A DNA stretch of 64,000 nt. Origin: Candidatus Koribacter versatilis Ellin345. GTDB lineage: Bacteria > Acidobacteriota > Terriglobia > Terriglobales > Acidobacteriaceae. The DNA is taken from NCBI RefSeq assembly GCF_000014005.1, contig NC_008009.1, forward strand, positions 4,588,001 to 4,652,000, read 5' to 3'. This document shows, piece by piece, positions 1-64,000 of the stretch. A program made the position numbers and the translations under genes. The first letter of the stretch is position 1. The number at the start of each line of letters is the position of its first letter. The notes beneath the pieces are model-generated. The model had not been told where the DNA came from. It worked only from the letters and a program-made list of their open reading frames with translations, and ran no database searches.

Positions 1-1
1 T

Positions 2-421
2 ATCTCGATTATCGGGTGGTTGATGATTATTGCGGGCTTGTTTGCGGTGCCGCTCGCATTGATTCACGTGCCGCTGTCGGCGTTTGGGATGATGCTCGTC
101 GGATGGATTGCGACGGCGCTGATACTTGGGCTGGCGCTGGCGTATCTGCTGATTGGCTTCGGTCTGCTGCGCTTGAAGCGCGCGGCGTGGGTCGCTGCCA
201 TCGCTTTGCTCGTGCTGTTTGCGGTCAATGCGATCGTTGATGCGTCGATCCCCGGCACCCACGCAAAGATGCTGGAAGCCATGAAGAGCACGCCGCTCTT
301 TTCGCAGCAGGCAAACCGCCCGGCTCCCCCGGAGATGCCGCTCGCTCTCAAACTGCTGCCGATCAGTCTGCTGGCCATTCCGCTGTGGTTCCTGATCCGC
401 CGGAGGGAAGCGTTTGAGTAG
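2..421 (+). CDS. Polytopic membrane protein, 5' end outside window
   Basis: The frame is open to the left edge (Ile-Ser-Ile-Ile-Gly-Trp precede a TTG at 20), so the true start probably lies outside the window, although a TTG start at 20 cannot be excluded. The visible 139 residues hold hydrophobic helices near residues 1-50, 55-80 and 115-133, with a short polar loop (about 85-112) and an Arg-rich end (RRREAFE). This suggests a small inner-membrane protein. No family is recognised. It converges on the metallo-beta-lactamase gene that ends at 484. Confidence 0.7.
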   Translation: MSIIGWLMIIAGLFAVPLALIHVPLSAFGMMLVGWIATALILGLALAYLLIGFGLLRLKRAAWVAAIALLVLFAVNAIVDASIPGTHAKMLEAMKSTPLFSQQANRPAPPEMPLALKLLPISLLAIPLWFLIRRREAFE

Positions 422-483
422 CGCGGATGGCTAACTATTTCGCTCTCCCACGTCTCGAAAGTCGCGAGACATGGGGCACCCGA

Positions 484-1377
484 CTATTTTTTCGCCCTCT
501 GCGCCGCTACTGTCTTCTCAAAGTCGGCTTGCGCTGCGTTGACTGCCTCTGCGTATCCCTTCGGATCTACGAACGCAGCCTCGCCCTCGGTGGGCATCCG
601 TTTCAGCTTTGGCAGCAGATCGAAATAAACGCCGTGAGCTCCGAGAAAGATGTCGCAGGGGAGCGCGCGCAGGGTCGCGAACGTTTTCTCGAAATCCTCA
701 TTAATTCCCGGGTAGGAAGCCGGATGACCCGGTGTGCCGACGATTTGGTACTGAGAAAGCGCGCGCCAGCCGCCAACGATGACGACATCGCGCAGGCGGC
801 CTGCGGGATCGCTTGCGATGTGGGCGCGTAAGGTCCACGTCGTGCAGCCGCGGGTATGGCCAGCGGTGCGATGCGCCGTGAGTGTCACGCCGCCGAGGAG
901 GACCGTATCGCCGTCGTGGAGAACGCGGTCTACGCGCGCGGGCGGATAGGTCGTAAGCCCGTCGGTGCCGAAGGCGAAGTCTTTGCGTCCGCCACTGCTG
1001 ACGACGTCGGCATCGCCATCCATCACCATGTCTTGCGCACGGGTCTCGCGGATGACCTGGGCTGCGCCTCCCATGTGATCGGAGTGGGCCTGGCCGTTGA
1101 GAAGAATTTTTGTGTTCTTCCACGAGAACCCGAGCTTCTCAACGCTGGCGCGAATCAATGGCGGCGAGCTTTCAAGATTCGCGTTGATCAGGATGTTTCC
1201 CGCCGGAGTTGTAACCAGGTAGGCCGCGAGGTCGCGACTTCCAACGTAGTAGAGATTGTCGGCAATGCGGAAAGGGGGAAGCGCAGCTGTGTAGTCAGGG
1301 TTCTCTTTCGCCATCCCAGACAGGCAGACAACGACGAAGAAGAGGGCGGCGATTAACGTGCGCAAGCGAGCAGACAT
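484..1377 (-). CDS. Subclass B3 metallo-beta-lactamase, Gln-variant (GOB-like)
   Basis: A 297-residue exported hydrolase. ATG at 1377 is preferred over longer starts because GGAG lies 6 nt upstream and it begins a signal peptide (MSARLRTLIAALFFVVV). The metal motif reads Q96-A-H98-S-D100-H101, followed by His174 (TAGHTRG) and His248 (LGAHGVYF). Position, order and length fit class B3 beta-lactamases. The first His of the HxHxDH motif is Gln, as known for GOB enzymes. Expected role is zinc-dependent hydrolysis of beta-lactams in the periplasm. A lactonase or other MBL-fold role remains possible, but the three-His layout and length favour B3. It lies 79 nt downstream of a methyltransferase gene on the same strand. 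Confidence 0.85.
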   Translation of the reverse strand: MSARLRTLIAALFFVVVCLSGMAKENPDYTAALPPFRIADNLYYVGSRDLAAYLVTTPAGNILINANLESSPPLIRASVEKLGFSWKNTKILLNGQAHSDHMGGAAQVIRETRAQDMVMDGDADVVSSGGRKDFAFGTDGLTTYPPARVDRVLHDGDTVLLGGVTLTAHRTAGHTRGCTTWTLRAHIASDPAGRLRDVVIVGGWRALSQYQIVGTPGHPASYPGINEDFEKTFATLRALPCDIFLGAHGVYFDLLPKLKRMPTEGEAAFVDPKGYAEAVNAAQADFEKTVAAQRAKK

Positions 1378-1456
1378 AGCGACTCCGGGGCGGGCATTTC
1401 CATCAACCCTTCGATGTTCTCCAAAGTGTAACTGCGTGATCTGTGGATGCGCGATC

Positions 1457-2041
1457 TCACTCCAATTTCCGCACAGCCACAACCACGCCGCTAGCCCAAC
1501 TTATGGGAGTGGTTTCGAATCGTTTGTCCTTCGCCACCAGATCGATGAGCACGGGAACCTTGGCAGCGTGGCCCTCGGGCCAGTTGGGCTGCGGTAGCAT
1601 GTCGTCGATTACGAAGATGCCGCCCGGCTTCACCAAAGACAGGGCCAACTCGGTGCCTTCGTATTTTCCCGGCATGGCGTCGGCGAAGACGAAATCGAAG
1701 CTGGCAGCGGTTTGTTTTTTCAGAAATGCGGTCCCGTCTTGGGTCACGACGGTCAAGCGTCGGTCGTTGCCGAGCGCTCTGCGCGCGACATCCTGCACGG
1801 CGGCATCGTTGTCCACGCTCACCAGCGTGGCATCGTCGCTCATGCCATCGAGTATCCATGCGGCGGAGATGCCAGTCCCAGTACCGAGTTCCAGCAAGCG
1901 GCCACCCGGCTTCGAGGCGGCGAGAGAACGCAAAAGCGATCCCACCAGGGGCTCCGACGCCATGGAAAAGTTCAGTTCCCGAGTTTGTTCCAGCAGGTGC
2001 TTGAGAACCTTGGGCTCGGTGATGTATCGCAGATCGTCCAT
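1457..2041 (-). CDS. SAM-dependent O-methyltransferase
   Basis: A 194-residue class I methyltransferase of the O-methyltransferase family 3/CmcI-like kind. It shows the SAM-binding motif LLELGTGTGISAAWIL, an acidic residue ending strand 2 (LVSVDND), and FDFVFADAMPGKY, which in this family contains the metal/SAM-proximal Asp. A late IDDMLP segment matches the post-motif region of catechol/caffeoyl-CoA O-methyltransferases. ATG at 2041 (MDDLRYIT) gives the family start; the frame stays open upstream but the extra residues look non-native. No strong ribosome site precedes it. The substrate cannot be told from sequence. Confidence 0.8.
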   Translation of the reverse strand: MDDLRYITEPKVLKHLLEQTRELNFSMASEPLVGSLLRSLAASKPGGRLLELGTGTGISAAWILDGMSDDATLVSVDNDAAVQDVARRALGNDRRLTVVTQDGTAFLKKQTAASFDFVFADAMPGKYEGTELALSLVKPGGIFVIDDMLPQPNWPEGHAAKVPVLIDLVAKDKRFETTPISWASGVVVAVRKLE

Positions 2042-2178
2042 GCAGGGAGCATAACGGAGCGTGAGGAGAACCGCCTCCAACACTGCGTTTCTTGTTACAT
2101 CGCACCGTGATCCATCGCACATCGCCCTGTGTCGTCACTCACTGACTCTTGCGGCTGACCCACGTAATCTGTGCACGC

Positions 2179-2430
2179 GGGGCATTCCCAATAGCAATAC
2201 ACAAGATCTGTGAAATTTCGCGCGGCCAGCCCGCGATGCCGTCCGTCGCTCCATCGCCGCCTCTTGTCATTCAGAGGAGGGCGTGAGCCCGACGAAGAAT
2301 CTGCTGTTGCGCCCGGGGCAAAAAGCGCCCGCTAACTCCTTATTCCTGAATATTCCGCCTCTAACTCCTTTGGATGGAATATTTTGCAGACTATCCATCA
2401 GCTAAGTCATGCGTTTTGAAGATTTTGCGG
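2179..2430 (-). repeat. Composite intergenic repeat, copy 1
   Basis: In minus orientation the order is GCAAAATCTTC (near 2427), GCAAAATATTC (2377-2387), two AGGAGTTAG blocks spaced 29 nt apart (2361-2370 and 2332-2341 on plus), AACAGCAGATT (about 2299-2309), a hairpin, ATGACAAGAG (2261-2270), GC-rich filler, and TTGGGAATGCCCC (2179-2191). The same blocks recur in the same order at 50456-50686, so this is a dispersed element and not chance AT richness. No ORF and no transposase ends are visible. Confidence 0.65.
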
Positions 2431-2463
2431 TTTTTGGAGGGGGAGGGGGTACCCTCGAAGGAA

Positions 2464-2492
2464 ATAGAAAAGCCCCGGCACAAACCGGGGCT
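2464..2492 (-). terminator. Rho-independent terminator of the M48 protease operon
   Basis: Perfect 8-bp stem AGCCCCGG/CCGGGGCT (2471-2478 with 2485-2492) and a 6-nt loop. On the minus strand it is followed by CTTTTCTATTTC, a usable U-tract. It lies 22 nt after the protease stop codon. Confidence 0.85.
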
Positions 2493-2513
2493 GATGTGTG
2501 GTGGCTACGGAGT

Positions 2514-3536
2514 CTAGTGAGGGACCATTCCGCCCAGGCTCTTCTTCTTTTTCTGGGCGTCTTGCTGTGCGGGCTGGGTGCTGTTGTTGGATTGCGTCGC
2601 GTTGTTCGTCGGCGCGGTGGTCTGCGCTGGCGTGGACGCGTTTGCGCTGGCCGCCGGGGCTTGTGCCGGAGTGGCAGCGGGTACGGTTGCGCCGGCTAGC
2701 ACAGGCTTGCCTTCATAGCCGGTCTTGAAGCGGTCCGGTAGAGTCTGGCCGCCCGGAGCAGCGCCCGTCTGGCTGTTCAAGCGCGCGATGCGATCGCCGA
2801 TCGGAGGATGGGTAGCGCCCCACAACTTCGTGTCCTGTGGGGTCACCTTGCCGCTTTGCGATTCCGCTTGCAGCACTTCGAGGAAACGCTTCAGTCCGGT
2901 GGCGTCGTAACCGGCGCCGGCAGCGAACTGCGTTCCCTTTTTGTCCGCTTCGTCTTCGTCTTTCGGATTGACCTGCTCCAACAAGGCAGCCGAAATGACG
3001 TTGTTGGCGATGTTCTTTAACTCAGAAGGACCGGGGATGTGCGACGTGCCCTCTTCGATCGCCATGCCCTTGGCCTTCTTCTTCTGGATCGCCTTTTCGA
3101 GGTGGCGGCCATCGACGTGGGCAATTTCGTGGGCGAGCACGCCCGCGAGTTGCGCCTCATCGGTCATGTGATCGAGCGCTCCCTTGGTGACGAACACATA
3201 GCCACCCGGCAAAGCGAAGGCACTGACGGTGAAACGTCCGGCAGGAGTCTTCGCTTCGAGGATCGCGAAGTGATACGGCACGGGGCGCCCGGCCTGGCGC
3301 GCCACGGTGCTGCCCACGTACTGGACGTACTTGTTCAGCGCCGGGTCCTCGATGAGTCCCATGACGTGGATCATCTTGGCGGCCGATGCCTGGCCGATTG
3401 CGTTCTCCTGTTCAGGAGACCAGGGGGTGAAGGCGTCGCTCGCTTTTTTGACGCGATTCACCACGCTGCCAAACTGGGCGAAGGCGCAGCTGGAGAATGC
3501 GACGAGCACGAGAGTTGCGATAAGTGTTTTGCGCAT
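2514..3536 (-). CDS. Exported M48-family zinc metalloprotease
   Basis: 340 residues with a signal peptide (cleavage likely after AFA, residue 20), then a peptidase M48 domain. HEIAH at residues 136-140 is the zinc/catalytic motif, and the downstream EDEADKKG supplies the third ligand, as in Ste24/HtpX/YfgC-like enzymes. ATHPPIGDRI is the conserved region after it. There are no multiple membrane helices, so this is the soluble periplasmic BepA/LoiP-like type, which acts in envelope quality control. The C-terminal 80 residues are low-complexity Ala/Pro/Thr/Gln/Asn. The ATG lies 4 nt after the Gln-rich gene stop, so the two are co-transcribed. Confidence 0.85.
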   Translation of the reverse strand: MRKTLIATLVLVAFSSCAFAQFGSVVNRVKKASDAFTPWSPEQENAIGQASAAKMIHVMGLIEDPALNKYVQYVGSTVARQAGRPVPYHFAILEAKTPAGRFTVSAFALPGGYVFVTKGALDHMTDEAQLAGVLAHEIAHVDGRHLEKAIQKKKAKGMAIEEGTSHIPGPSELKNIANNVISAALLEQVNPKDEDEADKKGTQFAAGAGYDATGLKRFLEVLQAESQSGKVTPQDTKLWGATHPPIGDRIARLNSQTGAAPGGQTLPDRFKTGYEGKPVLAGATVPAATPAQAPAASANASTPAQTTAPTNNATQSNNSTQPAQQDAQKKKKSLGGMVPH

Positions 3537-3540
3537 ATCT

Positions 3541-3951
<411 letters not shown>

Positions 3952-3969
3952 GTTTCCCTGCTTTCGAAT

Positions 3970-5973
3970 TTAAGCTCGTGACCCGACGGTTTGCGCCGGG
4001 ACCGGTTCTTGCGATGTTGCTAAACCCTGCAATTCATAAATCTGCGTTTCGATCGTCTTGCCCTTAACTTTTACGCCGCCGAGTTCGCGCGTCTGCACAA
4101 GACCGCGCAAGTGTTCGAGAGTGAATTCGCTGATGATGATGGAAGTATGGTGTTCTTTATTGAGGCCTTCTAAACGCGACGCCAAGTTTACCGGATCACC
4201 GATCACGGTGAACTCAGTCTTTTGGCCTGCGCCCACGTTACCGAAGGTCACTTCGCCGGTGTTGAGACCAATGCCGATGGCCAGTTGGTCGCGGCCTTGC
4301 GCCGCCCAATCGGCGTTCATCTGCTTGAGGCGGTCGAGCATCTCGAGTGAGGCTTGCGCCGCGAGCAGCGCGTGGTTCTTGCCCTCCGTGAACGCTCCCC
4401 AGTGCGCGAGAATGCCGTCGCCGATGAACTTGTCGACTACACCCTCGTACTTGAAGATGACCTCGCACATCGCCGTGAGGTATTCATTGAGGAGCGCGAG
4501 CAACTTGTCGGGATGGTCGCGGAGGCTCTCGGTGAGCGTGGTAAAGCTGCGAATGTCGGAGAAGAAGATGGTGAGCTCGCGGCGCTCGCCGGCGAGGTTA
4601 TCGCCGTGTTCCAGCGCGTATTGCGCGAGTTGCGGCGACATGTGGCGCTCCAGTGCGTGGCGCGTGGCGCGGAGTTCGCGGCCCGTCGTGACATAGCGCA
4701 CACCACCGGCGCTGATATACGCAAGCGCTCCCGCGCTCAAAGGCGAGACCATCGGCAGCCAGAGATGTTCGACCCGGAAGACCGCAGCTGCCAATACCGC
4801 ATAGACGCCGAGGATCGACAGCATTACCGGCGCGCCGACGACGCTAACGCCGAGACGCGTGAGCACCATCCAGCCGACCAGCGCCATGATGGCGATGAGG
4901 ATCCAGTGTTGCCAGAGCGGCGCGATCAATATGCCTTCGCCATGCAGCAGGTTGTCGATGGCAGCAGCGCGATCGAACACACCCGGCGCATCGCCTACGG
5001 GCGTGGAATGAAGCTCAAAGCTCCCCGATGCGCTGGCGCCCACGAGGACGATCTTGTCCTTGAAGTAAGAAGGCGGAATCGGCTCCTTCAGGTTCGGACA
5101 GCTGTCGGGCGCGGCGGAACATACCAGCTTCCAGAAAGGAACCCGTTCGTAAGTGCCGTGCGGACGACCATGAAACCAGACCAGGAGATGACCGTTGGCA
5201 TCGACGGGAATACGCTCGCCGGTGCTGTCGCCATAGCGGCCGTCGCGGATGAAGCGGCTGGCATCGTGGCCACGAACGTAGTCCACAGCACGAGTGTCGA
5301 GGGTACGGAAGGCGAGGTCGCCATAGTTGCAGCCGAGCGGCATGCGGCGCACGGCGCCATCGTCGTCATAAACGGCGTTGAGGCAGCCCATACCGGCGGA
5401 AGCTTTGGCGAGAATGTCGAGCGGAACGTTGAGGCTCTGGTCCGCGGGAGGAAAATGTTCGCCGAGGATGTGACTGTCGCTGAGAGACTCGCGGGCGAGG
5501 AGCGCGAGCTTGCGGTTCTTCACGTCGGAGACGTCCTCGATCTGCGCGGGATCGAAGGAGAAGCCGAGGAGAACATTGCGGCCGCTGCGAATGGATTCGG
5601 CGAAGGCCTGGTCGACTTTGGGGTCTTCGCTGCCACCGAACTTGAAGTCAAAGGCGATGACTTTCGGGTGGCCGTCGGCCATGTAATCAATGGCGCCGGC
5701 CCATGCCATACGCGTCCAGGGCCAGCGTCCGAAGCTTTCCTTCAGGATCTCGAAGCTGGGGTTGTCGATGTCGAGAATGACGATGCTTTTATCGGCACGT
5801 GAGGGATCGAGGCTCCACGTCATACGCGCGTCGTAGGTGCCGGTTTCGAGCCACCGCATGGGCTTGGTATTTTCGACACCAATGAGTAGCACTGCCGTGA
5901 AGACGGCAGCGAGCGCGGCTCCGCGCTGGAAGAGTCGTTGGGCGCGCGATTGTTTACGGGGGGCAGCAGCCAT
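3970..5973 (-). CDS. CHASE2-domain class III adenylate/guanylate cyclase
   Basis: 667 residues: one membrane helix (about 18-33), an extracytoplasmic CHASE2 sensor (about 40-340), three closely spaced membrane helices (about 355-425), and a class III nucleotidyl cyclase domain (about 460-650). Metal-binding Asp473 (FFSDIRSFT) and Asp519 (DKFIGDG) are present. Lys515 in the substrate-selecting position and transition-state Asn596/Arg600 (VNLASRLE) are also present, so it should be active. Lys with Thr589 is the pattern usually associated with ATP. It should convert an envelope signal into cAMP. It is first in an operon with the Gln-rich protein and the M48 protease. Confidence 0.92.
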   Translation of the reverse strand: MAAAPRKQSRAQRLFQRGAALAAVFTAVLLIGVENTKPMRWLETGTYDARMTWSLDPSRADKSIVILDIDNPSFEILKESFGRWPWTRMAWAGAIDYMADGHPKVIAFDFKFGGSEDPKVDQAFAESIRSGRNVLLGFSFDPAQIEDVSDVKNRKLALLARESLSDSHILGEHFPPADQSLNVPLDILAKASAGMGCLNAVYDDDGAVRRMPLGCNYGDLAFRTLDTRAVDYVRGHDASRFIRDGRYGDSTGERIPVDANGHLLVWFHGRPHGTYERVPFWKLVCSAAPDSCPNLKEPIPPSYFKDKIVLVGASASGSFELHSTPVGDAPGVFDRAAAIDNLLHGEGILIAPLWQHWILIAIMALVGWMVLTRLGVSVVGAPVMLSILGVYAVLAAAVFRVEHLWLPMVSPLSAGALAYISAGGVRYVTTGRELRATRHALERHMSPQLAQYALEHGDNLAGERRELTIFFSDIRSFTTLTESLRDHPDKLLALLNEYLTAMCEVIFKYEGVVDKFIGDGILAHWGAFTEGKNHALLAAQASLEMLDRLKQMNADWAAQGRDQLAIGIGLNTGEVTFGNVGAGQKTEFTVIGDPVNLASRLEGLNKEHHTSIIISEFTLEHLRGLVQTRELGGVKVKGKTIETQIYELQGLATSQEPVPAQTVGSRA

Positions 5974-6045
5974 GGACGCAGATCTTGCCCCAAGAGGGTA
6001 CCCCGATTTCAGCCCGCAGGATAGCTCAAATCGAGCCCCACATTC

Positions 6046-6075
6046 ATAAGTGAAACACGTATAAATGAAACACGA
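6046..6075 (+). repeat. Tandem 15-bp repeat abutting the trpD start, with -10-like box
   Basis: ATAAGTGAAACACGT (6046-6060) is followed directly by ATAAATGAAACACGA (6061-6075), and the trpD ATG begins at 6076; 13 of 15 positions match. TATAAA at 6060-6065 is a good -10 hexamer that would place the transcript start at about 6073-6076. With no Shine-Dalgarno sequence visible, trpD may be leaderless. The -35 match is weak. Confidence 0.5.
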
Positions 6076-7119
6076 ATGATCACGGACGCCCTACATCAGA
6101 TAGTCGTTCACCGGCGGGACCTTACGCGCGAACAGGCGCGCGAAACCATGGCTGACGTCCTGGGAGGAAAAACCACCGACGCGCAGATCGGGGCGTTGCT
6201 CGTCGGGTTGCAGATGAAGGGCGAGACGGTGGATGAGATTGTCGGCTTCGCGGAGGCGATCCGTGCGGCCGCGACGCCGTTGATCGTGCGCGACTCAGCG
6301 CTCGACGTGAGCGGCACCGAGCGCGATGCGCTGCTCGATACCTGCGGCACCGGGGGCGATGCCAGCGGGACGTTCAACATCTCGACGGCGACGGCATTAG
6401 TTGTGGCGGGTGCGGGCGTGAAGGTGGCGAAACACGGCAACCGTAGTGTGACTTCGAAGTGTGGGTCGGCGGATGTGGTCGAGGCGCTGGGAGTGAACAT
6501 CAACCTTCCGGCAGAACGCATGGCGGAGTGCCTGGAGAAAGTCGGGATCGCGTTCCTGTTTGCGCCGGCGATGCACACGGCGATGAAGTATGTGCAGCCG
6601 GCGCGGCGTGAGTTGAAGATGCGCACGGTGTTCAATCTGCTGGGACCGCTCACGAACCCGGCGAATGCTTCATGCCAGGTTGTAGGTGTGTACACAGGGC
6701 AGCTTGTTGAGAAACTGGCGCAGGCCCTCTTACAGCTTGGGTTGAAGCGCGCGCTGGTGGTACATGGGTGGGATGGACTGGATGAGATCACGATATCCGG
6801 CCCGACGAAAGTTGCGGAAGTACGCGATGGAAAGGTGACATCGTACGAGATTTCGCCCGAACAGTTTGGACTGCAACGCGCGCCGCTGAGTGCGCTCGAG
6901 GGCGGCGATGCGCAGGTCAATGCTGCGATCATTCGCGCGATTCTTGATGGCGAGCGGTCTCCGAAGCGCGATGTTGTGCTGCTGAATGCTGCCGCGGCAC
7001 TGGTGGCGGCGGGTCAGGCAGAGACGATGGGAGCGGCGATTCCCGTTGCGGCGTATGCGATTGATAGTGGGCAGGCGAAAGGGAGGCTGCGGTTGCTGGT
7101 GGAGTTTACGAACCTATAG
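6076..7119 (+). CDS. trpD: Anthranilate phosphoribosyltransferase
   Basis: 347 residues, the normal length. It shows [18 protein letters not shown], the PRPP/magnesium-binding loop of Trp[22 protein letters not shown], which contains the anthranilate/PRPP motif, and the conserved [10 protein letters not shown]. It transfers phosphoribose to anthranilate in the second step of tryptophan synthesis. No other trp gene is adjacent: the neighbours are a divergent cyclase and a GH32 hydrolase, so trpD is detached from a trp operon here. The start at 6076 is set by family alignment. Confidence 0.95.
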
Positions 7120-7134
7120 TTCTTCGCGAGGATA

Positions 7135-7186
7135 GGGGTCCTTCGACTGCGCGTGCTTCGCACGCTTCGCTCAGGATGACAGGGGG
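7135..7186 (+). repeat. Hairpin intergenic element, copy B
   Basis: GGTCCTTCG, a palindrome (GCGTGC TTC GCACGC), then CTCAGGATGACAGGGGG. It is one of six copies in the window that share the arms TCCTTCG and CTCAGGATGACA around a variable stem. It lies in the 212-nt gap between trpD and the GH32 gene, beside copy C. Confidence 0.65.
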
Positions 7187-7201
7187 CGTCGGAGCCCGAA
7201 G

Positions 7202-7245
7202 CAAACAGCAGATCCTTCGTTGCTACGTTCCTCAGGATGACAGGA
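7202..7245 (+). repeat. Hairpin intergenic element, copy C
   Basis: CAAACAGCAGATCCTTCG, a short stem (CGT TGCT ACG), then CTCAGGATGACAGGAT. The same arms occur in the copies at 2261, 7135, 15367, 44788 and 50520. The outer ATCCT/AGGAT segments can also pair. Confidence 0.65.
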
Positions 7246-7331
7246 TAGAGGAGTGGGCGGGACGGGCAGCGGTGTTGGCTTCCGTATGGCGATCTGGCTT
7301 CCGCAATGCAATATTGATAGATTCTTCTCCC

Positions 7332-8795
7332 ATGCGCCACGTTCTCGCTCTGCTTGCGTTGATTGCCGTTGCACTTCCTGCTCTTCCCCAATATGACCAG
7401 CCGTATCGTCCGCAGGTGCATTTCTCGCCGCGCGAGCATTGGACGAACGATCCTAACGGGCTGGTGTTCTTTGACGGCGAATATCACCTCTTCTTCCAGT
7501 ACAACCCGTTCGGCGATGTGTGGGGACACATGAGCTGGGGACACGCCGTGAGCAAAGATTTGCTGCATTGGGAGGAACTGCCCGTCGCGGTTCCGGAGAA
7601 GGACGGCGTGATGATCTTCACCGGCAGCGTCGTCGTGGACCACGAGAACTCGAGCGGGTTCTGCAAGCCGAAGACGGAATGCCTGGTTGCGATTTACACC
7701 GGATATCAAGAACACTTCCCCGGCGGGACGCGGCAGGCCCAGTACGTGGCGTACAGCGTGGACCGCGGGCGGACGTGGACGAACTACGACAAGAACCCCG
7801 TGATTGATTTGAAGATGGCGGATTTCCGCGACCCCAGCGTGTTTTGGGACGAGGAGCGACACCGGTGGGTGATGGCGGTGTCGCTGCCGAAAGAACACGA
7901 TGTGCAGTTCTACAGTTCAACGAACTTGAAACAGTGGGCGTTGCTGAGCGAGTTCGGACAGCTCGGAGATACGGACGGTGATTGGGAGTGTCCCGATCTT
8001 CTGCGAGTACCTTCTGCGCAGGATCCGACGAAGAGCACGTGGGCGTTGAAGGTCGGGCTGAATCCTGGGGCACCGCAGGGCGGATCAGGGGAGCAATACT
8101 TCTTCGGTGCTTTCGACGGCAAGACATTTACCGCATCGCACGAGAAGGGCGCGCATGGCTGGACGAACTACGGCAAAGACGATTACTGCGCCATTAACTT
8201 CAACAACATCGCGAAAGATGAGAAGCCCGTTCTGCTGGGCTGGATGAGTAATTGGGAATACGCTGCAAAGTTGCCGACATCTCCGTGGCGTGGACAAATG
8301 AGTTTGCCGCGTAGGCTCTCGTTCGTGAAGGACGTGGAAGGATTGGGGCTGAAGCAGGAGCCGGTGGTGGAAACACTGCGCGATGGGGCGGCGACGACTC
8401 TCACGTCGGCTCCACGAGAAGCGCCGTTCGAGTTGCAGGTGACGTTCGATCCGAAGGCGGAGCAAATCTTTGGAATGCGGATTTACTCTGACAAAGAACA
8501 CTACGTTGAGATTGGCTTCGACCGAAAGAACCAGCAGCTCTTTATGGACCGCACGAAGTCGAGCGTGACGGTGGCGCAGGAGTTTCCGGGCACGACAGTT
8601 GCACCGCTCACAGAAGGACGTGGGTTCGATCTGCACGTGATTGTGGATCGATCGTCGGTTGAGGCGTTTGCGCAAGATGGCACCATCGCGATGAACAACC
8701 TGGTGTTTCCCACAAAGCCGCAAGTGCGCGTCGAGACATTTGGCAGCAAGCCGACATCGGCACAAGTCTGGAAGCTGAAGTCCATTTGGAAGTAA
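7332..8795 (+). CDS. Secreted glycoside hydrolase family 32 (levanase/invertase type)
   Basis: 487 residues from ATG 7332, chosen because it opens a clear signal peptide (MRHVLALLALIAVALPALPQ); the longer frame would run through intergenic repeats. All three GH32 catalytic elements are present: W-T-N-D40-P-N-G (nucleophile), R166-D167-P (transition-state stabiliser) and E219-C-P (acid/base). The N-terminal five-blade propeller is followed by the usual C-terminal beta-sandwich from about residue 350. It hydrolyses beta-fructosides (levan, inulin or sucrose) outside the cytoplasm. No fructose transporter or kinase is beside it. Confidence 0.93.
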   Translation: MRHVLALLALIAVALPALPQYDQPYRPQVHFSPREHWTNDPNGLVFFDGEYHLFFQYNPFGDVWGHMSWGHAVSKDLLHWEELPVAVPEKDGVMIFTGSVVVDHENSSGFCKPKTECLVAIYTGYQEHFPGGTRQAQYVAYSVDRGRTWTNYDKNPVIDLKMADFRDPSVFWDEERHRWVMAVSLPKEHDVQFYSSTNLKQWALLSEFGQLGDTDGDWECPDLLRVPSAQDPTKSTWALKVGLNPGAPQGGSGEQYFFGAFDGKTFTASHEKGAHGWTNYGKDDYCAINFNNIAKDEKPVLLGWMSNWEYAAKLPTSPWRGQMSLPRRLSFVKDVEGLGLKQEPVVETLRDGAATTLTSAPREAPFELQVTFDPKAEQIFGMRIYSDKEHYVEIGFDRKNQQLFMDRTKSSVTVAQEFPGTTVAPLTEGRGFDLHVIVDRSSVEAFAQDGTIAMNNLVFPTKPQVRVETFGSKPTSAQVWKLKSIWK

Positions 8796-8965
8796 GACTC
8801 GGCGTTCATTCTCGGACATTTACCTCCGTGGACGGACAACAAGGTGCCAGCGCTCCCGAAGCGCTGGACGTAAGTGCCTGAATTCATGAGGCGTACTGGC
8901 AGCGGCGGCTGGTACTCGTCGTGCTTCGAATCCACTCACACAAGCTTTCTCTTGTGAGGATGGCT

Positions 8966-11389
8966 ATGCGTTCATTGCTGCAGGATGTGCGGTATGGGTT
9001 CCGCGGGCTTCGGAAGAGTCCCGGATATGCGTTGCTGGCGATTGCTGCGCTGGCGCTGGGAATTGGCGCCAACACTGCGTTGTTCAGCGCAATTTACGGC
9101 ATTCTGCTGAAGCCGCTGCCATATGCGAACGGCAAGCGCCTCGTCCTGTTGCAACAGTCGGCGCGCAGTGCGACCTCGCCGAAGTTAGCGGTGTCGGTGC
9201 AGGAGCTTGAGGACTATCGGAAGCAGGCGCATTCGTTCGATGGCTTGGTCGAGTATCACTCGATGCAGTTCATTCTGCTTGGCCGCGAACCGGACCGCGT
9301 GGAGACCGGGGTCGTCTCGGCGAACTTCTTCGATGTGCTCGGCGTGAAGCCGCTTCTTGGACGGACATTCCGCGCCGGAGAAGACCTGGTGGGCGCGGAG
9401 CCAGTGCTGGTGCTGAGCTACAAGTACTGGCAGGAGCACCATGGCGGCGATCCGAACATCGTGGGCAAATCGTTTCGGATGAACGACAAGTTGCACACTG
9501 TGATTGGTGTGCTTCCGCCGATCCCGCAGTATCCGAGAGAGAATGACGTGTACATGCCGGTGTCGGCGTGTCCGACTCGGATGAGCGCGCACATGCTGGA
9601 GAACCGCGCGATGCGCATGCTGAACGTGTTCGGCATCCTCAAACCAGGCGTGACCCTGGAGCAGGCAAATGCGGAAACCAGCACAATCGCGGCCCGCTTT
9701 ACACAGCAGTACCCGAATGCCTACCGGCTTGACCACTTTGCGGTGCACATTGATTCGCTGCAGACGATGTTGACTACCAGGGCACGGCCGCTGCTGATAA
9801 TGCTGCTGATTACGTCCGCCCTGGTGCTGGTGATTTCTTGCGCAAACGTGGCGAACCTTGCGCTGGCGCGCATGACGCAACGCGAATACGAGATGGCGAT
9901 TCGCAGCTCGCTCGGCGCACCGCGTACGCGGCTGATCCGGCAAGTGCTCACGGAATGTACGCTGCTAGCGATTGCGGGTGGTCTGGTGGGACTTTTGTTT
10001 GCGCAGGTAGGAACTCACCTGCTTTCTATCTTCCTGGCGAGATTCACGACGCGCGCAGCCGAAGTGCAGATCAGTGGAGCGGTCCTGGCGTTCACGATGG
10101 TGGTTAGCATAGCGACGGGCCTGCTGTTCGGCCTGGCGCCGGCGCTGAACAGCACGCGGCGTCTTGCGGGCCAGATGCAGACCGGTGCGCGCAGTTCCAG
10201 CGCCGGGCACATGGGATGGTCTCTCCGTAGCGCGCTGATCGTAGCGCAGGTGTGCATCAGCTATGTACTGCTGGTGATTGCAGGGCTCACTCTGCGCAGC
10301 TTCGACAAGCTGCAGAAGGTCGACGCTGGGTTCAATGCGGAGAACGTGGTTGCGTTCACGCTGCCCGTCAACTTCACGAAATATGCAGAACCAGTCAAGT
10401 TCGCCGAGTTGGAACAACGGGTGAAGCAGCGGATTGAGCAACTGCCGGGTGTAACGTCGGCGGCGTCCATTTCGGGACTGCCATTGGGGAGCACATCCCC
10501 CACGCCGCAGCCGATGATGATTGAGAAACAGGTGAAGGACCCGAACGCGCCTAACGTGGAAGTGGATGCGTCCGCAGTGTCGCCGAATGCGTTCTTTACG
10601 CTCGGTGTGCCGTTTATGGCGGGCCGAGATTTCAACGCCCTGGATACGACCAAGTCGGAGAACGTGACGATCTTCAGCGCCTCAACGGCGAAGCGGTACT
10701 TCGGCAACGAAGATCCGGTTGGGCGGCGCGTTTCCTACGACAACGGGGAGAACTGGTGGCGCATTGTTGGCGTGGTGGGCGACGTTCGCTATTTCGGACT
10801 GGATCGGCCACCAATTGACGAAGTGTACGTTCCCGCGGCACAGATCGGGGGAGCCGGCAGGTTCGTTGTCCGCACAACGATGGACGAGGATGCGGCCCGG
10901 AGCCTGTTTACGAAAGCCGTGCGCGAGCTCGATAACGAACAGCCAGTGACCGACTTCAAGACTTTGCGAGAAGTACGCGACGATTCGCTGACGAACACAC
11001 GAGTGACCTCAATGCTGTTGACCTTGTTTGCAGGGTTGGCTCTGGTGCTCGCAGCAACTGGACTCTTCGGCGTGATTTCGTTCCTGGTGAGCCAGCGAAC
11101 GCGTGAGATCGGCATACGGCTCGCGATGGGTGCGCAGACGTCGTCGGTGCTGGTGATGATGTTGCGGCAGGGCGTGAACCTGGTGGCGATCGGGCTTGGA
11201 CTCGGCGTAATCGCGGCGCTGGCGGCGAGCAACGTGGTGAAGAGCTTGTTGTTTGGTGTCTCGACGCGCGATTGGATTACGTTTGTGGGAGTGGGCGCAG
11301 TGTTGTTTGGAAGTACGTTGCTGGCGAGCTATCTGCCGGCGCGACGTGCCGCGAAAGTGCAGCCGATGGAAGCGCTGCGATGCGAGTAG
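8966..11389 (+). CDS. Duplicated FtsX/MacB-type permease (orphan, ADOP-like)
   Basis: 807 residues. ATG 8966 is chosen because TGAGGA ends 5 nt upstream and it begins with the family start MRSLLQDVRYGFRGL. The layout is duplicated: an N-terminal membrane helix (ALGIGANTALFS), a periplasmic MacB-core domain, an FtsX three-helix block (about 270-400), then a second helix, core domain and FtsX block ending in LPARRAAKVQPMEALRCE. This matches the family known as acidobacterial duplicated orphan permeases, which usually lack an adjacent ATPase, and none is seen here. The family is thought to act in macrolide-type or lipoprotein/peptide efflux, but the substrate is unknown. Confidence 0.9.
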   Translation: MRSLLQDVRYGFRGLRKSPGYALLAIAALALGIGANTALFSAIYGILLKPLPYANGKRLVLLQQSARSATSPKLAVSVQELEDYRKQAHSFDGLVEYHSMQFILLGREPDRVETGVVSANFFDVLGVKPLLGRTFRAGEDLVGAEPVLVLSYKYWQEHHGGDPNIVGKSFRMNDKLHTVIGVLPPIPQYPRENDVYMPVSACPTRMSAHMLENRAMRMLNVFGILKPGVTLEQANAETSTIAARFTQQYPNAYRLDHFAVHIDSLQTMLTTRARPLLIMLLITSALVLVISCANVANLALARMTQREYEMAIRSSLGAPRTRLIRQVLTECTLLAIAGGLVGLLFAQVGTHLLSIFLARFTTRAAEVQISGAVLAFTMVVSIATGLLFGLAPALNSTRRLAGQMQTGARSSSAGHMGWSLRSALIVAQVCISYVLLVIAGLTLRSFDKLQKVDAGFNAENVVAFTLPVNFTKYAEPVKFAELEQRVKQRIEQLPGVTSAASISGLPLGSTSPTPQPMMIEKQVKDPNAPNVEVDASAVSPNAFFTLGVPFMAGRDFNALDTTKSENVTIFSASTAKRYFGNEDPVGRRVSYDNGENWWRIVGVVGDVRYFGLDRPPIDEVYVPAAQIGGAGRFVVRTTMDEDAARSLFTKAVRELDNEQPVTDFKTLREVRDDSLTNTRVTSMLLTLFAGLALVLAATGLFGVISFLVSQRTREIGIRLAMGAQTSSVLVMMLRQGVNLVAIGLGLGVIAALAASNVVKSLLFGVSTRDWITFVGVGAVLFGSTLLASYLPARRAAKVQPMEALRCE

Positions 11390-11405
11390 CTTCGGGCCCA
11401 GACGC

Positions 11406-11436
11406 AAAAATGCCCCGCGAAATGAACTCGCGGGGC
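11406..11436 (-). terminator. Terminator between the permease and the M56 gene
   Basis: A 9-bp stem GCCCCGCGA/TCGCGGGGC (11412-11420 with 11428-11436), followed on the minus strand by ATTTTTGCG. It terminates the M56 gene that ends at 11450. Being convergent, it could also stop plus-strand transcripts, though the plus side has only a poor U-tract. Confidence 0.8.
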
Positions 11437-11449
11437 TTCTCGGAAATCC

Positions 11450-13345
11450 TTACTGGACCGGCTGCGCTTTGCCGTTCCTGAGCGTCTCCTGAATTACGGC
11501 TTTGACCTTTTTGTCGGCGGCCTCCGCGATTTTTCCCTGCTGCTCGCCGAGCTTGCCTTGTTTCTCACCGAGCTTGCCTTGCTGTTCTCCAAGCTTGCCC
11601 TGCTCTTCGCCTAGCTTGCCCTGCTTCTCTCCGATCTTGCCCTGGACTTCGCCGAGACGGCCCTGCAAGTCACCGAGCTTCTCCTGAAGGTCGGCGAGTT
11701 GTTCGGAGGTCATGTCCTTACCTTTTTGCGCCTGCAGCTTGGCGGCGGCTTCGTTGATCGCGGCGATTTCGCGCGTCATGTCTGGAGTAGGAACGCTCGC
11801 TTCTTCCTGCTTCCTGCCGAGTGCCTCTTGCTGCTCTCCGAGGGCTTCCTGCTGTTTGCCGAGTTCTTCCTGCTGGCGGCCGAGTTCTTCCATCGGCGCG
11901 TACAGGGCCTGCAAGTTCGCGATGATCGTGGGATCCGTAACGACGTACGATTTGCCTGCGTGGTGGAACCAAAGGAACTTGCCATTGTTAGCCACGCGGC
12001 GAGCTTTTTCAATTTCTTCGCGGGAGTGGCTCGACGCCCAGTGACCGGAGAAGGTCATGTTGGTCTTCGTGCCGTCGACAATGGCGTAGGATTCGCCGTC
12101 GGAGTAGGAATTGCCGTCGTCCGAGACGCCGTAGGAATAAGTTGTGGAGTTGGCGTCTCGCGTTTCTGTCAGCGTGTTTGTATTGTTGTTCGAGTTTGAG
12201 TTTGAGTTTGAGTTCGAGTTCACGTTGGTGTTGTTGGTGGCTTCAGGAGCCTGCGGCGGTTCGGGAGCTGAGGCGGGCGGAGCGGGCGTTTCCAGTTGTA
12301 CGGCCACCATTGGCGGTGGTGCAGGCGCTTTCTGTGCGGCGCGTGCGGAGGGGACGTGCATAAGAAGGCTGGTGGTAAACACCGCGAAGGTAACTAACAG
12401 GAACGCGATGCGGGCGCGCTTCTGTCCGCGCGAGAACGCGGCACGATAAAGGTCTTCGTTGAGAAGCTGTTCGATACGACGAGTGACATTTCCAGAAGAG
12501 GCCATAGCAACTCCAGTCATAGAACGACGCGGCATCGCCGCGAAATGAAGAACGATTTCTGCGTAGTCGGAACGCGTGCCGGATTCCGCGATGCCAGCCT
12601 GGTCGCTAATCGCTTCGGCAAGAACAGCGAGGTGGCGACGGAGCCACCAGCCCAGCGGGCTGAACCAGAAGATCGCGGCGTAAATGCCAGCCAGCAATTG
12701 CAGATGGAAGTCGAAGTGACGTACGTGAGCGCGCTCGTGTGCGAGTACGGCTCGCAGCCTTTCAGGCGACCATTGGTCGAATTCCGACGGAAGCAGAATG
12801 CCGGAGCCGATGGTCACGGGAGAAAGAACCTCGGCGCTGACGCGGACGGAAGGACTCGCGTTCGAATCTGCCGCAATTGGAGTGGATCGACGCCAAATGC
12901 GCCAAGCCGAGACAAGACCGACCAGCAGGCGGGTCAAAAGAACGCCCGTGATCGCGGCGTAAAGCGCGAAGAACAACGCCGGAGTGGGACGCCAAGCTGG
13001 TACCTCATTGCGAGACTGCAGCGGTTTGGCCGATGGCGGCAGGCTGGCGGTACGCGATCCCAAACCGACAGCGGAGCGAACGTATGTGACCGGCGCCCGG
13101 GCGGGGGCAGTCGCAGGTGCGATGGTTGGCGTTTGCGGTGCAGAGAAGTTTGGCCGCCATTGCAATGGCGCGGGCACCCACGGGGACTGCATAAGCAGCG
13201 GCATGGCGAAGGCCGCAAACAGGACGATGGTCCAGGCGGTGCGCTGGGCAGCGACGTTCTTCACGCGCAGCATCCACAACAGCGCGTAAGTGATGAGGGC
13301 GAGCGCGAGGGCGCGAGCGGCAGCTTCAAGGAGTACCGAAATCAT
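11450..13345 (-). CDS. M56 (BlaR1/MecR1-like) membrane metalloprotease with heptad-repeat tail
   Basis: 631 residues. N-terminal membrane helices (about 10-27, 38-52, 122-145), a cytoplasmic gluzincin motif H203-E-R-A-H207 and downstream E244-A-I-S-D248, then a further helix (about 312-330). Where BlaR1 carries a penicillin-binding sensor, this protein has an Ala/Pro-rich stretch, an (Asn-Ser)n run (about 375-390), a short globular region and two blocks of Leu-Gly-Glu-x-Gln-x-x heptads. In known systems M56 proteases inactivate BlaI-family repressors. Its start overlaps the BlaI stop (ATGA), so the pair is translationally coupled. The signal it senses is unlikely to be a penicilloyl adduct. 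Confidence 0.85.
   Translation of the reverse strand: MISVLLEAAARALALALITYALLWMLRVKNVAAQRTAWTIVLFAAFAMPLLMQSPWVPAPLQWRPNFSAPQTPTIAPATAPARAPVTYVRSAVGLGSRTASLPPSAKPLQSRNEVPAWRPTPALFFALYAAITGVLLTRLLVGLVSAWRIWRRSTPIAADSNASPSVRVSAEVLSPVTIGSGILLPSEFDQWSPERLRAVLAHERAHVRHFDFHLQLLAGIYAAIFWFSPLGWWLRRHLAVLAEAISDQAGIAESGTRSDYAEIVLHFAAMPRRSMTGVAMASSGNVTRRIEQLLNEDLYRAAFSRGQKRARIAFLLVTFAVFTTSLLMHVPSARAAQKAPAPPPMVAVQLETPAPPASAPEPPQAPEATNNTNVNSNSNSNSNSNNNTNTLTETRDANSTTYSYGVSDDGNSYSDGESYAIVDGTKTNMTFSGHWASSHSREEIEKARRVANNGKFLWFHHAGKSYVVTDPTIIANLQALYAPMEELGRQQEELGKQQEALGEQQEALGRKQEEASVPTPDMTREIAAINEAAAKLQAQKGKDMTSEQLADLQEKLGDLQGRLGEVQGKIGEKQGKLGEEQGKLGEQQGKLGEKQGKLGEQQGKIAEAADKKVKAVIQETLRNGKAQPVQ
11525..11690. 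repeat. 21-bp tandem coding repeats (heptads LGExQGK)
   Basis: About seven 21-nt units resembling CCGAGCTTGCCTTGCTTCTC encode Leu-Gly-Glu-Lys/Glu/Gln-Gln-Gly-Lys heptads in the M56 protein C-terminus. A second, shorter block (LGKQQEA type) lies at about 11810-11890. The period fits a coiled coil; unit number may vary between strains. Confidence 0.75.
12191..12220. repeat. Hexanucleotide microsatellite (five units)
   Basis: Five consecutive 6-nt units (CGAGTT/TGAGTT) inside the M56 gene, which encode an Asn-Ser repeat on the minus strand. Slippage would change length without a frameshift. Confidence 0.8.
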
Positions 13346-13743
13346 GACTTGCTCTCCTTCTTCGCAGCAGCGATCCGGCGGGCGAGGCGTTCGAGTTCGG
13401 CGCGGCCTACGACTTTGGAGTCAACCATGCCAACGAGCAACTCTTCCACAGAGCCGCCGCAGAACCAATCTACGATCTGCTGCACGGCGCGGCCGGCAAC
13501 GCGTTGGCGCGATTCGGAGGGACGGTAGATGAAGGTGCGTTGCTCGGTTTCGTGTTCGAGATAGCCCTTCTCTTCCAGGCGCCGTAGAACGGTCCGGATG
13601 GTTGAGTCTTTCAACGGACGATTAATCTCTTCGCGGACGTGTTCGGCCGAAGCCGTACCACGCTTCCAGACGATTTCAAGGACATCGCGTTCGAGGTCGC
13701 CGAGTTCGGCGGGATCGTGTGCTAAGGGAGTGTTACGCTCCAT
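13342..13743 (-). CDS. blaI: BlaI/MecI/CopY-family repressor
   Basis: 133 residues from ATG 13743 (MERNTPLAHDP). A winged helix covers residues 12-75 (LGDLERDVLEIVWKRG...DSTIRTVLRRLEEKGYLEHE) and a helical dimerisation tail follows. The upstream in-frame extension would run across the palindromic operator, which supports the chosen start. It should repress its own operon with the M56 protease, whose ATG overlaps its TGA. Protease-driven cleavage or release is the known way this family is inactivated. Confidence 0.9.
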   Translation of the reverse strand: MERNTPLAHDPAELGDLERDVLEIVWKRGTASAEHVREEINRPLKDSTIRTVLRRLEEKGYLEHETEQRTFIYRPSESRQRVAGRAVQQIVDWFCGGSVEELLVGMVDSKVVGRAELERLARRIAAAKKESKS

Positions 13744-13774
13744 AGTGTTACAGACAGTAACACTTGAAAAGTGT
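13744..13774 (-). promoter_or_regulatory. Overlapping palindromes over the blaI promoter (putative BlaI operator)
   Basis: AGTGTTAC and GTAACACT flank AGACA (13744-13764), ending right at the start codon. A second palindrome, ACACTT GAA AAGTGT (13760-13774), overlaps it. On the minus strand TTGCGC and TACTGT are spaced 17 nt and lie in the same stretch, so a bound repressor would cover the -10. The predicted transcript start is within a few bases of the ATG, and no ribosome site is visible. Confidence 0.6.
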
Positions 13775-13856
13775 GAGCGCAAGTGGACTGAATGGAGTTC
13801 GTCCCAGGTTCGCTAAACAAGACTTGGGATGAGTCGCTGAAGTCCCACCCGCTCTA

Positions 13857-15287
13857 CTATACCGGGGCTTTTTGCATCCACTGCGCTACGTTCACGTTCC
13901 AGTGCAGCGCTTTGATCATCGCGTCTCGGAGTTTCTGCGCGGCGTCGGGCTCGCCGTGGACGAGCCAGGTTTGCGATGGCGCCTTCTTGAACGTATGTAG
14001 CCATTCAAGAAGCTCGCTCGTGTCGGCATGGTCGCTGAACTGTTCGAGGGTGGCGACCTGGGCGCGGACGGGAACGATCTGGCCGAAAATCTTCACTTCT
14101 TTCTCGCCGTCTTTGATCTGGCGACCACGTGTCCCGGGTGCCTGGAATCCGATGAAGAGCACAAGGTTCTTGGGATCCGGGAGGCGCTGCGCGAGGTGAT
14201 GCTGGATGCGGCCTCCGGTGGCCATGCCACTCGACGAGATGATGATCTGAGGATAGTTCGAGTTGTTGATCTTCTTCGATTCCTGCTGCGTGGTGTCGAA
14301 GTAAAAGCCTGGCCAGGTGAGCGGGCTGCCGTATTGATCGATGAGGCGCTTGGTTTCGTCGGTGAATTCTTCTTCGTGCTTAAGGAAGATCTCGACGGCC
14401 TTGATCGCCATGGGGCTGTCGCAGTGAACGGGAACTTTGGGAATCTCGTTGTTCTCCATCATCTGCTTCACCATGAAGACCAGCTTCTGCGTGCGCTCGA
14501 CGGCGAAGGCGGGAACGACAACGGAGCCGCCGCGGCCGACGGTGTCGCGAATGAGTTTAGCCATCTCGGGGCGCGGGTCGTTTTTGGGATGCTCGCGATT
14601 GCCGTAGGTGGATTCCATCACAACGATGTCGGCGGATTCGCCTTCATAGGGACCGGAGCGCACGACTTTGCCGGGCGCAACCTCCGTGTCGCGAACGCGC
14701 CCGATGTCGCCGGAAAAGAGTACGAGCTTCGAGGAGCCGTTCTGCTTCACGGTGAGCTCCACCATCGAGGAGCCGAGGATGTGCGCGGCTCGGACGTAGC
14801 GGAAGCTCAGCTCGGGTGAGACATCGGTCTGCTTCTCGAAGTCCACGGCCTTGAAGAGCTTTAGGCTGTCGAGCGCTTCCTGCATGGTGTAGAGCGGCAG
14901 AGCCGGGTCGTGCTTCGAGCTCTTGATCTTGTTATGGAACGCCGCATCTTCTTCCTGGAGGTGTCCGCTGTCAGGCAGGATGACACCGCAGAGATCCACG
15001 GTGGCCGATGTGGCGTAGATGGGGCCGGTGAAACCTTCTTTCACCAGGCGCGGGATCCAGCCAGTGTGGTCGAGATGCGCGTGGGTGAGGACGACGGCAT
15101 CGATCTCACGCGCGGGGATTGGAGTGTCGCGCCAGTTGCGCTCGCGCCATTCTTTTTGGCCCTGGAAAAGACCGCAGTCAATCAACAGTTGGAAACCGCG
15201 GGTGCCGGATTCATCGGCAGCGGTGTTGACGAGGTGTTTGGAACCGGTGACGACGCCCGCGGCGCCGAGGAATTGGATGTAGGTCAT
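13857..15287 (-). CDS. Beta-CASP metallo-beta-lactamase-fold nuclease (CPSF73/YSH1-like)
   Basis: 476 residues. It has the MBL-fold motif THAHLDHTG, later His in AAHILGSS, SGDIGR, then the beta-CASP region with VVPAFAVERTQ, HCDSPMA and IIISSSGMATGGR, and the final His motif FSDHADTSELLEW. This full set of motifs 1-4 and A-C is found in RNA-processing exo/endonucleases of the YSH1/CPSF-73 type. Expected role is cytoplasmic RNA cleavage or decay with two zinc ions. It is monocistronic as far as seen. The start at 15287 fits the family (MTYIQFLGAAGVVTGS). Confidence 0.92.
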   Translation of the reverse strand: MTYIQFLGAAGVVTGSKHLVNTAADESGTRGFQLLIDCGLFQGQKEWRERNWRDTPIPAREIDAVVLTHAHLDHTGWIPRLVKEGFTGPIYATSATVDLCGVILPDSGHLQEEDAAFHNKIKSSKHDPALPLYTMQEALDSLKLFKAVDFEKQTDVSPELSFRYVRAAHILGSSMVELTVKQNGSSKLVLFSGDIGRVRDTEVAPGKVVRSGPYEGESADIVVMESTYGNREHPKNDPRPEMAKLIRDTVGRGGSVVVPAFAVERTQKLVFMVKQMMENNEIPKVPVHCDSPMAIKAVEIFLKHEEEFTDETKRLIDQYGSPLTWPGFYFDTTQQESKKINNSNYPQIIISSSGMATGGRIQHHLAQRLPDPKNLVLFIGFQAPGTRGRQIKDGEKEVKIFGQIVPVRAQVATLEQFSDHADTSELLEWLHTFKKAPSQTWLVHGEPDAAQKLRDAMIKALHWNVNVAQWMQKAPV

Positions 15288-15366
15288 TAATCCTCTTGGA
15301 TGCGACAGAACGTTGTAATTGGTTGTGGGAGGATGTGCAAGGGCGCGATTGTTTGCGATTCCGGAG

Positions 15367-15420
15367 GAACAGCAGATCCTTCTCCGGACTTACGTCCAGC
15401 TCTGGATGACAAGAGAGAGG
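15367..15420 (+). repeat. Hairpin intergenic element, copy D
   Basis: GAACAGCAGATCCTTCTCC, a stem GGAC TTAC GTCC, then CTCTGGATGACAAGAG, between the divergently placed nuclease and SRAP genes. It shares both arms with the copies at 2261, 7135, 7202, 44788 and 50520. Confidence 0.65.
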
Positions 15421-15470
15421 AGTGGCAATTCCAACGGTGATGTGGCTTACGCGAAGCGGTACGGCAATCT

Positions 15471-16178
15471 TCAGCCGAAGAGCGTGGCTTGCGCTTCCGG
15501 GGGTTCCGGTTGTACGGGCGCCACACATTCGGGATCGTCATTCTTCACGGCGTTTACGCGGTCGCTTACTTCGTAGCGCGACATGGCTTCGGGGTCATAA
15601 GGTTTGAGGAGGGCAACGAGGTCTTCAGTTTTCTGGAAGCCGGGGTCGAGCCAGAGATCGTAGTCGTCTGGATGCAGGATGACCGGCATGCGGTCGTGCA
15701 CATCTTCCGTGAGTTTGTTGGGAGTCGTGGTGATGATCGAGCAGGTCTCGATCCACTGGCCCTCGGGATTTTTCCAGCGCTCCCATAAGCCTGCGAAGGC
15801 GAAGGGCGATTCGTCGGACATGGTGAAACAAAAGGGGCGCTTCTTGTTGCCGGATTTCTGCCACTCGTAAAAGCCGTCGGCGGGAATCAGACAGCGGCGT
15901 TTCTTGAGGGCTTCTTTGAATGCCGCCCTTTCGGTAATGCCTTCGGAGCGCGCGTTGATCATCTTGAAGCCGATGTTGGGGTCTTTCGACCAGAAGGGGA
16001 TGAGCCCCCACTTCATGTTGGAGCCGTAGCGCCTCGGTTGTTCGGCGTCTTGCCGAATGACGGGCACCTCCTGGCCGGGCGCGACGTTATAGCGCGGCTG
16101 CCAGTTGTCGGGTGGCTCAATGCCGAAATGCTCGGCGAGGATCTCTTTTTTGCGCGTCAGGCGATAACGGCCACACAT
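15471..16178 (-). CDS. SRAP-domain protein (YedK/HMCES family)
   Basis: 235 residues from ATG 16178. This start is fixed by the invariant MCGRY, because Cys2 becomes N-terminal after Met removal and forms a thiazolidine link with abasic DNA. Other family motifs present are RYNVAPGQ, MKWGLIPFW, INARSEG, CLIPADGFYEW (catalytic Glu) and PVILHPDDYDLWL (His). It protects single-stranded DNA at abasic sites through a DNA-protein cross-link. The longer frame upstream is not native, since family members start at this Met. Confidence 0.95.
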   Translation of the reverse strand: MCGRYRLTRKKEILAEHFGIEPPDNWQPRYNVAPGQEVPVIRQDAEQPRRYGSNMKWGLIPFWSKDPNIGFKMINARSEGITERAAFKEALKKRRCLIPADGFYEWQKSGNKKRPFCFTMSDESPFAFAGLWERWKNPEGQWIETCSIITTTPNKLTEDVHDRMPVILHPDDYDLWLDPGFQKTEDLVALLKPYDPEAMSRYEVSDRVNAVKNDDPECVAPVQPEPPEAQATLFG

Positions 16179-16244
16179 TAGGGTCTGCTCAATTGGATGA
16201 GGTGAGCCGTATTGTAGCCGCATCTTTATGGTTCGAGGTGGCTC

Positions 16245-16304
16245 ATGAAAACATCCAATCCGAGTGTAATGGCTAAGACCACCTTGCGAGGCGAATCCCA
16301 GTGA
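16245..16304 (+). CDS. 19-residue leader ORF overlapping the MocR-type regulator
   Basis: ATG 16245 follows GAGGTGGCTC (a good ribosome site) and encodes MKTSNPSVMAKTTLRGESQ. Its TGA (16302-16304) overlaps the GTG start of the regulator (16301-16303) in a GTGA junction. This arrangement is typical of translational coupling or of a leader peptide. The peptide resembles no known family. The longer alternative is that it is only a chance ORF. Confidence 0.4.
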   Translation: MKTSNPSVMAKTTLRGESQ

Positions 16305-17779
16305 GCAGTCGTCCTTCATCGGCAGTGCCAATGATCGGAGTCGATCGTCATGCCGCACTGCCGCTGCATCGGCAGTTGTATGAGAGCTATCGCTCGGCCG
16401 TCCTCGGCGGCCGATTGCGGCCGGGGCAGATGGTGCCCTCCACCCGCGCGTTGGCAATGGAGTTGGAAATCTCCCGAATGCCGGTGTTGACGGCATACGC
16501 ACAACTGCTCGCGGAGGGATATTTCGAAACGCGCTCCGGGATCGGAACCGTCATCAGCGAGGCACTGCCCCAGCAACGTTCGGTGGCGGGCAAAGCGCAG
16601 ATTCCGCCTCCAATCGAGCCCGGTCCGCGGAATGTCTCGTCGCGATGTTTGACGCCCTACCGGCCCTTCCTGCCTCCCTGGATCGCGGGGAGAGGCGCGT
16701 TCAACGTGGGAGGCGTGGCGCTGGAACACTTCCCGCATCGTACCTGGACGCGACTGGTCGCGCGCAGCGCGCGCAACGGCGCGGGCATTGGTCCGGCGCG
16801 CGACGTGATGGGGTCGATCGAGTTACGCGAAGCGGTTGCCGATTATCTGCGGACGTCTCGGGCTGTGAATTGCACGGCCGATCAGATCATGATCACGAAC
16901 GGCTCACAGAACGGCGTGGAACTCACAGTGCGCGCGCTGCTCGATCCCGGTAGCGCGGTCTGGATGGAAGAGCCTGGTTACCAACTCGCACGCGACGTGC
17001 TGAGCATGGCGGGATGCCGCATCGTGCCGGTGCCAGTGGACCAGCAAGGCATCGATGTGGTGCGCGGAATCAAGATGTGTCGCAATGCTCGCGCTGTGAT
17101 CGTTACCCCGTCACACCAATTCCCTCTTGGGATGACGATGAGCGTTTCGCGCCGGTTGGAGTTGCTGGCTTGGGCGTCGAAGCAAGGTTCATGGATCATC
17201 GAGGACGATTACGACGGCGAATTTCGGTATGAGAGCAAGCAGATCGCGTCGTTGCAAGGCCTCGATCGCGACGGCCGCGTGATTTATATCGGTACGTTCA
17301 GCAAAGTGTTGTCATCTGCACTGCGCATTGGCTATGTGGTGATTCCGCGCGACCTGGTGCCGCACTTCATGCGAGTTCGGTGGTCTACCGATCTTGGCTC
17401 AGAAGAGCTGATCCAGACGGTCGTCAACGACTTCCTGCGTGAAGGCCATTTTGCGCGACACCTGCGGAACATGCGCCTAACCTATCGCGAACGGCGGAGC
17501 GTGTTGGTGGAGTCTCTCGAGAAGACGCTCGGAGGCGAGGCTGAAATCGTGGGAGCAGAGGCGGGGTTACACCTGGTCGTGCTTCCAAAAGGCCTGAAGG
17601 ACGACGTGGAGATTTGCAAGGCAGCGGCACGGGAGCCACTGTGGCTGTGGCCGCTTTCACACTGCTATCACGGTCCAGCCGCAAAGCACGGGTTTGTCCT
17701 CGGCTTCGGCGGGACACCGCCAGAGAGAATTCCGAGGGCGGTGAAGCAGATCCGCGAGGTGTTGCGCGGACGGAGATAA
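16301..17779 (+). CDS. MocR/PdxR-type GntR regulator with aminotransferase domain
   Basis: 492 residues. An N-terminal GntR winged helix (about 18-85: LPLHRQLYESYRSAVLGGRLRPGQMVPSTRALA) is joined to a fold-type I aminotransferase domain (about 130-490). The PLP region is complete: EDDYDGEFRY (cofactor Asp/Tyr) and GTFSKVLSSALRIGY (Schiff-base Lys). MocR-family members use PLP as an effector; PdxR controls vitamin B6 synthesis, others GABA or taurine genes. No obvious target gene is adjacent, because it converges on the LytTR gene. The GTG start has GAGG about 9 nt upstream; ATG 16331 is an alternative. Confidence 0.9.
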   Translation: MSSRPSSAVPMIGVDRHAALPLHRQLYESYRSAVLGGRLRPGQMVPSTRALAMELEISRMPVLTAYAQLLAEGYFETRSGIGTVISEALPQQRSVAGKAQIPPPIEPGPRNVSSRCLTPYRPFLPPWIAGRGAFNVGGVALEHFPHRTWTRLVARSARNGAGIGPARDVMGSIELREAVADYLRTSRAVNCTADQIMITNGSQNGVELTVRALLDPGSAVWMEEPGYQLARDVLSMAGCRIVPVPVDQQGIDVVRGIKMCRNARAVIVTPSHQFPLGMTMSVSRRLELLAWASKQGSWIIEDDYDGEFRYESKQIASLQGLDRDGRVIYIGTFSKVLSSALRIGYVVIPRDLVPHFMRVRWSTDLGSEELIQTVVNDFLREGHFARHLRNMRLTYRERRSVLVESLEKTLGGEAEIVGAEAGLHLVVLPKGLKDDVEICKAAAREPLWLWPLSHCYHGPAAKHGFVLGFGGTPPERIPRAVKQIREVLRGRR

Positions 17780-17792
17780 GTCCGTCCGCAGC

Positions 17793-18626
17793 TTAGCTGA
17801 TACGCGCCTCGGGCTGTGGATCGGTCTTGATCGTTCGCCCGGAGATTTGGGCCGCTTCGTCAATGCGACAGCATCCGTCCTCGCTTGGCAGACCACGAGT
17901 GGACGCTACCCACTCGTCGATCACGTCTTTGCGGCTGACCGGAAGTTCCTTTGCATCGTCGAGCACGACCACGTATTCGTCCACGCCCCAGGAACGAACT
18001 TCGCGGAGGTATTCCGCGTTCACGACGATGGAGCGATGCACGCGCAGGAATTGGCGATGGTTCTCTAGCCGAGCGCAGGTTTCGAGAAGCGTGCCGCGTA
18101 CGCGATGCGTACCCGATACGCAGTGGAGTTCCAGGTAATTGCCCGCCGCCGAGATCCAGACGATTTCCGAGTCCTGCACGAAGATGAAACCGTGCCGGGA
18201 TTTAAAGCGCAGCGGGGGCTTTGCAGGTCCGCCGCTGATCACGTGCAGCTTTTTTCGTAAGAACGGGGCGGCGCTGAGCGCGCGGGTGAGGCAGTTGAGT
18301 ACGCGCTGGCGGCGAAGGGGAAGCATGAGAAAGTCGGTGATGCCGAGTTCGTAGGCATCCGCGGCGCGAGACGCGTCACTCGCGATGAGGACGACTTTCG
18401 CTGGGCAACTCTTGAGAATTTCCGTCGCGATGTGCAGTCCATCGAGGCTGCGAACGCGATCGTGCACCAACACGAGCCTGGGAGCACGCCGCATCACTTC
18501 CTGGACTGCCGAACCGCTTGAAATCGTCGCAACCGGGGAATTCACTTGGTCGCGAAGCATGAGATCGAGCACTTGACGCAAGCTAACGTCATCCGTAATA
18601 AGCAGAATGTCTGATCCAAATAACAC
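17793..18626 (-). CDS. LytTR-family regulator with degenerate receiver domain
   Basis: 277 residues. Residues 1-120 have the receiver fold with the acidic pair Asp12-Asp13, but the phosphoacceptor position is His55 (LVLVHDRVRSLDG; Asp is displaced by one), the Thr position is Ser83, and the conserved Lys before Pro is Leu102 (FLMLPLRR). It is therefore probably not phosphorylated in the usual way. Residues about 146-245 form a LytTR DNA-binding domain (FVQDSEIVWISAAGNYLELH...FLRVHRSIVVNAEYL). Such domains bind paired direct repeats, and candidates lie at 18747-18771 and 19774-19809. No histidine kinase is adjacent. Confidence 0.88.
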   Translation of the reverse strand: MLFGSDILLITDDVSLRQVLDLMLRDQVNSPVATISSGSAVQEVMRRAPRLVLVHDRVRSLDGLHIATEILKSCPAKVVLIASDASRAADAYELGITDFLMLPLRRQRVLNCLTRALSAAPFLRKKLHVISGGPAKPPLRFKSRHGFIFVQDSEIVWISAAGNYLELHCVSGTHRVRGTLLETCARLENHRQFLRVHRSIVVNAEYLREVRSWGVDEYVVVLDDAKELPVSRKDVIDEWVASTRGLPSEDGCCRIDEAAQISGRTIKTDPQPEARIS

Positions 18627-18746
18627 AACCCATCCTCCGACCAGGGAACTGAACCAAGATTGCGCAGGACAGTCCGCATCTTGTGTGGTGAGTCAAGAAT
18701 GAAGCCAGTGGTGGTTATATTCAATATCCACACCGAGAAGATCTGA

Positions 18747-18771
18747 GATAACCACTCGAATCCAGATAACC
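18747..18771 (-). promoter_or_regulatory. Direct repeat upstream of the LytTR gene
   Basis: GATAACC at 18747-18753 and again at 18765-18771, period 18 (GGTTATC on the minus strand), about 120-145 nt before the LytTR start. GGTTAT also occurs in a pair before the neighbouring membrane gene. LytTR proteins bind direct repeats, so autoregulation is plausible. Confidence 0.35.
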
Positions 18772-18795
18772 CGGCCCGATCTATCGGGCTGCGAT

Positions 18796-19719
18796 TTAGA
18801 CGTTCGAGATCGCAGTAGTGGAAGCAGGTATTTCGTTGCGCCTGGCAAATGTTTCAGGCTCCGGCATTGCGCGCGCTACGAGCAACATCGCGCCGGCGTA
18901 GAGGAGCGTGTCAAAAATGTAGTTCGCTCCAAGGAGTCTCCGGTCGGTGGGCAGCATGAACGTGTCCGGCACATAGAGGAAGAGCGTGAAGAATGCCATA
19001 TATGCGCCCGCGCACATCGCCCCCAGGCGTGCGTAGCGACCAGTGAATATCAACAGGCCGCAGAGAAGAAGTAGAGCCCCCGCCGCGTAGCCGAGGAAAT
19101 GCGGAGCCGGGACCCAGGTTGGGGTTATGCGTCCATCCGGCACACCGGGCGAGCACTGAGGATGGAGCAACTGCTGGATTCCGTAGATCACGATGGCCGA
19201 GGCGATCCAGAAGCGAGCGAACAACAGCAATCCGTTGCGACGGGTTCGAATTGCCTCAGCACTGCTCGTGCAAACAAACAGCGTGAAAGCGCCGATCCCG
19301 AAGCTGCTGTCACGCAGGGTAAGCAGCCAAAATAAACGGTTCGTACGCTGATGCACCGCAGCGGGAATGTGCATGAGGCAGACGAACAGGAGGAACATGA
19401 GCGCCGTAAGGCCTGCGGCCAAGGGCACCTTCTGCTTGAACGTGAAGCTAAGACTGGCTGCGATCAACGCTACGCCAACGAAATAAGCGATGAAAAGCTT
19501 GCCCGGCATAAACGGTGGAACGATCGTCGCGATTACACGCGCGATGACGAGATGTTCCACTCCGAAGGCCGCAAAAGAGCTGGCGAAAAATACAGTCCCG
19601 AGCGCGAGGAACCGGTCTTGCAATCCCAGTTGCGACGAGCCGCGTTGCCACAACGCTATCCCGATAAGAAAGATGACTGTGCCGGCGATGGTTGGCAGCG
19701 TAAATGAGAAATTGTCCAC
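18796..19719 (-). CDS. Polytopic membrane protein of unknown function
   Basis: 307 residues with about eight to nine hydrophobic helices and short loops. A DoxX-like feel comes from VPAPHFLGYAAGALLLLCGLLIFTG near the C-terminus, but no motif fixes a family. The polar C-terminus (MPEPETFARRNEIPAS) is probably cytoplasmic. It lies immediately upstream of the LytTR gene on the same strand. Its own upstream region has a repeated CAATAACC motif, so it may be the target or partner of that regulator. Confidence 0.75.
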   Translation of the reverse strand: MDNFSFTLPTIAGTVIFLIGIALWQRGSSQLGLQDRFLALGTVFFASSFAAFGVEHLVIARVIATIVPPFMPGKLFIAYFVGVALIAASLSFTFKQKVPLAAGLTALMFLLFVCLMHIPAAVHQRTNRLFWLLTLRDSSFGIGAFTLFVCTSSAEAIRTRRNGLLLFARFWIASAIVIYGIQQLLHPQCSPGVPDGRITPTWVPAPHFLGYAAGALLLLCGLLIFTGRYARLGAMCAGAYMAFFTLFLYVPDTFMLPTDRRLLGANYIFDTLLYAGAMLLVARAMPEPETFARRNEIPASTTAISNV

Positions 19720-19773
19720 GGGTACCCCACAGTTACCACACTGTGTTCACTTTGACCCCGTCGCGGTCATAAC

Positions 19774-19809
19774 GCAATAACCGCTCCGAGCGACTTTGCA
19801 ATAACCACT
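19774..19809 (-). promoter_or_regulatory. Paired direct repeat upstream of the membrane gene
   Basis: GCAATAACCGCT (19774-19785) and GCAATAACCACT (19798-19809), period 24, 11 of 12 bases identical. They lie 55-90 nt before the ATG at 19719, in the usual position for an activator site. They resemble the GATAACC pair before the neighbouring LytTR gene. Confidence 0.4.
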
Positions 19810-19815
19810 TCGTAG

Positions 19816-19855
19816 AAAACAAAAATGGGGAACTCGAGTTATGCAGGAGTTCCCC
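19816..19855 (-). terminator. Rho-independent terminator of the TonB-dependent receptor
   Basis: A 9-bp stem GGGGAACTC/GAGTTCCCC (19827-19835 with 19847-19855) with an 11-nt loop. It is followed on the minus strand by CATTTTTGTTTTC. It lies 20 nt after the receptor stop. Confidence 0.85.
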
Positions 19856-19875
19856 GTTTAGTAGCGGAGTCTGAT

Positions 19876-22800
19876 TTAGAAAATCAACTTCAAGCCGAAC
19901 TGAACATTACGACGTTCGTCCGTCGGATTGCCGAAGCCGCCCTTAACAGCTTGTACGAAGAACGGGCTTCCCAGCGCACCGCTGCTGACGTCGGCGTTCG
20001 ACGTGAGCAGGAAGTAGTTGTGGTTGTTGAAGACGTTGTACATCTCGCCGCGGAACTGCAAGTTGAACCGTTCGGTGAGTTTGAACGTCTTCCCGATAAC
20101 CGCGTTGAACTGGTGATTGCCGGGGCCGGTATACATGTTGCGCGGACCGACGGCCCAGTTGCATCCGATCGCTCCCTGGCAAGGCGCTTCCGGAACCTGG
20201 CTCGAACCGCCGACACCCGGCATTCCGAAGCCAGGAGCTGCGACGAGCGAGCCGGCATTCAGGTAATTGAAGACGCCTCCACCAGCGTAGGTTGATGAAT
20301 TGGCGAAGCCGTCGCGTTCACCACCCGTCGGCAAGTAGCGCGGACACTGGCTGATTCCGTTGGTGCAGTCATAGACCGAAAACGGGTAGCCGGTATGGTA
20401 GGTGATCAGGGGAGAAAAGCTCCACCCACCGAGCGCCTGGCGAACGAACGCATTGCTCGCGTTCTTCATCCAGGGCAGGTCCCAGACTGCGCTAACCGCG
20501 ATGCGGTGACGGACGTCGAACTCGGAATTGCCGGTGTCGAGTTGCGGAGCATAGTAGTTTTCGTAACCGAGTTGGAACGCGCCGTTGTTGCCTTCGCTAA
20601 AGGTTGAGCTCAAGTTGTCAATCGAGTGTGACCACGTCCAGTTGAAGTTGAGCTGCAGACCTTTGTTGAAGAGATTGTTGGTGGTGAAGCGTGTGTTCAG
20701 GCCGTTGTAGCGCGAGAATCCGCGGCTGCCACGGCTGTTGATGTTCGAATACTGCTGGTTCAGGCGGCATCCGGGATAACACGCAACTCCAGAGTGATAG
20801 GTAGCAGGATCGAAGTAATCACCGTAGCCAGCATACCCCGGGAAAAACACGTTCGTGTTGCCGATGTCATACAGGTGAACGCCGTTCGAGCCGCTGTATT
20901 CAAAGGCAACCAGGCTATTTTTTAGTACCTCGCGTTCCAGCGATAGGCTGCGGAACTCGGTGTACGCGTTGTCAATGTTGGGCTGCACGGCACGCAGAGT
21001 GGTTGGAGGAAGAACTACGCTGCCGCTGCTGCCGGAGAGAGGCCCGAAGTTGTCGAGCGTCACGGGCGTGTTCACTGCATTCAGAACTGCGTAATTCGGT
21101 GGGTTCTGAATGACATTGAAGGTCACGTTGCCAAAGTTCCGCTCGTAGCTCATGCCCCAACCACCGCGTATCGCCGTTTTGCCATCACCGAAGACGTCCC
21201 AGGCGAAGCCGAGGCGCGGACCCCAGTTGTGTTTGGAAGGCTCCCAGAGAGAGCCGACCGGGCTCTGATTGGCAATCTGCACGGTCCCGTTCTCAACCTG
21301 GATCGGCAGCGTCGCACCGGACCCTTCGTAGAAGTTGGAATCGAGCGAGGGATCGGCATTGTGCTGCACACCGTAGTACTCCCAGCGCACGCCGTAGTTG
21401 AGCGTCAAGCGGCTGGTTACTTTCCAGGAATCCTGGAGGTAGAACGCGCCGTCGTTGAAGCGATTGTTACGCGAGAAGCTCGGTGCGCCTGCCGGAAGAG
21501 AGATGTTGTCTCCGGGGAACGCTCCGCGAGGGTCAACCGCGACTTGCATGTTCGCGATGTTGCCGGCGACTAGGTTGTAAATGCCGGCGGTGTTGCCGCG
21601 ATAAGTATTTCCACCCGCGGTCACGGGTGCGCCCGTGCTGAGATACTGCACAGCGTTTTCATAAGCGCCGAAGGTGCGGTTATCGCGAATGTGAATGTAC
21701 TGTCCGCCAAAACGCAGCTGGTGACGACCTTTCGTCCATGAGACATCCTGGAAGAATTGATAGAGGTTCTGCGGGCCGCCGAATGGAATTGAGTTACCTG
21801 GCGTGAATTCGCTATATCCGGGGAAAATCAGCGAGTATCCGCCGGAGGTGGGCACGCCTTGCGAGGAGACGTACATCGTTGGCCCCACGGGCTGGGTTCC
21901 GAGCGGTTGCAGCAAGTTCAGTCGGTTGAAATCAAACTTCGACTGGCTCACGATGTTGGGAGTGAACACGTGCGTCATGTTGATAAGCACGTTGTTGTTG
22001 AAGATGTTCTGGCCGGTATCGAATCCCTCGGAGTACGGGCTGCTGTTGACGGTCCCGTTGAAATCCTCTTCGTGGTATCCAGCGTAGCGGCCGAAGAAGG
22101 TGGTTTTGTCGGTCATGTTGTAGTCGAAGCGGTTGACGGTCATCCAGGTGTTTTCCGGAAGGCCGCCACCTGCCTCTGCGGGCGCCGTGTACGACAACTG
22201 TTGGGTGAACGGCGAGCCATTGGGCAACGGTCCGCCATTGCTCGCGAGCAGAGGGGAGCACAGAGCATCGGCTGCGCATGAGGTAGAGCCGAGCAAAGTC
22301 GCGTTCGAGCGCACGTCAGCATACGACAGCGCAGCTACCGAGTTCGGAGCCAGGTTCGGGAACATCGCAGGATCAATGATCGAGACGATCTGGTTCGAAC
22401 TGCTGCGGACCCGGATCCATTCGGTGTTGGAGAAGAAGAACAGTTTGTTCTTGATGATTGGCCCACCCACCGAATATCCGAACTGATTGCGCGTGAACGT
22501 GGACTTGGGGATATCGTTGGTGTCGTTCTCCCAGGTGTTCGCCGCCAGCGCAGATATGCGGTTGAACTCATACGCGGTGCCATGGAAGGCATTGGCGCCA
22601 GATTTGGTAGCGACGTTCAGGACGCCGCCGCCCGCGCGGCCATATTCTGCGGTGAAGTTGCTGGTGACAACGCGAAATTCCTGCACGGAATCGAGCGGAA
22701 CCTGCTGCCCGACGGAAGCGGTGAACATATCGACATTTTCACCACCGTCTAACAGTACATCGGTTGATGCTGAGCGCTGACCGTTGATCGAGAAGCCTGC

Positions 22801-23325
22801 ACCGCGCATGGTACCGGTGGTGTCTTCTGTCACGTTGCCGGCGGTGGCAACGAGGTCGTATGGATTGCGGGTGAGAGTTGGGAGTTCGGTGATCTGCGCG
22901 CCGCTCACGACCGATGAAAGCGTCTGGGTTTCGGTGTTCACCGCGGCGCCGCCTGATTCCGCGGTCACTTCGACGGTAGTACCGCCGCCCATCACACTCA
23001 TCTGCGCCGAAAGTTCATTTCTTGATCCGACGGTCACCGCGATCCTGCGGGTGTATTTGGTGAAGCCTTGCTTGTCGATCACGACTTCGTACATCGACGG
23101 TTTGAGGTTGGAAACCGTGTAGGAACCATCGTTATTGGTGGTAGCGGTTCGCTGCGCGCCCGTATTCACGTCCGTCACTGTCACCGTCGCTCCGCCGACA
23201 ACTGCGCCGGAAACATCCACGACGGTGCCTGTGATCAAACCTGTCTCCGCCTGACCAAACAACATGGCGGAACACAGAAATAGCAGCGCGCACAGAAGTG
23301 TGTACCTTGCTCTTGATCCGATCAT
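19876..23325 (-). CDS. Oar-like TonB-dependent receptor with carboxypeptidase-regulatory domain
   Basis: 1149 residues. Signal peptide (1-25), then a carboxypeptidase-regulatory-like beta-sandwich (about 27-105: GLITGTVVDVSGAVVGGATVTVTD), a plug domain (about 125-230: RNPYDLVATAGNV...FSINGQRSASTDVLLDGGE), and a long outer-membrane barrel ending in the aromatic FGLKLIF. This architecture is greatly expanded in acidobacteria and resembles myxobacterial Oar. Expected role is TonB-driven uptake or peptide/polysaccharide handling; the substrate is unknown. AAAGGATG precedes the ATG. It is monocistronic. Confidence 0.9.
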   Translation of the reverse strand: MIGSRARYTLLCALLFLCSAMLFGQAETGLITGTVVDVSGAVVGGATVTVTDVNTGAQRTATTNNDGSYTVSNLKPSMYEVVIDKQGFTKYTRRIAVTVGSRNELSAQMSVMGGGTTVEVTAESGGAAVNTETQTLSSVVSGAQITELPTLTRNPYDLVATAGNVTEDTTGTMRGAGFSINGQRSASTDVLLDGGENVDMFTASVGQQVPLDSVQEFRVVTSNFTAEYGRAGGGVLNVATKSGANAFHGTAYEFNRISALAANTWENDTNDIPKSTFTRNQFGYSVGGPIIKNKLFFFSNTEWIRVRSSSNQIVSIIDPAMFPNLAPNSVAALSYADVRSNATLLGSTSCAADALCSPLLASNGGPLPNGSPFTQQLSYTAPAEAGGGLPENTWMTVNRFDYNMTDKTTFFGRYAGYHEEDFNGTVNSSPYSEGFDTGQNIFNNNVLINMTHVFTPNIVSQSKFDFNRLNLLQPLGTQPVGPTMYVSSQGVPTSGGYSLIFPGYSEFTPGNSIPFGGPQNLYQFFQDVSWTKGRHQLRFGGQYIHIRDNRTFGAYENAVQYLSTGAPVTAGGNTYRGNTAGIYNLVAGNIANMQVAVDPRGAFPGDNISLPAGAPSFSRNNRFNDGAFYLQDSWKVTSRLTLNYGVRWEYYGVQHNADPSLDSNFYEGSGATLPIQVENGTVQIANQSPVGSLWEPSKHNWGPRLGFAWDVFGDGKTAIRGGWGMSYERNFGNVTFNVIQNPPNYAVLNAVNTPVTLDNFGPLSGSSGSVVLPPTTLRAVQPNIDNAYTEFRSLSLEREVLKNSLVAFEYSGSNGVHLYDIGNTNVFFPGYAGYGDYFDPATYHSGVACYPGCRLNQQYSNINSRGSRGFSRYNGLNTRFTTNNLFNKGLQLNFNWTWSHSIDNLSSTFSEGNNGAFQLGYENYYAPQLDTGNSEFDVRHRIAVSAVWDLPWMKNASNAFVRQALGGWSFSPLITYHTGYPFSVYDCTNGISQCPRYLPTGGERDGFANSSTYAGGGVFNYLNAGSLVAAPGFGMPGVGGSSQVPEAPCQGAIGCNWAVGPRNMYTGPGNHQFNAVIGKTFKLTERFNLQFRGEMYNVFNNHNYFLLTSNADVSSGALGSPFFVQAVKGGFGNPTDERRNVQFGLKLIF

Positions 23326-23719
23326 GCATCATCCTTTCGCGGCGTGAGAGTAGGCCCCACACCCCTCGGGCGACGATGCAAATCGAGCGCCACATCGAAA
23401 TCCCCAGTGATTTCGGGCATTTCGTCAATTGCGAAGCTCTGCTGTGTTATGACTTTTCAGAAGAGCACAAAGGGACTTCATCCCGAAGGTTCGAACATGC
23501 AGCCCATGCCGAGGAACGTGCGGCGCACAACCATCCGACTTCATCCCTTTCATAGAATCAATCTACGATTTACTGGATTCCATAGAACTGTGGGGCACGT
23601 TGTTGCCGGGACGAAACGTGCTACGAATATTTCCATCCCTCAGTCTCACTGGCTCGTCAAACAACAAGGCATTCGCTCACAGAAGCGCGCTAGGGTTACG
23701 CTATCGCGGGGAATTCGTT
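23326..23719. other. Divergent non-coding region
   Basis: 394 nt between the divergent receptor and DUF1223 genes. It must contain both promoters, but no hexamer pair is strong enough to name. No repeat or RNA gene is recognised. The plus-strand frame running through it into the DUF1223 gene has unnatural composition and is not believed. Confidence 0.5.
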
Positions 23720-24466
23720 ATGAGAAGTTACAGATACGTTCTTCTTCTATTCATTTGTTCGGTTGCGTCGATGAGAGCATTTGCGGGCGATGCGCCCGCG
23801 CCCGTCGTCGTTGAGCTGTTCACTTCAGAGGGATGCTCAAGTTGTCCGCCAGCGGATCAGTTGCTAGCGGACCTTGTCGCTGCGAATGCGCCTGGACGAC
23901 CTGAGGTGATTGCGCTTGGTGAACACGTGGATTACTGGAACCACGATGGGTGGACCGACCGCTTCTCTTCGCGACAATTCACTGACCGTCAAAACAACTA
24001 TGCGCAGAAATTCAAGCTGGATTCTCCCTTCACGCCACAGATGGTGATTGATGGAAATCAGCAGGTGAGTGCAAACGATAAGTCTGCAGTCGTGCACGCG
24101 ATCCTCGCTGCCGCACAGCAGGCGCCCTCGGCGAAGGTGAACCTGCGCCTCAGCTCCGCCGCGCGTCTCAACGTCGAAGTTCAGTCCGACCATCACTCCG
24201 ACGACATCTTCCTGGTAATCACCGAAGACGGACTCAAGACAGAAGTGCGCAACGGCGAGAACAAGGGACGGACTCTTACTCACGTCGCCGTCGTTCACCG
24301 CCTCGAGAAGATTGGCTCTTTGTCGAAGGAAGGTTTCTCGAAGGAGATCAATCTTGCGCTGGACAAGTCCTGGAACCCTAAGAGCACCAGAGCCGTTGTC
24401 TTTGTACAAGAGAAGAACTCCGGAGCGATCATCGGCTCCGCGTCGGTACCGCTCGCGAGCAACTGA
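23720..24466 (+). CDS. Exported DUF1223 (thioredoxin-fold-like) protein
   Basis: 248 residues from ATG 23720, which begins a signal peptide (MRSYRYVLLLFICSVASMRAFA). The mature start VVVELFTSEGCSSCPPADQ carries the CSSC pair of the DUF1223 family in a thioredoxin-like context. EHVDYWNHDGWTDRFSS and YTPQMVIDG-type (FTPQMVIDGNQQ) motifs are also typical. The family is secreted and presumed redox-active, and its biochemical role is not established. The ribosome site is weak (GGGGAA). Confidence 0.85.
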   Translation: MRSYRYVLLLFICSVASMRAFAGDAPAPVVVELFTSEGCSSCPPADQLLADLVAANAPGRPEVIALGEHVDYWNHDGWTDRFSSRQFTDRQNNYAQKFKLDSPFTPQMVIDGNQQVSANDKSAVVHAILAAAQQAPSAKVNLRLSSAARLNVEVQSDHHSDDIFLVITEDGLKTEVRNGENKGRTLTHVAVVHRLEKIGSLSKEGFSKEINLALDKSWNPKSTRAVVFVQEKNSGAIIGSASVPLASN

Positions 24467-24571
24467 TTTGTCGTTGAGTACTGGACGGCGGATGGCAGCA
24501 GCAATGAGGGCGCTGCGAAAGCGGAGCGGCAAATGTGCAAGACAGAGAGTTGTAGCGTCGATCACCAGCCC

Positions 24572-24597
24572 CACACATCGAACTCCTTCGATGTGTG
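24572..24597. other. Perfect 11-bp hairpin between convergent genes
   Basis: CACACATCGAA/TTCGATGTGTG around the loop CTCC. It lies between the ends of the DUF1223 gene (24466) and the NmrA-like gene (24612). No U-tract is present on either strand. It may be a bidirectional 3'-end stabiliser or terminator. Confidence 0.5.
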
Positions 24598-24611
24598 AGA
24601 CTGGCAACTAA

Positions 24612-25502
24612 CTACGCCGCTGACTGCACGGCTCTCTTAAATCCCGGCGCGAACACATCCCGAGCAAATTGCTGGAACGTAACTTTGCCGGTGCGTTTTT
24701 GTTCGCCTTTAAGTTGTTGTATTTTGGGATACGCCTCTTCCATTTCAACCAGCAGCGCCGCCATTTCCGGCGACATCCCGACCTGCGTCATTGCGGCCTT
24801 CAACTGATCGCCCGGGATGGTGACCACCCGAATTTGTTTCCCTATGGCCTGTCCTGCGATGCTCCCCCACTCGTCGAGCGAAATCTCCTGCGGGCCCACG
24901 ATATCGATCACGTGATGGCCGTTGATCGGCCTGAGCAGAAACTCAGCGGCAACCTCGGCTATGTCTTGGGTGGCAATGAATGGCGCTTTCACCGATCCCG
25001 GAATCGAAGTGAAGATGCTGTCTTGTCCAATGATCGACGGCAGCGAGAAAAACACGTTCTCCATGAACTCGTTCGGCCGCAGAGAGACGATGTTCTTGCC
25101 GGCAGCGCGGAACTTCTCTTCCGTGTCATGATGTCCAACAATCGGCCCGGTGCCGCTCGGCAGGAATGCTCCTGCACTCGACAGCTGAACCACATGTAGA
25201 TCCGGATGCTTGCGGATAACGCTCGCCGCGGCCTCAGCCATGCGGCGAGCCGTGCCCAATGGATCATGCGAGGTCATATCCGGGGGCGTCAACCAGAACA
25301 GCGCATCGGCTCCATGCACCGCCTGCTCAAGCACTGCCGGATTGCTGTGCTCTCCAGCGATCACCTTTGCGCCACGACTTGCTAGGTCCTTTACTTTCTC
25401 CGGATGTCGCGCTATCAGCGTGACATCAGATTTGCGGTCAAGAAGTATGTTGGCCAGTTTGTTGCCGATGTGGCCGGTAGGAGTGGTAACTACAATCTTC
25501 AT
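24612..25502 (-). CDS. NmrA-like NAD(P)-binding reductase
   Basis: 296 residues from ATG 25502, with GGAG 9 nt upstream. It is an atypical short-chain dehydrogenase with the dinucleotide motif TGHIGNKLA at residues 9-17, an Arg (LIARHPEKV) that would favour NADP, and a C-terminal half as in NmrA/QOR2-type proteins (VQLSSAGAFLPSG, FMENVF, DIAEVAAEFL). Such proteins act as quinone or aldehyde reductases or as NADP redox sensors. It is divergent from the AhpD-like selenoprotein candidate, with a perfect palindrome in between, which fits a shared redox response. Confidence 0.88.
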   Translation of the reverse strand: MKIVVTTPTGHIGNKLANILLDRKSDVTLIARHPEKVKDLASRGAKVIAGEHSNPAVLEQAVHGADALFWLTPPDMTSHDPLGTARRMAEAAASVIRKHPDLHVVQLSSAGAFLPSGTGPIVGHHDTEEKFRAAGKNIVSLRPNEFMENVFFSLPSIIGQDSIFTSIPGSVKAPFIATQDIAEVAAEFLLRPINGHHVIDIVGPQEISLDEWGSIAGQAIGKQIRVVTIPGDQLKAAMTQVGMSPEMAALLVEMEEAYPKIQQLKGEQKRTGKVTFQQFARDVFAPGFKRAVQSAA

Positions 25503-25629
25503 GGGGTTTTTCTCCTTGCTGTCGAGATGTGCGGGCTTTGTCTCGCGCTTCATAAAAAGGCAGCCACTTACACCGTCTACTCGGAACGAAGAACAACAAA
25601 CTTTCCCTGTCACAAAACTCCGTTTGGCA

Positions 25630-25647
25630 TCGTCACTATAGTGACGA
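25630..25647. promoter_or_regulatory. Perfect 18-bp palindrome in the divergent NmrA/AhpD-like intergenic region
   Basis: TCGTCACTATAGTGACGA is fully self-complementary. It lies 32 nt before the AhpD-like ATG and 128 nt before the NmrA-like ATG. The central TATAGT could serve as a -10 for the plus-strand gene, so a bound dimeric regulator would block it. The regulator is unknown; HxlR-, TetR- or MarR-type proteins use sites of this form. Confidence 0.65.
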
Positions 25648-25679
25648 GTTCTATGGACGGCTTAAGAGAGGGGGGCTCG

Positions 25680-26240
25680 ATGACGAGAGTCGAAGGCATT
25701 GATCCGCGGCAGGCTTCGTTCCTGATGCGGCAGGTGTTCAAGAAGGTCCGCAAGATGCTAGGCCGCGATCTCACGCCGCAAAAGATCGCTGCCCGAGTTC
25801 CGCGCGTGTTCTGGGTGAATGTGCTGGGGGAATGGCTGCTTGGACAGAAGGCGACGGTTCCACAGCGGCAGCGCATGCTGCTTACGCTTCGGACGGCGGT
25901 ACGGGTCGGCTGTCCGTTCTGAGTCGACGCCAATTCTGCCGGTGGCAGAATGTATGGGCTGAGCGATGAGGAAATAGAAGCAGCGATCCGCGAGGGCCGA
26001 ATCGAAGGGTTTCCGCCCAGTGAGGTCGCTTTGCTCCGAATGGCAGACGCAATGGCTGACACACCCTCTAATGTGAGCGATGAGCTTTATACAGAATTAA
26101 GGCGGCACTTTTCGGAAGAGCAACTGATCGAACTCGCCGCGAGTGCGGCGCTCGAAAATTTCCGCGCTCGTTATAACCGTGTGTTCGACGTTGGGAGCGA
26201 CGGCTTATATCGCAAGGGAGTGCGATTCAAAGAGGGATAA
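25680..26240 (+). CDS. AhpD/CMD-like selenoprotein candidate (CxxU; UGA at codon 81)
   Basis: 186 residues if the in-frame TGA at 25920-25922 is read as selenocysteine. The start at 25680 follows a strong AGGGGGG ribosome site. Before the TGA: RQRMLLTLRTAVRVG-Cys78-Pro-Phe; after it, in the same frame without other stops: VDANSAGGRMYGLSDEEIEAA... to TAA at 26238. The expected carboxymuconolactone decarboxylase/AhpD motif is Cys-x-x-Cys followed by D-x-N-S-A, so the TGA replaces exactly the second, peroxidatic Cys. A SECIS-like hairpin follows directly. CxxU AhpD-like selenoproteins are known in bacteria. Expected role is peroxide or organic hydroperoxide reduction. Alternatives are a nonsense mutant or sequence error. 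Confidence 0.82.
25920..25951 (+). promoter_or_regulatory. Putative bacterial SECIS element downstream of UGA
   Basis: UGA at 25920-25922 is followed 10 nt later by an uninterrupted 8-bp stem ATTCTGCC/GGCAGAAT (25933-25940 with 25944-25951) closed by GGT (25941-25943). Counting from the U of UGA, the loop occupies nucleotides 22-24, where E. coli fdhF has the SelB-contacting GGU. The bulged U of fdhF is not obvious here. The hairpin lies within the coding sequence, as bacterial SECIS elements do. Confidence 0.75.
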
Positions 26241-26261
26241 ACGAGCAGCTGGGAGGAAAAT

Positions 26262-26336
26262 TGGTAGCGCTACCGGGAATCGAACCCGGGTTTTAAGATT
26301 GAGAATCTCACGTCCTAACCCCTAGACGATAGCGCC
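26262..26336 (-). tRNA. tRNA-Glu (CTC)
   Basis: 75 nt including an encoded CCA (26262-26264). Acceptor GGCGCTA pairs with TAGCGCT (terminal G-U). D-arm GTCTAGGGGTTAGGAC, anticodon loop TTCTCAA within stem TGAGA/TCTTA giving anticodon CTC, and T-arm CCGGG TTCGATT CCCGG. Confidence 0.93.
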
Positions 26337-26379
26337 ACTCTTGGTTGGCTTTTCAAATTATAACAAAGCTGGAGGCGAT

Positions 26380-26733
26380 CTATTTGTCCGACCACACGCC
26401 GAGCACGTTCCCTGACGGGTCATTGAAATGGAAGCGGCGTCCACCGGGAAACGTAAACGTCTGACGGCAAATCGAGCCGCCATTGACGATGATTTTCGCG
26501 CGCGTCTCTTCGAGATCCGAAGCGTAGAGCACTACAACGGGACCGCCCGGACGGGTCTGGGTGGACTTGAAAAAACCTCCGCGCATGCGGCCGTCGTTGA
26601 AGCTAATGTAGTCGGCGTTCTGATGCTTGAAGTGCCATCCAAAAACTTCGGTATAAAAGCGCTCGGCAATTGCGAGATCGGCGGCGGGAAATTCGGTGTA
26701 ATCGATGCGATTGTTCTGCTCGGCTTGGCTCAT
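26380..26733 (-). CDS. VOC (glyoxalase/bleomycin-resistance) family protein
   Basis: 117 residues forming one complete VOC module: an N-terminal strand with DYTEFPAADLAIAERFYTEVFGWHF, a central GGFFK, and a C-terminal FPGGRRFHFNDPSGNVLGVWSDK. The final Asp-Pro-x-Gly-Asn signature is typical of the glyoxalase-like group. The usual first metal His/Glu is not obvious, so it may bind a ligand without metal. It functions as a dimer in this family. The substrate is unknown. It lies alone beside tRNA-Glu. Confidence 0.85.
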   Translation of the reverse strand: MSQAEQNNRIDYTEFPAADLAIAERFYTEVFGWHFKHQNADYISFNDGRMRGGFFKSTQTRPGGPVVVLYASDLEETRAKIIVNGGSICRQTFTFPGGRRFHFNDPSGNVLGVWSDK

Positions 26734-26819
26734 GAGGAGGTATGCCTCTGATACGGACCTGTCGGTCTCTGCTGCGAGTATACTCAGCCGCCTAAAGATT
26801 TCTGTGACGCGTGAACAAT

Positions 26820-26846
26820 AGAAAAGCCGCCGTGCGCGACGGCGGC
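26820..26846 (-). terminator. Rho-independent terminator of the seven-helix membrane gene
   Basis: Perfect 8-bp stem GCCGCCGT/ACGGCGGC (26826-26833 with 26839-26846), followed on the minus strand by CTTTTCTATTGTTC. It lies 16 nt after the stop. Confidence 0.88.
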
Positions 26847-26862
26847 CCTCACATCAAAAAGC

Positions 26863-27741
26863 TTAGTCCCCGAACCAGTGCTTGTCTTCTTTCGGCTTGG
26901 CCTGGGTCGCAACGTTGTTCTTGGTCAGCAGGCGCTCGACAGTGCGATCGATGCTGGTAAGGAACATGCCTTCGGGAGCGGGCATTTGAATGCTCGCAAG
27001 TGCGTATTCCCAGCGCCGCGACTCGGGCTGGGCGTCAGAGAATCTGCGCTCCGGCTGCGGAACATAGAAGTACACAAGCCATATTCCATATCCGATCATT
27101 GCCGCGCTGTTGGCAATGGCTCCCACGATACTGGTGACGGAAGCAGGCGCCCACGTTGAAACGCTAACCGCGAGCAGGCTGACACTAGCGTAAAGTCCAA
27201 ATCCGACTGCGATTCCGAAAACGCGATGGCGGAAAGAGATTCCGAGAAATTTCCAGCTCAGAAGGAGGAACAAGACGACGCCGCACTGAAGAATTTGCAG
27301 GCCACGATCAAACATGAGCAAGGTGTGATTGACCTTGTCGATATAGCGCGGGGCGCCAGCACTCAACGCGCTGACCAGAGCAACGACGACCAACACTCCG
27401 AGCGTCCAGCGGAACATGACATTGCCCAGCTGCTTAAGCGCTTCGTAAGGCTTGAAGATCTCGCGGAAGATCGAGAGGAGCACGGCAAGGGCGCAAGCGT
27501 CAGTCGCGATAACCACTGACCACCACACCAAACAGTAAAGACAGAAACCAGAGTTCGGAGGCGGGTAATAAGCGTAAGTGACTACCAGAATCGGCAGTGA
27601 CGCTGCGCACACGAGGTTATAACGAACCAAGGCGCGATATTCCGACAACAACCCAGCCTGCCAAATTCGTGCCACCACGATAAGTGGTAGCACCACTCCG
27701 AGCGCCCACAAAAGGAGTTCGTATCCGTGCATCTGTGCCAT
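26863..27741 (-). CDS. Seven-helix membrane protein of unknown function
   Basis: 292 residues with about seven hydrophobic helices (roughly 8-25, 42-60, 72-95, 110-128, 150-168, 175-195, 205-228), then a polar cytoplasmic tail of about 60 residues ending in KPKEDKHWFGD. YYPPPNSGFCLYCLVWW lies at the second/third helix boundary. Overall layout resembles acidobacterial seven-helix proteins of unknown role. It does not carry rhodopsin retinal-lysine motifs. It is monocistronic with its own terminator. Confidence 0.8.
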   Translation of the reverse strand: MAQMHGYELLLWALGVVLPLIVVARIWQAGLLSEYRALVRYNLVCAASLPILVVTYAYYPPPNSGFCLYCLVWWSVVIATDACALAVLLSIFREIFKPYEALKQLGNVMFRWTLGVLVVVALVSALSAGAPRYIDKVNHTLLMFDRGLQILQCGVVLFLLLSWKFLGISFRHRVFGIAVGFGLYASVSLLAVSVSTWAPASVTSIVGAIANSAAMIGYGIWLVYFYVPQPERRFSDAQPESRRWEYALASIQMPAPEGMFLTSIDRTVERLLTKNNVATQAKPKEDKHWFGD

Positions 27742-27839
27742 GACGAAGCCAAGAATATTCGGCTACTCACGCTTAGGCAAGGATATTGTCGTTACTTGCG
27801 TAACGGTTACTGTAAGTTTTACACGGAAAGCGGGTTCTG

Positions 27840-28028
27840 CTATTTCCCGCTATTGCCACCATTCCCGCCACCCGTGCAGGTTGGGCAAATCGGCATTCCC
27901 GGAGCGCCGTGGAGAGTGGTACCGATGGTCGTCTTGCCATTCTTAGTCGTCGAGGTAGAGGTGCTTGCACCGGCCAGAACGCCAGCAACCATCAAGGTAC
28001 CGAGCAGGAAGGTCAGGGACTTTTTCAT
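27840..28028 (-). CDS. Small exported protein with CPTC motif
   Basis: 62 residues with a strong ribosome site (AGGAG 7 nt before ATG 28028). The signal peptide MKKSLTFLLGTLMVAGVLAGA is followed by a Thr/Ser-rich segment and a tail with PICPTCTGGGNGGN. The mature peptide is only about 40 residues. The CPTC pair could bind metal or form a disulfide. No family is recognised. A promoter-like pair lies at 28121-28151. Confidence 0.75.
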   Translation of the reverse strand: MKKSLTFLLGTLMVAGVLAGASTSTSTTKNGKTTIGTTLHGAPGMPICPTCTGGGNGGNSGK

Positions 28029-28084
28029 TGTGTTTCTCCTAAAGGGTGGGGATCAACGCCCGCACCTAAATTCAGTGTTTCTAA

Positions 28085-28095
28085 AGTGTTACAGA
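28085..28095 (-). promoter_or_regulatory. BlaI half-site-like 11-mer
   Basis: AGTGTTACAGA, identical over 11 nt to the left half of the blaI operator (13744-13754). It lies just downstream of the predicted transcript start of the small exported protein gene. No second arm is present, so binding is uncertain. Confidence 0.25.
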
Positions 28096-28120
28096 GCTAA
28101 GGTCTGCCCTGTGACTAAAG

Positions 28121-28151
28121 AGTATAACCAAAGTCACTTGTACTGCGTCAA
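28121..28151 (-). promoter_or_regulatory. Sigma-70-type promoter for the small exported protein
   Basis: On the minus strand TTGACG (28146-28151) and TATACT (28121-28126) are spaced 19 nt (18 if TTATAC is used). They place the start about 85 nt before ATG 28028. Confidence 0.45.
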
Positions 28152-28186
28152 GCCAAATTGAGCCATGCACTGCACCTATGGACAGG

Positions 28187-28206
28187 GCCTTAAACCGATT
28201 TAAGGC
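28187..28206. promoter_or_regulatory. 8-bp inverted repeat upstream of the zinc-ribbon gene
   Basis: GCCTTAAA CCGA TTTAAGGC, a perfect palindrome with a 4-nt centre, about 85 nt before the zinc-ribbon start. It is a candidate operator or 5' hairpin. Confidence 0.4.
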
Positions 28207-28289
28207 TTGTACTTATGTGTAAACTATTTCGAAAGCCTCAAATTTCCGGGCTTGCGCGAGCTTTTCTTCCGCACCGAATGAGACATGAG

Positions 28290-28463
28290 ATGAACGATTT
28301 CAAAACGGGAAATGAAACAGAAAATAAGCAATCGACAACTGGCTCGCCTCAGCCTCAAGCCATCCAGGTCTGCCCGAATTGCTCGGCACGCATGCAGGAA
28401 AATCACTGCAAGCTGGTGTGCCCGCAGTGCGGATATTTCCTAAGTTGTTCCGATTTCTACTGA
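28290..28463 (+). CDS. Small zinc-ribbon protein
   Basis: 57 residues from ATG 28290 (or 61 from ATG 28278; neither ribosome site is strong). A polar N-terminus is followed by [30 protein letters not shown], with four paired Cys in a CxxC...CxxC ribbon plus further Cys. The tail [16 protein letters not shown](F/Y)Y is, from memory, a recurrent small-protein pattern in acidobacteria and deltaproteobacteria. Zinc binding is likely; function is unknown. It lies just before tRNA-His. Confidence 0.75.
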
Positions 28464-28516
28464 TCCACAGGCGTGTGTGACAGCTCGCGATTTGACTTGG
28501 TATACTGAGCGTTCGC

Positions 28517-28592
28517 GGTGGGTATAGTTCAGTGGTAGAACTCCGGACTGTGGCTCCGGCTGTCGTGGGTTCGAATCCCACTACCCACCCCA
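28517..28592 (+). tRNA. tRNA-His (GTG)
   Basis: Includes G-1 (28517), acceptor GTGGGTA/TACCCAC, anticodon loop CTGTGGC within stem CCGGA/TCCGG giving GTG, T-arm GTGGG TTCGAAT CCCAC, discriminator C and encoded CCA. G-1 opposite C73 is the His identity element. Confidence 0.95.
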
Positions 28593-28602
28593 AACCCCTT
28601 CC

Positions 28603-29610
28603 TTAGCTCTTCCCTGCTCCTGAGAAAACTTCCTTCGCTGCCCCGACCGTGTTGCGGTGTATCCGCACGGTGTCCTGGATCTTGCGCGCATAGCCGCCGG
28701 CAAATGTCACCATGACGGGAATTCCCTTTGCGCGTGCCGCTTGGAATACGAGCTCATCACGATGTTTCAAACCGTCAATAGTGAGGTTCAGGCCGCCGAG
28801 TTGATCTTCCTTGTAAGGGTCCGCGCCGGCGATATAGCAAAGCAAATCTGGTTGGAACTGCCGGAACCCCGAACTTATCGCGTTGTCGAGCCACGCGATG
28901 TATTCGGAATCTGTTGTACCGTCGGGGAGATTGACGTCTATGGACGACGGCGGCTTTTGCAGTGGGTAGTTGTTCTCCTGATGCAATGAGATCGTGAAGA
29001 CATCGTCGGCACCGCGCTCCAACATCGTTCCGCTGAGCCTGTTGCCGATCGTCGAAGTAGAACGCGAAGGCAGGGCCTCGGAATTCTCATCTCTGTGTTT
29101 TGCGAAAATTACGGCAGTTCCATTTCCCTGATGAACATCGCAGTCGAGCGTCATCACACGCTGGATTCTGCCTTGTTTTTGCAGTTTCCTGATCGCCACC
29201 GCCACGTCGTGAATCATGCAGAACCCTTCGCCGTGGTCGGGATACGCGTGGTGAAATCCGCCGCCGAGGTTGAACGCCACTCCATCGGAAAGTGCGCGCT
29301 CCGCCGCCAGGATGGTGCCTCCGGTGTGCCACAAGAACGCTTGCACGGCTTCGTGGGAGTAGGGGATCTCGAGGGCCAGTTCCTCACGCGCTGTTAATGT
29401 TCCTTCGATCAGCTTATCTACGTAGAAATGGGAGTGCACCAGCAGAACATCGGCTTCTGTAGCAGGCGTCGGCGTAAGGAAATCCTGCGTCGAGGCGACC
29501 CCTTCTTCCAGCAGCTCCTGTTTTACGAGTTCGTATTTCTGCGTGGGGAACACATGCTCGCCCAGAGGTAAGCGGTAGTGGTCGCTATAAACGAGCTTGA
29601 AGGGCAACAT
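28603..29610 (-). CDS. Histone-deacetylase-superfamily hydrolase
   Basis: 335 residues from ATG 29610 (MLPFKLVYSDHYRLPLG). The zinc-hydrolase motifs are complete: NLGGGFHHAYPDHGEGFC (catalytic His pair), LDCDVHQGNGT (zinc Asp/His), AGADPYKEDQLGGL (second zinc Asp) and TFAGGYARK (transition-state Tyr). Bacterial members deacetylate acetoin-related, polyamine or protein lysine substrates; its closest class is the AcuC/HDAC-like group, but the substrate cannot be assigned. It converges on tRNA-His and diverges from the kinase-like gene at 29748. Confidence 0.9.
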   Translation of the reverse strand: MLPFKLVYSDHYRLPLGEHVFPTQKYELVKQELLEEGVASTQDFLTPTPATEADVLLVHSHFYVDKLIEGTLTAREELALEIPYSHEAVQAFLWHTGGTILAAERALSDGVAFNLGGGFHHAYPDHGEGFCMIHDVAVAIRKLQKQGRIQRVMTLDCDVHQGNGTAVIFAKHRDENSEALPSRSTSTIGNRLSGTMLERGADDVFTISLHQENNYPLQKPPSSIDVNLPDGTTDSEYIAWLDNAISSGFRQFQPDLLCYIAGADPYKEDQLGGLNLTIDGLKHRDELVFQAARAKGIPVMVTFAGGYARKIQDTVRIHRNTVGAAKEVFSGAGKS

Positions 29611-29747
29611 AGAAACACTGCATTTTCGTTGATTAGCGCGAGGTTCGCAATACGACCGGACGGGCAAAGCAGCCACTGAAACCTTTATGGCATTGCGCGC
29701 AGGCTGCTCTGCGCCTATGCTCTTGCATCACAGTCAGGAGGTACGCG

Positions 29748-30380
29748 ATGTTCAACGTGATCACCATCGAGCGGGAATACGGCGCCGGCGGAAGCGTGAT
29801 TGCGGATCAACTTGCCCGGCACTTCGGTTGGGAACTTCTCGACCAGGAACTCACTTCCCGCATCGCCGTCGAAGCCAACGTCTCGCACTCCGTCGTCAAA
29901 AGCTGCGATGAATGCGTGGACCGTGGATTACGCCGCCTGGCCAAAGTCTTTTGGCGCGGCAGCTACGAACGCATGTTGCCCATGCAGGACGAACGCGTGT
30001 TCAACGCTGATTGCATGGTGGATTTAGCAACCAAAATCATCGGAGAGGCTGGCGAGGAGGGCCGCTGCGTGATCGTCGGTCGCGGCGCCCCGTACATTCT
30101 TCGTAATCGCAAGGACACCTTCCACGTATTCCTCTATGCCCCGCGCGACTTCAAGATCCAAAGACTTTCGCACCGTATGGGTGAAAAGGAAGCGACCGAA
30201 CTCGTCGACACGATTGATCGGGAACGGGCTGAGTTCATCAAACGCTACTTCAATAAGGATTGGCCTTGCCGGTCGCTCTACCACATGATGATCAACACCA
30301 GTTTCGGCCTCGATTTGGCGGTTGAGTCTATTCTTTCGGCGATGAAAACGCATGAAATGGCCACGGTTGCGGTTCGTTAG
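29748..30380 (+). CDS. Cytidylate-kinase-like family protein
   Basis: 210 residues, preceded by a strong AGGAGG ribosome site. It starts FNVITIEREYGAGGSVIADQLARHFGWELLDQEL, as in the cytidylate-kinase-like family. The P-loop is Y-G-A-G-G-S and lacks the usual Gly-Lys-Ser/Thr. The core CVIVGRGAPYILRNRKDTFHVFLYAPRDFKIQRL and ERAEFIKRYFNKDW are also typical. Real nucleotide kinase activity is uncertain because the P-loop Lys is absent. It stands alone. Confidence 0.85.
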   Translation: MFNVITIEREYGAGGSVIADQLARHFGWELLDQELTSRIAVEANVSHSVVKSCDECVDRGLRRLAKVFWRGSYERMLPMQDERVFNADCMVDLATKIIGEAGEEGRCVIVGRGAPYILRNRKDTFHVFLYAPRDFKIQRLSHRMGEKEATELVDTIDRERAEFIKRYFNKDWPCRSLYHMMINTSFGLDLAVESILSAMKTHEMATVAVR

Positions 30381-30544
30381 CCCACTTTTTCCGACCGAAA
30401 TGCATGGCATTGCAGGACTAAGACACCCTAGTCACACCCGCAGGTACATTCCCCTTTCGATTTTTCGGGTGCTCCGGCCAACACGCAATCCCGGCAAACC
30501 TCATCTAAAATAGGCAGCCAACGCGCCACAACTTGGAGAATGTG

Positions 30545-32260
30545 ATGATCTGCCCGAAGTGCCAGTCTGAAAATCCTGAATTGAACCGCTTCTGTGGAGC
30601 GTGCGGAAGCCGTTTGCAGGAGACCGCTCCGGTAGATCAGGCCCGTCCGAGCAACGGCAACGATGCGAACAAACCCGGAGTTCCGGGAGTCCGTCGTCCG
30701 TTCATCGTTTCAACCACAGCCATGGCGGACGTCACAGCGCAGATGCTGAACACGCGCGTCGTACTGCCGTCACCATCGGTTGCAAGCGCAACGCATTCTG
30801 GATACGTGGCTCCGCTGAAGCCGCGCGTGGAACACATTGCGCACGGCGAAGACCTGCCGGAGCCCGAAATCGCGCCGGTTGATCCCAATGATGAACCGAT
30901 GTTCGCCGAGGGCTCCGTAGAACAGCAAGAAGGTACGGTTCACGAATTCGATCTGGATTCCCCGGAAGAGAAGGAAGCCGAAGAATGGCTGGAGCGGACG
31001 GTCGCCGAGCACGAAGCGCACATGCCCCCGCCGCGAACAGAGACCCCGGGCTCCATCTTGAATCTGAGCGCGCCGGTTGAATCGGTGGCGTCTGAGCGGC
31101 TCGAAGAGCCGCCCGTAGAGCAAGAGCCGGTTCGCAATTCGTTTCTTCAATTCGACCCGCCGTCGGAATCGACTGGCGGCAGCGTATCCGGGCCATCGTT
31201 CCTGGGATTGGATGAGCCACCGTCGCAGGACTATCTTCTCGAGGAATCTGGATCCCACACGGGAAGGAATCTCGTGTTGGTGGCGATCGTGGCCATCGTC
31301 GCCGCGATGGGCTACCTCGAGTGGCGTGCGAGTAGCCGTGGTGAATCCACTAATCCGGTGGATGTACTGCACTTGAAACTCCCGAAGAAGAAGGGGCAGG
31401 GTCCGGCCGAGGTTGCAACGTCGACGACGACCTCGCCGGGCGGCTCTTCGACTACCGAGAGCGCCAACAATTCCGGCAAACCTGATCTGATAGCGGAGCC
31501 GAACCAGCCAGCGGCACAGAGTAGCGCTGCCGCGGGGAATTCTCAGACTTCCGCTACGCCGGCGCCGAACGCGAATCCAGGAACTGCGGAAGCGAATCCG
31601 CCTTCGACCGCCGCGGCAACGACGAATGCGGCAGGTACCTCTTCTCCGCAGCCCGCTGCAGCCGCAACGAAATCGACACCCCCACCGGTCGAGAAACAGA
31701 CGACCGAAGTCGCAAAGAATACGCCGCCGCCCGCGAAGAAACCCGAGCCTCTACCGCAGTCTGACGCGGCCACCGCGAAGCCGACCGCCAGTAAGCCGGC
31801 GGCAGCGATCGCAAGCAAGCCCCCGACGCCTGCTGCCCAGACGCAAGAAACTGATCCGACTCTGAATGCCGGCGGTGCCGAGCTGCAGAAAGGCAAAGCT
31901 GCAGGCGCAACCGACGATGGCCGCATGTGGCTCTGGAAAGCTGTGGCGAAGGGCAACGGCGAAGCTCCTGTACTTCTGGCGGACATGTATCTGCAAGGCA
32001 GAGGCGTCCCGAAAGATTGCGAGCAGGCGATGCTGCTGCTCAACGCTGCCGCGAAGAAGGCGAATCCTCGCGCACGTTCGAGACTTGGCTCGTTGTATGC
32101 CACTGGCGAGTGCGTTTCCCAGGATCGGGTGCAGGCTTATAAGTGGATGACCTCGGCACTCGCCGCGAATCCGGGAAGTGATTGGATCGAAAAGAACCGC
32201 CAGCAACTTCTGAGCCAGATGACGGCGTCGGAGCGCAAGCGCGCCGCTGCAATTCAGTAG
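30545..32260 (+). CDS. Zinc-ribbon, single-span, Sel1-repeat protein
   Basis: 571 residues. ATG 30545 has GGAG 6 nt upstream. A zinc ribbon (C3-P-K-C6 ... C17-G-A-C20) is followed by an acidic Pro/Glu-rich cytoplasmic region, one membrane helix (about 242-259), a long Ala/Pro/Thr/Ser-rich periplasmic linker (about 285-440), and two to three Sel1-like repeats at the end (AVAKGNGEAPVLLADMYLQGRGVPKDCEQAM...LGSLYATGECVSQDRVQAYKWM). It may link a cytoplasmic partner to envelope proteins, as Sel1 proteins are scaffolds. The exact role is unknown. Confidence 0.82.
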   Translation: MICPKCQSENPELNRFCGACGSRLQETAPVDQARPSNGNDANKPGVPGVRRPFIVSTTAMADVTAQMLNTRVVLPSPSVASATHSGYVAPLKPRVEHIAHGEDLPEPEIAPVDPNDEPMFAEGSVEQQEGTVHEFDLDSPEEKEAEEWLERTVAEHEAHMPPPRTETPGSILNLSAPVESVASERLEEPPVEQEPVRNSFLQFDPPSESTGGSVSGPSFLGLDEPPSQDYLLEESGSHTGRNLVLVAIVAIVAAMGYLEWRASSRGESTNPVDVLHLKLPKKKGQGPAEVATSTTTSPGGSSTTESANNSGKPDLIAEPNQPAAQSSAAAGNSQTSATPAPNANPGTAEANPPSTAAATTNAAGTSSPQPAAAATKSTPPPVEKQTTEVAKNTPPPAKKPEPLPQSDAATAKPTASKPAAAIASKPPTPAAQTQETDPTLNAGGAELQKGKAAGATDDGRMWLWKAVAKGNGEAPVLLADMYLQGRGVPKDCEQAMLLLNAAAKKANPRARSRLGSLYATGECVSQDRVQAYKWMTSALAANPGSDWIEKNRQQLLSQMTASERKRAAAIQ

Positions 32261-32303
32261 CAGCCCTCGAAAGCAATGCTCACGGTGACGTAAAATCGCC
32301 ATC

Positions 32304-33659
32304 GTGAGCTCCCACGCAATTCTGCCGCGTTCCTTTACGAAGCAGTACCCTGTCGCCGCACGAGCGCATGGCGCGCGCATCTGGGACACCCAAGGTCGCG
32401 AGTACATTGATCTCAGCGGAAGTGCCGTCGTAAATTTCATCGGCTTCGGCAACGACACCGTCGTTCAAGCCATGGCGGAGCAAGCCTCTCGGCTGCCATT
32501 CGTCCACTCCAGCCAATTCACGAGCGAGATCGCCGAACACTTCGCGGCAGAAGTGCTGGACTTCGCCGGTCCGGCCTTCGAGGGAGGCGCTGTCTTTTTC
32601 ACCTGTGGCGGATCAGAAGCAGTTGAAACCGCATTAAAATTGGCGCGGCAGTTCCAGGTGGAAACTGGGCATCCCGATCGCTGCGAGATCATCAGCCGAC
32701 AGCAGGCGTATCACGGTTCGACACTCGGCGCTCTCGCCGTCAGCGGCAATCTCTCGCGGCGCGAGATCTACTTGCCGATGGTGCGCGAGTTCGAGCATAT
32801 CCGCATTCCCTACTGCTATCGCTGTGAGTTCAGTTGCGAACTTGGATGCGACGACTGCGGACGCAAGTACGCTGACGATCTGCGCCACGCCATCGAGCAC
32901 AGTGCTGGGCGCGCAGCAGCGTTTATCGGAGAGCCGATCAGCGGTGCGACGCTCGGCGCCGTTGCTCCACCACCCATTTATTGGCCCGCGATTGCGAGCA
33001 TCTGCAAGGAACACGGCCTTTTGCTGATTGCCGACGAAGTCATGACCGGTTTCGGCCGCACGGGGCGCAACTTCGCGATGGACCACTGGAACGTCGCGCC
33101 GGACATTCTCGTCGCTGGCAAAGGAATCGGCAGCGGATATGCCCCTCTCGGCGCCGTGATCGTGTCGGCACGTGTGGTGGACGCCCTTCGCAAAGGCTCC
33201 GGCATGCTGATCCATGGATTCACATATAACGCGCATCCGGTATCCATGGCAGCGGGTTCCGCCGTATTGGCGCACATCCGCGAGATGGAACTCGTGCAAG
33301 CCGCAGACTCGGAGCACGGATCGATTGGACAGGCCTTTATGCAGGCGCTGCACTTGCTAGAAGAAATCGAGGCTGTCGGCGATGTTCGTGGCCTGGGGCT
33401 GCTGCACGCCGTGGAATTCGTGCGGGATCGCGCTACGCGTGAGGCCTATCCAGCAGCGCTGAAGTTTTCGGGGAAGGTTGCAGCGGCTGCGCTGAAGCGC
33501 GGGGTCCTTACTTACCCGATGCAGGGATCGATCGACGGAACAAGGGGCGACCATATCCTGCTCGCGCCGCCCGCCGTCGAGCTAGACCGGCTGCTCGAAG
33601 CCGTGCATCTGCTCGGAGACGCCATCCGCGAAGCCAGCGATCAGGCCGCGCGGTCATGA
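32304..33659 (+). CDS. Class III PLP aminotransferase with Cys-rich insert
   Basis: 451 residues from GTG 32304. Fold-type I, subgroup III: FTCGGSEAVETALKLAR (phosphate loop), QAYHGSTLGALAVSG, IADEVMTGFGRTG with Asp244, and VAGKGIGSGYAPLGAV with Schiff-base Lys273. Residues 171-185 contain five Cys (CYRCEFSCELGCDDC) between two core elements, a region that is shorter and Cys-poor in classical family members. The substrate is probably an omega-amino acid or diamine. Its 3' end overlaps the opposing small acidic gene by 19 nt. Confidence 0.88.
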   Translation: MSSHAILPRSFTKQYPVAARAHGARIWDTQGREYIDLSGSAVVNFIGFGNDTVVQAMAEQASRLPFVHSSQFTSEIAEHFAAEVLDFAGPAFEGGAVFFTCGGSEAVETALKLARQFQVETGHPDRCEIISRQQAYHGSTLGALAVSGNLSRREIYLPMVREFEHIRIPYCYRCEFSCELGCDDCGRKYADDLRHAIEHSAGRAAAFIGEPISGATLGAVAPPPIYWPAIASICKEHGLLLIADEVMTGFGRTGRNFAMDHWNVAPDILVAGKGIGSGYAPLGAVIVSARVVDALRKGSGMLIHGFTYNAHPVSMAAGSAVLAHIREMELVQAADSEHGSIGQAFMQALHLLEEIEAVGDVRGLGLLHAVEFVRDRATREAYPAALKFSGKVAAAALKRGVLTYPMQGSIDGTRGDHILLAPPAVELDRLLEAVHLLGDAIREASDQAARS

Positions 33660-33871
33660 GAGGTGATTGGTACTTCATCACCGACATCTTCTCCATTCAC
33701 GGAGACGATTGCTTTCTGGTGGACCGGCGGCTTATCGAACTCGCGCTCGGCTTCTTCCTCAATCTCCGCCTCGATCGGCGTCACGATCTCCTCGGCAGAA
33801 TCGGTGAACTCTCGATTCTCCTCAGGACCGCGTTCCGCCCGTTCCACTCCTTCAGAATCGTTCAACGGCAT
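33641..33871 (-). CDS. Small acidic protein of unknown function
   Basis: 76 residues from ATG 33871, with GGAG 8 nt upstream. It is rich in Glu/Asp (EENREFTDSAEEIVTPIEAEIEEEAEREF) and probably largely disordered. The start is back-to-back with the outer-membrane gene at 33894 (22 nt apart), and the end overlaps the aminotransferase stop. The plus-strand frame over the same bases gives an implausible Ser-rich N-terminal extension, which favours the minus-strand reading. No family is recognised. Confidence 0.5.
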   Translation of the reverse strand: MPLNDSEGVERAERGPEENREFTDSAEEIVTPIEAEIEEEAEREFDKPPVHQKAIVSVNGEDVGDEVPITSHDRAA

Positions 33872-33893
33872 GGGATCATCTCCATCACTTAGG

Positions 33894-35192
33894 ATGCATA
33901 GTTTGCGATTTTGGAAACCGGCGCTGATGTTTCTCGTCGTAACGGCGCTGCCGTGCTTTTCCCAGGAAATGCCCGGCATGCCGGACATGAATATGCATCC
34001 GCATGGCGGCATGTCCGCAAATACATTCGTCGAAGCAATCGAGAACCACAGCAGTTCTGGAAGCAGCGTGGAGCCGATCTCCACTCCAGTGGACATGATG
34101 ATGTCCCTGCACAAAGGCTGGATGCTTATGCTGCACGGCGAACTCTTCCTGAATGCAATTCAGCAGAGCGGACCACGTGGTGGTGACAAAGTCTTCTCTA
34201 CCAACTGGATCATGCCGATGGCGCAGCGAAGTCTCGGGCCCGGCACCTTGACGGTCCGTACGATGCTTAGCCTGGAGCCGGCGACGGTCACCCAGCGCCG
34301 CTATCCTGAGCTTTTCCAAGTGGGCGAAACGGCGTTCGGCAATTCCATTGTGGACGGCCAGCATCCGCACGACTTGTTCATGGAGATCGCCGCACTTTAC
34401 GACATCAAACTTTCGAAAGATGCACTACTCTCGTTCTATGCCGCGCCGGTCGGCGATCCAGCGATCGGGCCCATCGCCTATCCCCACCGTATTTCAGCGT
34501 CGGAGGACCCTCTCGCGACGCTTGGCCATCACCTCCAGGACTCGACCCACGTTGCCGCCGACGTATTCACCGGAGGGTTCACCTACAAGATGGTGCGGCT
34601 TGAAGCTTCGGGCTTTCACGGGCGCGAACCAGATGAGAATCGCTGGAACATCGACCAGGGAACACTCGATTCATACTCCGCGCGCATCACCATCGTACCT
34701 GCGAAGAACTGGTCCGGCCAGTTTTCGGCGGCACATATCGTGAGCCCAGAAGTTATTGCGCCCAACGAAGACCAGCTCCGCATGACCGCCTCCGTGAGCT
34801 ACAACCGTCCGCTCCCGCGAGGCAATTGGGCCAGCACTGTTTTATGGGGACGCACGCGCACTCTCGGCCAATCGCAGCCCTTCAATGGATATCTCGCGGA
34901 GAGCACCGTGAAATTTGCGGAGAAGAACTACGTCTGGGGGCGCATTGAGAACGTAGACCGCAGCACGGAATTGCTCGAACTCCCGTCAGCGGGAGAGGGG
35001 TTCCTCGCACGCGTACAGGCCTACACCACGGGCTACGAGCGGACGTTCCACGTAGTCGACCGTGCGGAAACAGGACTTGGCGCGCAGGTCACCTTCTACG
35101 CGAAGCCGGATTTTCTCACGCCGAGCTACGGCGATCATCCCACGGGCGTGGTGGCTTTCTTGAAGATCCGTTTGCGCGGCAAAGGGCAGTAG
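33894..35192 (+). CDS. Exported beta-barrel-like protein with Met/His-rich N-terminus
   Basis: 432 residues from ATG 33894, which begins a signal peptide (MHSLRFWKPALMFLVVTALPCFS); TTG 33903 has a better-spaced AGGA. The mature start is EMPGMPDMNMHPHGGM, a Met/His cluster of the kind seen in copper-handling proteins. The rest alternates short amphipathic strands (FTGGFTYKMVRLEASGFHGREPDENRWN, WSGQFSAAHIVSPE, VTFYAKPDF) and ends in FLKIRLRGKGQ, consistent with an outer-membrane barrel. No named family is certain. It converges tail to tail on the DeoR gene. Confidence 0.75.
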   Translation: MHSLRFWKPALMFLVVTALPCFSQEMPGMPDMNMHPHGGMSANTFVEAIENHSSSGSSVEPISTPVDMMMSLHKGWMLMLHGELFLNAIQQSGPRGGDKVFSTNWIMPMAQRSLGPGTLTVRTMLSLEPATVTQRRYPELFQVGETAFGNSIVDGQHPHDLFMEIAALYDIKLSKDALLSFYAAPVGDPAIGPIAYPHRISASEDPLATLGHHLQDSTHVAADVFTGGFTYKMVRLEASGFHGREPDENRWNIDQGTLDSYSARITIVPAKNWSGQFSAAHIVSPEVIAPNEDQLRMTASVSYNRPLPRGNWASTVLWGRTRTLGQSQPFNGYLAESTVKFAEKNYVWGRIENVDRSTELLELPSAGEGFLARVQAYTTGYERTFHVVDRAETGLGAQVTFYAKPDFLTPSYGDHPTGVVAFLKIRLRGKGQ

Positions 35193-35999
35193 CTAAACGA
35201 GTGTCACTTCGATGCCAGCCTCACGGAGCTCCTGCACGGTATCGCGAGAGACATGTTTGTCTGTGATCACTTCGTGAATTGCATCCGGCGGAACGATTAC
35301 GGCCAGACTGCGTTTCCCAAATTTGCTCGAGTCACACACCGCAACCACTCTTCGCGCGGCGTGCGCCATGGCGCGATTGACGCGGGCTTCCAGCACGTTC
35401 GGCGTTGTGAGACCCACCTTCGCATCGAATCCATCCACGCCAAGGAACAACACATCGGCGTTGATCTCGCGCAGTGTGTCTTCGGCCTGCGGGCCGACAA
35501 GCGAGAACGAATTCTTGCGAAGCGTTCCACCGGTGAGAATGACGTCGATGCTGGTGCCCGCAAGCTCTGCAGCAATGTTCACCGCGTTGGTGATGACGGT
35601 GAGTTCGCGGAAATCCCGCAGCGCGCGAGAGATCGCGGTGGTCGTGGAACCGGAATCAAGGATGACGCACTGCCCTTCCTTCACCATGCGGACGGCAGCG
35701 CTCGCAATTCGCAGCTTCTCGCGTTGATGAAGCTTCTCCTTGTCCTGGAGAGAGGGATCAGTAAGGTTGTTCGACCGAACTGGCAGCGCTCCGCCGTGCG
35801 TGCGCTGGATCAGGCCGCGGGCTTGTAGGAACTCAAGGTCTTTTCGGATCGTGATGGCAGAGGTAGAAAATCGCTGCGCCAAATCCACGACCAGTGCGCG
35901 CCCTTCGCGCTGCACGATCGTCAGGATTTCCTGCCGCCGCTCGTCGGTAAGCCAGTCTTTTGTCGCCGGCGATGCACCCATGTCGCTTTTCTGCACCAA
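35193..35999 (-). CDS. DeoR-family transcriptional regulator
   Basis: 268 residues. A DeoR helix-turn-helix (about 19-72: TDERRQEILTIVQREGRALVVDLAQRFSTSAITIRKDLEFLQARG) is joined to the sugar-phosphate-sensing domain (about 90-250) with LDSGSTTTAISRAL, ILTGGTLRKNSFSLVGP and FLGVDGFDAKVGLTTPNVLEA. The last motif is of the AgaR/GlpR kind. It probably responds to a phosphorylated sugar. TTG 35999, GTG 35996 or ATG 35981 may start it; AAGGGAA favours the first two. It is divergent from the second TonB-dependent receptor, a likely target. Confidence 0.9.
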   Translation of the reverse strand: MVQKSDMGASPATKDWLTDERRQEILTIVQREGRALVVDLAQRFSTSAITIRKDLEFLQARGLIQRTHGGALPVRSNNLTDPSLQDKEKLHQREKLRIASAAVRMVKEGQCVILDSGSTTTAISRALRDFRELTVITNAVNIAAELAGTSIDVILTGGTLRKNSFSLVGPQAEDTLREINADVLFLGVDGFDAKVGLTTPNVLEARVNRAMAHAARRVVAVCDSSKFGKRSLAVIVPPDAIHEVITDKHVSRDTVQELREAGIEVTLV

Positions 36000-36579
36000 G
36001 CGTTCCCTTTTACTACGTTTGCTTACGTTTCGCCAGAAATATCGGTTTTAAACTGCATTTCCGAAGCCTCCCCATGCCACTCATTCGCCGGACCTCTACT
36101 CTCCCGATTCGCTGTTGAAACCCTGGCAATTTCTGCTCAGAATATCGTTTTTGCTCTGCAATACGCAGTTTCTCCGATTAAAACTATGCCTCGACGAAGA
36201 TCTGATTCACTCAGCATCGAAGACACAATCGTTTCAATTTGGGCGATTCGAAATGGAATTTTCGAAGTAGCGCTAACGGGTCAGCCGCCCATTGTCGGAA
36301 CGCCCGCTCTCCAGTATTAAACGGTTTCAAATCAAATTTTATTTTCGGATTTCCCTTGCGGCGAAACTAGTGTGATGTTACGTTTTATTGCCTTAACGAG
36401 TCGCCGCTCGGGCAAAAGCATTTCGTTTTGCCTTACGGGAACCGTTAAGTTTCAGCGACGCAATGACCACAGCGATCAACCCGACCATCAGAGTCGGGAA
36501 AGTGCGGCTTTCCAACCGAGGGCGCAAGCATTCAAAACTGGTTCTCAAGATTCGGTTCAGATTGATTCGGGGGTGCGGT
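36000..36579. promoter_or_regulatory. 580-nt AT-richer divergent control region (DeoR / TonB receptor)
   Basis: No gene is seen. An imperfect direct repeat of the pattern CAGAA-TATCG-TTTT-CTGCA lies at 36034-36057 and 36138-36160. CGTTTTATTGCCTTAACG (36381-36398) is echoed by CGTTTTGCCTTACGG (36424-36438). ACGTTTGCTTACGTTTCG (36015-36032), just before the DeoR start, resembles the CGTTT-type half-sites of DeoR-family operators. The length and repeats suggest multi-site control of the receptor. Confidence 0.45.
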
Positions 36580-39500
36580 ATGAAGTCTTTCCGCCACGTA
36601 GCGATAAGCGTTTTCCTCTTTGTTGTTCTCACAGGCATCGGCCTGGCGCAGAACACCAGCCAGATCACCGGTTCGGTCCGCGACTCAAGTGGCGCGGCCG
36701 TACCCAATGCCGAAGTGGTCGTGAGCAGTCCGGAGCGCGGTATCGAGCGCCCTACAAAGACCAACGACGCCGGTGAATATGCAGTCAGCGGCATTCCCGC
36801 CGGTTCCTACAACTTGAAAGTTACGGCGCAGGGCTTCAAGTCCTACGAAGCGAAAGGCATCGTGCTTCGCGTGGCGCAGAAGACACGCGCTGACGCCGAC
36901 CTTCAGATCGGCGGCACGACGACCGAAGTCACCGTAGCCGGCGAGAGCATCGGCCAGGTGGAAACGCAATCGTCGGATATGTCGGGCGTCGTCACCGGCA
37001 AAGAGATTTCGCAACTTCAGTTGAATGGACGCAACTTCACGCAGCTCGTGACCCTCGTCCCCGGCGTCAGCAATCAGACCGGACAGGATGAAGGCACCGT
37101 GGGCATCGCTGGGAACGTCTCTTTCAGCTTCAATGGCGGCCGCACTGAGTACAACAATTGGGAGCTCGACGGTGGCGACAATATGGACAACGGGTCCAAC
37201 GCCACCCTTAACGTTAACCCAAGCTTGGACTCCATCGCCGAAGTCAAAGTGCTCACCTCGAACTACGGCGCGCAGTATGGCCGCAGCGGTTCTGGCACGG
37301 TCGAAGTCGAGACCAAGTCTGGTACCAGCAGCTTCCACGGCGACGCATACGAATTCGTTCGCAACGACGCGTTCAACGCGAAGAGCTATTTCTCTTACAC
37401 CGAGCCGCTGATCCCGGCTTATAAGAAAAACGACTACGGCTACACTCTCGGCGGACCGATCTTCATTCCCGGGCACTACAACGAGAGCAAGCAGAAGTCT
37501 TTCTTCTTCTGGTCGCAGGAGTGGCGCAAAGAACGCGTTCCGGCGCCGTTCAACATTCCGGTGCCGTCAGCCGCGGAGCGCGCCGGAGACTTCAGTGACC
37601 AGTGCCCCGGCAACTCCTGTCCGCATATGGCTGACGGGAGCCCGTATCCCGGCAACATCGTTCCGATTGATCCGACGGGAAGTGCGCTTCTGGCGCTGAT
37701 ACCGGGGGCGAATCTCGGCTCAGGAGCGAGTTCGGTGTACAACGCTTCGCCGACACAGCCGACCTACTGGCGCGAAGAACTCTTTCGCATCGATCACAAT
37801 ATCAACGACAAGTGGCACGTGACGTTCCGCTACACCCACGATAGCTGGAACACAATCAACCCAACGTCACAATGGACCGGTAGCGCTTTCCCAACGGTGC
37901 AGACGAATTTCGTCGGCCCGGCAATCAGCATGGTGGGGCGTGTCACAACGACCTTCACGCCGACGCTGGTCAACGAGTTCGTGATGAGCTACACCACCGA
38001 CCACATCACGTTCTCTTCGACCGGAACCCCGAATCCGAATGCCTGGCAGCGACCGCAGGATCTCGCCATGGGCTATCTCTTTAACAACGGTTTTGGTGGA
38101 AAGCTTCCGGCGATCACCGTCTCCGATCCTGCTTACGGCGGAGGCTTCTACGAGGACCCGAACGGCGAATGGCCGGAAGGCGCGTACAACTCGAACCCGA
38201 CTTACACCTTCCGCGACAACTTGAACAAGATCATCGGAAGACATAACCTGCAGTTCGGTGCGTACTACGTTGCGGCACAGAAGAACGAACTCAGCGGCAT
38301 CCTGGTCAATGGATCGCTCGGCTTCGACAGCACGTCGGCGGTTTCAACCGGGAATGCCTTTGCAGACATGCTGACCGGAAATATCGCGAGCTTCTCGCAG
38401 GGCAGCGACAACATCAAGTTCTACAACCGCTACAAGATCCTCGAACCCTACTTCCAGGACGACTGGCGCGTCACGCCGAAACTCACGTTGAACCTCGGAA
38501 TCCGTCTCAGCGCGTTCGGGACTTACCGCGAGAAGGACAATCACGCCTATAACTGGGACCCGAAAGCCTACGATCCAACCTCCGCTCCGGTGTTCAATGC
38601 TGATGGTTCAGTGAGCGGCGGCAACATTTACGACGGGCTTGTGCAGTGCGGCAAGAGCAGCGTGCCGGAAGGCTGTATGTCCGGCCATCTGTGGAACTGG
38701 GCTCCGCGAGTGGGCTTCGCTTGGGATCCGTTCGGCACCGGCAAAACTGCTGTTCGCGGCGGCTACGGGATCTTCTACGAGCACACCAACGGCAACGAAG
38801 CCAATACCGAAGGCTTGGAAGGGCAGTCGTCTCCGCTGATCCAGACCGCTTCGCAGTCGAGTGTGGTTGGGTACACCAATCTTGGCGTCGCCGCCGGGCT
38901 TGACGCGCAGTTCCCGCTGAGCTTCATCTCCGTTCCCACGAGCGCCACATGGCCGTACATGCAGCAATGGCACTTTGATATCCAGCACGAAATCATGAAG
39001 GACACCGTGCTGGTTGTGGCCTACGTCGGCAGCAAGGGCACCCACCTCGGCCGGCAGTCGGACATCAACCAACTTCTCCCGACGCCGCTCGCCGACAATC
39101 CATTTAAGGCAGGCGAGGTCATCACCTCGGATGTCTGCAACAACATGATGACGCCTAGCGGCGTTGCCGTGACCGGGCAGGCAGCAACCAATCTCGCGGT
39201 CGCTTGCGGCGCTGATGCCAACCCATTTCGTCCGTACCTGGGCATCGGCACCATCACCCGCTTGGAGAACGAGTCGGGCTCCACGTATCACGCCTTCCAA
39301 CTCGCAGCACGTCGCAACGTTGGACAGTTACAGTTGAACGTCGCTTACACCTGGAGCCACTCCATTGACGACGCTTCCGACCGCTATGACGGGTCGTTCG
39401 TCGATGCCTATGATCCGCGCCTGAATCGCGCCAGTTCGAGCTTCGATATTCGGCACATGCTTAACGTAGGCTACGTTTGGGACATGCCGTTCTTTAAGGA

Positions 39501-40041
39501 CCGTGGCTGGAAGAATATCCTGCTCGGTGGCTGGGAACTGTCTGGCATTACCAGCTTCCAAACCGGCACACCGTTTAGCGTGCCGAACGGCGGCGCTTAC
39601 GGTGACAACGCTGGGGTCGGCAATGGCGTCGGTACCGGTTCGTATGCGGATGTCGTCTCGGATCCGTACTCGAATATCCCCGGCGGAAACGGCGCATTCC
39701 TTGGGCCGCTCGTCGGGAACCCGGCGGCGTTCGCACAGCCGACAGCACTTACGTTCGGAAACTCGGGACGCAATTACCTGCGTAACCCGGGCTACACCAA
39801 CTGGAACATGTCGCTCTTCAAGAACTTCAAGCTCAGCGAGCGCTTCAATCTCCAGTTCCGAAGCGAAGCCTTCAACATCTTCAACCACACCGAGTGGGCT
39901 TCGGTTGGCGGCGACGCCGGCTCCGCTGCCGGCAACGGCCTGCAGTCCTACACCAACTCCTTCGGAGGAGACAATTTCCTGTACATCGGAGCTGCCCATC
40001 CGCCGCGCATTCTGCAACTCGGTTTGAAACTTGTCTTCTAG
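36580..40041 (+). CDS. Oar-like TonB-dependent receptor, second copy
   Basis: 1153 residues from ATG 36580, which begins the signal peptide MKSFRHVAISVFLFVVLTG. Carboxypeptidase-regulatory domain (about 25-105: SQITGSVRDSSGAAVPNAEVVVSS), plug (about 125-235: LQLNGRNFTQLVTLVPGV...NWELDGGDNMDNGS), and a barrel ending in LGLKLVF. It has the same architecture as the gene at 19876-23325 but differs clearly in sequence, so the two are paralogues and not a recent duplication. It may be controlled by the divergent DeoR regulator. A strong terminator follows. Confidence 0.9.
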   Translation: MKSFRHVAISVFLFVVLTGIGLAQNTSQITGSVRDSSGAAVPNAEVVVSSPERGIERPTKTNDAGEYAVSGIPAGSYNLKVTAQGFKSYEAKGIVLRVAQKTRADADLQIGGTTTEVTVAGESIGQVETQSSDMSGVVTGKEISQLQLNGRNFTQLVTLVPGVSNQTGQDEGTVGIAGNVSFSFNGGRTEYNNWELDGGDNMDNGSNATLNVNPSLDSIAEVKVLTSNYGAQYGRSGSGTVEVETKSGTSSFHGDAYEFVRNDAFNAKSYFSYTEPLIPAYKKNDYGYTLGGPIFIPGHYNESKQKSFFFWSQEWRKERVPAPFNIPVPSAAERAGDFSDQCPGNSCPHMADGSPYPGNIVPIDPTGSALLALIPGANLGSGASSVYNASPTQPTYWREELFRIDHNINDKWHVTFRYTHDSWNTINPTSQWTGSAFPTVQTNFVGPAISMVGRVTTTFTPTLVNEFVMSYTTDHITFSSTGTPNPNAWQRPQDLAMGYLFNNGFGGKLPAITVSDPAYGGGFYEDPNGEWPEGAYNSNPTYTFRDNLNKIIGRHNLQFGAYYVAAQKNELSGILVNGSLGFDSTSAVSTGNAFADMLTGNIASFSQGSDNIKFYNRYKILEPYFQDDWRVTPKLTLNLGIRLSAFGTYREKDNHAYNWDPKAYDPTSAPVFNADGSVSGGNIYDGLVQCGKSSVPEGCMSGHLWNWAPRVGFAWDPFGTGKTAVRGGYGIFYEHTNGNEANTEGLEGQSSPLIQTASQSSVVGYTNLGVAAGLDAQFPLSFISVPTSATWPYMQQWHFDIQHEIMKDTVLVVAYVGSKGTHLGRQSDINQLLPTPLADNPFKAGEVITSDVCNNMMTPSGVAVTGQAATNLAVACGADANPFRPYLGIGTITRLENESGSTYHAFQLAARRNVGQLQLNVAYTWSHSIDDASDRYDGSFVDAYDPRLNRASSSFDIRHMLNVGYVWDMPFFKDRGWKNILLGGWELSGITSFQTGTPFSVPNGGAYGDNAGVGNGVGTGSYADVVSDPYSNIPGGNGAFLGPLVGNPAAFAQPTALTFGNSGRNYLRNPGYTNWNMSLFKNFKLSERFNLQFRSEAFNIFNHTEWASVGGDAGSAAGNGLQSYTNSFGGDNFLYIGAAHPPRILQLGLKLVF

Positions 40042-40060
40042 GTTCCTCCCGTGAAAGCAC

Positions 40061-40095
40061 GGCCCGATCCGCAATGGATCGGGCCATTTTTCTTG
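40061..40095 (+). terminator. Rho-independent terminator of the second TonB-dependent receptor
   Basis: A 10-bp stem GGCCCGATCC/GGATCGGGCC (40061-40070 with 40076-40085), loop GCAAT, then TTTTTCTTG. Confidence 0.92.
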
Positions 40096-40109
40096 TCCTA
40101 GATAATTTA

Positions 40110-40517
40110 CTAAGTTTCTGCCGGCGTCGCCGTCTGCGAATGCGCAGAGAGGATCGCAAATCCAATCACAACCGCGGTGCCTAACAAGAGCACACGAGCA
40201 ATTGGGCCGACGTGAGAAACCGGGTCTCCAACAACTGCCCGAAGCAATCCAACGCTCGCGCTTGCCGAGCAGAACGCAAAGTAGGCACGCTCCCGCAGAC
40301 AGCGCGAATAACCGGTGAGGATGAGCAGCACGCTCGTCACGATGAAATACACGCAAAACACTGCGATGTTCCCTGCCGTAAACGCCCGCTGCGGCAGCAG
40401 CAGCCCAGCCTTCGGCGCCGACGCGAGTCTTATCATCGCAATCCCAAGAAAGACGAAGGAATGCACCAGCGCGATGATCGCTCGCTTGCGGTTATTCAGA
40501 ATGCCGTACGTTTCCAT
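40110..40517 (-). CDS. Small four-helix membrane protein
   Basis: 135 residues with four predicted membrane helices (about 12-32, 48-70, 78-95, 105-124) and short polar ends (METYGILNNRKR and SQTATPAET). No conserved motif is recognised. It lies between the receptor terminator and the DUF1634/TauE pair on the same strand as the pair, 54 nt downstream of it. Confidence 0.7.
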   Translation of the reverse strand: METYGILNNRKRAIIALVHSFVFLGIAMIRLASAPKAGLLLPQRAFTAGNIAVFCVYFIVTSVLLILTGYSRCLRERAYFAFCSASASVGLLRAVVGDPVSHVGPIARVLLLGTAVVIGFAILSAHSQTATPAET

Positions 40518-40571
40518 TGCCGAAAGTGTACGGAGGGCCCGGACGAGGCGTCTGCGACATAAGTCACAATT

Positions 40572-40946
40572 TCAGGAGGACTGCAAAAGGCTAAACAGAA
40601 GTACTCCGAGTACCACGAAAGTCAAAACAACGTAGAGCCAATCCCTCTCCAACGCGAACGCCCCAACCGAGAACAATACTCGCGCAATCGGCGTGGCGAT
40701 CAGCAGGAGCAGCCCAAGCTGAATGATGGACTGCGCATCGAGCACGCCCGTTCCATGCAACACGCCCGGGATGGATTTCAGCGCCTCCGGCACGCTATGG
40801 AATTCGGTGAAGTCTCTCGGCTGATGCGCAGCGGAGTGCAAGTACATCACCCCACCGACGAACACTACGAACGCCGCCAGGAGCACGCCCGTGCGCAGCA
40901 TCACGCCGACAATCTGCTCCATCCTCGTATCGCTCATTCCATTCAT
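40572..40946 (-). CDS. DUF1634 membrane protein
   Basis: 124 residues with three membrane helices (about 12-32, 68-90, 98-118). MEQIVGVMLRTGVLLAAFVVFVGGVMYL and the later LLIATPIARVLFSVGAFALERDWLYV match the DUF1634 family. Members are usually encoded directly after a TauE/SafE exporter, as here. Its ATG at 40946 overlaps the exporter TGA (ATGA), which shows translational coupling and decides the start. It is probably a partner of the exporter. Confidence 0.85.
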   Translation of the reverse strand: MNGMSDTRMEQIVGVMLRTGVLLAAFVVFVGGVMYLHSAAHQPRDFTEFHSVPEALKSIPGVLHGTGVLDAQSIIQLGLLLLIATPIARVLFSVGAFALERDWLYVVLTFVVLGVLLFSLLQSS

Positions 40947-41779
40947 AAGCGCCCTGAAAGTCCGTTGAAGATCATTTCGAAACCGAGCACCACGATCACG
41001 CCTGCAAACACCCAACGCAGCACCTTCACGCGCGCTCTTACCAGAACCTTCGCTCCCAGCATCGAACCGGCAAGCACTCCCAGCATCACCGGCATCGCTA
41101 ACGCGGGATGGATATAGCCGCGGCTGAGATACACGCCCGCGCTCGCCGCTGCCGTTACGCCGATCATGAAATTGCTGGTTGTGGTTGAGACCTTGAACGG
41201 GATGCGCATCGCCTGGTCCATCGCCAGCACCTTCACCGCACCCGAACCAATCCCGAGCAAACCCGACAACGTTCCCGCCGCGAACATCAAACTGAATCCC
41301 GTGGGAACATTGTGCACGTTGTACGATTGCGGCCCATTCGTCCCCGGGAATGATCCGTTCAATCGCAGCGCCGTCGCGAGTTTGTCGCGCGATTGGTCCA
41401 CCACATCTCCCGTTCGTTGTCGTGATGAGAGATAGGCAGAGTAGAGCAGCACCATGCCGAAGATCACGGCGATCCACGACGTAGCAACTCGTGTCGCGAG
41501 ATAAGCCCCGGCCAGCGCGCCGAAGGTCGTCGCGATTTCCAGGAACATCCCGATGCGGATATTCGAGTAGCCCTCGCGGACGTAGGCAGCCGCTGCTCCC
41601 GAAGACGTCGCGATCACCGATACCAACGACGCCCCAATTGCGTAGCGAATATCAACGTGCAGGAACAAGGCGAGTAGAGGCACGATGACCACGCCGCCGC
41701 CCAATCCGGTAAGCGATCCGAGTAAGCCCGCCGCAAACGACCCGAGCCAAACAATCGTTGTGAAAGTCCAGATTTGCAA
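40943..41779 (-). CDS. TauE/SafE-family anion exporter
   Basis: 278 residues. TTG 41779 is chosen because it begins directly before the first helix and AGGAG is about 10 nt upstream; no ATG suits. About eight helices form two repeats with the characteristic Gly-rich GSLTGLGGGVVIVPLLAL and SGLLGIGSGAVKVLAMDQ segments. The family exports sulfite, sulfonates or similar small organic anions. It is coupled to DUF1634, the usual genomic pairing. The substrate is unknown. Confidence 0.88.
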   Translation of the reverse strand: MQIWTFTTIVWLGSFAAGLLGSLTGLGGGVVIVPLLALFLHVDIRYAIGASLVSVIATSSGAAAAYVREGYSNIRIGMFLEIATTFGALAGAYLATRVATSWIAVIFGMVLLYSAYLSSRQRTGDVVDQSRDKLATALRLNGSFPGTNGPQSYNVHNVPTGFSLMFAAGTLSGLLGIGSGAVKVLAMDQAMRIPFKVSTTTSNFMIGVTAAASAGVYLSRGYIHPALAMPVMLGVLAGSMLGAKVLVRARVKVLRWVFAGVIVVLGFEMIFNGLSGRL

Positions 41780-41934
41780 GGGTTTACCGCTCCTGTCCCA
41801 AATTGAAACTCCGCTTTCGCAAGGTAACCAAAGGACGTATGACCGGGGTACTCTTTGCTTCGTCGCAAGGAAGACTAGACTCTTTCTTGTCAACGGGTTT
41901 GCTCTGGATCCGTACCGCACAGAAAGAATAATCC

Positions 41935-42333
41935 ATGCACAATAACCTCGGAATTGAAACACGCTGCCGTAATCTTTGGAGCGAAGTTGTTTCGGCCCTT
42001 GAAAATCGCGTGACCTCGGTCAACCGATATGTTCCGGAAGCCAAGAGCCGTATCGCCTGCGAGATGCTGAGCGGTGACGCGATCCAGATCAAACAGGACG
42101 CCGCGAACCGCAGCCTTGTCGCCTCCCTGGATTTGAAGGCACATTCAATTCAATTAAATAGGTTCGAAGGGTCTGCTGCAGAAAAGCATGAAGAGCATGA
42201 TCTCCCGCTCTCGATGCTCGGCGACGGTGAATTGTACGTCACGGATGGCCGGCAACTGCTCGCCGATCCGGTCGAAGTCGCAAAGTTCCTGATGTCCGCC
42301 CTGTTGAACCAGAGCGCGACTGCCGCCGCGTAA
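41935..42333 (+). CDS. Hypothetical soluble protein
   Basis: 132 residues, mixed alpha/beta, without signal peptide or membrane segment. It starts MHNNLGIETRCRNLWSEVVSALENRV and ends with a likely amphipathic helix (DPVEVAKFLMSALLNQS). A good bidirectional terminator follows 22 nt later, which supports that it is expressed. No family is recognised. It is divergent from the TauE exporter. Confidence 0.65.
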   Translation: MHNNLGIETRCRNLWSEVVSALENRVTSVNRYVPEAKSRIACEMLSGDAIQIKQDAANRSLVASLDLKAHSIQLNRFEGSAAEKHEEHDLPLSMLGDGELYVTDGRQLLADPVEVAKFLMSALLNQSATAAA

Positions 42334-42353
42334 AGCGCATCCAGCTCTTAAAA

Positions 42354-42383
42354 CGAACCCAGCCTATTGCGGCTGGGTTTTGT
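42354..42383 (+). terminator. Bidirectional terminator between convergent genes
   Basis: A 9-bp stem AACCCAGCC/GGCTGGGTT (42356-42364 with 42371-42379), then TTTTGTCTTC on plus and CGTTTTAAG on minus. The minus-strand gene stop codon lies in the loop. Confidence 0.85.
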
Positions 42384-42609
42384 CTTCTACCTTTTCGGCG
42401 CCCTCTTTGGTCTTCTTCGCCGTCTTGTGCGCGACCTTCTTTGTCGTCTTTTTCGTCGCGTGCCCTGTCTTTTTCGCCGCGTCCTTAACGTCTGACCCGG
42501 CGTCCTTCACATCCTGTTTTGAACTCTGCGTATCTTGTGCGATTGCAATCGGCGCAATACCGGCGCACAGGAGACCTGCGATCATCAATTTGCTCAGCGT
42601 CAATTTCAT
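42364..42609 (-). CDS. Small exported Lys-rich protein
   Basis: 81 residues from ATG 42609, where GGAGG lies 5 nt upstream; an in-frame GTG two codons earlier is less well spaced. Signal peptide MKLTLSKLMIAGLLCAGIAPIAIA, then a strongly basic region rich in repeated Lys-Lys/Thr-Lys and Val-Lys-Asp-Ala (QDVKDAGSDVKDAAKKTG), probably helical or disordered. It resembles acidobacterial exported Lys/Ala repeat proteins. It may bind acidic envelope polymers; this is a guess. Confidence 0.7.
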   Translation of the reverse strand: MKLTLSKLMIAGLLCAGIAPIAIAQDTQSSKQDVKDAGSDVKDAAKKTGHATKKTTKKVAHKTAKKTKEGAEKVEDKTQPQ

Positions 42610-42622
42610 TTGCACCTCCGGC

Positions 42623-42775
42623 CTACACTCTTCCCATCAGCAGCAGAATCACCAGGATCAGAACGATCACTCCAAGCCCGCCGCTCGGGTAATAGCCCCA
42701 GCTTCGGCTGTAAGGCCAAGCCGGGAATACACCAATCAACATCAACACCAACACAACAACCAGGATCGTAAGCAT
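42623..42775 (-). CDS. DUF3309-like 50-residue membrane peptide
   Basis: 50 residues, MLTILVVVLVLMLIGVFPAW followed by PYSRSWGYYPSGGLGVIVLI and a hydrophobic end. GGAGGG lies about 7 nt before ATG 42775. Two hydrophobic helices flank the PYSRSWGYYPSGGLG loop, which is the signature of the DUF3309 family as remembered. It is upstream of the Lys-rich gene on the same strand (stop to start 13 nt), so the two are probably co-transcribed. Function is unknown. Too short for most gene callers. Confidence 0.85.
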   Translation of the reverse strand: MLTILVVVLVLMLIGVFPAWPYSRSWGYYPSGGLGVIVLILVILLLMGRV

Positions 42776-42874
42776 TTTCGCCCTCCACTGTTAACTAAAC
42801 TTGCAACAGAAGTTGGACGCCTGTTTGGGCTGCTCGGGATGCCTAGCACGCCATTTGCCATGTATGATGCCGCG

Positions 42875-43465
42875 ATGCGATTGAAACTCGTCCAGGCGGG
42901 CGAACCAGTTCTGCGCACTCCGGCGGAGCCGCTCGCGATCAAGGAGATAGCCAGCCGCGAAATTGCCCGCCTCATCGAAGACATGCGCGACACTCTGGAA
43001 GACGCGCCTGGAGTCGGCTTGGCCGCGCCGCAGGTCGGTGTGCCGATTCAGCTAGCAATCATCGAGGACCGCGCGGAGTACTCGAAAGACATCCCCACTG
43101 AACAACTCGCGGAACGCGGGCGCGTGCCCGTCCCCTTCCACGTGATTATCAATCCGGTCCTCAAGCCACTCGGAAAATCACAAGTGGATTTCTTCGAGGG
43201 CTGCCTCAGCGTGGCCGGCTTCATCGCGGTCGTCCCGCGTTATCGCAAGGTCCGAGTCACCTGTCTTGACGAAAACGGGGCCCAGCGCCGGATCGAGGCT
43301 TCGGGTTGGTACGCGCGCATTCTTCAGCACGAAATCGATCATCTGAACGGGACTCTTTATGTAGATCGAATGCGTTCACAAACATTCGCGTCACTGGAAA
43401 ACTATGCGCGGTTCCTGAAGCACAAAAGTGTCAAGGATGTTTTGCGCGACTGGAAGGCCCGATAA
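42875..43465 (+). CDS. def: Peptide deformylase
   Basis: 196 residues from ATG 42875 (MRLKLVQAGEPVLR, the family start; in-frame ATGs at 42860 and 42839 are alternatives). All three motifs are present: G46-V-G-L-A-A-P-Q, E-G-C110-L-S-V and Q-H152-E153-I-D-H156-L-N-G. It removes the formyl group from nascent Met using Fe or Zn. It is longer than the E. coli enzyme because of an insert at about residues 65-88. No fmt gene is adjacent. Confidence 0.95.
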   Translation: MRLKLVQAGEPVLRTPAEPLAIKEIASREIARLIEDMRDTLEDAPGVGLAAPQVGVPIQLAIIEDRAEYSKDIPTEQLAERGRVPVPFHVIINPVLKPLGKSQVDFFEGCLSVAGFIAVVPRYRKVRVTCLDENGAQRRIEASGWYARILQHEIDHLNGTLYVDRMRSQTFASLENYARFLKHKSVKDVLRDWKAR

Positions 43466-43536
43466 ATTCATCGGAAATCGACCCGCGTTGGCCCAACCTG
43501 CGGTATGCTTTCTCCCCAGTTTATTGGAGTATCTGT

Positions 43537-43722
43537 ATGCATCTCGAGCATCATCACAGTTGCAATGCCCCAATCCCGCACCATGTTCACGGCGGCGACT
43601 GGACGAGCGTCTGCCCCAATCCCATCGGCGCCAAGTGTTACAAGTGCGATCGCTTTTATTGCGATGACCACATTCGCAAGCACGATTGCGACGGCAACGA
43701 CGACCATCCAGCGTCCGACTAG
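43537..43722 (+). CDS. Small AN1-like zinc-finger protein
   Basis: 61 residues from ATG 43537, with GGAG 8 nt upstream. It starts with a His cluster (MHLEHHHSC) and then CPNPIGAKCYKCDRFYCDDHIRKHDC. The spacing Cys-x2-Cys-x4-Cys-x2-His-x3-His-x-Cys is close to the second half of eukaryotic AN1 or B-box zinc fingers (AN1 has x5 between the His). Metal binding is very likely. It lies between deformylase and the converging MetX-like gene. Not recognised as a named bacterial family. Confidence 0.7.
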   Translation: MHLEHHHSCNAPIPHHVHGGDWTSVCPNPIGAKCYKCDRFYCDDHIRKHDCDGNDDHPASD

Positions 43723-43744
43723 CGTGCCTTCGTAGCACCTATAA

Positions 43745-44782
43745 TCATTGCAAGAATGACTTCAGTTCGAGAGCTCGGTGAACTGCCGGTACCACTTGTT
43801 CTTCGCGGCATCCAGGCGCAAGATGGCCGCAAGTAGAATCGAGCTGCATCGGGACATTCAGCAATAGCTCGGCAAACACCATGGCCGGATGCGGGTTGAC
43901 CATGTGGTCACTGTTCGACACGATAATCAGCATGTGTGCCTTCACCGCCTTCGCCGCGCCAGACATCTGTCCGTTGAATCGCATCGAGATGTCGTGCGTC
44001 ATCATCGCATCGAGTTGACGCAACCGATCGCATGGGTCCATCGTCTCTGACGCTTCGATCTTCTCCGCTGCCGTCGGAAAGTTCTTTGGCAGCGTGTCGT
44101 CGTTGATTCTGTCCGGCGTCGTCAACTCCAAGTGGTGAATGTCTGCCACCGACGGAATCAGCAAGCCCGCCTTGTAATCTCCATCGTTAAAGTTCTTGTT
44201 TTCGAGAATCGCATTCTTCTCCGCGCGCCACAGCAACAGGTCGTGTGCTGTCATCTGCGTGGTGCCCACGATGGAGATCACCGCGTCCATGTAATCCGGA
44301 TATTGCACCGCCCATTGAAACGCCTGCATCCCGCCCATGGAACCACCGAGCACAGCGCGAATGTGCTTCAACTTCAGCGTCTCGGTCAACAACCGATGCT
44401 GCGATTCCACCATGTCGGCGATGGTGATCTGCGGAAACTTCATTCTCGGCTGCGCTTTGCTGTTTGACGGTGATGAACTCACGCCATTCGCCAGCGCATC
44501 AATCGCGACAACGTAATAGTGCGCGGGATCCACGTATTTATCGGCGCCCACGCTCCCGGCCTGCTGCTCGCTCGTTCCGGTGAACCACGTCAGCAGGACC
44601 ACGATATTCGACTGCTCCGCGTTCAACTTGCCCCAAGTGCGATACCCGATGCGACAATTCTGGATAGTCTCGCCGCTCTCGACCTTGCACTGCCCAAGAT
44701 CCGCGAATTGCTGCTCACCCTCGGCAAGCGCAAATCCACCAAGCATGAGTACCGTAGCGCAGATTAATAACCATCGATACAC
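43745..44782 (-). CDS. Exported MetX-like alpha/beta hydrolase
   Basis: 345 residues. Signal peptide (MYRWLLICATVLMLGGFALA), then a homoserine-acetyltransferase-like fold: GYRTWGKLNAEQSNIVVLL, the nucleophile elbow LGGSMGGMQAFQW (Ser), the late Asp in IIVSNSDHMVNP and the His in CGHLAPGC. Cytosolic MetX has no signal peptide, so this is more likely a secreted acyl hydrolase or transferase related to MetX than a methionine-pathway enzyme. Monocistronic, with a short gap to the kbl terminator. Confidence 0.85.
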   Translation of the reverse strand: MYRWLLICATVLMLGGFALAEGEQQFADLGQCKVESGETIQNCRIGYRTWGKLNAEQSNIVVLLTWFTGTSEQQAGSVGADKYVDPAHYYVVAIDALANGVSSSPSNSKAQPRMKFPQITIADMVESQHRLLTETLKLKHIRAVLGGSMGGMQAFQWAVQYPDYMDAVISIVGTTQMTAHDLLLWRAEKNAILENKNFNDGDYKAGLLIPSVADIHHLELTTPDRINDDTLPKNFPTAAEKIEASETMDPCDRLRQLDAMMTHDISMRFNGQMSGAAKAVKAHMLIIVSNSDHMVNPHPAMVFAELLLNVPMQLDSTCGHLAPGCREEQVVPAVHRALELKSFLQ

Positions 44783-44787
44783 AAGAA

Positions 44788-44840
44788 CCCCCTGTCATCC
44801 TGGGCGAAGCCGCGTAGCGGCGAAGTCGAAGGACCCCTTC
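44788..44840 (-). repeat. Hairpin intergenic element, copy E
   Basis: On the minus strand: GGTCCTTCG, then a stem GCCGC TAC GCGGC, then CCAGGATGACAGGGGG. Same arms as the other five copies but with a different stem sequence. Confidence 0.65.
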
Positions 44841-44846
44841 GCTACG

Positions 44847-44877
44847 AATAGAAAAGACGCGCCAACTCGACGCGTCT
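44847..44877 (-). terminator. Terminator of the tdh-kbl operon
   Basis: A 7-bp stem AGACGCG/CGCGTCT (44855-44861 with 44871-44877), followed on the minus strand by TTTTCTATTCG. It is 23 nt after the kbl stop. Confidence 0.8.
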
Positions 44878-44899
44878 CCTATTTTTCCAACTTTTCGGC

Positions 44900-46114
44900 T
44901 CAGTTCACAATACCCAACCGTTTACCGACTCGCTTCAGCATCTGCAACGCTTGCGTGAGCTGATCGTGAGTATGCGTCGCGGTCATGATCGTCCGGATGC
45001 GCGCCTTGCCCTCCGCGACCGTGGGGAACGCGATACCGGTGGCCATGATGCCCTCGTCGAACAACTCGCGCGAGAACTGCATCGCCAACCGTCCTTCTCC
45101 CACGATGATCGGCGTGATCGGCGTCTCGCTGGCAGGCGTGTTCTGGCCACCAATGTTGAATCCGATCAGCCCGAGTTCCTTCTTGAAGAAGCGCGTGTTC
45201 TCCCACAGCTTCTCGATCCGCTCCGGTTCCTGCTCCAGCACATCGAACGCCGCGATGCACGTTGCTGCGACAGACGGCGGATGCGACGTCGAGAACAGGA
45301 ACGGCCGGGCGCGGTGATAGAGGAAATCGATCAGGTCCTTCGACCCGCAAACATATCCGCCCAGGGCGCCAATTGCTTTCGAGAGCGTTCCCACCTGGAC
45401 GTCCACGCGCCCGTGCACATTGAAATGGTCGATCGTGCCTCGGCCGTTGCGCCCGAGCACACCGGACGAATGCGCGTCGTCTACCATCATGATCGCGCCA
45501 TACTTCTCCGCCGCGTCACAAAGCCCCGGCAACGGCCCGATGTCGCCATCCATTGAGAAGACGCCATCGCTAATGACCAGCTTTTTGCCCGGTTGATCTT
45601 TTATGCTCGCGAGCTGCTCCTCGGCATGCGCGACGTCCTTGTGCCGAAATACCAGGATCTTCGCTCGAGATAACCGCGCGCCATCAATGATCGAAGCATG
45701 GTTCAGCTCGTCGGAGATGATGAAGTCTTCTTTGCCGAGAATCGCCGAAACTGTTCCGGCGTTCGCTGCGAAGCCAGATTGGAAGACAACGCAAGCTTCG
45801 ACGTTCTTGAAGCGCGCAATTTTCTCCTCGAGTTCCATGTGGATGCGCATCGTGCCGGCAATCGTCCGCACCGCACCCGAGCCTACACCGTACTTCTTTG
45901 TCGCCTCCAACGCCGCCTCGCGCAGCTTCGGATGCGTCGTCAGGCCGAGGTAATTGTTCGACGCGAGATTGATCACCTTCTTGCCGTCGAACGTGCATAC
46001 CGCTTCCTGCTCGTCTTCCAGTACGCGCAGACGGAAATGCGTGCCCTTGGCCTTCAGTTCGTTCATCTGATCGGTAAGGTAAGAGAGCGGATTGGTACGG
46101 GTTGTGGTGGACAT
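44900..46114 (-). CDS. kbl: 2-amino-3-ketobutyrate CoA ligase (glycine C-acetyltransferase)
   Basis: 404 residues. An alpha-oxoamine synthase: INLASNNYLGLTTHPKL, CVVFQSGFAANAGTVSAIL, DELNHASIIDGARLS, MVDDAHSSGVLGRNGRG and the Schiff-base Lys in GTLSKAIGALGGYV. Sequence and its operon with tdh identify KBL and not BioF or ALA synthase. It converts 2-amino-3-ketobutyrate with CoA to glycine and acetyl-CoA. GGAG lies 10 nt before the ATG. Last gene of the operon, followed by a terminator. Confidence 0.95.
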   Translation of the reverse strand: MSTTTRTNPLSYLTDQMNELKAKGTHFRLRVLEDEQEAVCTFDGKKVINLASNNYLGLTTHPKLREAALEATKKYGVGSGAVRTIAGTMRIHMELEEKIARFKNVEACVVFQSGFAANAGTVSAILGKEDFIISDELNHASIIDGARLSRAKILVFRHKDVAHAEEQLASIKDQPGKKLVISDGVFSMDGDIGPLPGLCDAAEKYGAIMMVDDAHSSGVLGRNGRGTIDHFNVHGRVDVQVGTLSKAIGALGGYVCGSKDLIDFLYHRARPFLFSTSHPPSVAATCIAAFDVLEQEPERIEKLWENTRFFKKELGLIGFNIGGQNTPASETPITPIIVGEGRLAMQFSRELFDEGIMATGIAFPTVAEGKARIRTIMTATHTHDQLTQALQMLKRVGKRLGIVN

Positions 46115-46132
46115 CAGTGTTCTCCGATTAAA

Positions 46133-46585
46133 TCAAAAAACGAGAGGGTTGCCGGAAGCAACGCTTACGGCTGCGATCTTCCTCAATTGAGTTAGTAAGT
46201 CAACGGAAAGCTCGTCCTTCACGACCTCGAGTGTCGAATCTATTTCACGGATGAGCTCGGCTGTTTCCGCGATTACGTCTCCACAATGCGTTCCGCTGTA
46301 TAGAACTCGAGTTAAGAGGAGTGGGGCGTTCTTCCCGCAGCTTGCAACAACGGATCGCACATGGGCAATCGTCGCTATGTTTCCCAGACGATCGTTCACA
46401 AGGAAGCCCTGATGTTCACAGGACTGGGCGACCCAATGATCATGCGCAATCCATTGTTTCTCGGATGCCCCATCTCTCAGGACCGCTTCGCCGTATTCGT
46501 CGATCTCAAGCAATTCAGGAAACGGATGTGGCTTAGCTCTGCCCTCGCGAACGCAGTTGCACGCGACACTGGCATCCAGTCCCAC
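46133..46585 (-). CDS. Unknown protein inserted between tdh and kbl
   Basis: 150 residues from GTG 46585, only 3 nt after the tdh TAA, and 18 nt before kbl. It starts MGLDASVACNCVREGRAKPHPFPELLEIDEYG and has a central AHDHWVAQSCEHQGFLVND and a helical end. There is no signal peptide. Conserved-looking Cys/His residues (C9, C11, H47, H50) could bind metal. No family is recognised. The spacing shows co-translation with tdh, so a role in threonine degradation, or one in stress coupled to it, is possible. Confidence 0.75.
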   Translation of the reverse strand: MGLDASVACNCVREGRAKPHPFPELLEIDEYGEAVLRDGASEKQWIAHDHWVAQSCEHQGFLVNDRLGNIATIAHVRSVVASCGKNAPLLLTRVLYSGTHCGDVIAETAELIREIDSTLEVVKDELSVDLLTQLRKIAAVSVASGNPLVF

Positions 46586-46588
46586 AGG

Positions 46589-47641
46589 TTATTTCGTCCC
46601 ATTCGGATACATCAAAATCTTGCTGGCTTCACCGCTCTGCAATCGCGCCATCGCCGTGCTGAAGTCCTTCATCGGGATCTTGTCGGTAATCACCGGATGC
46701 AGATCGAGCATCTTGGCCTTGAGCAGCGCTTCCATCTGGTACCAGGTCTCATACATCTTGCGGCCGTTGATGCCCTGCACGATCGCGCCCTTGAAGATGA
46801 TGTCTTCCGCGAGGTTGATCTCGATGGGCTTGCCAGGGATTCCGAGCAAGGACGCGCGTCCCCCGAGCCGGAGGATCGAGAAGCCGAGTTTGATCGCGTC
46901 CTGGCGTCCAGCCATTTCGAGCAGAACGTCAACACCCACGCCCTCAGTGTTATCGAGTACCACCTGCTTCACGTTGTCCTTCGTGGGATCGAGCACGAAG
47001 TCGGCTTTCATCTTCTTGGCGATCGCGCGCCGGTGTTCATTTACTTCGATGGCGAACACTTTCGTCGCGCCACAGGCTTTCGCCACGGCGATCGAAAACA
47101 ACCCGATGGGTCCGCAGCCCGTGATCGCAACGGTCTTCGCAGCAATGTCGCCCGCGAGCACTGTGTGCACCGCGTTTCCGAGCGGATCGAGAATCGAGGC
47201 GTATTCCTGCGGAATCGCCGGATCCAGCTTCCAGATGTTCGACTCCGGAATCACCACGTACTCGGCGAAAGCGCCGTTCGCGTCCACGCCGATGATCTTC
47301 ACGTGTTGGCAAATATGCGCCTGTCCGGTTCTGCACTGCAGGCACTTCCCGCAGTTCACGTGCATTTCGGCGGAAACAAAATCGCCTTCCTTCACCAGCG
47401 TTACTTCACTACCCACCGCAACCACGTCTCCACAGAACTCATGGCCGGGGATGAGCGGCGGCTTAATGCGGCGCTGGGCCCACTGGTCCCAGTTGTAAAT
47501 GTGGAGGTCGGTACCACAGATGGAAGCAACTTTAACTTTGACGAGGACTTCGTTCGGTCCAAATTTAGGAACAGGAACTTCGCGAATCTCCGAGCCTGGA
47601 GCGGCCTCGGGTTTCATAACTGCAAGCATTGTATTCGGCAT
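46589..47641 (-). CDS. tdh: L-threonine 3-dehydrogenase
   Basis: 350 residues, a zinc-dependent medium-chain dehydrogenase. Catalytic zinc region CGTDLHIYNWDQWAQ and GHEFCGDVVAVG, structural zinc Cys set CGKCLQCRTGQAHIC, NAD motif GCGPIGLFSIAVAKACGA, and VLLEMAGRQDAI. HIYNWDQWA is diagnostic for Tdh. It oxidises L-threonine to 2-amino-3-ketobutyrate, the substrate of Kbl two genes downstream. It is first in the operon. Confidence 0.95.
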   Translation of the reverse strand: MPNTMLAVMKPEAAPGSEIREVPVPKFGPNEVLVKVKVASICGTDLHIYNWDQWAQRRIKPPLIPGHEFCGDVVAVGSEVTLVKEGDFVSAEMHVNCGKCLQCRTGQAHICQHVKIIGVDANGAFAEYVVIPESNIWKLDPAIPQEYASILDPLGNAVHTVLAGDIAAKTVAITGCGPIGLFSIAVAKACGATKVFAIEVNEHRRAIAKKMKADFVLDPTKDNVKQVVLDNTEGVGVDVLLEMAGRQDAIKLGFSILRLGGRASLLGIPGKPIEINLAEDIIFKGAIVQGINGRKMYETWYQMEALLKAKMLDLHPVITDKIPMKDFSTAMARLQSGEASKILMYPNGTK

Positions 47642-47809
47642 AGGAAGGCGCTTTCACTGACGATGCAAGCCGCTCCCCAACGCACGCCGAAGCGTACAGA
47701 GGGATCGCAGACTAGCGTGCAAACCGGTCATTTTATCACTCCGCGACGCTCTCCTGAGCAGCGGACCCGCTGGCACTTCCGTATTGGGATAGACGGTCAT
47801 CGATGCGTC

Positions 47810-49414
47810 TCAGCGGCCCCAGCCACCACCGCCCGGGGTTTCCACGCGAATCCGTTCGCCCTTCTTTAGTTTCCCAGTCGCTTTGCCTGGGATTGTTCGC
47901 GCCTCCGAGCCCACGATCGCCGCTTTGCCCAGCGATCCCGGTGATCCGCCTTTTGCTCCATACGGCGGAATCGTTCGTCGCTCCGAGAGCAACGTGACCT
48001 GCGCATCCGTCAGCACCTCGATTTCTCGCACGATGCCATCGCCGCCACAATGCTTCCCCGCTCCACCGCTTCCGCGCCGAATCCCATAGCGCGTTACGCG
48101 GAAGGGATAGGCATACTCCAGCGCCTCTGCGGGCGTGTTGAGCGAGTTCGTCATGTGCGTATGCAGACCGCTTGCGCCGTCGCCGTCGGTATTCGCTCCG
48201 GACCCGCCGGCGATCGTCTCGTAATAGGCGAAGGGCTCGCCGGTGCGGGGATCGATTCCGCCGATGGTCAGGTTGTTCATGGTTCCGGAGGAAGCCGCTG
48301 GAATCCGCTCCGGCATTACCTTCGCCAGCGCGCGCAGCAGCACATCCACAATTCGTTGCGACGTCTCCACGTTGCCGCCCGCGACTGCCGCTGGTGGCCG
48401 GGCATTCACCACCGTCCCTTTCGGCGCGATCAAACGCACTGGCCGCATTAATCCGCTGGTTGCCGGCACGTCTTCCGCCAGCAAACAGCGGAATACGTAG
48501 AAACATGCCGAGTAAGTGATCGCCTCCACCGCGTTCGTACTCCCACTCACTTGCGGGTCGGTTCCCGTGAAATCTACGGTCACCACATTGCGCTTCTTCT
48601 CCCGCGCGAATGTGAGTTTCACTGCGATTCGAACTGGCTTCGAGGCGTGCACCTCACTCGTTCCCGCAACCGGAGCGCCGTCGTCATCGAGGAAATCTTC
48701 TGCCTCGTAGCTTCCCACAGGAATTTGCGCCAGGAGCGATTGCATCATCGCCTCGGAATAGTCCAGCAGTGCGTCAGCCGCCTGCTGCACCCGCGCTAGC
48801 CCGTAGCGCGCACAGACTTCACGCAGCCGCGTTTCGCCGGTATGGCACGCGGCAATCTGCGCGCTCAAATCGCCTTCGCGCTCGCGCGGCGTACGCACGT
48901 TCGCCAGCAACAGGGCCAGCAGATCGCGATCCATCTTCCCGCGACGCACCAGCTTCACCGGCGGAATCCGGAAGCCTTCCTGGTAAATCTCGCTGCACAG
49001 ACCCATCGATCCCGCGAACGTTCCGCCGACATCCGCGTGGTGCGCGCGCGATGCCACAAAGAAATCCGGCTTCTTGTTCTTACCAATGAATACGGGCGCT
49101 ACAAACGTAATGTCCGGCAGATGGGTTCCGCCTCGGAACGGATCGTTCACCATCGCGACATCGCCGGGTTCGAGCACCAGGTCTTGCAGCGCGGCTGCCA
49201 CGCTCATCGGCATCGAGCCCAGGTGCACCGGCATGTGATCGCCCATCGCGAGCGCGTGGCCTGCAGCGTCGAAGACCGCGCAAGAATAATCGCGACGTTC
49301 TTTGATGTTGGGAGAAAACGCGGTGCGTCGTAGCGCCGCACCCATCTCCTCGGCAATCGAGTGGAAGATGCTTTTGAAAATCTCAAGCTCGATAGGATCA
49401 AACTTGCGCGCCAT
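47810..49414 (-). CDS. hyuB: Hydantoinase B / oxoprolinase-type subunit
   Basis: 534 residues. It starts MARKFDPIELEIFKSIFHSIAEEMGAALRRTAFSPNIKERRDYSCAVFD, has DHMPVHLGSMP, VNDPFRGGTHLPDITFVAPVF, HHADVGGTFAGSM and a Gly-rich end (GGSGANTDGDGASGLHTHMTNSLNTPAE), all typical of HyuB/N-methylhydantoinase B. It normally works with a HyuA subunit to open hydantoins, oxoproline or acetone-type substrates with ATP. HyuA is not within the neighbouring genes, so the pair is split here. Confidence 0.93.
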   Translation of the reverse strand: MARKFDPIELEIFKSIFHSIAEEMGAALRRTAFSPNIKERRDYSCAVFDAAGHALAMGDHMPVHLGSMPMSVAAALQDLVLEPGDVAMVNDPFRGGTHLPDITFVAPVFIGKNKKPDFFVASRAHHADVGGTFAGSMGLCSEIYQEGFRIPPVKLVRRGKMDRDLLALLLANVRTPREREGDLSAQIAACHTGETRLREVCARYGLARVQQAADALLDYSEAMMQSLLAQIPVGSYEAEDFLDDDGAPVAGTSEVHASKPVRIAVKLTFAREKKRNVVTVDFTGTDPQVSGSTNAVEAITYSACFYVFRCLLAEDVPATSGLMRPVRLIAPKGTVVNARPPAAVAGGNVETSQRIVDVLLRALAKVMPERIPAASSGTMNNLTIGGIDPRTGEPFAYYETIAGGSGANTDGDGASGLHTHMTNSLNTPAEALEYAYPFRVTRYGIRRGSGGAGKHCGGDGIVREIEVLTDAQVTLLSERRTIPPYGAKGGSPGSLGKAAIVGSEARTIPGKATGKLKKGERIRVETPGGGGWGR

Positions 49415-49488
49415 CCACAGAGTTTATCGTCACCCCCTTGACGACTCGCTCGAACTCAGATGCGCAAGTGAAATTTGCGAAATTTCTA

Positions 49489-49517
49489 TTGACATTTTTG
49501 GTATGCACCCCCAAAAT
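49489..49517 (+). promoter_or_regulatory. Promoter-like pair for the Lys-rich microprotein
   Basis: TTGACA (49489-49494) and CAAAAT (49512-49517) are spaced 17 nt. The start would be near 49524, giving a leader of about 107 nt before ATG 49632. The leader includes CCCAA...TTGGG pairing near 49510-49523. Confidence 0.5.
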
Positions 49518-49631
49518 CTTGGGTCAGTGGTCATCCTGATACAAGGTATGAGGGTGACTGAACAGAAGTGGGCCACAAAATCGGAATCTTCTTTTTCAAG
49601 GGAGAAGGTTCTAAAAAAGGAGGCTACCAAC

Positions 49632-49682
49632 ATGGCAACGAAGAAAGCCGCAAAGAAAGCCGCAAAGAAAAAGAAGAAGTAG
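49632..49682 (+). CDS. 16-residue Lys/Ala microprotein
   Basis: ATG 49632 is preceded by AAAAAAGGAGG, 8 nt away, an excellent ribosome site. It encodes MATKKAAKKAAKKKKK and a TAG stop. A -35/-10 pair lies upstream and a rho-independent terminator follows 35 nt after the stop, so this is a complete, free-standing transcription unit. The sequence resembles the basic tails of histone-H1-like or HU-type proteins and could bind nucleic acid. No family is known to me for a peptide this short; alternatively the RNA itself is functional. Confidence 0.65.
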   Translation: MATKKAAKKAAKKKKK

Positions 49683-49716
49683 TTAAGGCCCCAACGGCAA
49701 CAGAAATCGTCTAGAG

Positions 49717-49744
49717 ACCTCCGCAGGAATGCGGGGGTTTTTTA
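49717..49744 (+). terminator. Rho-independent terminator of the microprotein gene
   Basis: An 8-bp stem CCTCCGCA/TGCGGGGG with one G-U pair (49718-49725 with 49730-49737), loop GGAA, then seven T. Confidence 0.85.
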
Positions 49745-49955
49745 TCTTTGGGCCCGTCGGATCTCAGCAGCTCTGGTGAGAGTTGTTGCTTATTGAAGCG
49801 GAGATCAATTGAAGTGTTCCTTCAACGAAAACTTTAGAGTAAGCTGTCGTCTCAACGGCGGCAGATTCGCTCGTAGTTTGTATACTGGCAGCAGCGTAGT
49901 GCGCCCATTACGTCGAAGAACTCCGAAAGGCCATGGTTAAGCCGCAAGGAGAACG

Positions 49956-50390
49956 ATGTCACCCTCGATGGCAGCCACAAAGAAAACTCGCTCGAAGAAG
50001 AACGAAGAGCTCGTCATTCCCGATAAGCTTTATTTCCGCATCGGTGAAGTTGCGAAGCTGCTCTCGTTGCCCGCGTACGTGCTGCGCTTCTGGGAAACAG
50101 AATTCCCGCAGCTCAAGCCGACCAAGAGCAACACCGGCCAGCGGATGTACCGGCGCCGCGAGGTGGACCTTGCGATCCGCGTGAAGAAGCTGCTCTACGA
50201 TGAGGGATTCACGATCGCGGGAGCGCGCGAGCGATTGAAGGCCGAGTCGAAGCCGGCGAAGGCGCAATCCGGGTTGCCGTTCCCGAAGGCTGCATCGAGC
50301 GATGGCCTGCGCGAAGTGAAGCGCGGACTGACGGAGATCCTGAATATCCTGTCATCCAAGAATGGAAACAAGGCTCGGGCGAAAGCGTAA
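49956..50390 (+). CDS. MerR-family regulator
   Basis: 144 residues, AAGGAG 5 nt before ATG 49956. After a basic N-terminus (KKTRSKKNEE) comes the MerR winged helix (about 26-95: YFRIGEVAKLLSLPAYVLRFWETEFPQLKPTKSNTGQRMYRRREVDLAIRVKKLLYDEGFTIAGARERL). The form with LRFWE is that of the HTH_17/MlrA-like group often found near translation genes. The C-terminal helix (REVKRGLTEILNILSS) is a short dimerisation coil; no effector-binding domain or metal Cys is seen. Target unknown. Confidence 0.9.
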   Translation: MSPSMAATKKTRSKKNEELVIPDKLYFRIGEVAKLLSLPAYVLRFWETEFPQLKPTKSNTGQRMYRRREVDLAIRVKKLLYDEGFTIAGARERLKAESKPAKAQSGLPFPKAASSDGLREVKRGLTEILNILSSKNGNKARAKA

Positions 50391-50795
50391 CTGCCAAGTA
50401 ACCTCCTATCCCCTGAGCGAATCTTTGTTTTCAATATTTTAGGGATCTTTTGTCTGCAAAATATTCAAAAATAAAGAGTTATAGGCAAAATCTTCAAAAA
50501 TATAGACTTAGCTGACGAGAGAACAGCAGATTCCCACGTCGCGGCTCCGCAGCTCCTCGCAGTGACAGGACGCGCTTAGGAGAAGCGAACGGCGAGGTCG
50601 GCTGACCGCGGTGCGCTTTCCGAGCAATGCGGAATGGCCGCGTTGGCAGATTGTCAAAGAACTAGTGTGTCTGTTGGGAATGCCCCACATGGTCATATTC
50701 CATGAGGGTGCGCAAGGAAATCAGTGACCTGGGACACAGGTCGTTGTGCGATAGATCACAGGAGGGCTGTGACTTCGCAAAGCGGTGGCTTCGCA
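50391..50795. other. Non-coding region carrying a composite intergenic repeat
   Basis: 405 nt without a convincing gene. From 50456 to 50686 it repeats, in the same order, the blocks found at 2179-2430 on the other strand. The remainder shows no further signal. Confidence 0.65.
50456..50686 (+). repeat. Composite intergenic repeat, copy 2
   Basis: GCAAAATATTC (50456-50466) and GCAAAATCTTC (50485-50495) with period 29, each followed by AAAAAT and a block ending in GAGTTAT or GACTTAG. Next come AACAGCAGATTC (50522-50533), a hairpin (GCGG CT CCGC), AGTGACAGGA, GC-rich filler and TTGGGAATGCCCC (50674-50686). Order and orientation agree with the copy at 2430-2179. Confidence 0.65.
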
Positions 50796-52052
50796 TTACG
50801 CCGCGCGCGACTGGTTGATGGGCACCACCGCTCCCTTGCGTGGTCGCTTCCGCGCCAAGATCGGCAGCACCAGCGACACGACCATCACGATCCCGATCAC
50901 ATAAATCGCCTGGCGATACTGCCCCGTGGTCTGGCGGATGTGCGCAATCATCAGCGGCGACGGGATGGCTGCTGCGCCCCACGCCAGCAGGATCCATCCG
51001 TAGATCCCACCCATAAATTTCGCGCCGAAGAAGTCGGCGGTGAACGACGGCATGGTACCGAAGCCGCCTCCATAGCAGAGACCCACGATCGCCACGGCGG
51101 TAGCGAAAAGTGCCCGCGTGGTAAGGTGCGGCAGCGCGAAGAAAATCACCGCCTGGATCGCGAAGAGCAGGAAGTACACCGTGCCACGTCCGATGAGGTC
51201 CGACATCCATGCCCAGAACACGCGGCCTGCGGCGTTAAAGATCGAGATTAAGCCGACGATTCCGGCCGCGGAAATCGCTGTGAGCCCCACGATCTGCTGT
51301 GCCATAGGCGAGGCTTGGCTGATGATCATGATTCCCGCAGAGGTGTTGAGGAAGAGCATGGCAAACAGCAGCCAAAATTGCCACGTGCGCATTGCTTCGG
51401 CGACGGTGAAGGTCTCGGTCGTCGCCGATTTCGACACCGCAGAAGTTGGCTGCCAGCCGACCGGACGCCAGCCCTCCGGCGGATTTTCGTATGCCTGCGC
51501 GGTAAGGATCACCAGCACCCCGTACACAATACCCATGCCGAGGAATGTGTAAGGAATCCCCCGTGACACGATCAACTTCGCCGCGATCGGGCTCATGATG
51601 AGCGCGCCGGCACCGTACCCCGCAACCGCGACGCCGGTCATCAAGCCGCGGAGATCGGGGAACCACTTGGCGATCGTCGCCACCGGGCAGATGTAGCCCA
51701 TGCCCATGCCGACGCCGCTTAACACGCCGTAACCGATGTAGAGCACCGTAAGCGAGTGGTTCTTTACGCCGATGCTCGCCACGATGTATCCAATGCCGTA
51801 GAGCACGCCGGCGACCGTCGCAACCATGCGCGGACCGACGCGATCCAGCCACAAGCCACCGATCACCGTGCCCACGCCGAGGAACGCCAGCGCGATGGTG
51901 AAGTTCAGAGAAACCTCGGTCAGCGTCCAGTGCTCACCGCCGACCAAAGGCTTCACGAAAACGCTCCAGCCGTACACAGCGCCCAGGCAAATCTGCATGA
52001 TCACAGCGGCAACGGCAATCAACCAGCGATTAGGCAGGGACTTATCGGGCAT
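50796..52052 (-). CDS. MFS transporter of the oxalate/formate antiporter (OFA) family
   Basis: 418 residues with 12 membrane helices. It has the OFA start NRWLIAVAAVIMQICLGAVYGWSVFVKPL, the loop 2-3 LDRVGPRMVATVAG, and MGYICPVATIAKWFPDLRGLMTGVAVAGYGAGAL, which corresponds to the OxlT helix 4-5 signature. The family exchanges small dicarboxylates or monocarboxylates such as oxalate/formate. GGAG precedes the ATG well. No oxalyl-CoA enzymes are nearby, so the substrate is open. Confidence 0.9.
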   Translation of the reverse strand: MPDKSLPNRWLIAVAAVIMQICLGAVYGWSVFVKPLVGGEHWTLTEVSLNFTIALAFLGVGTVIGGLWLDRVGPRMVATVAGVLYGIGYIVASIGVKNHSLTVLYIGYGVLSGVGMGMGYICPVATIAKWFPDLRGLMTGVAVAGYGAGALIMSPIAAKLIVSRGIPYTFLGMGIVYGVLVILTAQAYENPPEGWRPVGWQPTSAVSKSATTETFTVAEAMRTWQFWLLFAMLFLNTSAGIMIISQASPMAQQIVGLTAISAAGIVGLISIFNAAGRVFWAWMSDLIGRGTVYFLLFAIQAVIFFALPHLTTRALFATAVAIVGLCYGGGFGTMPSFTADFFGAKFMGGIYGWILLAWGAAAIPSPLMIAHIRQTTGQYRQAIYVIGIVMVVSLVLPILARKRPRKGAVVPINQSRAA

Positions 52053-52195
52053 GGACTCTCCTCGTCTCCATTAACGAGAGTCCGTCGCTGTGGCGAAGGG
52101 TTGGCTGCAAAGCAAGAATTCACGGCGGGGCGTTTACAGCAATTTACGTGGAACCCGCATCTCACTTACCTGCAACTCTGAATTCGGGAGAATTC

Positions 52196-52414
52196 ATGCG
52201 TCCGTTAGCCATCATTGGAATCATTGTGTTAGTCCTGGGTATCCTTTCCTTCGTCGTGCCTGTGCCGCACTCGGAACGGCATGGTGTAAACCTCGGCGAC
52301 GCCTCACTTAGCGTGACGACGCACCATGACCAAATGCTGCCGCCCGCGGTCGGTGGCGTGCTGTGCCTGGTTGGCGCTGGGCTGCTCATCTTCGGGTTCC
52401 GCCGCAGCAGCTAA
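52196..52414 (+). CDS. Small two-helix membrane protein
   Basis: 72 residues from ATG 52196 (GGGAG 6 nt upstream). Helix 1 at residues 4-23 and helix 2 at about 50-68, with a polar His-containing loop (PHSERHGVNLGDASLSVTTHHDQ). The pattern of small DUF-type membrane proteins with two helices is seen, but no family is named. It is 87 nt upstream of the BON-domain gene on the same strand and may share a transcript with it. Confidence 0.75.
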   Translation: MRPLAIIGIIVLVLGILSFVVPVPHSERHGVNLGDASLSVTTHHDQMLPPAVGGVLCLVGAGLLIFGFRRSS

Positions 52415-52500
52415 CCTGAGCGCTTTGGCGCTACATCACCGTTCCTGCCCGATGAATCCAAACTTCGTCCGTCCAATCTAAATAAGGGAGGAGTGTACTT

Positions 52501-53082
52501 ATGAAAAGAGCGTTTGGACTCCTATTGGCTGCGCTGCTCAGCACCGCGGCATTCGCACAAATCAAGATTGATCCCGTCGTCCCCGACGTAAAGGCCGTTG
52601 CCAGTCCTTCCGGCGATAAGAACGAAACCCGCATCGCCAAGGAAGTGCGACATGAGCTGCTGATGCTTCCCTACTACAGCATCTTCGACGACCTCGGCTT
52701 CGAAGTGCGCGGGGCGAACGTCGAACTCAACGGCGCAGTGAATGACGGCACCCTTATCAAACAAGCTGAGAATGCAGTGAAAGACATAGAAGGCGTTGGC
52801 ACTGTTACCAACAACATCAAGTTGCTCACACCGTTTCCCGATGACGTGCGTATCCGTCGCGAAGCTTACCGCAAGATCTTCAGTACGGGCGGGCTCTCGC
52901 AATATGCGTGGGAAGCGGCGCCCAGCATCCACATCATCGTGGACCGAGGACGCATTCGCCTGATCGGTTACGTGAATAATCAGGGAGACAAGGACTTGGC
53001 CAACATCGCCGCGAATGGCATCCCGGGCGTATTCGGAGTGACGAACGAATTGCAGGTCGTTAACGGCAAGCAGAGCAAATAG
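52501..53082 (+). CDS. Exported two-BON-domain protein
   Basis: 193 residues with a strong GGGAGGAG ribosome site. Signal peptide MKRAFGLLLAALLSTAAFA, then two BON modules (about 44-102: RIAKEVRHELLMLPYYSIFDDLGFEVRGANVELNGAVND...VEGVGTVTNNI-type, and about 113-190: IRREAYRKIFSTGG...VDRGRIRLIGYVNNQGDKDLANIAANGIPGVFGVTNELQV). BON proteins of this layout (OsmY/DolP-like) bind phospholipid in the periplasm and protect the envelope under stress. Confidence 0.9.
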   Translation: MKRAFGLLLAALLSTAAFAQIKIDPVVPDVKAVASPSGDKNETRIAKEVRHELLMLPYYSIFDDLGFEVRGANVELNGAVNDGTLIKQAENAVKDIEGVGTVTNNIKLLTPFPDDVRIRREAYRKIFSTGGLSQYAWEAAPSIHIIVDRGRIRLIGYVNNQGDKDLANIAANGIPGVFGVTNELQVVNGKQSK

Positions 53083-53098
53083 ATTGCGGGGAACCCCT

Positions 53099-53117
53099 TC
53101 TATCGCGCAGCGATAGA
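53099..53117. other. Perfect 8-bp hairpin after the BON gene
   Basis: TCTATCGC GCA GCGATAGA, 17 nt after the BON stop. No U-tract follows, so it may stabilise the 3' end or act as a weak terminator. Confidence 0.4.
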
Positions 53118-53207
53118 GGGCGGCGATCGCGAATTCCACCTCTGTGTTAAGCGGCTTACTAAGTGTGGGATACGCTGCTGTAACGAGGGCCGCTACTCTC
53201 AACCGAT

Positions 53208-53579
53208 ATGGTTGAGATCACCAACAGCATCCTGTACGTCGGCACGCCCGGCGTGGACAACAACTGCCGTGAACATGCCCTGGTAGCCAGTGGGATCGGA
53301 GTTGCGAGTGTCGAGTCGCCCGAGTCCGCCCTGAGTTATGTGAAAAATTCCGGGGTGAGCGTCGTGGTGCTGGAGGACACTGGCAACATGGATGTCCCGC
53401 TATTGGCGTCTTGCCTGAAAGTCGCGAACCCTTTCGTTCGCGTGATTGCGCTCACAAACGATCCGACCAGCGCTCCTTACGTCGACACACCAATTGCGAA
53501 GCCAGTCTCGATCGACATACTGCTCAAGGCGATTCGTTACAACCTTGCTTTGAGCGGCATCGCTGCCCACCGCGTATAG
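53208..53579 (+). CDS. Stand-alone receiver-like protein
   Basis: 123 residues with the alternating pattern of a response-regulator receiver: NSILYVGTPGVDNNCREHALVASGIGVASVESPESALSYV, then SVVVLEDTGNMDVPLLASCL with an Asp near the phosphoacceptor place, VRVIALTNDP and the Lys-Pro of TPIAKPVSIDILLKAI. The N-terminal acidic pair is missing, so phosphorylation is doubtful. No output domain is attached. It converges on the TlpA gene (2 nt between stops). Confidence 0.75.
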   Translation: MVEITNSILYVGTPGVDNNCREHALVASGIGVASVESPESALSYVKNSGVSVVVLEDTGNMDVPLLASCLKVANPFVRVIALTNDPTSAPYVDTPIAKPVSIDILLKAIRYNLALSGIAAHRV

Positions 53580-53581
53580 AA

Positions 53582-54106
53582 CTACTTCTCCGCCAGCGCG
53601 CGCTCAACTTCCTGTTGCAGTACGTTGATGTCGGTTACACCCGCATGGCGGGCGATGAGCCGTCCGTCACGACCAATGATGAAGTTCACCGGCAAACCCA
53701 GCACGCCGCCGAACGCCGCGATGGTTTTGTCGTCGGCCATCGCTACCGGGTACTGCATTTTCTTCTTCTCGACGTAGGTCTTCACCGGTCCGGCAGTGTC
53801 GTCCATCGAAAGGCCAACCACCTGGAAACCGTCGTTCGCGTGCTTGTCCTGCCACTCGATCAGGTGCGGGATCTCACCTTCACAGGGCACGCACCACGTC
53901 GCCCAGAAATCTACGAGAACAACTTTGCCGCGCAGGCTCGCGGAATCGATGGTTTTCCCGTTCAGATCAGTCACCGTGAACTGCGGCCCAGTGGTCTTGC
54001 TGGCTGCAGGTTGACCCGGCGCGGCAGACTTCGAACCACGGTTCTGCCAGAAAATCACACCGGCCACGGCGAACACAATAACGACGAGGATGATCTTGCG
54101 CGTCAC
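53582..54106 (-). CDS. TlpA/ResA-like thioredoxin
   Basis: 174 residues from GTG 54106. An N-terminal membrane anchor (residues 5-20), then a TlpA-type thioredoxin fold with LRGKVVLVDFWATWCVPCEGEIPHL and the cis-Pro region LGLPVNFIIGRDGRLIARHAG. It reduces disulfides on the periplasmic side. The GTG start overlaps the rhodanese stop by one base (TAGTG), so they are coupled. It is last in a four-gene run from the FucP-like carrier. Confidence 0.92.
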   Translation of the reverse strand: MTRKIILVVIVFAVAGVIFWQNRGSKSAAPGQPAASKTTGPQFTVTDLNGKTIDSASLRGKVVLVDFWATWCVPCEGEIPHLIEWQDKHANDGFQVVGLSMDDTAGPVKTYVEKKKMQYPVAMADDKTIAAFGGVLGLPVNFIIGRDGRLIARHAGVTDINVLQQEVERALAEK

Positions 54107-54540
54107 TACTTCCCCTTCTCCACCGGATAGCCCTTGTCCACCCAGTCAGTGCCGATGTTGTGCGCCACAAACAGCACCTTCACATTCGTAAAGCCCGCTT
54201 CGTGCAAAGCCGCAAAAGCCGGATTGATATTCGGGCAGTGGTCCCACGGACAGCATCCGCAGTACAGCACGATCGCGGCATTCTTCGGTAGCGTCTTGAC
54301 GCGCTCTTTGAGCTTCGCGATGCCTTCCGCACTCGAACCGGCACCAATGTATTCCGAGCCCTTAATGTGCGCCTGCTCAAAAAGCTTCTGCGGCCCGACA
54401 TTCAGAATGAGCGGCGCCTTCGCTGATTGCATCTGCTTCACCAGATCTTCGGGGGCTACTTGATACTTGGTTTCGACATCTGCGGCCCAACAAGGCAGGC
54501 TCATCGCTATCAGCGCAAGGAATCCGACTAATGTTCTCAT
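54106..54540 (-). CDS. Exported rhodanese-like protein
   Basis: 144 residues from ATG 54540, preceded by GGAG and beginning a signal peptide (MRTLVGFLALIAMSLPCWA). The rhodanese domain has VAPEDLVKQMQSAKAPLILNVGPQKLFEQAHIKGSEYIG and an active-site loop LYCGCCPWDHCPN. The loop is Cys-rich, with a plausible catalytic Cys. It would transfer sulfur or act on persulfides in the periplasm. ATG overlaps the HAD TGA (ATGA), and its stop overlaps TlpA. Confidence 0.88.
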   Translation of the reverse strand: MRTLVGFLALIAMSLPCWAADVETKYQVAPEDLVKQMQSAKAPLILNVGPQKLFEQAHIKGSEYIGAGSSAEGIAKLKERVKTLPKNAAIVLYCGCCPWDHCPNINPAFAALHEAGFTNVKVLFVAHNIGTDWVDKGYPVEKGK

Positions 54541-55208
54541 TTTTTCTCTCCGTCGTTTAACGCGAGCACAATGCCTTCGCTTGAAAACGACTCTACCGTG
54601 ACATCGGCGCAACTGTTGAGCACGAAATCTGCTCCCGCCGCGCGCAATTCCTTATCCGGAACCGTGGTGCGTAGGGCGATCACCGTCGCGCCCGCGGCTT
54701 TGCCAGCGCGGATGCCGGCAGGTACATCTTCAAATACCACACATTCGCTTGCCGGAAATCCCAGCAGAGCTGCTGCTTTCAAATACGGCTCGGGGTTCGG
54801 CTTGCCACGTGTGATCTCTGAAGCCGTAATCATTCGCGGCGGAACCGGCAGACCCGCCACTTCAATTCGTACCTTGGCCAAGGCTCGGGTGGCGGAAGTC
54901 GCAATCGTCCAGCGCTCGGGCGGCAAAGTAGCCAGAAGTTGCTGGGCGCCGGGAAGGAGGATCACGCCCTCAACGTCTTCGATCTCCTGGCGTTCGAGTT
55001 CGCGATTTTCTTTTTCGTGATCGGCGTTGGGCAGGTACTCGCGCAAGGTCTCGATGCTGGGGCGCCCATGCGCGTTATGCACTACCTCGTCGGCATCGAA
55101 GCCGTGTACGGCGGCCCAACGTGCCCACACCCGCGTGACCGCGGGTGTGGAGTCAACCAGAACGCCATCTAAATCAAACAGAACTGCAGCGCAGCGAATT
55201 TTCTCCAT
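54537..55208 (-). CDS. HAD-superfamily phosphatase/phosphomutase
   Basis: 223 residues from ATG 55208. HAD motif I FDLDGVLVDS, cap helix region with HGRPSIETLREYLP, motif II ATSAT, motif III GKPNPEPYLKAAALLG, and motif IV FEDVPAGIRAGKAAG. This combination is that of the beta-phosphoglucomutase/sugar-phosphatase subgroup. Its position directly after a hexose/fucose-type MFS carrier (10 nt) supports a sugar-phosphate substrate. Its stop overlaps the rhodanese ATG. Confidence 0.9.
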   Translation of the reverse strand: MEKIRCAAVLFDLDGVLVDSTPAVTRVWARWAAVHGFDADEVVHNAHGRPSIETLREYLPNADHEKENRELERQEIEDVEGVILLPGAQQLLATLPPERWTIATSATRALAKVRIEVAGLPVPPRMITASEITRGKPNPEPYLKAAALLGFPASECVVFEDVPAGIRAGKAAGATVIALRTTVPDKELRAAGADFVLNSCADVTVESFSSEGIVLALNDGEKK

Positions 55209-55218
55209 CACTTACAGA

Positions 55219-56529
55219 TTAACCCGCCACGGCCTCATGACCATGCTTTGAGCCGACAAAACCGTAGTACGCGATGAAGGCGTAACAGAGCACCGGCAAG
55301 AAGAATGCATGGTGAATGCCCATGCGATCGGCGAAATAGCCCTGAACCAGTGGAATAATCGCTCCGCCGATGATCGCCGCGATGAGGAGGCCGCTGCCTT
55401 TTCCGGTGAGGTGACCCAGACCATCAATTCCCAAAGTGAAGATGGTGGGGAACATGATCGAATTGAAGAAGCCGACCGCGAGCATGGCCCACATGGCCGT
55501 GTGTCCGACACTGAGCATCGATGCGATCACTAGCAGGGCTGCAAAGAGTGCGTTGACACCGAGATACTTGCCTGGGTTAAGTTTCAACCACCCCATGAGT
55601 GCAGCACCTATGAAGCGTCCTACCATCGCGCCGAGCCAGTAGTAGGTAAGATATCCAGCGGCCTTTTCGAGCGTAAGGTTCCCGATGTTCGGTTCGTGCA
55701 TGTAGTTCACGAGGAAGCTGCCGATCGAAACCTCCGCGCCAACGTAAACGAAAATCCCCATTGCACCGAGCACCAGCTGCTTATGTTGCCAGATCGAATC
55801 TCCCGCCTCGGCATGCCCCTCGACCGATCGGATCACCGGCAGCTTGAACAAGCCCATGATCACAGCCAATACAAACAACGAAATCGCCAGCCCGATATAC
55901 GGGTTCTTGATGGCGCTCGCCTGGTCGACCTGATATGCGTGCCGCTCGGCGTCACCCATCTTGCGGAAAACTTCCACGGCAACGGGAGCGGCCACCGCTC
56001 CGAGAATCAAGATTTTGCCGAAGTAGGGCGCCACCGTCGTTCCCAGCGAATTGAACGCCTGGGTCAGATTCAAGCGGCTCGACGCCGTGTTCGGCGGTCC
56101 GAGCACCGCGACGTACGGGTTCGCCGACGTCTGCAGGATCGTCATGCCACCGGCAAGAATCACGAGGGCCGTAAGGAACAGTGGATACGAAGGCACCATC
56201 GCCGCGGGCACGAACAGAATCGTGCCAATTCCCATGGTGCAGAGTCCGGCAACCATCGCACGCTTGTATCCGACCGCTTCAATCAGCTTGCCTGAGGGCG
56301 TCGAGAACACGAAATACGAGGTAAAGAAGGCAAACTGCACCAGCATCACCTGCATGTAAGTCAGGTCGAACAGTCCCTTCAGGTGGGGGATGAGAATGTC
56401 GTTCAGACAGGTGAGAAATCCCCACATGAAGAACAGCGTGGTCACCATGGCCATGGCGCTGTAATTGGTTTTTACGGGAGCGTCCTGGCTGTTATTGGCG
56501 CTGGAACTTTGCGGCGCTGAAATTGCCAT
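55219..56529 (-). CDS. FucP/GluP-type sugar:H+ symporter
   Basis: 436 residues with 12 membrane helices. Family signatures include TTLFFMWGFLTCLNDILIPHLKGLFDLTYMQVMLVQFAFFTSYFVFSTPSGKLIEAVGYKRAM and LQTSANPYVAVLGPPNTASSRLNLTQAFNSLGTTVAPYFG, which matches the fucose/glucose/galactose permease family. It is the first gene of a run with HAD, rhodanese and TlpA genes. It is divergent from the tryptophanase-like gene. Sugar specificity cannot be told. Confidence 0.92.
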   Translation of the reverse strand: MAISAPQSSSANNSQDAPVKTNYSAMAMVTTLFFMWGFLTCLNDILIPHLKGLFDLTYMQVMLVQFAFFTSYFVFSTPSGKLIEAVGYKRAMVAGLCTMGIGTILFVPAAMVPSYPLFLTALVILAGGMTILQTSANPYVAVLGPPNTASSRLNLTQAFNSLGTTVAPYFGKILILGAVAAPVAVEVFRKMGDAERHAYQVDQASAIKNPYIGLAISLFVLAVIMGLFKLPVIRSVEGHAEAGDSIWQHKQLVLGAMGIFVYVGAEVSIGSFLVNYMHEPNIGNLTLEKAAGYLTYYWLGAMVGRFIGAALMGWLKLNPGKYLGVNALFAALLVIASMLSVGHTAMWAMLAVGFFNSIMFPTIFTLGIDGLGHLTGKGSGLLIAAIIGGAIIPLVQGYFADRMGIHHAFFLPVLCYAFIAYYGFVGSKHGHEAVAG

Positions 56530-56694
56530 AGGGAGCAGGTTTCCTCGACGTCGGGGTGAACTTCTGTCGCTGCGAGCCTAATTCTTTTGCCCGCTAGTCG
56601 CAAGCGAATCCGCATCTTCCAAAAGTGAGCGCGGTCACAGCTTTCCCCCTTCGGAACTCCATAAAATAAACGGTTTTGTAGAGGTGTGCCTGTT

Positions 56695-58071
56695 ATGCCC
56701 ATCCGCACCATCATTGAACCTTTCCGTATCAAGAGCGTCGAACCCATCCGCTGGACCACGCGTAAAGAGCGCGAAGAGCTGTTAAAAAAGGCGTCGTATA
56801 ACGTCTTTCTCCTCGACGCCGAAGATGTCCTGATCGATCTCCTTACCGACTCGGGCACGGGCGCCATGTCCACCGCGCAGTGGGCCGCCGTGATGCAGGG
56901 CGACGAGAGCTACGCCGGAAGCCCCAGTTTCTACCGCTTCCGCGATTCAGTGCAGGAGATTATGGGCTACAAGCACGTCATCCCCACGCACCAGGGTCGC
57001 GCCGCAGAGCGCATCTTGTTCAGCGTAATGTGCAAGAAGGGCGATGTCGTCCCTAACAACACCCACTTCGATACCACGCGCGCCAACGTCGAATTCACCG
57101 GCGCCGAAGCCGTAGACCTCCTTCGCGAAGAAGGCCGCCATCCCGAAGTCATTCACCCCTTCAAGGGCAACATGGATGTCGAGGCGCTCGAAGCACTCAT
57201 CCAGAGAGTCGGCCGCGCGCGCATTCCGCTGGTGATGCTGACCGTCACCAACAACTCCGGCGGCGGCCAGCCCGTCTCCATGGAAAACGCTCGCCAGGTC
57301 AGCGCCGTCTGCAAAAAATATGGAATTCCACTCTACTTTGACGCGTGCCGCTTCGCCGAGAACTCCTACTTCATTAAGCTGCGCGAGCCGGGCTACGCCG
57401 AAAAAACGCCGAAAGAAATTGCCCAGGAAATGTTTGCGCTCGGCGACGGCTGCACCATGTCAGCCAAAAAAGACGGCATGGCGAATATCGGCGGCTTCCT
57501 TTGTACCAACGACGACATCATCGCCCAGCAGGAGAAGAACCTGCTCATTCTCACCGAAGGGTATCCAACTTATGGTGGTTTAGCGGGCCGCGACCTTGAG
57601 GCGATTGCTGTAGGAATTCAGGAAGCACTGCACGAAGATTATTTGCGCTACCGCATCACTTCGACCGGCTACCTCGGGCGCAAACTCACGGAAGCTGGCG
57701 TTCCGATCGTGCAGCCGCCGGGCGGCCATGCGATCTATCTCGACGCGCGCACGTTTTTGCCGCACATCCCGCTCAACCAATTTCCTGGCGTCGCACTCAC
57801 CTGTGAGCTCTATCTTGAAGGAGGCATCCGCGCCGTCGAGATCGGTGGCCTGATGTTCGGCAAGGCAGCCAAGATGGACCTCGTGCGTCTCGCTATTCCG
57901 CGGCGCGTGTACACGCAGAGCCACATTGATTATGTGATCGAAGTTCTGCTGGAAGTGTGGAAACGCCGCGAAGATGTGGATGGCATGGAGCTTCTCTACG
58001 AAGCGCCGTTCTTGCGGCATTTTACGGCACGACTCTGCCCCACCGCGGAAGTCGCTGCCGCAGCGCGGTAA
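56695..58071 (+). CDS. Tryptophanase / tyrosine phenol-lyase family beta-eliminating lyase
   Basis: 458 residues from ATG 56695 (GAGGTG 8 nt upstream; an in-frame GTG at 56686 is an alternative). PLP fold-type I with PTHQGRAAERI (phosphate region; the family usually has GRGAE), NNTHFDTTRANVEFTGA, TVTNNSGGGQPVSM, YFDACRFAEN and the Schiff-base Lys259 in CTMSAKKDGMANIGGFL. It performs beta-elimination of an aromatic amino acid, releasing ammonia and pyruvate. Whether indole or phenol is released cannot be decided; NIGGFL is nearer to tyrosine phenol-lyase as remembered. No tnaB permease or TnaC leader is seen. Confidence 0.85.
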   Translation: MPIRTIIEPFRIKSVEPIRWTTRKEREELLKKASYNVFLLDAEDVLIDLLTDSGTGAMSTAQWAAVMQGDESYAGSPSFYRFRDSVQEIMGYKHVIPTHQGRAAERILFSVMCKKGDVVPNNTHFDTTRANVEFTGAEAVDLLREEGRHPEVIHPFKGNMDVEALEALIQRVGRARIPLVMLTVTNNSGGGQPVSMENARQVSAVCKKYGIPLYFDACRFAENSYFIKLREPGYAEKTPKEIAQEMFALGDGCTMSAKKDGMANIGGFLCTNDDIIAQQEKNLLILTEGYPTYGGLAGRDLEAIAVGIQEALHEDYLRYRITSTGYLGRKLTEAGVPIVQPPGGHAIYLDARTFLPHIPLNQFPGVALTCELYLEGGIRAVEIGGLMFGKAAKMDLVRLAIPRRVYTQSHIDYVIEVLLEVWKRREDVDGMELLYEAPFLRHFTARLCPTAEVAAAAR

Positions 58072-58308
58072 CTAACCGCGGTACATTACTGCGCTCGCTC
58101 GTTTCGAGCAGGCACAGGAATCCGTGTGCGCACAACACGCGGTAACTGCGCCGCGGTTGGTGCGGCATTCACCAGTCGGCAGGAACTTGGGGGCGAGGGT
58201 TCTCCCTTGGCCTTGCTCGAGCGGGCTGCTCTTCACACATCGGATTCGCTACCGAAGAGGGGAGGTAGTCCACATCGGAAGCTCAACGCGTCCGAAACGC
58301 GAAGACTG

Positions 58309-58512
58309 CTAAGCGGCTTTCTTTCTTGCCGCCCACCGCTTTTTCATTGCCGCCGAAATTCGGGCGCGAGCTTCTGCGCTCATATGGCGACGGCCTTTGC
58401 GGCCCTTCGCAGTCGTACGTCCGCCTTTACCCAGGCCTTCCAATGCCGAGATGGCCTGTTCAATGCGGTCGCGTTCGTGCTTGAGTTCTGCTAAGAGAGA
58501 TTGAATGTCCAA
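58309..58512 (-). CDS. Small basic coiled-coil protein with AT-hook-like end
   Basis: 67 residues from TTG 58512; GGGGGAG lies 8 nt upstream, so TTG is well supported and no ATG suits. An N-terminal amphipathic helix (DIQSLLAELKHERDRIEQAISALEGL) is followed by a basic linker (KGGRTTAKGRKGRRH) and the helix MSAEARARISAAMKKRWAAR. The two-part layout resembles H-NS-like or Lsr2-like nucleoid proteins, and MSAEARARIS...KKRWA is a recurrent small-protein motif. DNA binding is likely. Confidence 0.75.
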   Translation of the reverse strand: MDIQSLLAELKHERDRIEQAISALEGLGKGGRTTAKGRKGRRHMSAEARARISAAMKKRWAARKKAA

Positions 58513-58845
58513 GGTTAAGCTCCCCCAAAGAGCTTTTATCTTGTTCTGCTAGGAGTTGATTTTCGTTTCCCGCGGGAAAGAAGATCAAAATATTCATACT
58601 CCTGACTTTCGCCCTACGCAACCTCTCTGAAGCCAGAAAGTAACACCTAGGTGCTATATTTGCTTTCCAGGCAAAACCCTTAACCCTGACTCAACTCTGT
58701 TGTGCGTCCATAAACGGACACTCCGTCCCTGCCTTCGAACATTTTGACCTCCAGACTTCTCTCGCAACCTGCTCATTCTTCGACACGACTCCACGCACCT
58801 ATAGCTGGCCTTCGAAGTGCACTGTGGATTCGCGGAGACGCCCGA
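58513..58845. other. Divergent non-coding region with palindrome and extended -10
   Basis: 333 nt between the basic protein and the SpoIIE-type phosphatase. CACCTAGGTG (58644-58653) is a perfect palindrome. It overlaps TGC-TATATT (58652-58660), an extended -10 reading toward the phosphatase gene. The rest shows no gene; the open plus-strand frame from 58744 has poor coding character. Confidence 0.45.
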
Positions 58846-60012
58846 ATGGCTTCAACTTCCAGTTCCGCCGAAACCCGCGCTGCGCTTGCCGCTTCCGCCC
58901 GCATCCTCATTGGTGAGGACCAGCAGGACGTGCAGGACGCCCTTCATATTCTGTTGAAAGGCGCGGGCTATGCGGCTGAGTCGGCGTCTACTCCCGACGC
59001 GATCCTGAGCAAGCTGGAGTCCGGTAAGTACGATCTCCTTTTGATGGATTTGAACTATCGCCGGGACACTACGTCCGGTAGCGAAGGTCTTGAGATTCTC
59101 GGCATCCTGCGCAATATGCCCGCACCGCCACCCGTGATCGTGATGACAGCGTGGGGCAGCATCGAACTCGCCGTGCAGGCCATGCACATGGGCGCGCGTG
59201 ACTTCATCCAGAAGCCCTGGGACAACAATCATCTTCTACATCTCGCGGAGAAGCACATCAGTGCGCACCGCGACGAAACCCTCCGCAAATTCAAACAGGA
59301 TCACGAACTCGCCGAAGCGCAGGCCGTCCAGAAGCGGCTCATGCCCGCGACTCTGCCAAAGATCTCCGGGATTGATATTGCCGGACAGTGCCAGCCCGCA
59401 GGCGCCGTCGCCGGAGACTACTTCGACGTGCTCCAGCTCGGCGACAACCTCGGCATCTGTATTGCCGACGTCATCGGCAAAGGCCTGCCCGCAGCTCTCA
59501 TGATGAGCAATCTCCAGGCCGCGGTAAAGGTTACCGCCGCCGACTGGGTGAAGCCCTCGGAGCTTTGCAAGCGCGTGAACGCACTCGCCTGCCGCAACGG
59601 CGCTGTGGACAAGTTCATCTCGTTCTTCTACGCAGTGTACGAGCCTGCGACGCGCAATCTCATGTACACGAATGCTGGCCACAATCCGCCGATGGTCATC
59701 CGCAGCAACGGTGAATGCCTGCGCCTCGACACGCCCGACGTCGTTCTCGGCCAGATTTCGGATTGGCAATACCAGGACGCGCACTTCCAGCTCGAGCCCG
59801 GCGACAAGCTCGTGCTCTACACCGACGGCATGAACGAAGCCGGCGAACAAGATGGCAACGAGTTCGGCGAGGAACGTTTGAGCGCGTTCTTCCAGCAGCG
59901 ACCGGCCGCGCGCGCGTCCGAACTATTGCCTGAGGTGTTCGCGGCAATTACCGAACACTGCCACAACAACTTCGCCGACGACGCCACATGTTTGATTTTG
60001 TCCGTGGATTAA
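58846..60012 (+). CDS. Receiver-SpoIIE (PP2C) phosphatase response regulator
   Basis: 388 residues from ATG 58846 (GGAG 9 nt upstream). A receiver (about 18-130) with Glu24-Asp25, phosphoacceptor Asp68, Thr101 and Lys123 is intact, then a short coil, then a PP2C/SpoIIE phosphatase (about 165-388) with QPAGAVAGDYFDV, ICIADVIGKGLPAA, TNAGHNPPMV, LYTDGMNEA and NFADDATCLIL. It is RsbU/RssB-like and probably dephosphorylates an anti-sigma-factor antagonist in response to phosphorylation. No kinase or STAS protein is adjacent. Confidence 0.93.
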   Translation: MASTSSSAETRAALAASARILIGEDQQDVQDALHILLKGAGYAAESASTPDAILSKLESGKYDLLLMDLNYRRDTTSGSEGLEILGILRNMPAPPPVIVMTAWGSIELAVQAMHMGARDFIQKPWDNNHLLHLAEKHISAHRDETLRKFKQDHELAEAQAVQKRLMPATLPKISGIDIAGQCQPAGAVAGDYFDVLQLGDNLGICIADVIGKGLPAALMMSNLQAAVKVTAADWVKPSELCKRVNALACRNGAVDKFISFFYAVYEPATRNLMYTNAGHNPPMVIRSNGECLRLDTPDVVLGQISDWQYQDAHFQLEPGDKLVLYTDGMNEAGEQDGNEFGEERLSAFFQQRPAARASELLPEVFAAITEHCHNNFADDATCLILSVD

Positions 60013-60067
60013 GTGTGTCCGTCCCGCTTGTGCTTACCGCGATGATGCGAGATCGTCGTAGCATCTC

Positions 60068-60964
60068 ATGAAACGAAAGCTTCTGTTTCTCGTCTCGGCT
60101 CTGATCGCTGTCGGAACTCTCGCGCTTGCCCAGAGCGGACCGCTGGGCATCGCCTACCAGTTCACCCACACTCAGAATATGGACCCGACTTTTTCGCCCG
60201 ACGGCAAAGAGATGATCTACATCTCGGTTGTGGCGGGTAAAGAACAGCTCTTTCGCGTCGGACTGGACGGCAAGAACCCGCTGCAACTCACCCGCGACGA
60301 CGCCGACCACGAAGATCCCGCATGGTCTCCCGACGGCAAGCACGTCGCGTTTGTTCTAATCCACGAGAAGGTCGAGCAGATCCATCTCATGGATCCCGAC
60401 GGCGGCAACGTCACGCCGCTCACGCCGAAGGAATCGAAGACGATCCACCCGAGCTGGTCTCCGGACAGCCGTCGCGTCATCTTCTGTACCGATGACGATC
60501 TCGCTCCGCCAAAAAAGAACGACTCCGATATCCTCGCCATGGATATCGCCACTCACGAGACGACCAAGCTCATCAGCGGTGGCGTAAATACTTTTCCCGT
60601 TTGGTCGCCCGACGGCACCAAGCTCGCCTTCCGACGCATGCTCGGCGAGCGCAACTCTGAAGTCTTCCTGGCGAATGAAAACGGCAGCGATCCGAAAAAC
60701 CTCACCAACGATCCTGCGTTCGATGGCTGGCCCGCGTGGTCGCCCGATGGCAAGCAGATCGCTTTCGCGTCAAATCGGCGCGGCAATCACGAGATTTTTG
60801 TGATGAATGCGGATGGCAGCGGCGTTCGCAAGGCCGCCAACAGCGAAGGGCGAGCCACTTCGCCCAAGTGGTCCAAAGACGGCAAGAAGCTCTATTTCAC
60901 GAACTGCAAGAAGGTAGACCTCGGCATCGATTGCGAAATCTACGCCATCGACGTCCCCAGATAA
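60068..60964 (+). CDS. Exported PD40/TolB-like beta-propeller protein
   Basis: 298 residues with a signal peptide (MKRKLLFLVSALIAVGTLALA). Five to six PD40 blades with the repeated DPxxSPDGKxxxF pattern (DPTFSPDGKEMIYIS, DPAWSPDGKHVAFV, HPSWSPDSRRVIFC, FPVWSPDGTKLAF, WPAWSPDGKQIAFAS, SPKWSKDGKKLYF). It is TolB-like, without the N-terminal TolB domain, so more likely a periplasmic binding or enzyme scaffold than a true TolB. Immediately downstream of the SpoIIE phosphatase, possibly co-transcribed. Confidence 0.88.
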   Translation: MKRKLLFLVSALIAVGTLALAQSGPLGIAYQFTHTQNMDPTFSPDGKEMIYISVVAGKEQLFRVGLDGKNPLQLTRDDADHEDPAWSPDGKHVAFVLIHEKVEQIHLMDPDGGNVTPLTPKESKTIHPSWSPDSRRVIFCTDDDLAPPKKNDSDILAMDIATHETTKLISGGVNTFPVWSPDGTKLAFRRMLGERNSEVFLANENGSDPKNLTNDPAFDGWPAWSPDGKQIAFASNRRGNHEIFVMNADGSGVRKAANSEGRATSPKWSKDGKKLYFTNCKKVDLGIDCEIYAIDVPR

Positions 60965-60971
60965 GCCGGGG

Positions 60972-61003
60972 TGCCCCACCCTTTCCCCGAAGGGGAGGGT
61001 GGG
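60972..61003. other. GC-rich hairpin between convergent genes
   Basis: CCCACCCT-TT-CCCC GAA GGGG-AGGGTGGG (60975-61003), a long stem with a 2-nt bulge and the motif GTGCCCCACCC before it. It lies exactly between the ends of the propeller gene and the BNR-repeat gene. There is no U-tract; it may be a bidirectional 3'-end hairpin or a dispersed repeat. Confidence 0.5.
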
Positions 61004-61006
61004 AGT

Positions 61007-64000
61007 TCACTTCGCCGTATACGTGTACGAGTTCTTCCTCCACGTTTTTCCATTCAACGAATACAGAGTCACGTACACCTTTGATCCGTTCGTCGGCAAC
61101 GTATTCACCGTCGTTGAGGTCGCCTTTCCGGTATCCACATAGGCGATATCGTGAGCTCCCGCGGTTGTTCCTACATACAGCGAGTATTCCGATATGCCAT
61201 TGCCTGCGCCCCAGCTAAATGTCGCCGAGGATCCGGTAAATGTCGATCCGGGCGCCGGCGAAGTCATCGTGGCAGCAGTTCCGGTTCCAGGTGCGTAGTA
61301 CACGTAGTAGTTCGCCAGCCATGTATTACCGTTTAGTGAATACAGGGCGATGTAGATCTTCTCGCCGTTCGTCGGGAGAGTGTTGAAGGTCGTAGTGTGT
61401 GCCGCTCCTGCGTTGATGTAAGCAATGTCGTGCGCGCCGGAGGTGGTGCCAATGTATAGCGAGTACTGCGTAATCCCCGCCCCCGCCGTCCAGTTAAACG
61501 TCGCACTCGCCGCACTGAAGGTTGACCCATTTGCCGGCGATGTCATCGTTGCCGCTGCACCCGTGCCGCTGGCGACGTACGTATAGCTATTCGCGTGCCA
61601 GTTGCCATAGATCAGCGTGTTCAGCGTTACGTACAAGCGTTCGCCGTTCGTTGGCAGTCCCGACACCGGCGTGGTGAGCGCTGTCCCCGCATTCACGTAG
61701 GCGATGTCGTGCGCGCCGGCGGTGCTTCCTACGTAGAGAGAGTAGCCCGTGGCGCTCTGTCCGGCATTCCACGTAAAGTTCGCACTCGCACCAGAGAACT
61801 TTGATCCTGGCGCCGGGTTCGTCATCGTCGCCAGCACAAGCGGCGGCAGATTCAGGGTCCAGACTCCGCGCGAGTGCGTATTCACCTGCAATGTGCGATC
61901 GATTTCCGAGACGGTAAAGCTCTTGCACACGACATTCGGCAAACCCGTTCCAGATGTTGACCACGCGGTTCCGCCAGTCGTCGCAGTGAAGACACCTACG
62001 TCGGTTGCCGCAAACATCGTGTTCGGAAAATCGGGATCGTAAGCCAGGTCGTTCACCGGCGCATTCGGCAGATTGCCGCTGACGTCGGTGCAGGTGTTAC
62101 TGGTGATCGAACACAGGAACACATGTCCCACGCTATCGCCAAAGCCGCTGAAGCCTGCGTAGGCCGCAAAGACTTTCGTACTATCGAGCGGATCGGCCAT
62201 CACGCGAGTCACCGGACGATACGGCAGGATGCTGCGGATGTGCGCCCAGTTCACGCCGCCGTTCGTCGAGTAGTTCACCGACGAATCGTTGGATCCCGCG
62301 AACAGCGTGTCGTTCGTCACCGATGTAATTGCCGAGGTGCTGGCTCTTACCGTCCCTTGGTGTCCGCCATTCTGCGCAAGTGCCGTGTCCAAGGTCGTAG
62401 TCGCTCCTCCGAATTCCGCGATCGCTGCACTGCCGAGGTCTTCCCACGTGGGCGCCGAGGGATCCGTTGCATTTGTGGATTGATAGATGTGCGTCGTACC
62501 GTAGAGCATCGTCGGCAACCCAGGATAGGGAACGAAGAGGATCGGAGGATAGAACGCCGAGTTGTCGGCCAGATTGATTCCGGTCGTCATCGGGTTCCAC
62601 GTCCCCGGATCACCTCCCGTAAGCGACACTTGCGGGCCGCCATTGGCCGGAGAACACGCCACGAACATCGCGACTGAAGCGTTCGGATCGAAAACCGCCG
62701 GGGTTCCCTGACAACGCATATTGATCACTTTGATGGTTGTGGGCGTGACCTGATACATTCCCGAGCCAATCGGGAACTCCTGCGCTTGCACAGCCTTTTT
62801 ACGGCGCCCGTTGTATGCCGTGTAGTAAGCGTCGTAGTAGCCCCCGTAATAGTTGGGGTCGTTTGGGTCATTCAGCTCTTCCCACGTCGGTCCGTTCAGG
62901 TTCTTCGCCGCGGGCGGAGCTGCGGACAGCGTCGTCGTCTTCCAAAGCCCCTTGTCTCCGCCTACGAACGCGCCTCCAGCAGCGATGAATGCAAACGCGT
63001 GGATCCCTGGGGGAATCTTGAACCCCGCTGTGCCAGTATTCAGCGACTTCCACGCACTCGATCCGGTCGTACCTCCCGTCGTGTCCGTGTATAAGCTGTC
63101 GCCGTTAGTTCCTCCGACGACGACGTTGTTCGCGTTCGCCGGATCGACGGCAATCACCATGGAGTGCCAGCAGAAACTTCCGCAGAAATCATTCGTCGTT
63201 CCCCCCGCGTTCAATGGCGTCGAGATCGGGTTCCACGTTGTGCCACCGTCAGTGGTCTTGTAGAGGTTCTGGAGACCACCGCCGGTGGATACTTCTTCCG
63301 CAGCGAGATAAATCGTTCCCGGTGTGCTCACGGCGGGCGCCATCACGATGGTCCCGAAATCCGTGCCCACTGGCAACGCATGCCCAGTCGAGCCATTCAC
63401 TGGCGTCCAGGTCGCACCGCTATCGGTGGACTTGTAAACACCACCAGGCACCGATGCATATCCGTAAACATTTCCGATCGCCGCGTACGCCGTCGTATTG
63501 TTTAACCAGAAGATCGAGGTTCCAAAGGCATACGGGATGTCTGTGCTGGAGTCTGGGAGAACGCGGTTCCATGTGGTGCCGCCATCGGTGGAACGCCAGA
63601 TGCCTGACTCGCTCTTGTGCGTGCTGTCTTGATAACCGTAGGCGGTCCCGGCCAGAACCACGGGTGTTCCGCTCGGCACGCTCGGCTGCACCGCGATCGC
63701 TCCGATACGCGCCGGACCATTGTAGGTAAACGACGCTCCCTCCACCGCTCCGAAGGTACTCTGGCCGACCATGCTCCAGGTGGTTCCGCCATTCGTGGAT
63801 TTCAGAACTCCACCGCCGTAATAAGAATCGGCTGCGAAATCGAGTTCCCCGGTGCCTGCGTAGATGATGCTGTGATTGTTGGGATCAATCGCCAACGAAC
63901 CGATCGTCAGGTTTGCCTGCGTATCGGTCAGGGGGGTCCAAGTCGTACCTGAATCGGTGCTCTTCCACACGCCTCCGCCACCGGTGCCGATGTAGACCGT
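61007..64000 (-). CDS. Large exported BNR/VPS10-type repeat protein, 5' end outside window
   Basis: 998 visible codons; the frame is open to the right edge (TVYIGTGGGGVWKST), so the start lies outside. Repeated BNR-type modules (GGVLKSTNGGTTWSMV, SGIWRSTDGGTTWNRV, GGVYKSTDSGATWTPV, LYKTTDGGTTWNPI) form a sialidase/VPS10-like propeller up to about visible residue 725. Three tandem beta-sandwich modules of about 92 residues end the protein. Asp-box propellers of this type bind or cleave glycans, but no sialidase Arg triad or catalytic Tyr is evident. Probably secreted or surface-bound. Confidence 0.82.
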   Translation of the reverse strand, partial: TVYIGTGGGGVWKSTDSGTTWTPLTDTQANLTIGSLAIDPNNHSIIYAGTGELDFAADSYYGGGVLKSTNGGTTWSMVGQSTFGAVEGASFTYNGPARIGAIAVQPSVPSGTPVVLAGTAYGYQDSTHKSESGIWRSTDGGTTWNRVLPDSSTDIPYAFGTSIFWLNNTTAYAAIGNVYGYASVPGGVYKSTDSGATWTPVNGSTGHALPVGTDFGTIVMAPAVSTPGTIYLAAEEVSTGGGLQNLYKTTDGGTTWNPISTPLNAGGTTNDFCGSFCWHSMVIAVDPANANNVVVGGTNGDSLYTDTTGGTTGSSAWKSLNTGTAGFKIPPGIHAFAFIAAGGAFVGGDKGLWKTTTLSAAPPAAKNLNGPTWEELNDPNDPNYYGGYYDAYYTAYNGRRKKAVQAQEFPIGSGMYQVTPTTIKVINMRCQGTPAVFDPNASVAMFVACSPANGGPQVSLTGGDPGTWNPMTTGINLADNSAFYPPILFVPYPGLPTMLYGTTHIYQSTNATDPSAPTWEDLGSAAIAEFGGATTTLDTALAQNGGHQGTVRASTSAITSVTNDTLFAGSNDSSVNYSTNGGVNWAHIRSILPYRPVTRVMADPLDSTKVFAAYAGFSGFGDSVGHVFLCSITSNTCTDVSGNLPNAPVNDLAYDPDFPNTMFAATDVGVFTATTGGTAWSTSGTGLPNVVCKSFTVSEIDRTLQVNTHSRGVWTLNLPPLVLATMTNPAPGSKFSGASANFTWNAGQSATGYSLYVGSTAGAHDIAYVNAGTALTTPVSGLPTNGERLYVTLNTLIYGNWHANSYTYVASGTGAAATMTSPANGSTFSAASATFNWTAGAGITQYSLYIGTTSGAHDIAYINAGAAHTTTFNTLPTNGEKIYIALYSLNGNTWLANYYVYYAPGTGTAATMTSPAPGSTFTGSSATFSWGAGNGISEYSLYVGTTAGAHDIAYVDTGKATSTTVNTLPTNGSKVYVTLYSLNGKTWRKNSYTYTAK
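61010..61840. repeat. Three tandem ~276-bp coding repeats
   Basis: Three copies of a module of about 92 residues at the C-terminal end of the BNR protein. Each runs from TMTxPAxGSxFxGxSAxF via YSLYxGxTxGAHDIAY and LPTNGxxxYVxL to NSYTY. The copies are about 60-70 percent alike by eye, so they arose by duplication and then diverged. The fold is probably immunoglobulin-like. Confidence 0.8.

What the first reader, a model, noticed from the sequence alone, without database searches (positions are those of the whole stretch)
25680..26240. AhpD/CMD-like gene with in-frame TGA at the second Cys of CxxC: likely selenoprotein (CxxU)
Seen: two ORFs usually called apart (ending at 25922, starting at 25950) are in the same frame, separated only by TGA at 25920. 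Joined, they give a full-length carboxymuconolactone decarboxylase/AhpD-like protein with Cys78-Pro-Phe-[UGA81]-Val-Asp-Ala-Asn-Ser-Ala. In this family the residue at codon 81 is the peroxidatic Cys. Known: CxxU AhpD-like selenoproteins have been described in bacteria. Inferred: this is a misannotated selenoprotein acting in peroxide defence, divergent from an NmrA-like reductase. A random nonsense mutation would have to fall on this exact codon and be followed by a SECIS-like hairpin with no decay of the downstream frame.
Basis: partly seen in the sequence, partly recalled or inferred. Interest (0 to 1): 0.93.

Follow-up and report, generated by a model that had tools for sequence, protein, structure and literature searches.

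The report
Selenocysteine-containing AhpD-like redox enzyme gene
A soil acidobacterium gene that looks broken by a stop codon is almost certainly read straight through with selenocysteine in its active site, and its promoter suggests that it belongs to a sigma-factor circuit (ECF41) that I did not find linked to selenium in the papers searched.

Summary
Window 25680-26240(+) is a 186-codon AhpD/CMD gene with in-frame TGA at 25920-25922, at the second position of a CxxC motif. Every sequence test I could run supports a selenoprotein gene. The genome has tRNA-Sec, SelA, SelB and a SelD with its own in-frame TGA. The codon is TGA in 24 of 37 aligned genes from the phylum (window gene included) and in 69 of 80 named loci; nearly all others are Cys, none TAA or TAG. 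An 8-bp hairpin with a GGU loop follows 18 nt after the TGA; it covaries, and U-genes keep rare Ser/Arg codons for it. Selection is purifying on both sides.

AhpD-like CxxU selenoproteins (COG2128) have been known since 2005, so this is a new member of a known kind.

Two more such sites lie between an ECF41-like sigma gene and a Cys-CMD gene elsewhere in the genome. In two relatives promoter, U-gene and sigma gene lie together. My searches found no paper joining ECF41 with selenoproteins. Peroxide defence remains inference.

The parts
25680..26240 (+). AhpD/CMD-like selenoprotein gene, 186 codons plus TAA, read through an in-frame TGA
   Evidence: homologues
25911..25913 (+). Cys78 codon, first residue of the CxxU motif
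   Evidence: invariant in alignments A2 (12 rows) and A6 (67 rows)
25920..25922 (+). TGA codon 81, read as selenocysteine
   Evidence: mostly TGA or Cys at this codon in homologues
25933..25951 (+). SECIS-like hairpin: 8-bp stem, GGU apical loop at 25941-25943, 18 nt after the TGA
   Evidence: covariation; similar layout in the genome's own selD
25608..25634 (+). ECF41-type promoter TGTCACA-N16-CGTC, 45 nt before the start codon
   Evidence: exact match, 0.07 expected per window; genome sites; conserved in L062 and L181; consensus from PMC3426412
25631..25646 (.). perfect 16-bp palindrome overlapping the -10 element; only outer arms CGTCA/TGACG conserved in relatives; role unknown
24612..25502 (-). 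divergent NmrA-like (PF05368) gene, a domain counted among the 'E' of ECF41 COE genes; no ECF41 site of its own found
   Evidence: definition in PMC3426412 section 20; promoter scan of both strands

Best explanation
The gene encodes a selenocysteine-containing AhpD/CMD-family thiol oxidoreductase. SelB with Sec-tRNA reads UGA 25920 as selenocysteine, guided by the hairpin at 25933-25951, giving a 186-residue enzyme with a Cys78-Pro-Phe-Sec81 active site. Transcription most likely starts from the ECF41-type promoter at 25608-25634, driven by the genome's one full-length ECF41-like sigma factor, which lies about 460 kb away, divergent from a Cys-type CMD gene, with two sites of the same type between them. 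The enzyme most likely cycles Sec81/Cys78 through a selenenylsulfide to reduce a peroxide, disulfide or other electrophile. SHOWN by sequence: the reading frame, machinery, codon conservation, hairpin selection and promoter match. INFERRED: Sec insertion in the cell (about 0.97), ECF41 control (about 0.75), a redox role (about 0.85), peroxide specifically (about 0.4).
For: tRNA-Sec with TCA anticodon; SelB 360.8 bits and SelA 560.5 bits, both over cut-off; SelD 363.2 bits with one in-frame TGA and an 8-bp GGT-loop hairpin 20 nt after it. At codon 81: 24 TGA (window gene included), 11 Cys, 1 Ser, 1 Glu of 37; 69 TGA, 10 Cys, 1 Ser (TCG) of 80; 26 of 26 loci of the order set that reach the codon are TGA, 10 of them repeats of the named set; no TAA or TAG in any of these. 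SelA in 21 of 22 genomes with a U-gene against 6 of 10 with only Cys forms (Fisher p 0.024). Helix covariation in 80 U-loci: 82.7% of cells paired, score 0.309 against a shuffled mean of 0.112, 0 of 500 shuffles. In U-genes Arg at +9 is AGR in 45 of 48 against 156 of 1472 elsewhere in the same genes; Ser at +5 is TCT in 45 of 50 against 52 of 906. Against the 85% relative L062, dN 0.087/0.095 and dS 0.94/2.25 before/after the TGA. Fold: pLDDT 94.8; Z 22.3, rmsd 2.1, 181 aligned to AhpD-core protein 2prr_J. ECF41: exact promoter, sigma factor, promoter plus U-gene plus sigma gene in L062 and L181 and in L113.
Against: No experiment. His-to-Asn at +4 means the AhpD proton relay cannot be assumed. 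Seven of 24 U-genes do not beat synonymous recoding at p<0.05 (codon weights came from five window ORFs for all species). In one search two coarser measures do not separate: pairs with a double change were reached by 106 of 500 shuffles, and the +1 slide gave more such pairs and pair types. One U-genome (G104, 91% complete, 750 contigs) showed no SelA. For ECF41: the own sigma lacks the WLPEP motif of the group and is under the TIGR02957 cut-off (208.1 against 323.25 bits; that TIGR02957 stands for ECF41 is recalled). Neither promoter nor sigma gene was found beside near-orthologues in G522 and G496. Only 6 of 117 homologues have the promoter within one mismatch in 300 nt.
Confidence: 0.88

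Rival explanations
1. A recently broken gene (nonsense mutation, pseudogene) or a sequencing error at one base.
For: Mechanical ORF calling splits the gene into two ORFs; a genome of the same genus (G735, 93% complete) had no match at E 1e-25.
Against: The TGA is at the same codon in separate genomes at 75-85% identity and far beyond; strong purifying selection after the TGA; complete Sec machinery; the hairpin's codons are favoured in U-genes and not in Cys genes.
Confidence: 0.01
2. UGA is read through by another route (near-cognate Trp or Cys insertion), or two separate polypeptides are made by restart at 25950.
For: ATG at 25950 could start a second ORF.
Against: The non-TGA homologues have Cys in 21 of 24 cases and never Trp at the codon; splitting would cut the CMD domain (54-123) in two; the hairpin layout resembles that of the genome's selD.
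Confidence: 0.02
3. The gene is a selenoprotein, but the promoter match is accidental and another regulator controls it (for example one binding the palindrome 25631-25646).
For: Most of the 117 homologues lack the motif; the palindrome is perfect and its 14-base core is unique in the genome at up to one mismatch; the own sigma lacks WLPEP.
Against: Chance expectation 0.07 per 64 kb; motif kept in L062 and L181 although the upstream DNA has diverged; in L062, L181, L113 and L091 a sigma gene of this type directly follows; 5 exact hits upstream of 117 homologues against 0 in the reversed, reverse-complement and three shuffled sets.
Confidence: 0.2
4. The enzyme's real substrate is not a peroxide but a disulfide or a halogenated/other electrophile (Bmp8-type chemistry).
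For: Bmp8 debrominase is among the best sequence and structure matches; Asn at +4 in place of the usual His; no peroxide phenotype for ECF41/CMD mutants in two other bacteria (PMC3426412 section 26).
Against: Equally close matches are AhpD or 'peroxidase-related' proteins, though I did not check what substrates were measured for them.
Confidence: 0.4

Closest known systems
AhpD-like selenoproteins (COG2128, CxxU) of the Sargasso Sea and later surveys (PMC1088965, PMC1794560, PMC2398784, PMC9312934, PMC13188914; passages read)
   Same: CMD/AhpD family, CxxU motif, bacterial SECIS hairpin after the UGA, Cys homologues widespread
   Different: This gene scores below the curated TIGR01926 cut-off (34.6 against 81.8 bits) and belongs to a CxFUxDxN-type branch
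NCBIfam NF053654 'YciW-related (seleno)protein'
   Same: All 12 members of alignment A2 match it at E 0.001 or better, best E 2.2e-97; the window protein matches over its whole length
   Different: Window protein scores 95.1 bits against a cut-off of 310, so it is kin, not a member of that equivalog
ECF41 sigma factor / COE target systems (Wecke et al. 2012, PMC3426412; sections 20 and 26 and passages read)
   Same: Promoter TGTCACA-N16-CGTC, CMD target gene, NmrA-domain neighbour, sigma gene adjacent in relatives
   Different: That survey states that all ECF41-linked CMDs hold CxxC; here the target holds CxxU. The sigma gene is unlinked in this genome and lacks WLPEP
Debrominase Bmp8 (PDB 6ohi/6ohj)
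   Same: Same fold and CxxC position
   Different: Cys instead of Sec; about 20% identity

Membership tests
Bacterial selenoprotein gene | In-frame UGA at a site that is Cys in homologues | tested here: met
Bacterial selenoprotein gene | SECIS stem-loop directly after the UGA with G in a small apical loop | tested here: met
   8-bp stem, GGU loop, covariation; description of the feature in PMC1088965 passages
Bacterial selenoprotein gene | tRNA-Sec, SelA, SelB, SelD in the genome | tested here: met
Bacterial selenoprotein gene | Frame after the UGA conserved as protein | tested here: met
Bacterial selenoprotein gene | Selenium in the product | not testable with these tools
   needs 75Se or mass spectrometry
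CMD/AhpD-like family (PF02627) | Pfam CMD over gathering score and AhpD-type fold | tested here: met
   43.8 against 23 bits; Z 22.3 to 2prr_J, rmsd 2.1, 181 aligned
Peroxidase-related subfamily TIGR01926 | Score over the curated cut-off | tested here: not met
   34.6 against 81.8 bits
Canonical AhpD active site | His four residues after the second Cys (recalled motif CxxCxxxH) | tested here: not met
   Asn85 here; among U-genes N 45, G 28, H 16, other 4 of 93
NF053654 YciW-related (seleno)protein | Score over the equivalog cut-off | tested here: not met
   95.1 against 310 bits
ECF41 COE target gene | TGTCACA-16+/-1-CGTC promoter upstream | tested here: met
ECF41 COE target gene | Sigma gene adjacent (in about 60% of known ECF41 genes, table) | tested here: not met
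   about 460 kb away in this genome; adjacent in L062, L181, L113
ECF41 COE target gene | Expression depends on the sigma factor | not testable with these tools
   needs transcript mapping with and without the sigma gene
ECF41 sigma (own genome protein) | Regions 2 and 4 plus about 100-aa C-terminal extension | tested here: met
   Pfam regions at 11-74 and 111-161 of 295 aa; alignment
ECF41 sigma (own genome protein) | WLPEP motif in the linker | tested here: not met
   absent in own, L062, L181 and L110; present in L091, L113, L079 (motif)

The most novel reading that the evidence does not exclude
A branch of the ECF41 sigma-factor system uses a selenoprotein as its output. In this genome one ECF41-like sigma would switch on both a Cys-type CMD beside it and a Sec-type CMD 460 kb away, a trio that sits together in relatives. 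Because such genes are split by mechanical ORF calling, surveys of ECF41 targets may have missed them.
Probability: 0.65. Interest if true: 0.55.

Novelty: new member of a known kind. Interest (0 to 1): 0.45.

Why it matters
It corrects a gene that mechanical ORF calling splits, and adds a selenium-dependent enzyme to the inventory of acidobacteria. The promoter link gives an entry to an open question: ECF41 factors are widespread, but the one study read found no phenotype for them. A target whose product is made only when selenium is available can be tested directly. The set also shows repeated Sec/Cys exchange at one active site (at least 9 changes over the 114 U or Cys rows of a quick tree).

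Tried and rejected
Pseudogene and sequencing error: rejected on relatives and selection. Hairpin energy as evidence: z -1.04 in 66 nt, so I relied on synonymous recoding, covariation and codon choice. NmrA neighbour as a conserved partner: no tblastn hit of the window's NmrA protein at E 1e-8 in the other loci, nor at E 1e-4 in the six. Other NmrA/epimerase-domain genes do occur near the sigma genes of L062 and L079, so the 'E' of COE is present in kind; I took this no further. Palindrome 25631-25646 as a conserved operator: only the outer arms are kept; left open. ECF41 as a general feature of the family: no; 6 of 117 upstream regions within one mismatch (one of these, L036, lies 181 nt off and is likely chance), and 6 of 33 genomes with a sigma hit at E 1e-35. 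Two other exact ECF41 sites in the genome: one inside a coding gene, one 24 nt before a membrane-protein-like gene; not pursued. Plasmid search: no match. Paper searches: selenocysteine+Koribacter 0 papers; ECF41+selenoprotein 0; ECF sigma factor+selenocysteine+carboxymuconolactone 0; selenoprotein+sigma factor+AhpD 2 listed, neither titled on this link; Bmp8+debrominase+carboxymuconolactone 0.

Rows dropped or biased: of 38 rows one fragment (G215:C100, residues 112-174 only) was left out, giving 37, window gene included. L050 and L052 repeat L019 and L023. In the SelA comparison genomes with both forms count as U, and G275 (Glu at the codon, SelA present) was left out. One search kept 80 of 374 relatives, chosen by similarity to a query alignment of U-proteins, so its TGA share is biased upward. 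A5 holds 80 of 93 U-loci; of the other 13, eleven with the loop at 20 nt are in A4 and L022 and L048 are in neither. In A4 one row begins a codon late, and the count of pair types there is no higher than in shuffles (363 of 500). In one search nine rows had no locus and were not aligned by me (the tool reports 1 TGA in each); of 27 new loci one (L171) ends at a contig edge before codon 81, and 10 repeat loci of the named set. L153 is the L062 site and is counted as one with it. Three of 117 tree rows (Ser, Ser, Glu) were not counted for changes, and four long rows were cut to 215 residues.

Full report
WHAT IS THERE. The window is G000:C1:4588001-4652000 of a single-contig 5,650,368-base genome. 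The size suggests Candidatus Koribacter versatilis Ellin345 (recalled, not tested). The gene runs 25680-26240(+), 186 codons, with one in-frame TGA at 25920-25922; as one residue it gives CPFU81VDANSA. Pfam CMD matches over its cut-off. The best NCBIfam hit is NF053654 'YciW-related (seleno)protein', over the whole length but below that family's cut-off.

SELENOCYSTEINE MACHINERY. tRNA-Sec has a TCA anticodon (66.4 bits to RF01852). SelB, SelA and SelD are each over their curated cut-off. The selD match contains one TGA, followed 20 nt later by an 8-bp hairpin with a GGT loop (sequence), much the layout of the window gene (18 nt, GGU loop).

HOMOLOGUES. In 396 genomes of the phylum, 33 had a match at E 1e-10. 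Of 38 rows I aligned 37, the window gene among them: codon 81 is TGA in 24, Cys in 11, Ser in 1, Glu in 1 (the Glu row L041 is a long, doubtful branch). In named genome contigs 69 of 80 loci have TGA, 10 Cys, 1 TCG, with TGA copies in Acidobacteriota, Myxococcota, Rokuibacteriota, Chloroflexota, Actinomycetota and others. In 397 genomes of the order 37 had a match at E 1e-25; of 27 loci fetched anew, 26 reach codon 81 and all 26 are TGA, 10 loci being repeats of the named set. No TAA or TAG was seen at the codon in these sets. SelA was found in 21 of the 22 genomes with a U-gene (own included) and in 6 of the 10 with only a Cys form (Fisher p 0.024).

HAIRPIN. In 80 U-loci aligned without gaps the 7-pair helix is 82.7% paired, with 60 cells changed on both sides (shuffled mean 19.1; 0 of 500) and a covariation score of 0.309, against a shuffled mean of 0.112 and 0.076-0.187 for slid versions. 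Two coarser measures in that call do not separate: the number of pairs with a double change (106 of 500 shuffles reach it; +1 to +3 slides exceed it) and, against the +1 slide, the number of pair types. A second branch, with the loop at 20 nt, is 100% paired with 13 doubly changed cells. Synonymous recoding reaches the observed stem in fewer than 5% of trials for 17 of 24 U-genes and for 0 of 13 non-TGA genes (one codon table, from five window ORFs, served all). Codon choice is the clearest sign: Arg at +9 is AGA/AGG in 45 of 48 U-genes against 156 of 1472 Arg codons elsewhere in those genes; Ser at +5 is TCT in 45 of 50 against 52 of 906; in Cys genes AGA is 3 of 11 and TCT 1 of 8. Related genes are not independent draws, so the p-values there (1e-37 and smaller) overstate the case.

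SELECTION. Against the 85% relative L062, dN is 0.087 before and 0.095 after the TGA, dS 0.94 and 2.25. Against L019 dN is 0.131 and 0.132; dS after the TGA could not be computed.

STRUCTURE. AlphaFold2 on 67 aligned sequences gives pLDDT 94.8, with Cys in place of Sec. Best solved matches are AhpD-core and peroxidase-related proteins (2prr_J Z 22.3, rmsd 2.1, 181 aligned; 6k40_B 22.1, 2.1, 180; 6e8l_A 21.2, 2.1, 175) and debrominase Bmp8 (6ohi_B 20.1, 2.9, 180). Residue +4 from Sec is Asn here; among 93 U-genes it is N 45, G 28, H 16, other 4. The His of canonical AhpD (recalled) is thus usually absent among them, and the chemistry should be measured, not assumed.

PROMOTER AND SIGMA FACTOR. 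An exact TGTCACA-N16-CGTC lies at 25608-25634, 45 nt before the start codon; 0.07 expected per window. This is the consensus that Wecke et al. 2012 give for ECF41 targets, which they define as CMDs, oxidoreductases or epimerases, the last including NmrA domains (PMC3426412, passages and section 20). The genome has five exact sites (reversed control 2): two face each other between an ECF41-like sigma gene and a Cys-type CMD gene, one is in the window, one lies 24 nt before a membrane-protein-like gene and one inside a coding gene. In L062 the order is Cys-CMD (divergent), promoter, U-gene, sigma gene (57-60% identical to the own one); another genome, L181, has the same order. In L113 a U-gene, and in L091 a Cys gene, has the promoter and is followed by a sigma gene with the WLPEP motif. 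L050 keeps only the part matching residues 127-293 of the sigma factor, upstream of its U-gene. L062 also has an NmrA-family gene beyond its sigma gene, and L079 an epimerase/NmrA-domain gene between sigma and CMD. Against: near-orthologues in G522 and G496 show neither promoter nor sigma gene in the stretches fetched, G674 has only a two-mismatch site and no sigma gene there, and the own sigma lacks WLPEP. So the wiring is lineage-specific and inferred.

FUNCTION. A Sec/Cys redox pair is the firm part of the inference. Peroxide reduction is one candidate; disulfide or dehalogenation-type reduction are others. ECF41 and CMD deletions in two other bacteria gave no peroxide phenotype (PMC3426412 section 26).

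NOVELTY. AhpD-like CxxU selenoproteins (COG2128) were described in 2005 with 27 sequences (PMC1088965, passages) and again later (PMC13188914, PMC2398784, PMC9312934, passages). A 2006 survey counted 4 selenoproteins of 3 families in Acidobacteria without naming them in the passages seen (PMC1794560), so this very gene may already have been counted. Hence a new member of a known kind. The ECF41 link was not found in the held library, which lacks most subscription papers.

Noticed in passing
L048:5859-6380(-), G000:C1:2217876-2218340: A second CxxU AhpD-like gene in the same genome (CEYULNS), with a shorter hairpin (5 bp) and His at +4.
   Followed up: partly
L015:1501-2430, G000:C1:102988-103917: The genome's selD has an in-frame TGA (AAGUASK) followed by an 8-bp hairpin with a GGT loop: SelD is probably itself a selenoprotein.
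   Followed up: partly
window 25631-25646: Perfect 16-bp palindrome CGTCACTATAGTGACG overlapping the -10 element; its 14-base core is unique in the genome at up to one mismatch.
   Followed up: partly
L146, G000:C1:5436329-5436355(-): Exact ECF41 site 24 nt before a small membrane-protein-like gene; possible further target.
   Followed up: no
L049 about 6966-8200 and 9456-12896(-): A CRISPR-like repeat array and a Cas9-type protein (RuvC_III, HNH_4 and Cas9_a domains) just beyond the U-gene in G073.
   Followed up: partly
L119, codon 81: A Rokuibacteriota copy has TCG (Ser) at the Sec codon, next to a TGA copy on the tree; loss of Sec or an assembly error.
   Followed up: no
L052, G215:C100:7536-7724: Isolated 62-residue stretch 87% identical to residues 113-174 of the window protein, without the rest.
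   Followed up: no
L035, L037, L040: Three Cys homologues have lost the first Cys (TPYC/TPCC); no SelA was found in their genomes.
   Followed up: partly
window 26262-26336 and 28518-28592: tRNA-Glu (CTC) directly after the gene on the - strand, and tRNA-His (GTG) on the + strand.
   Followed up: no
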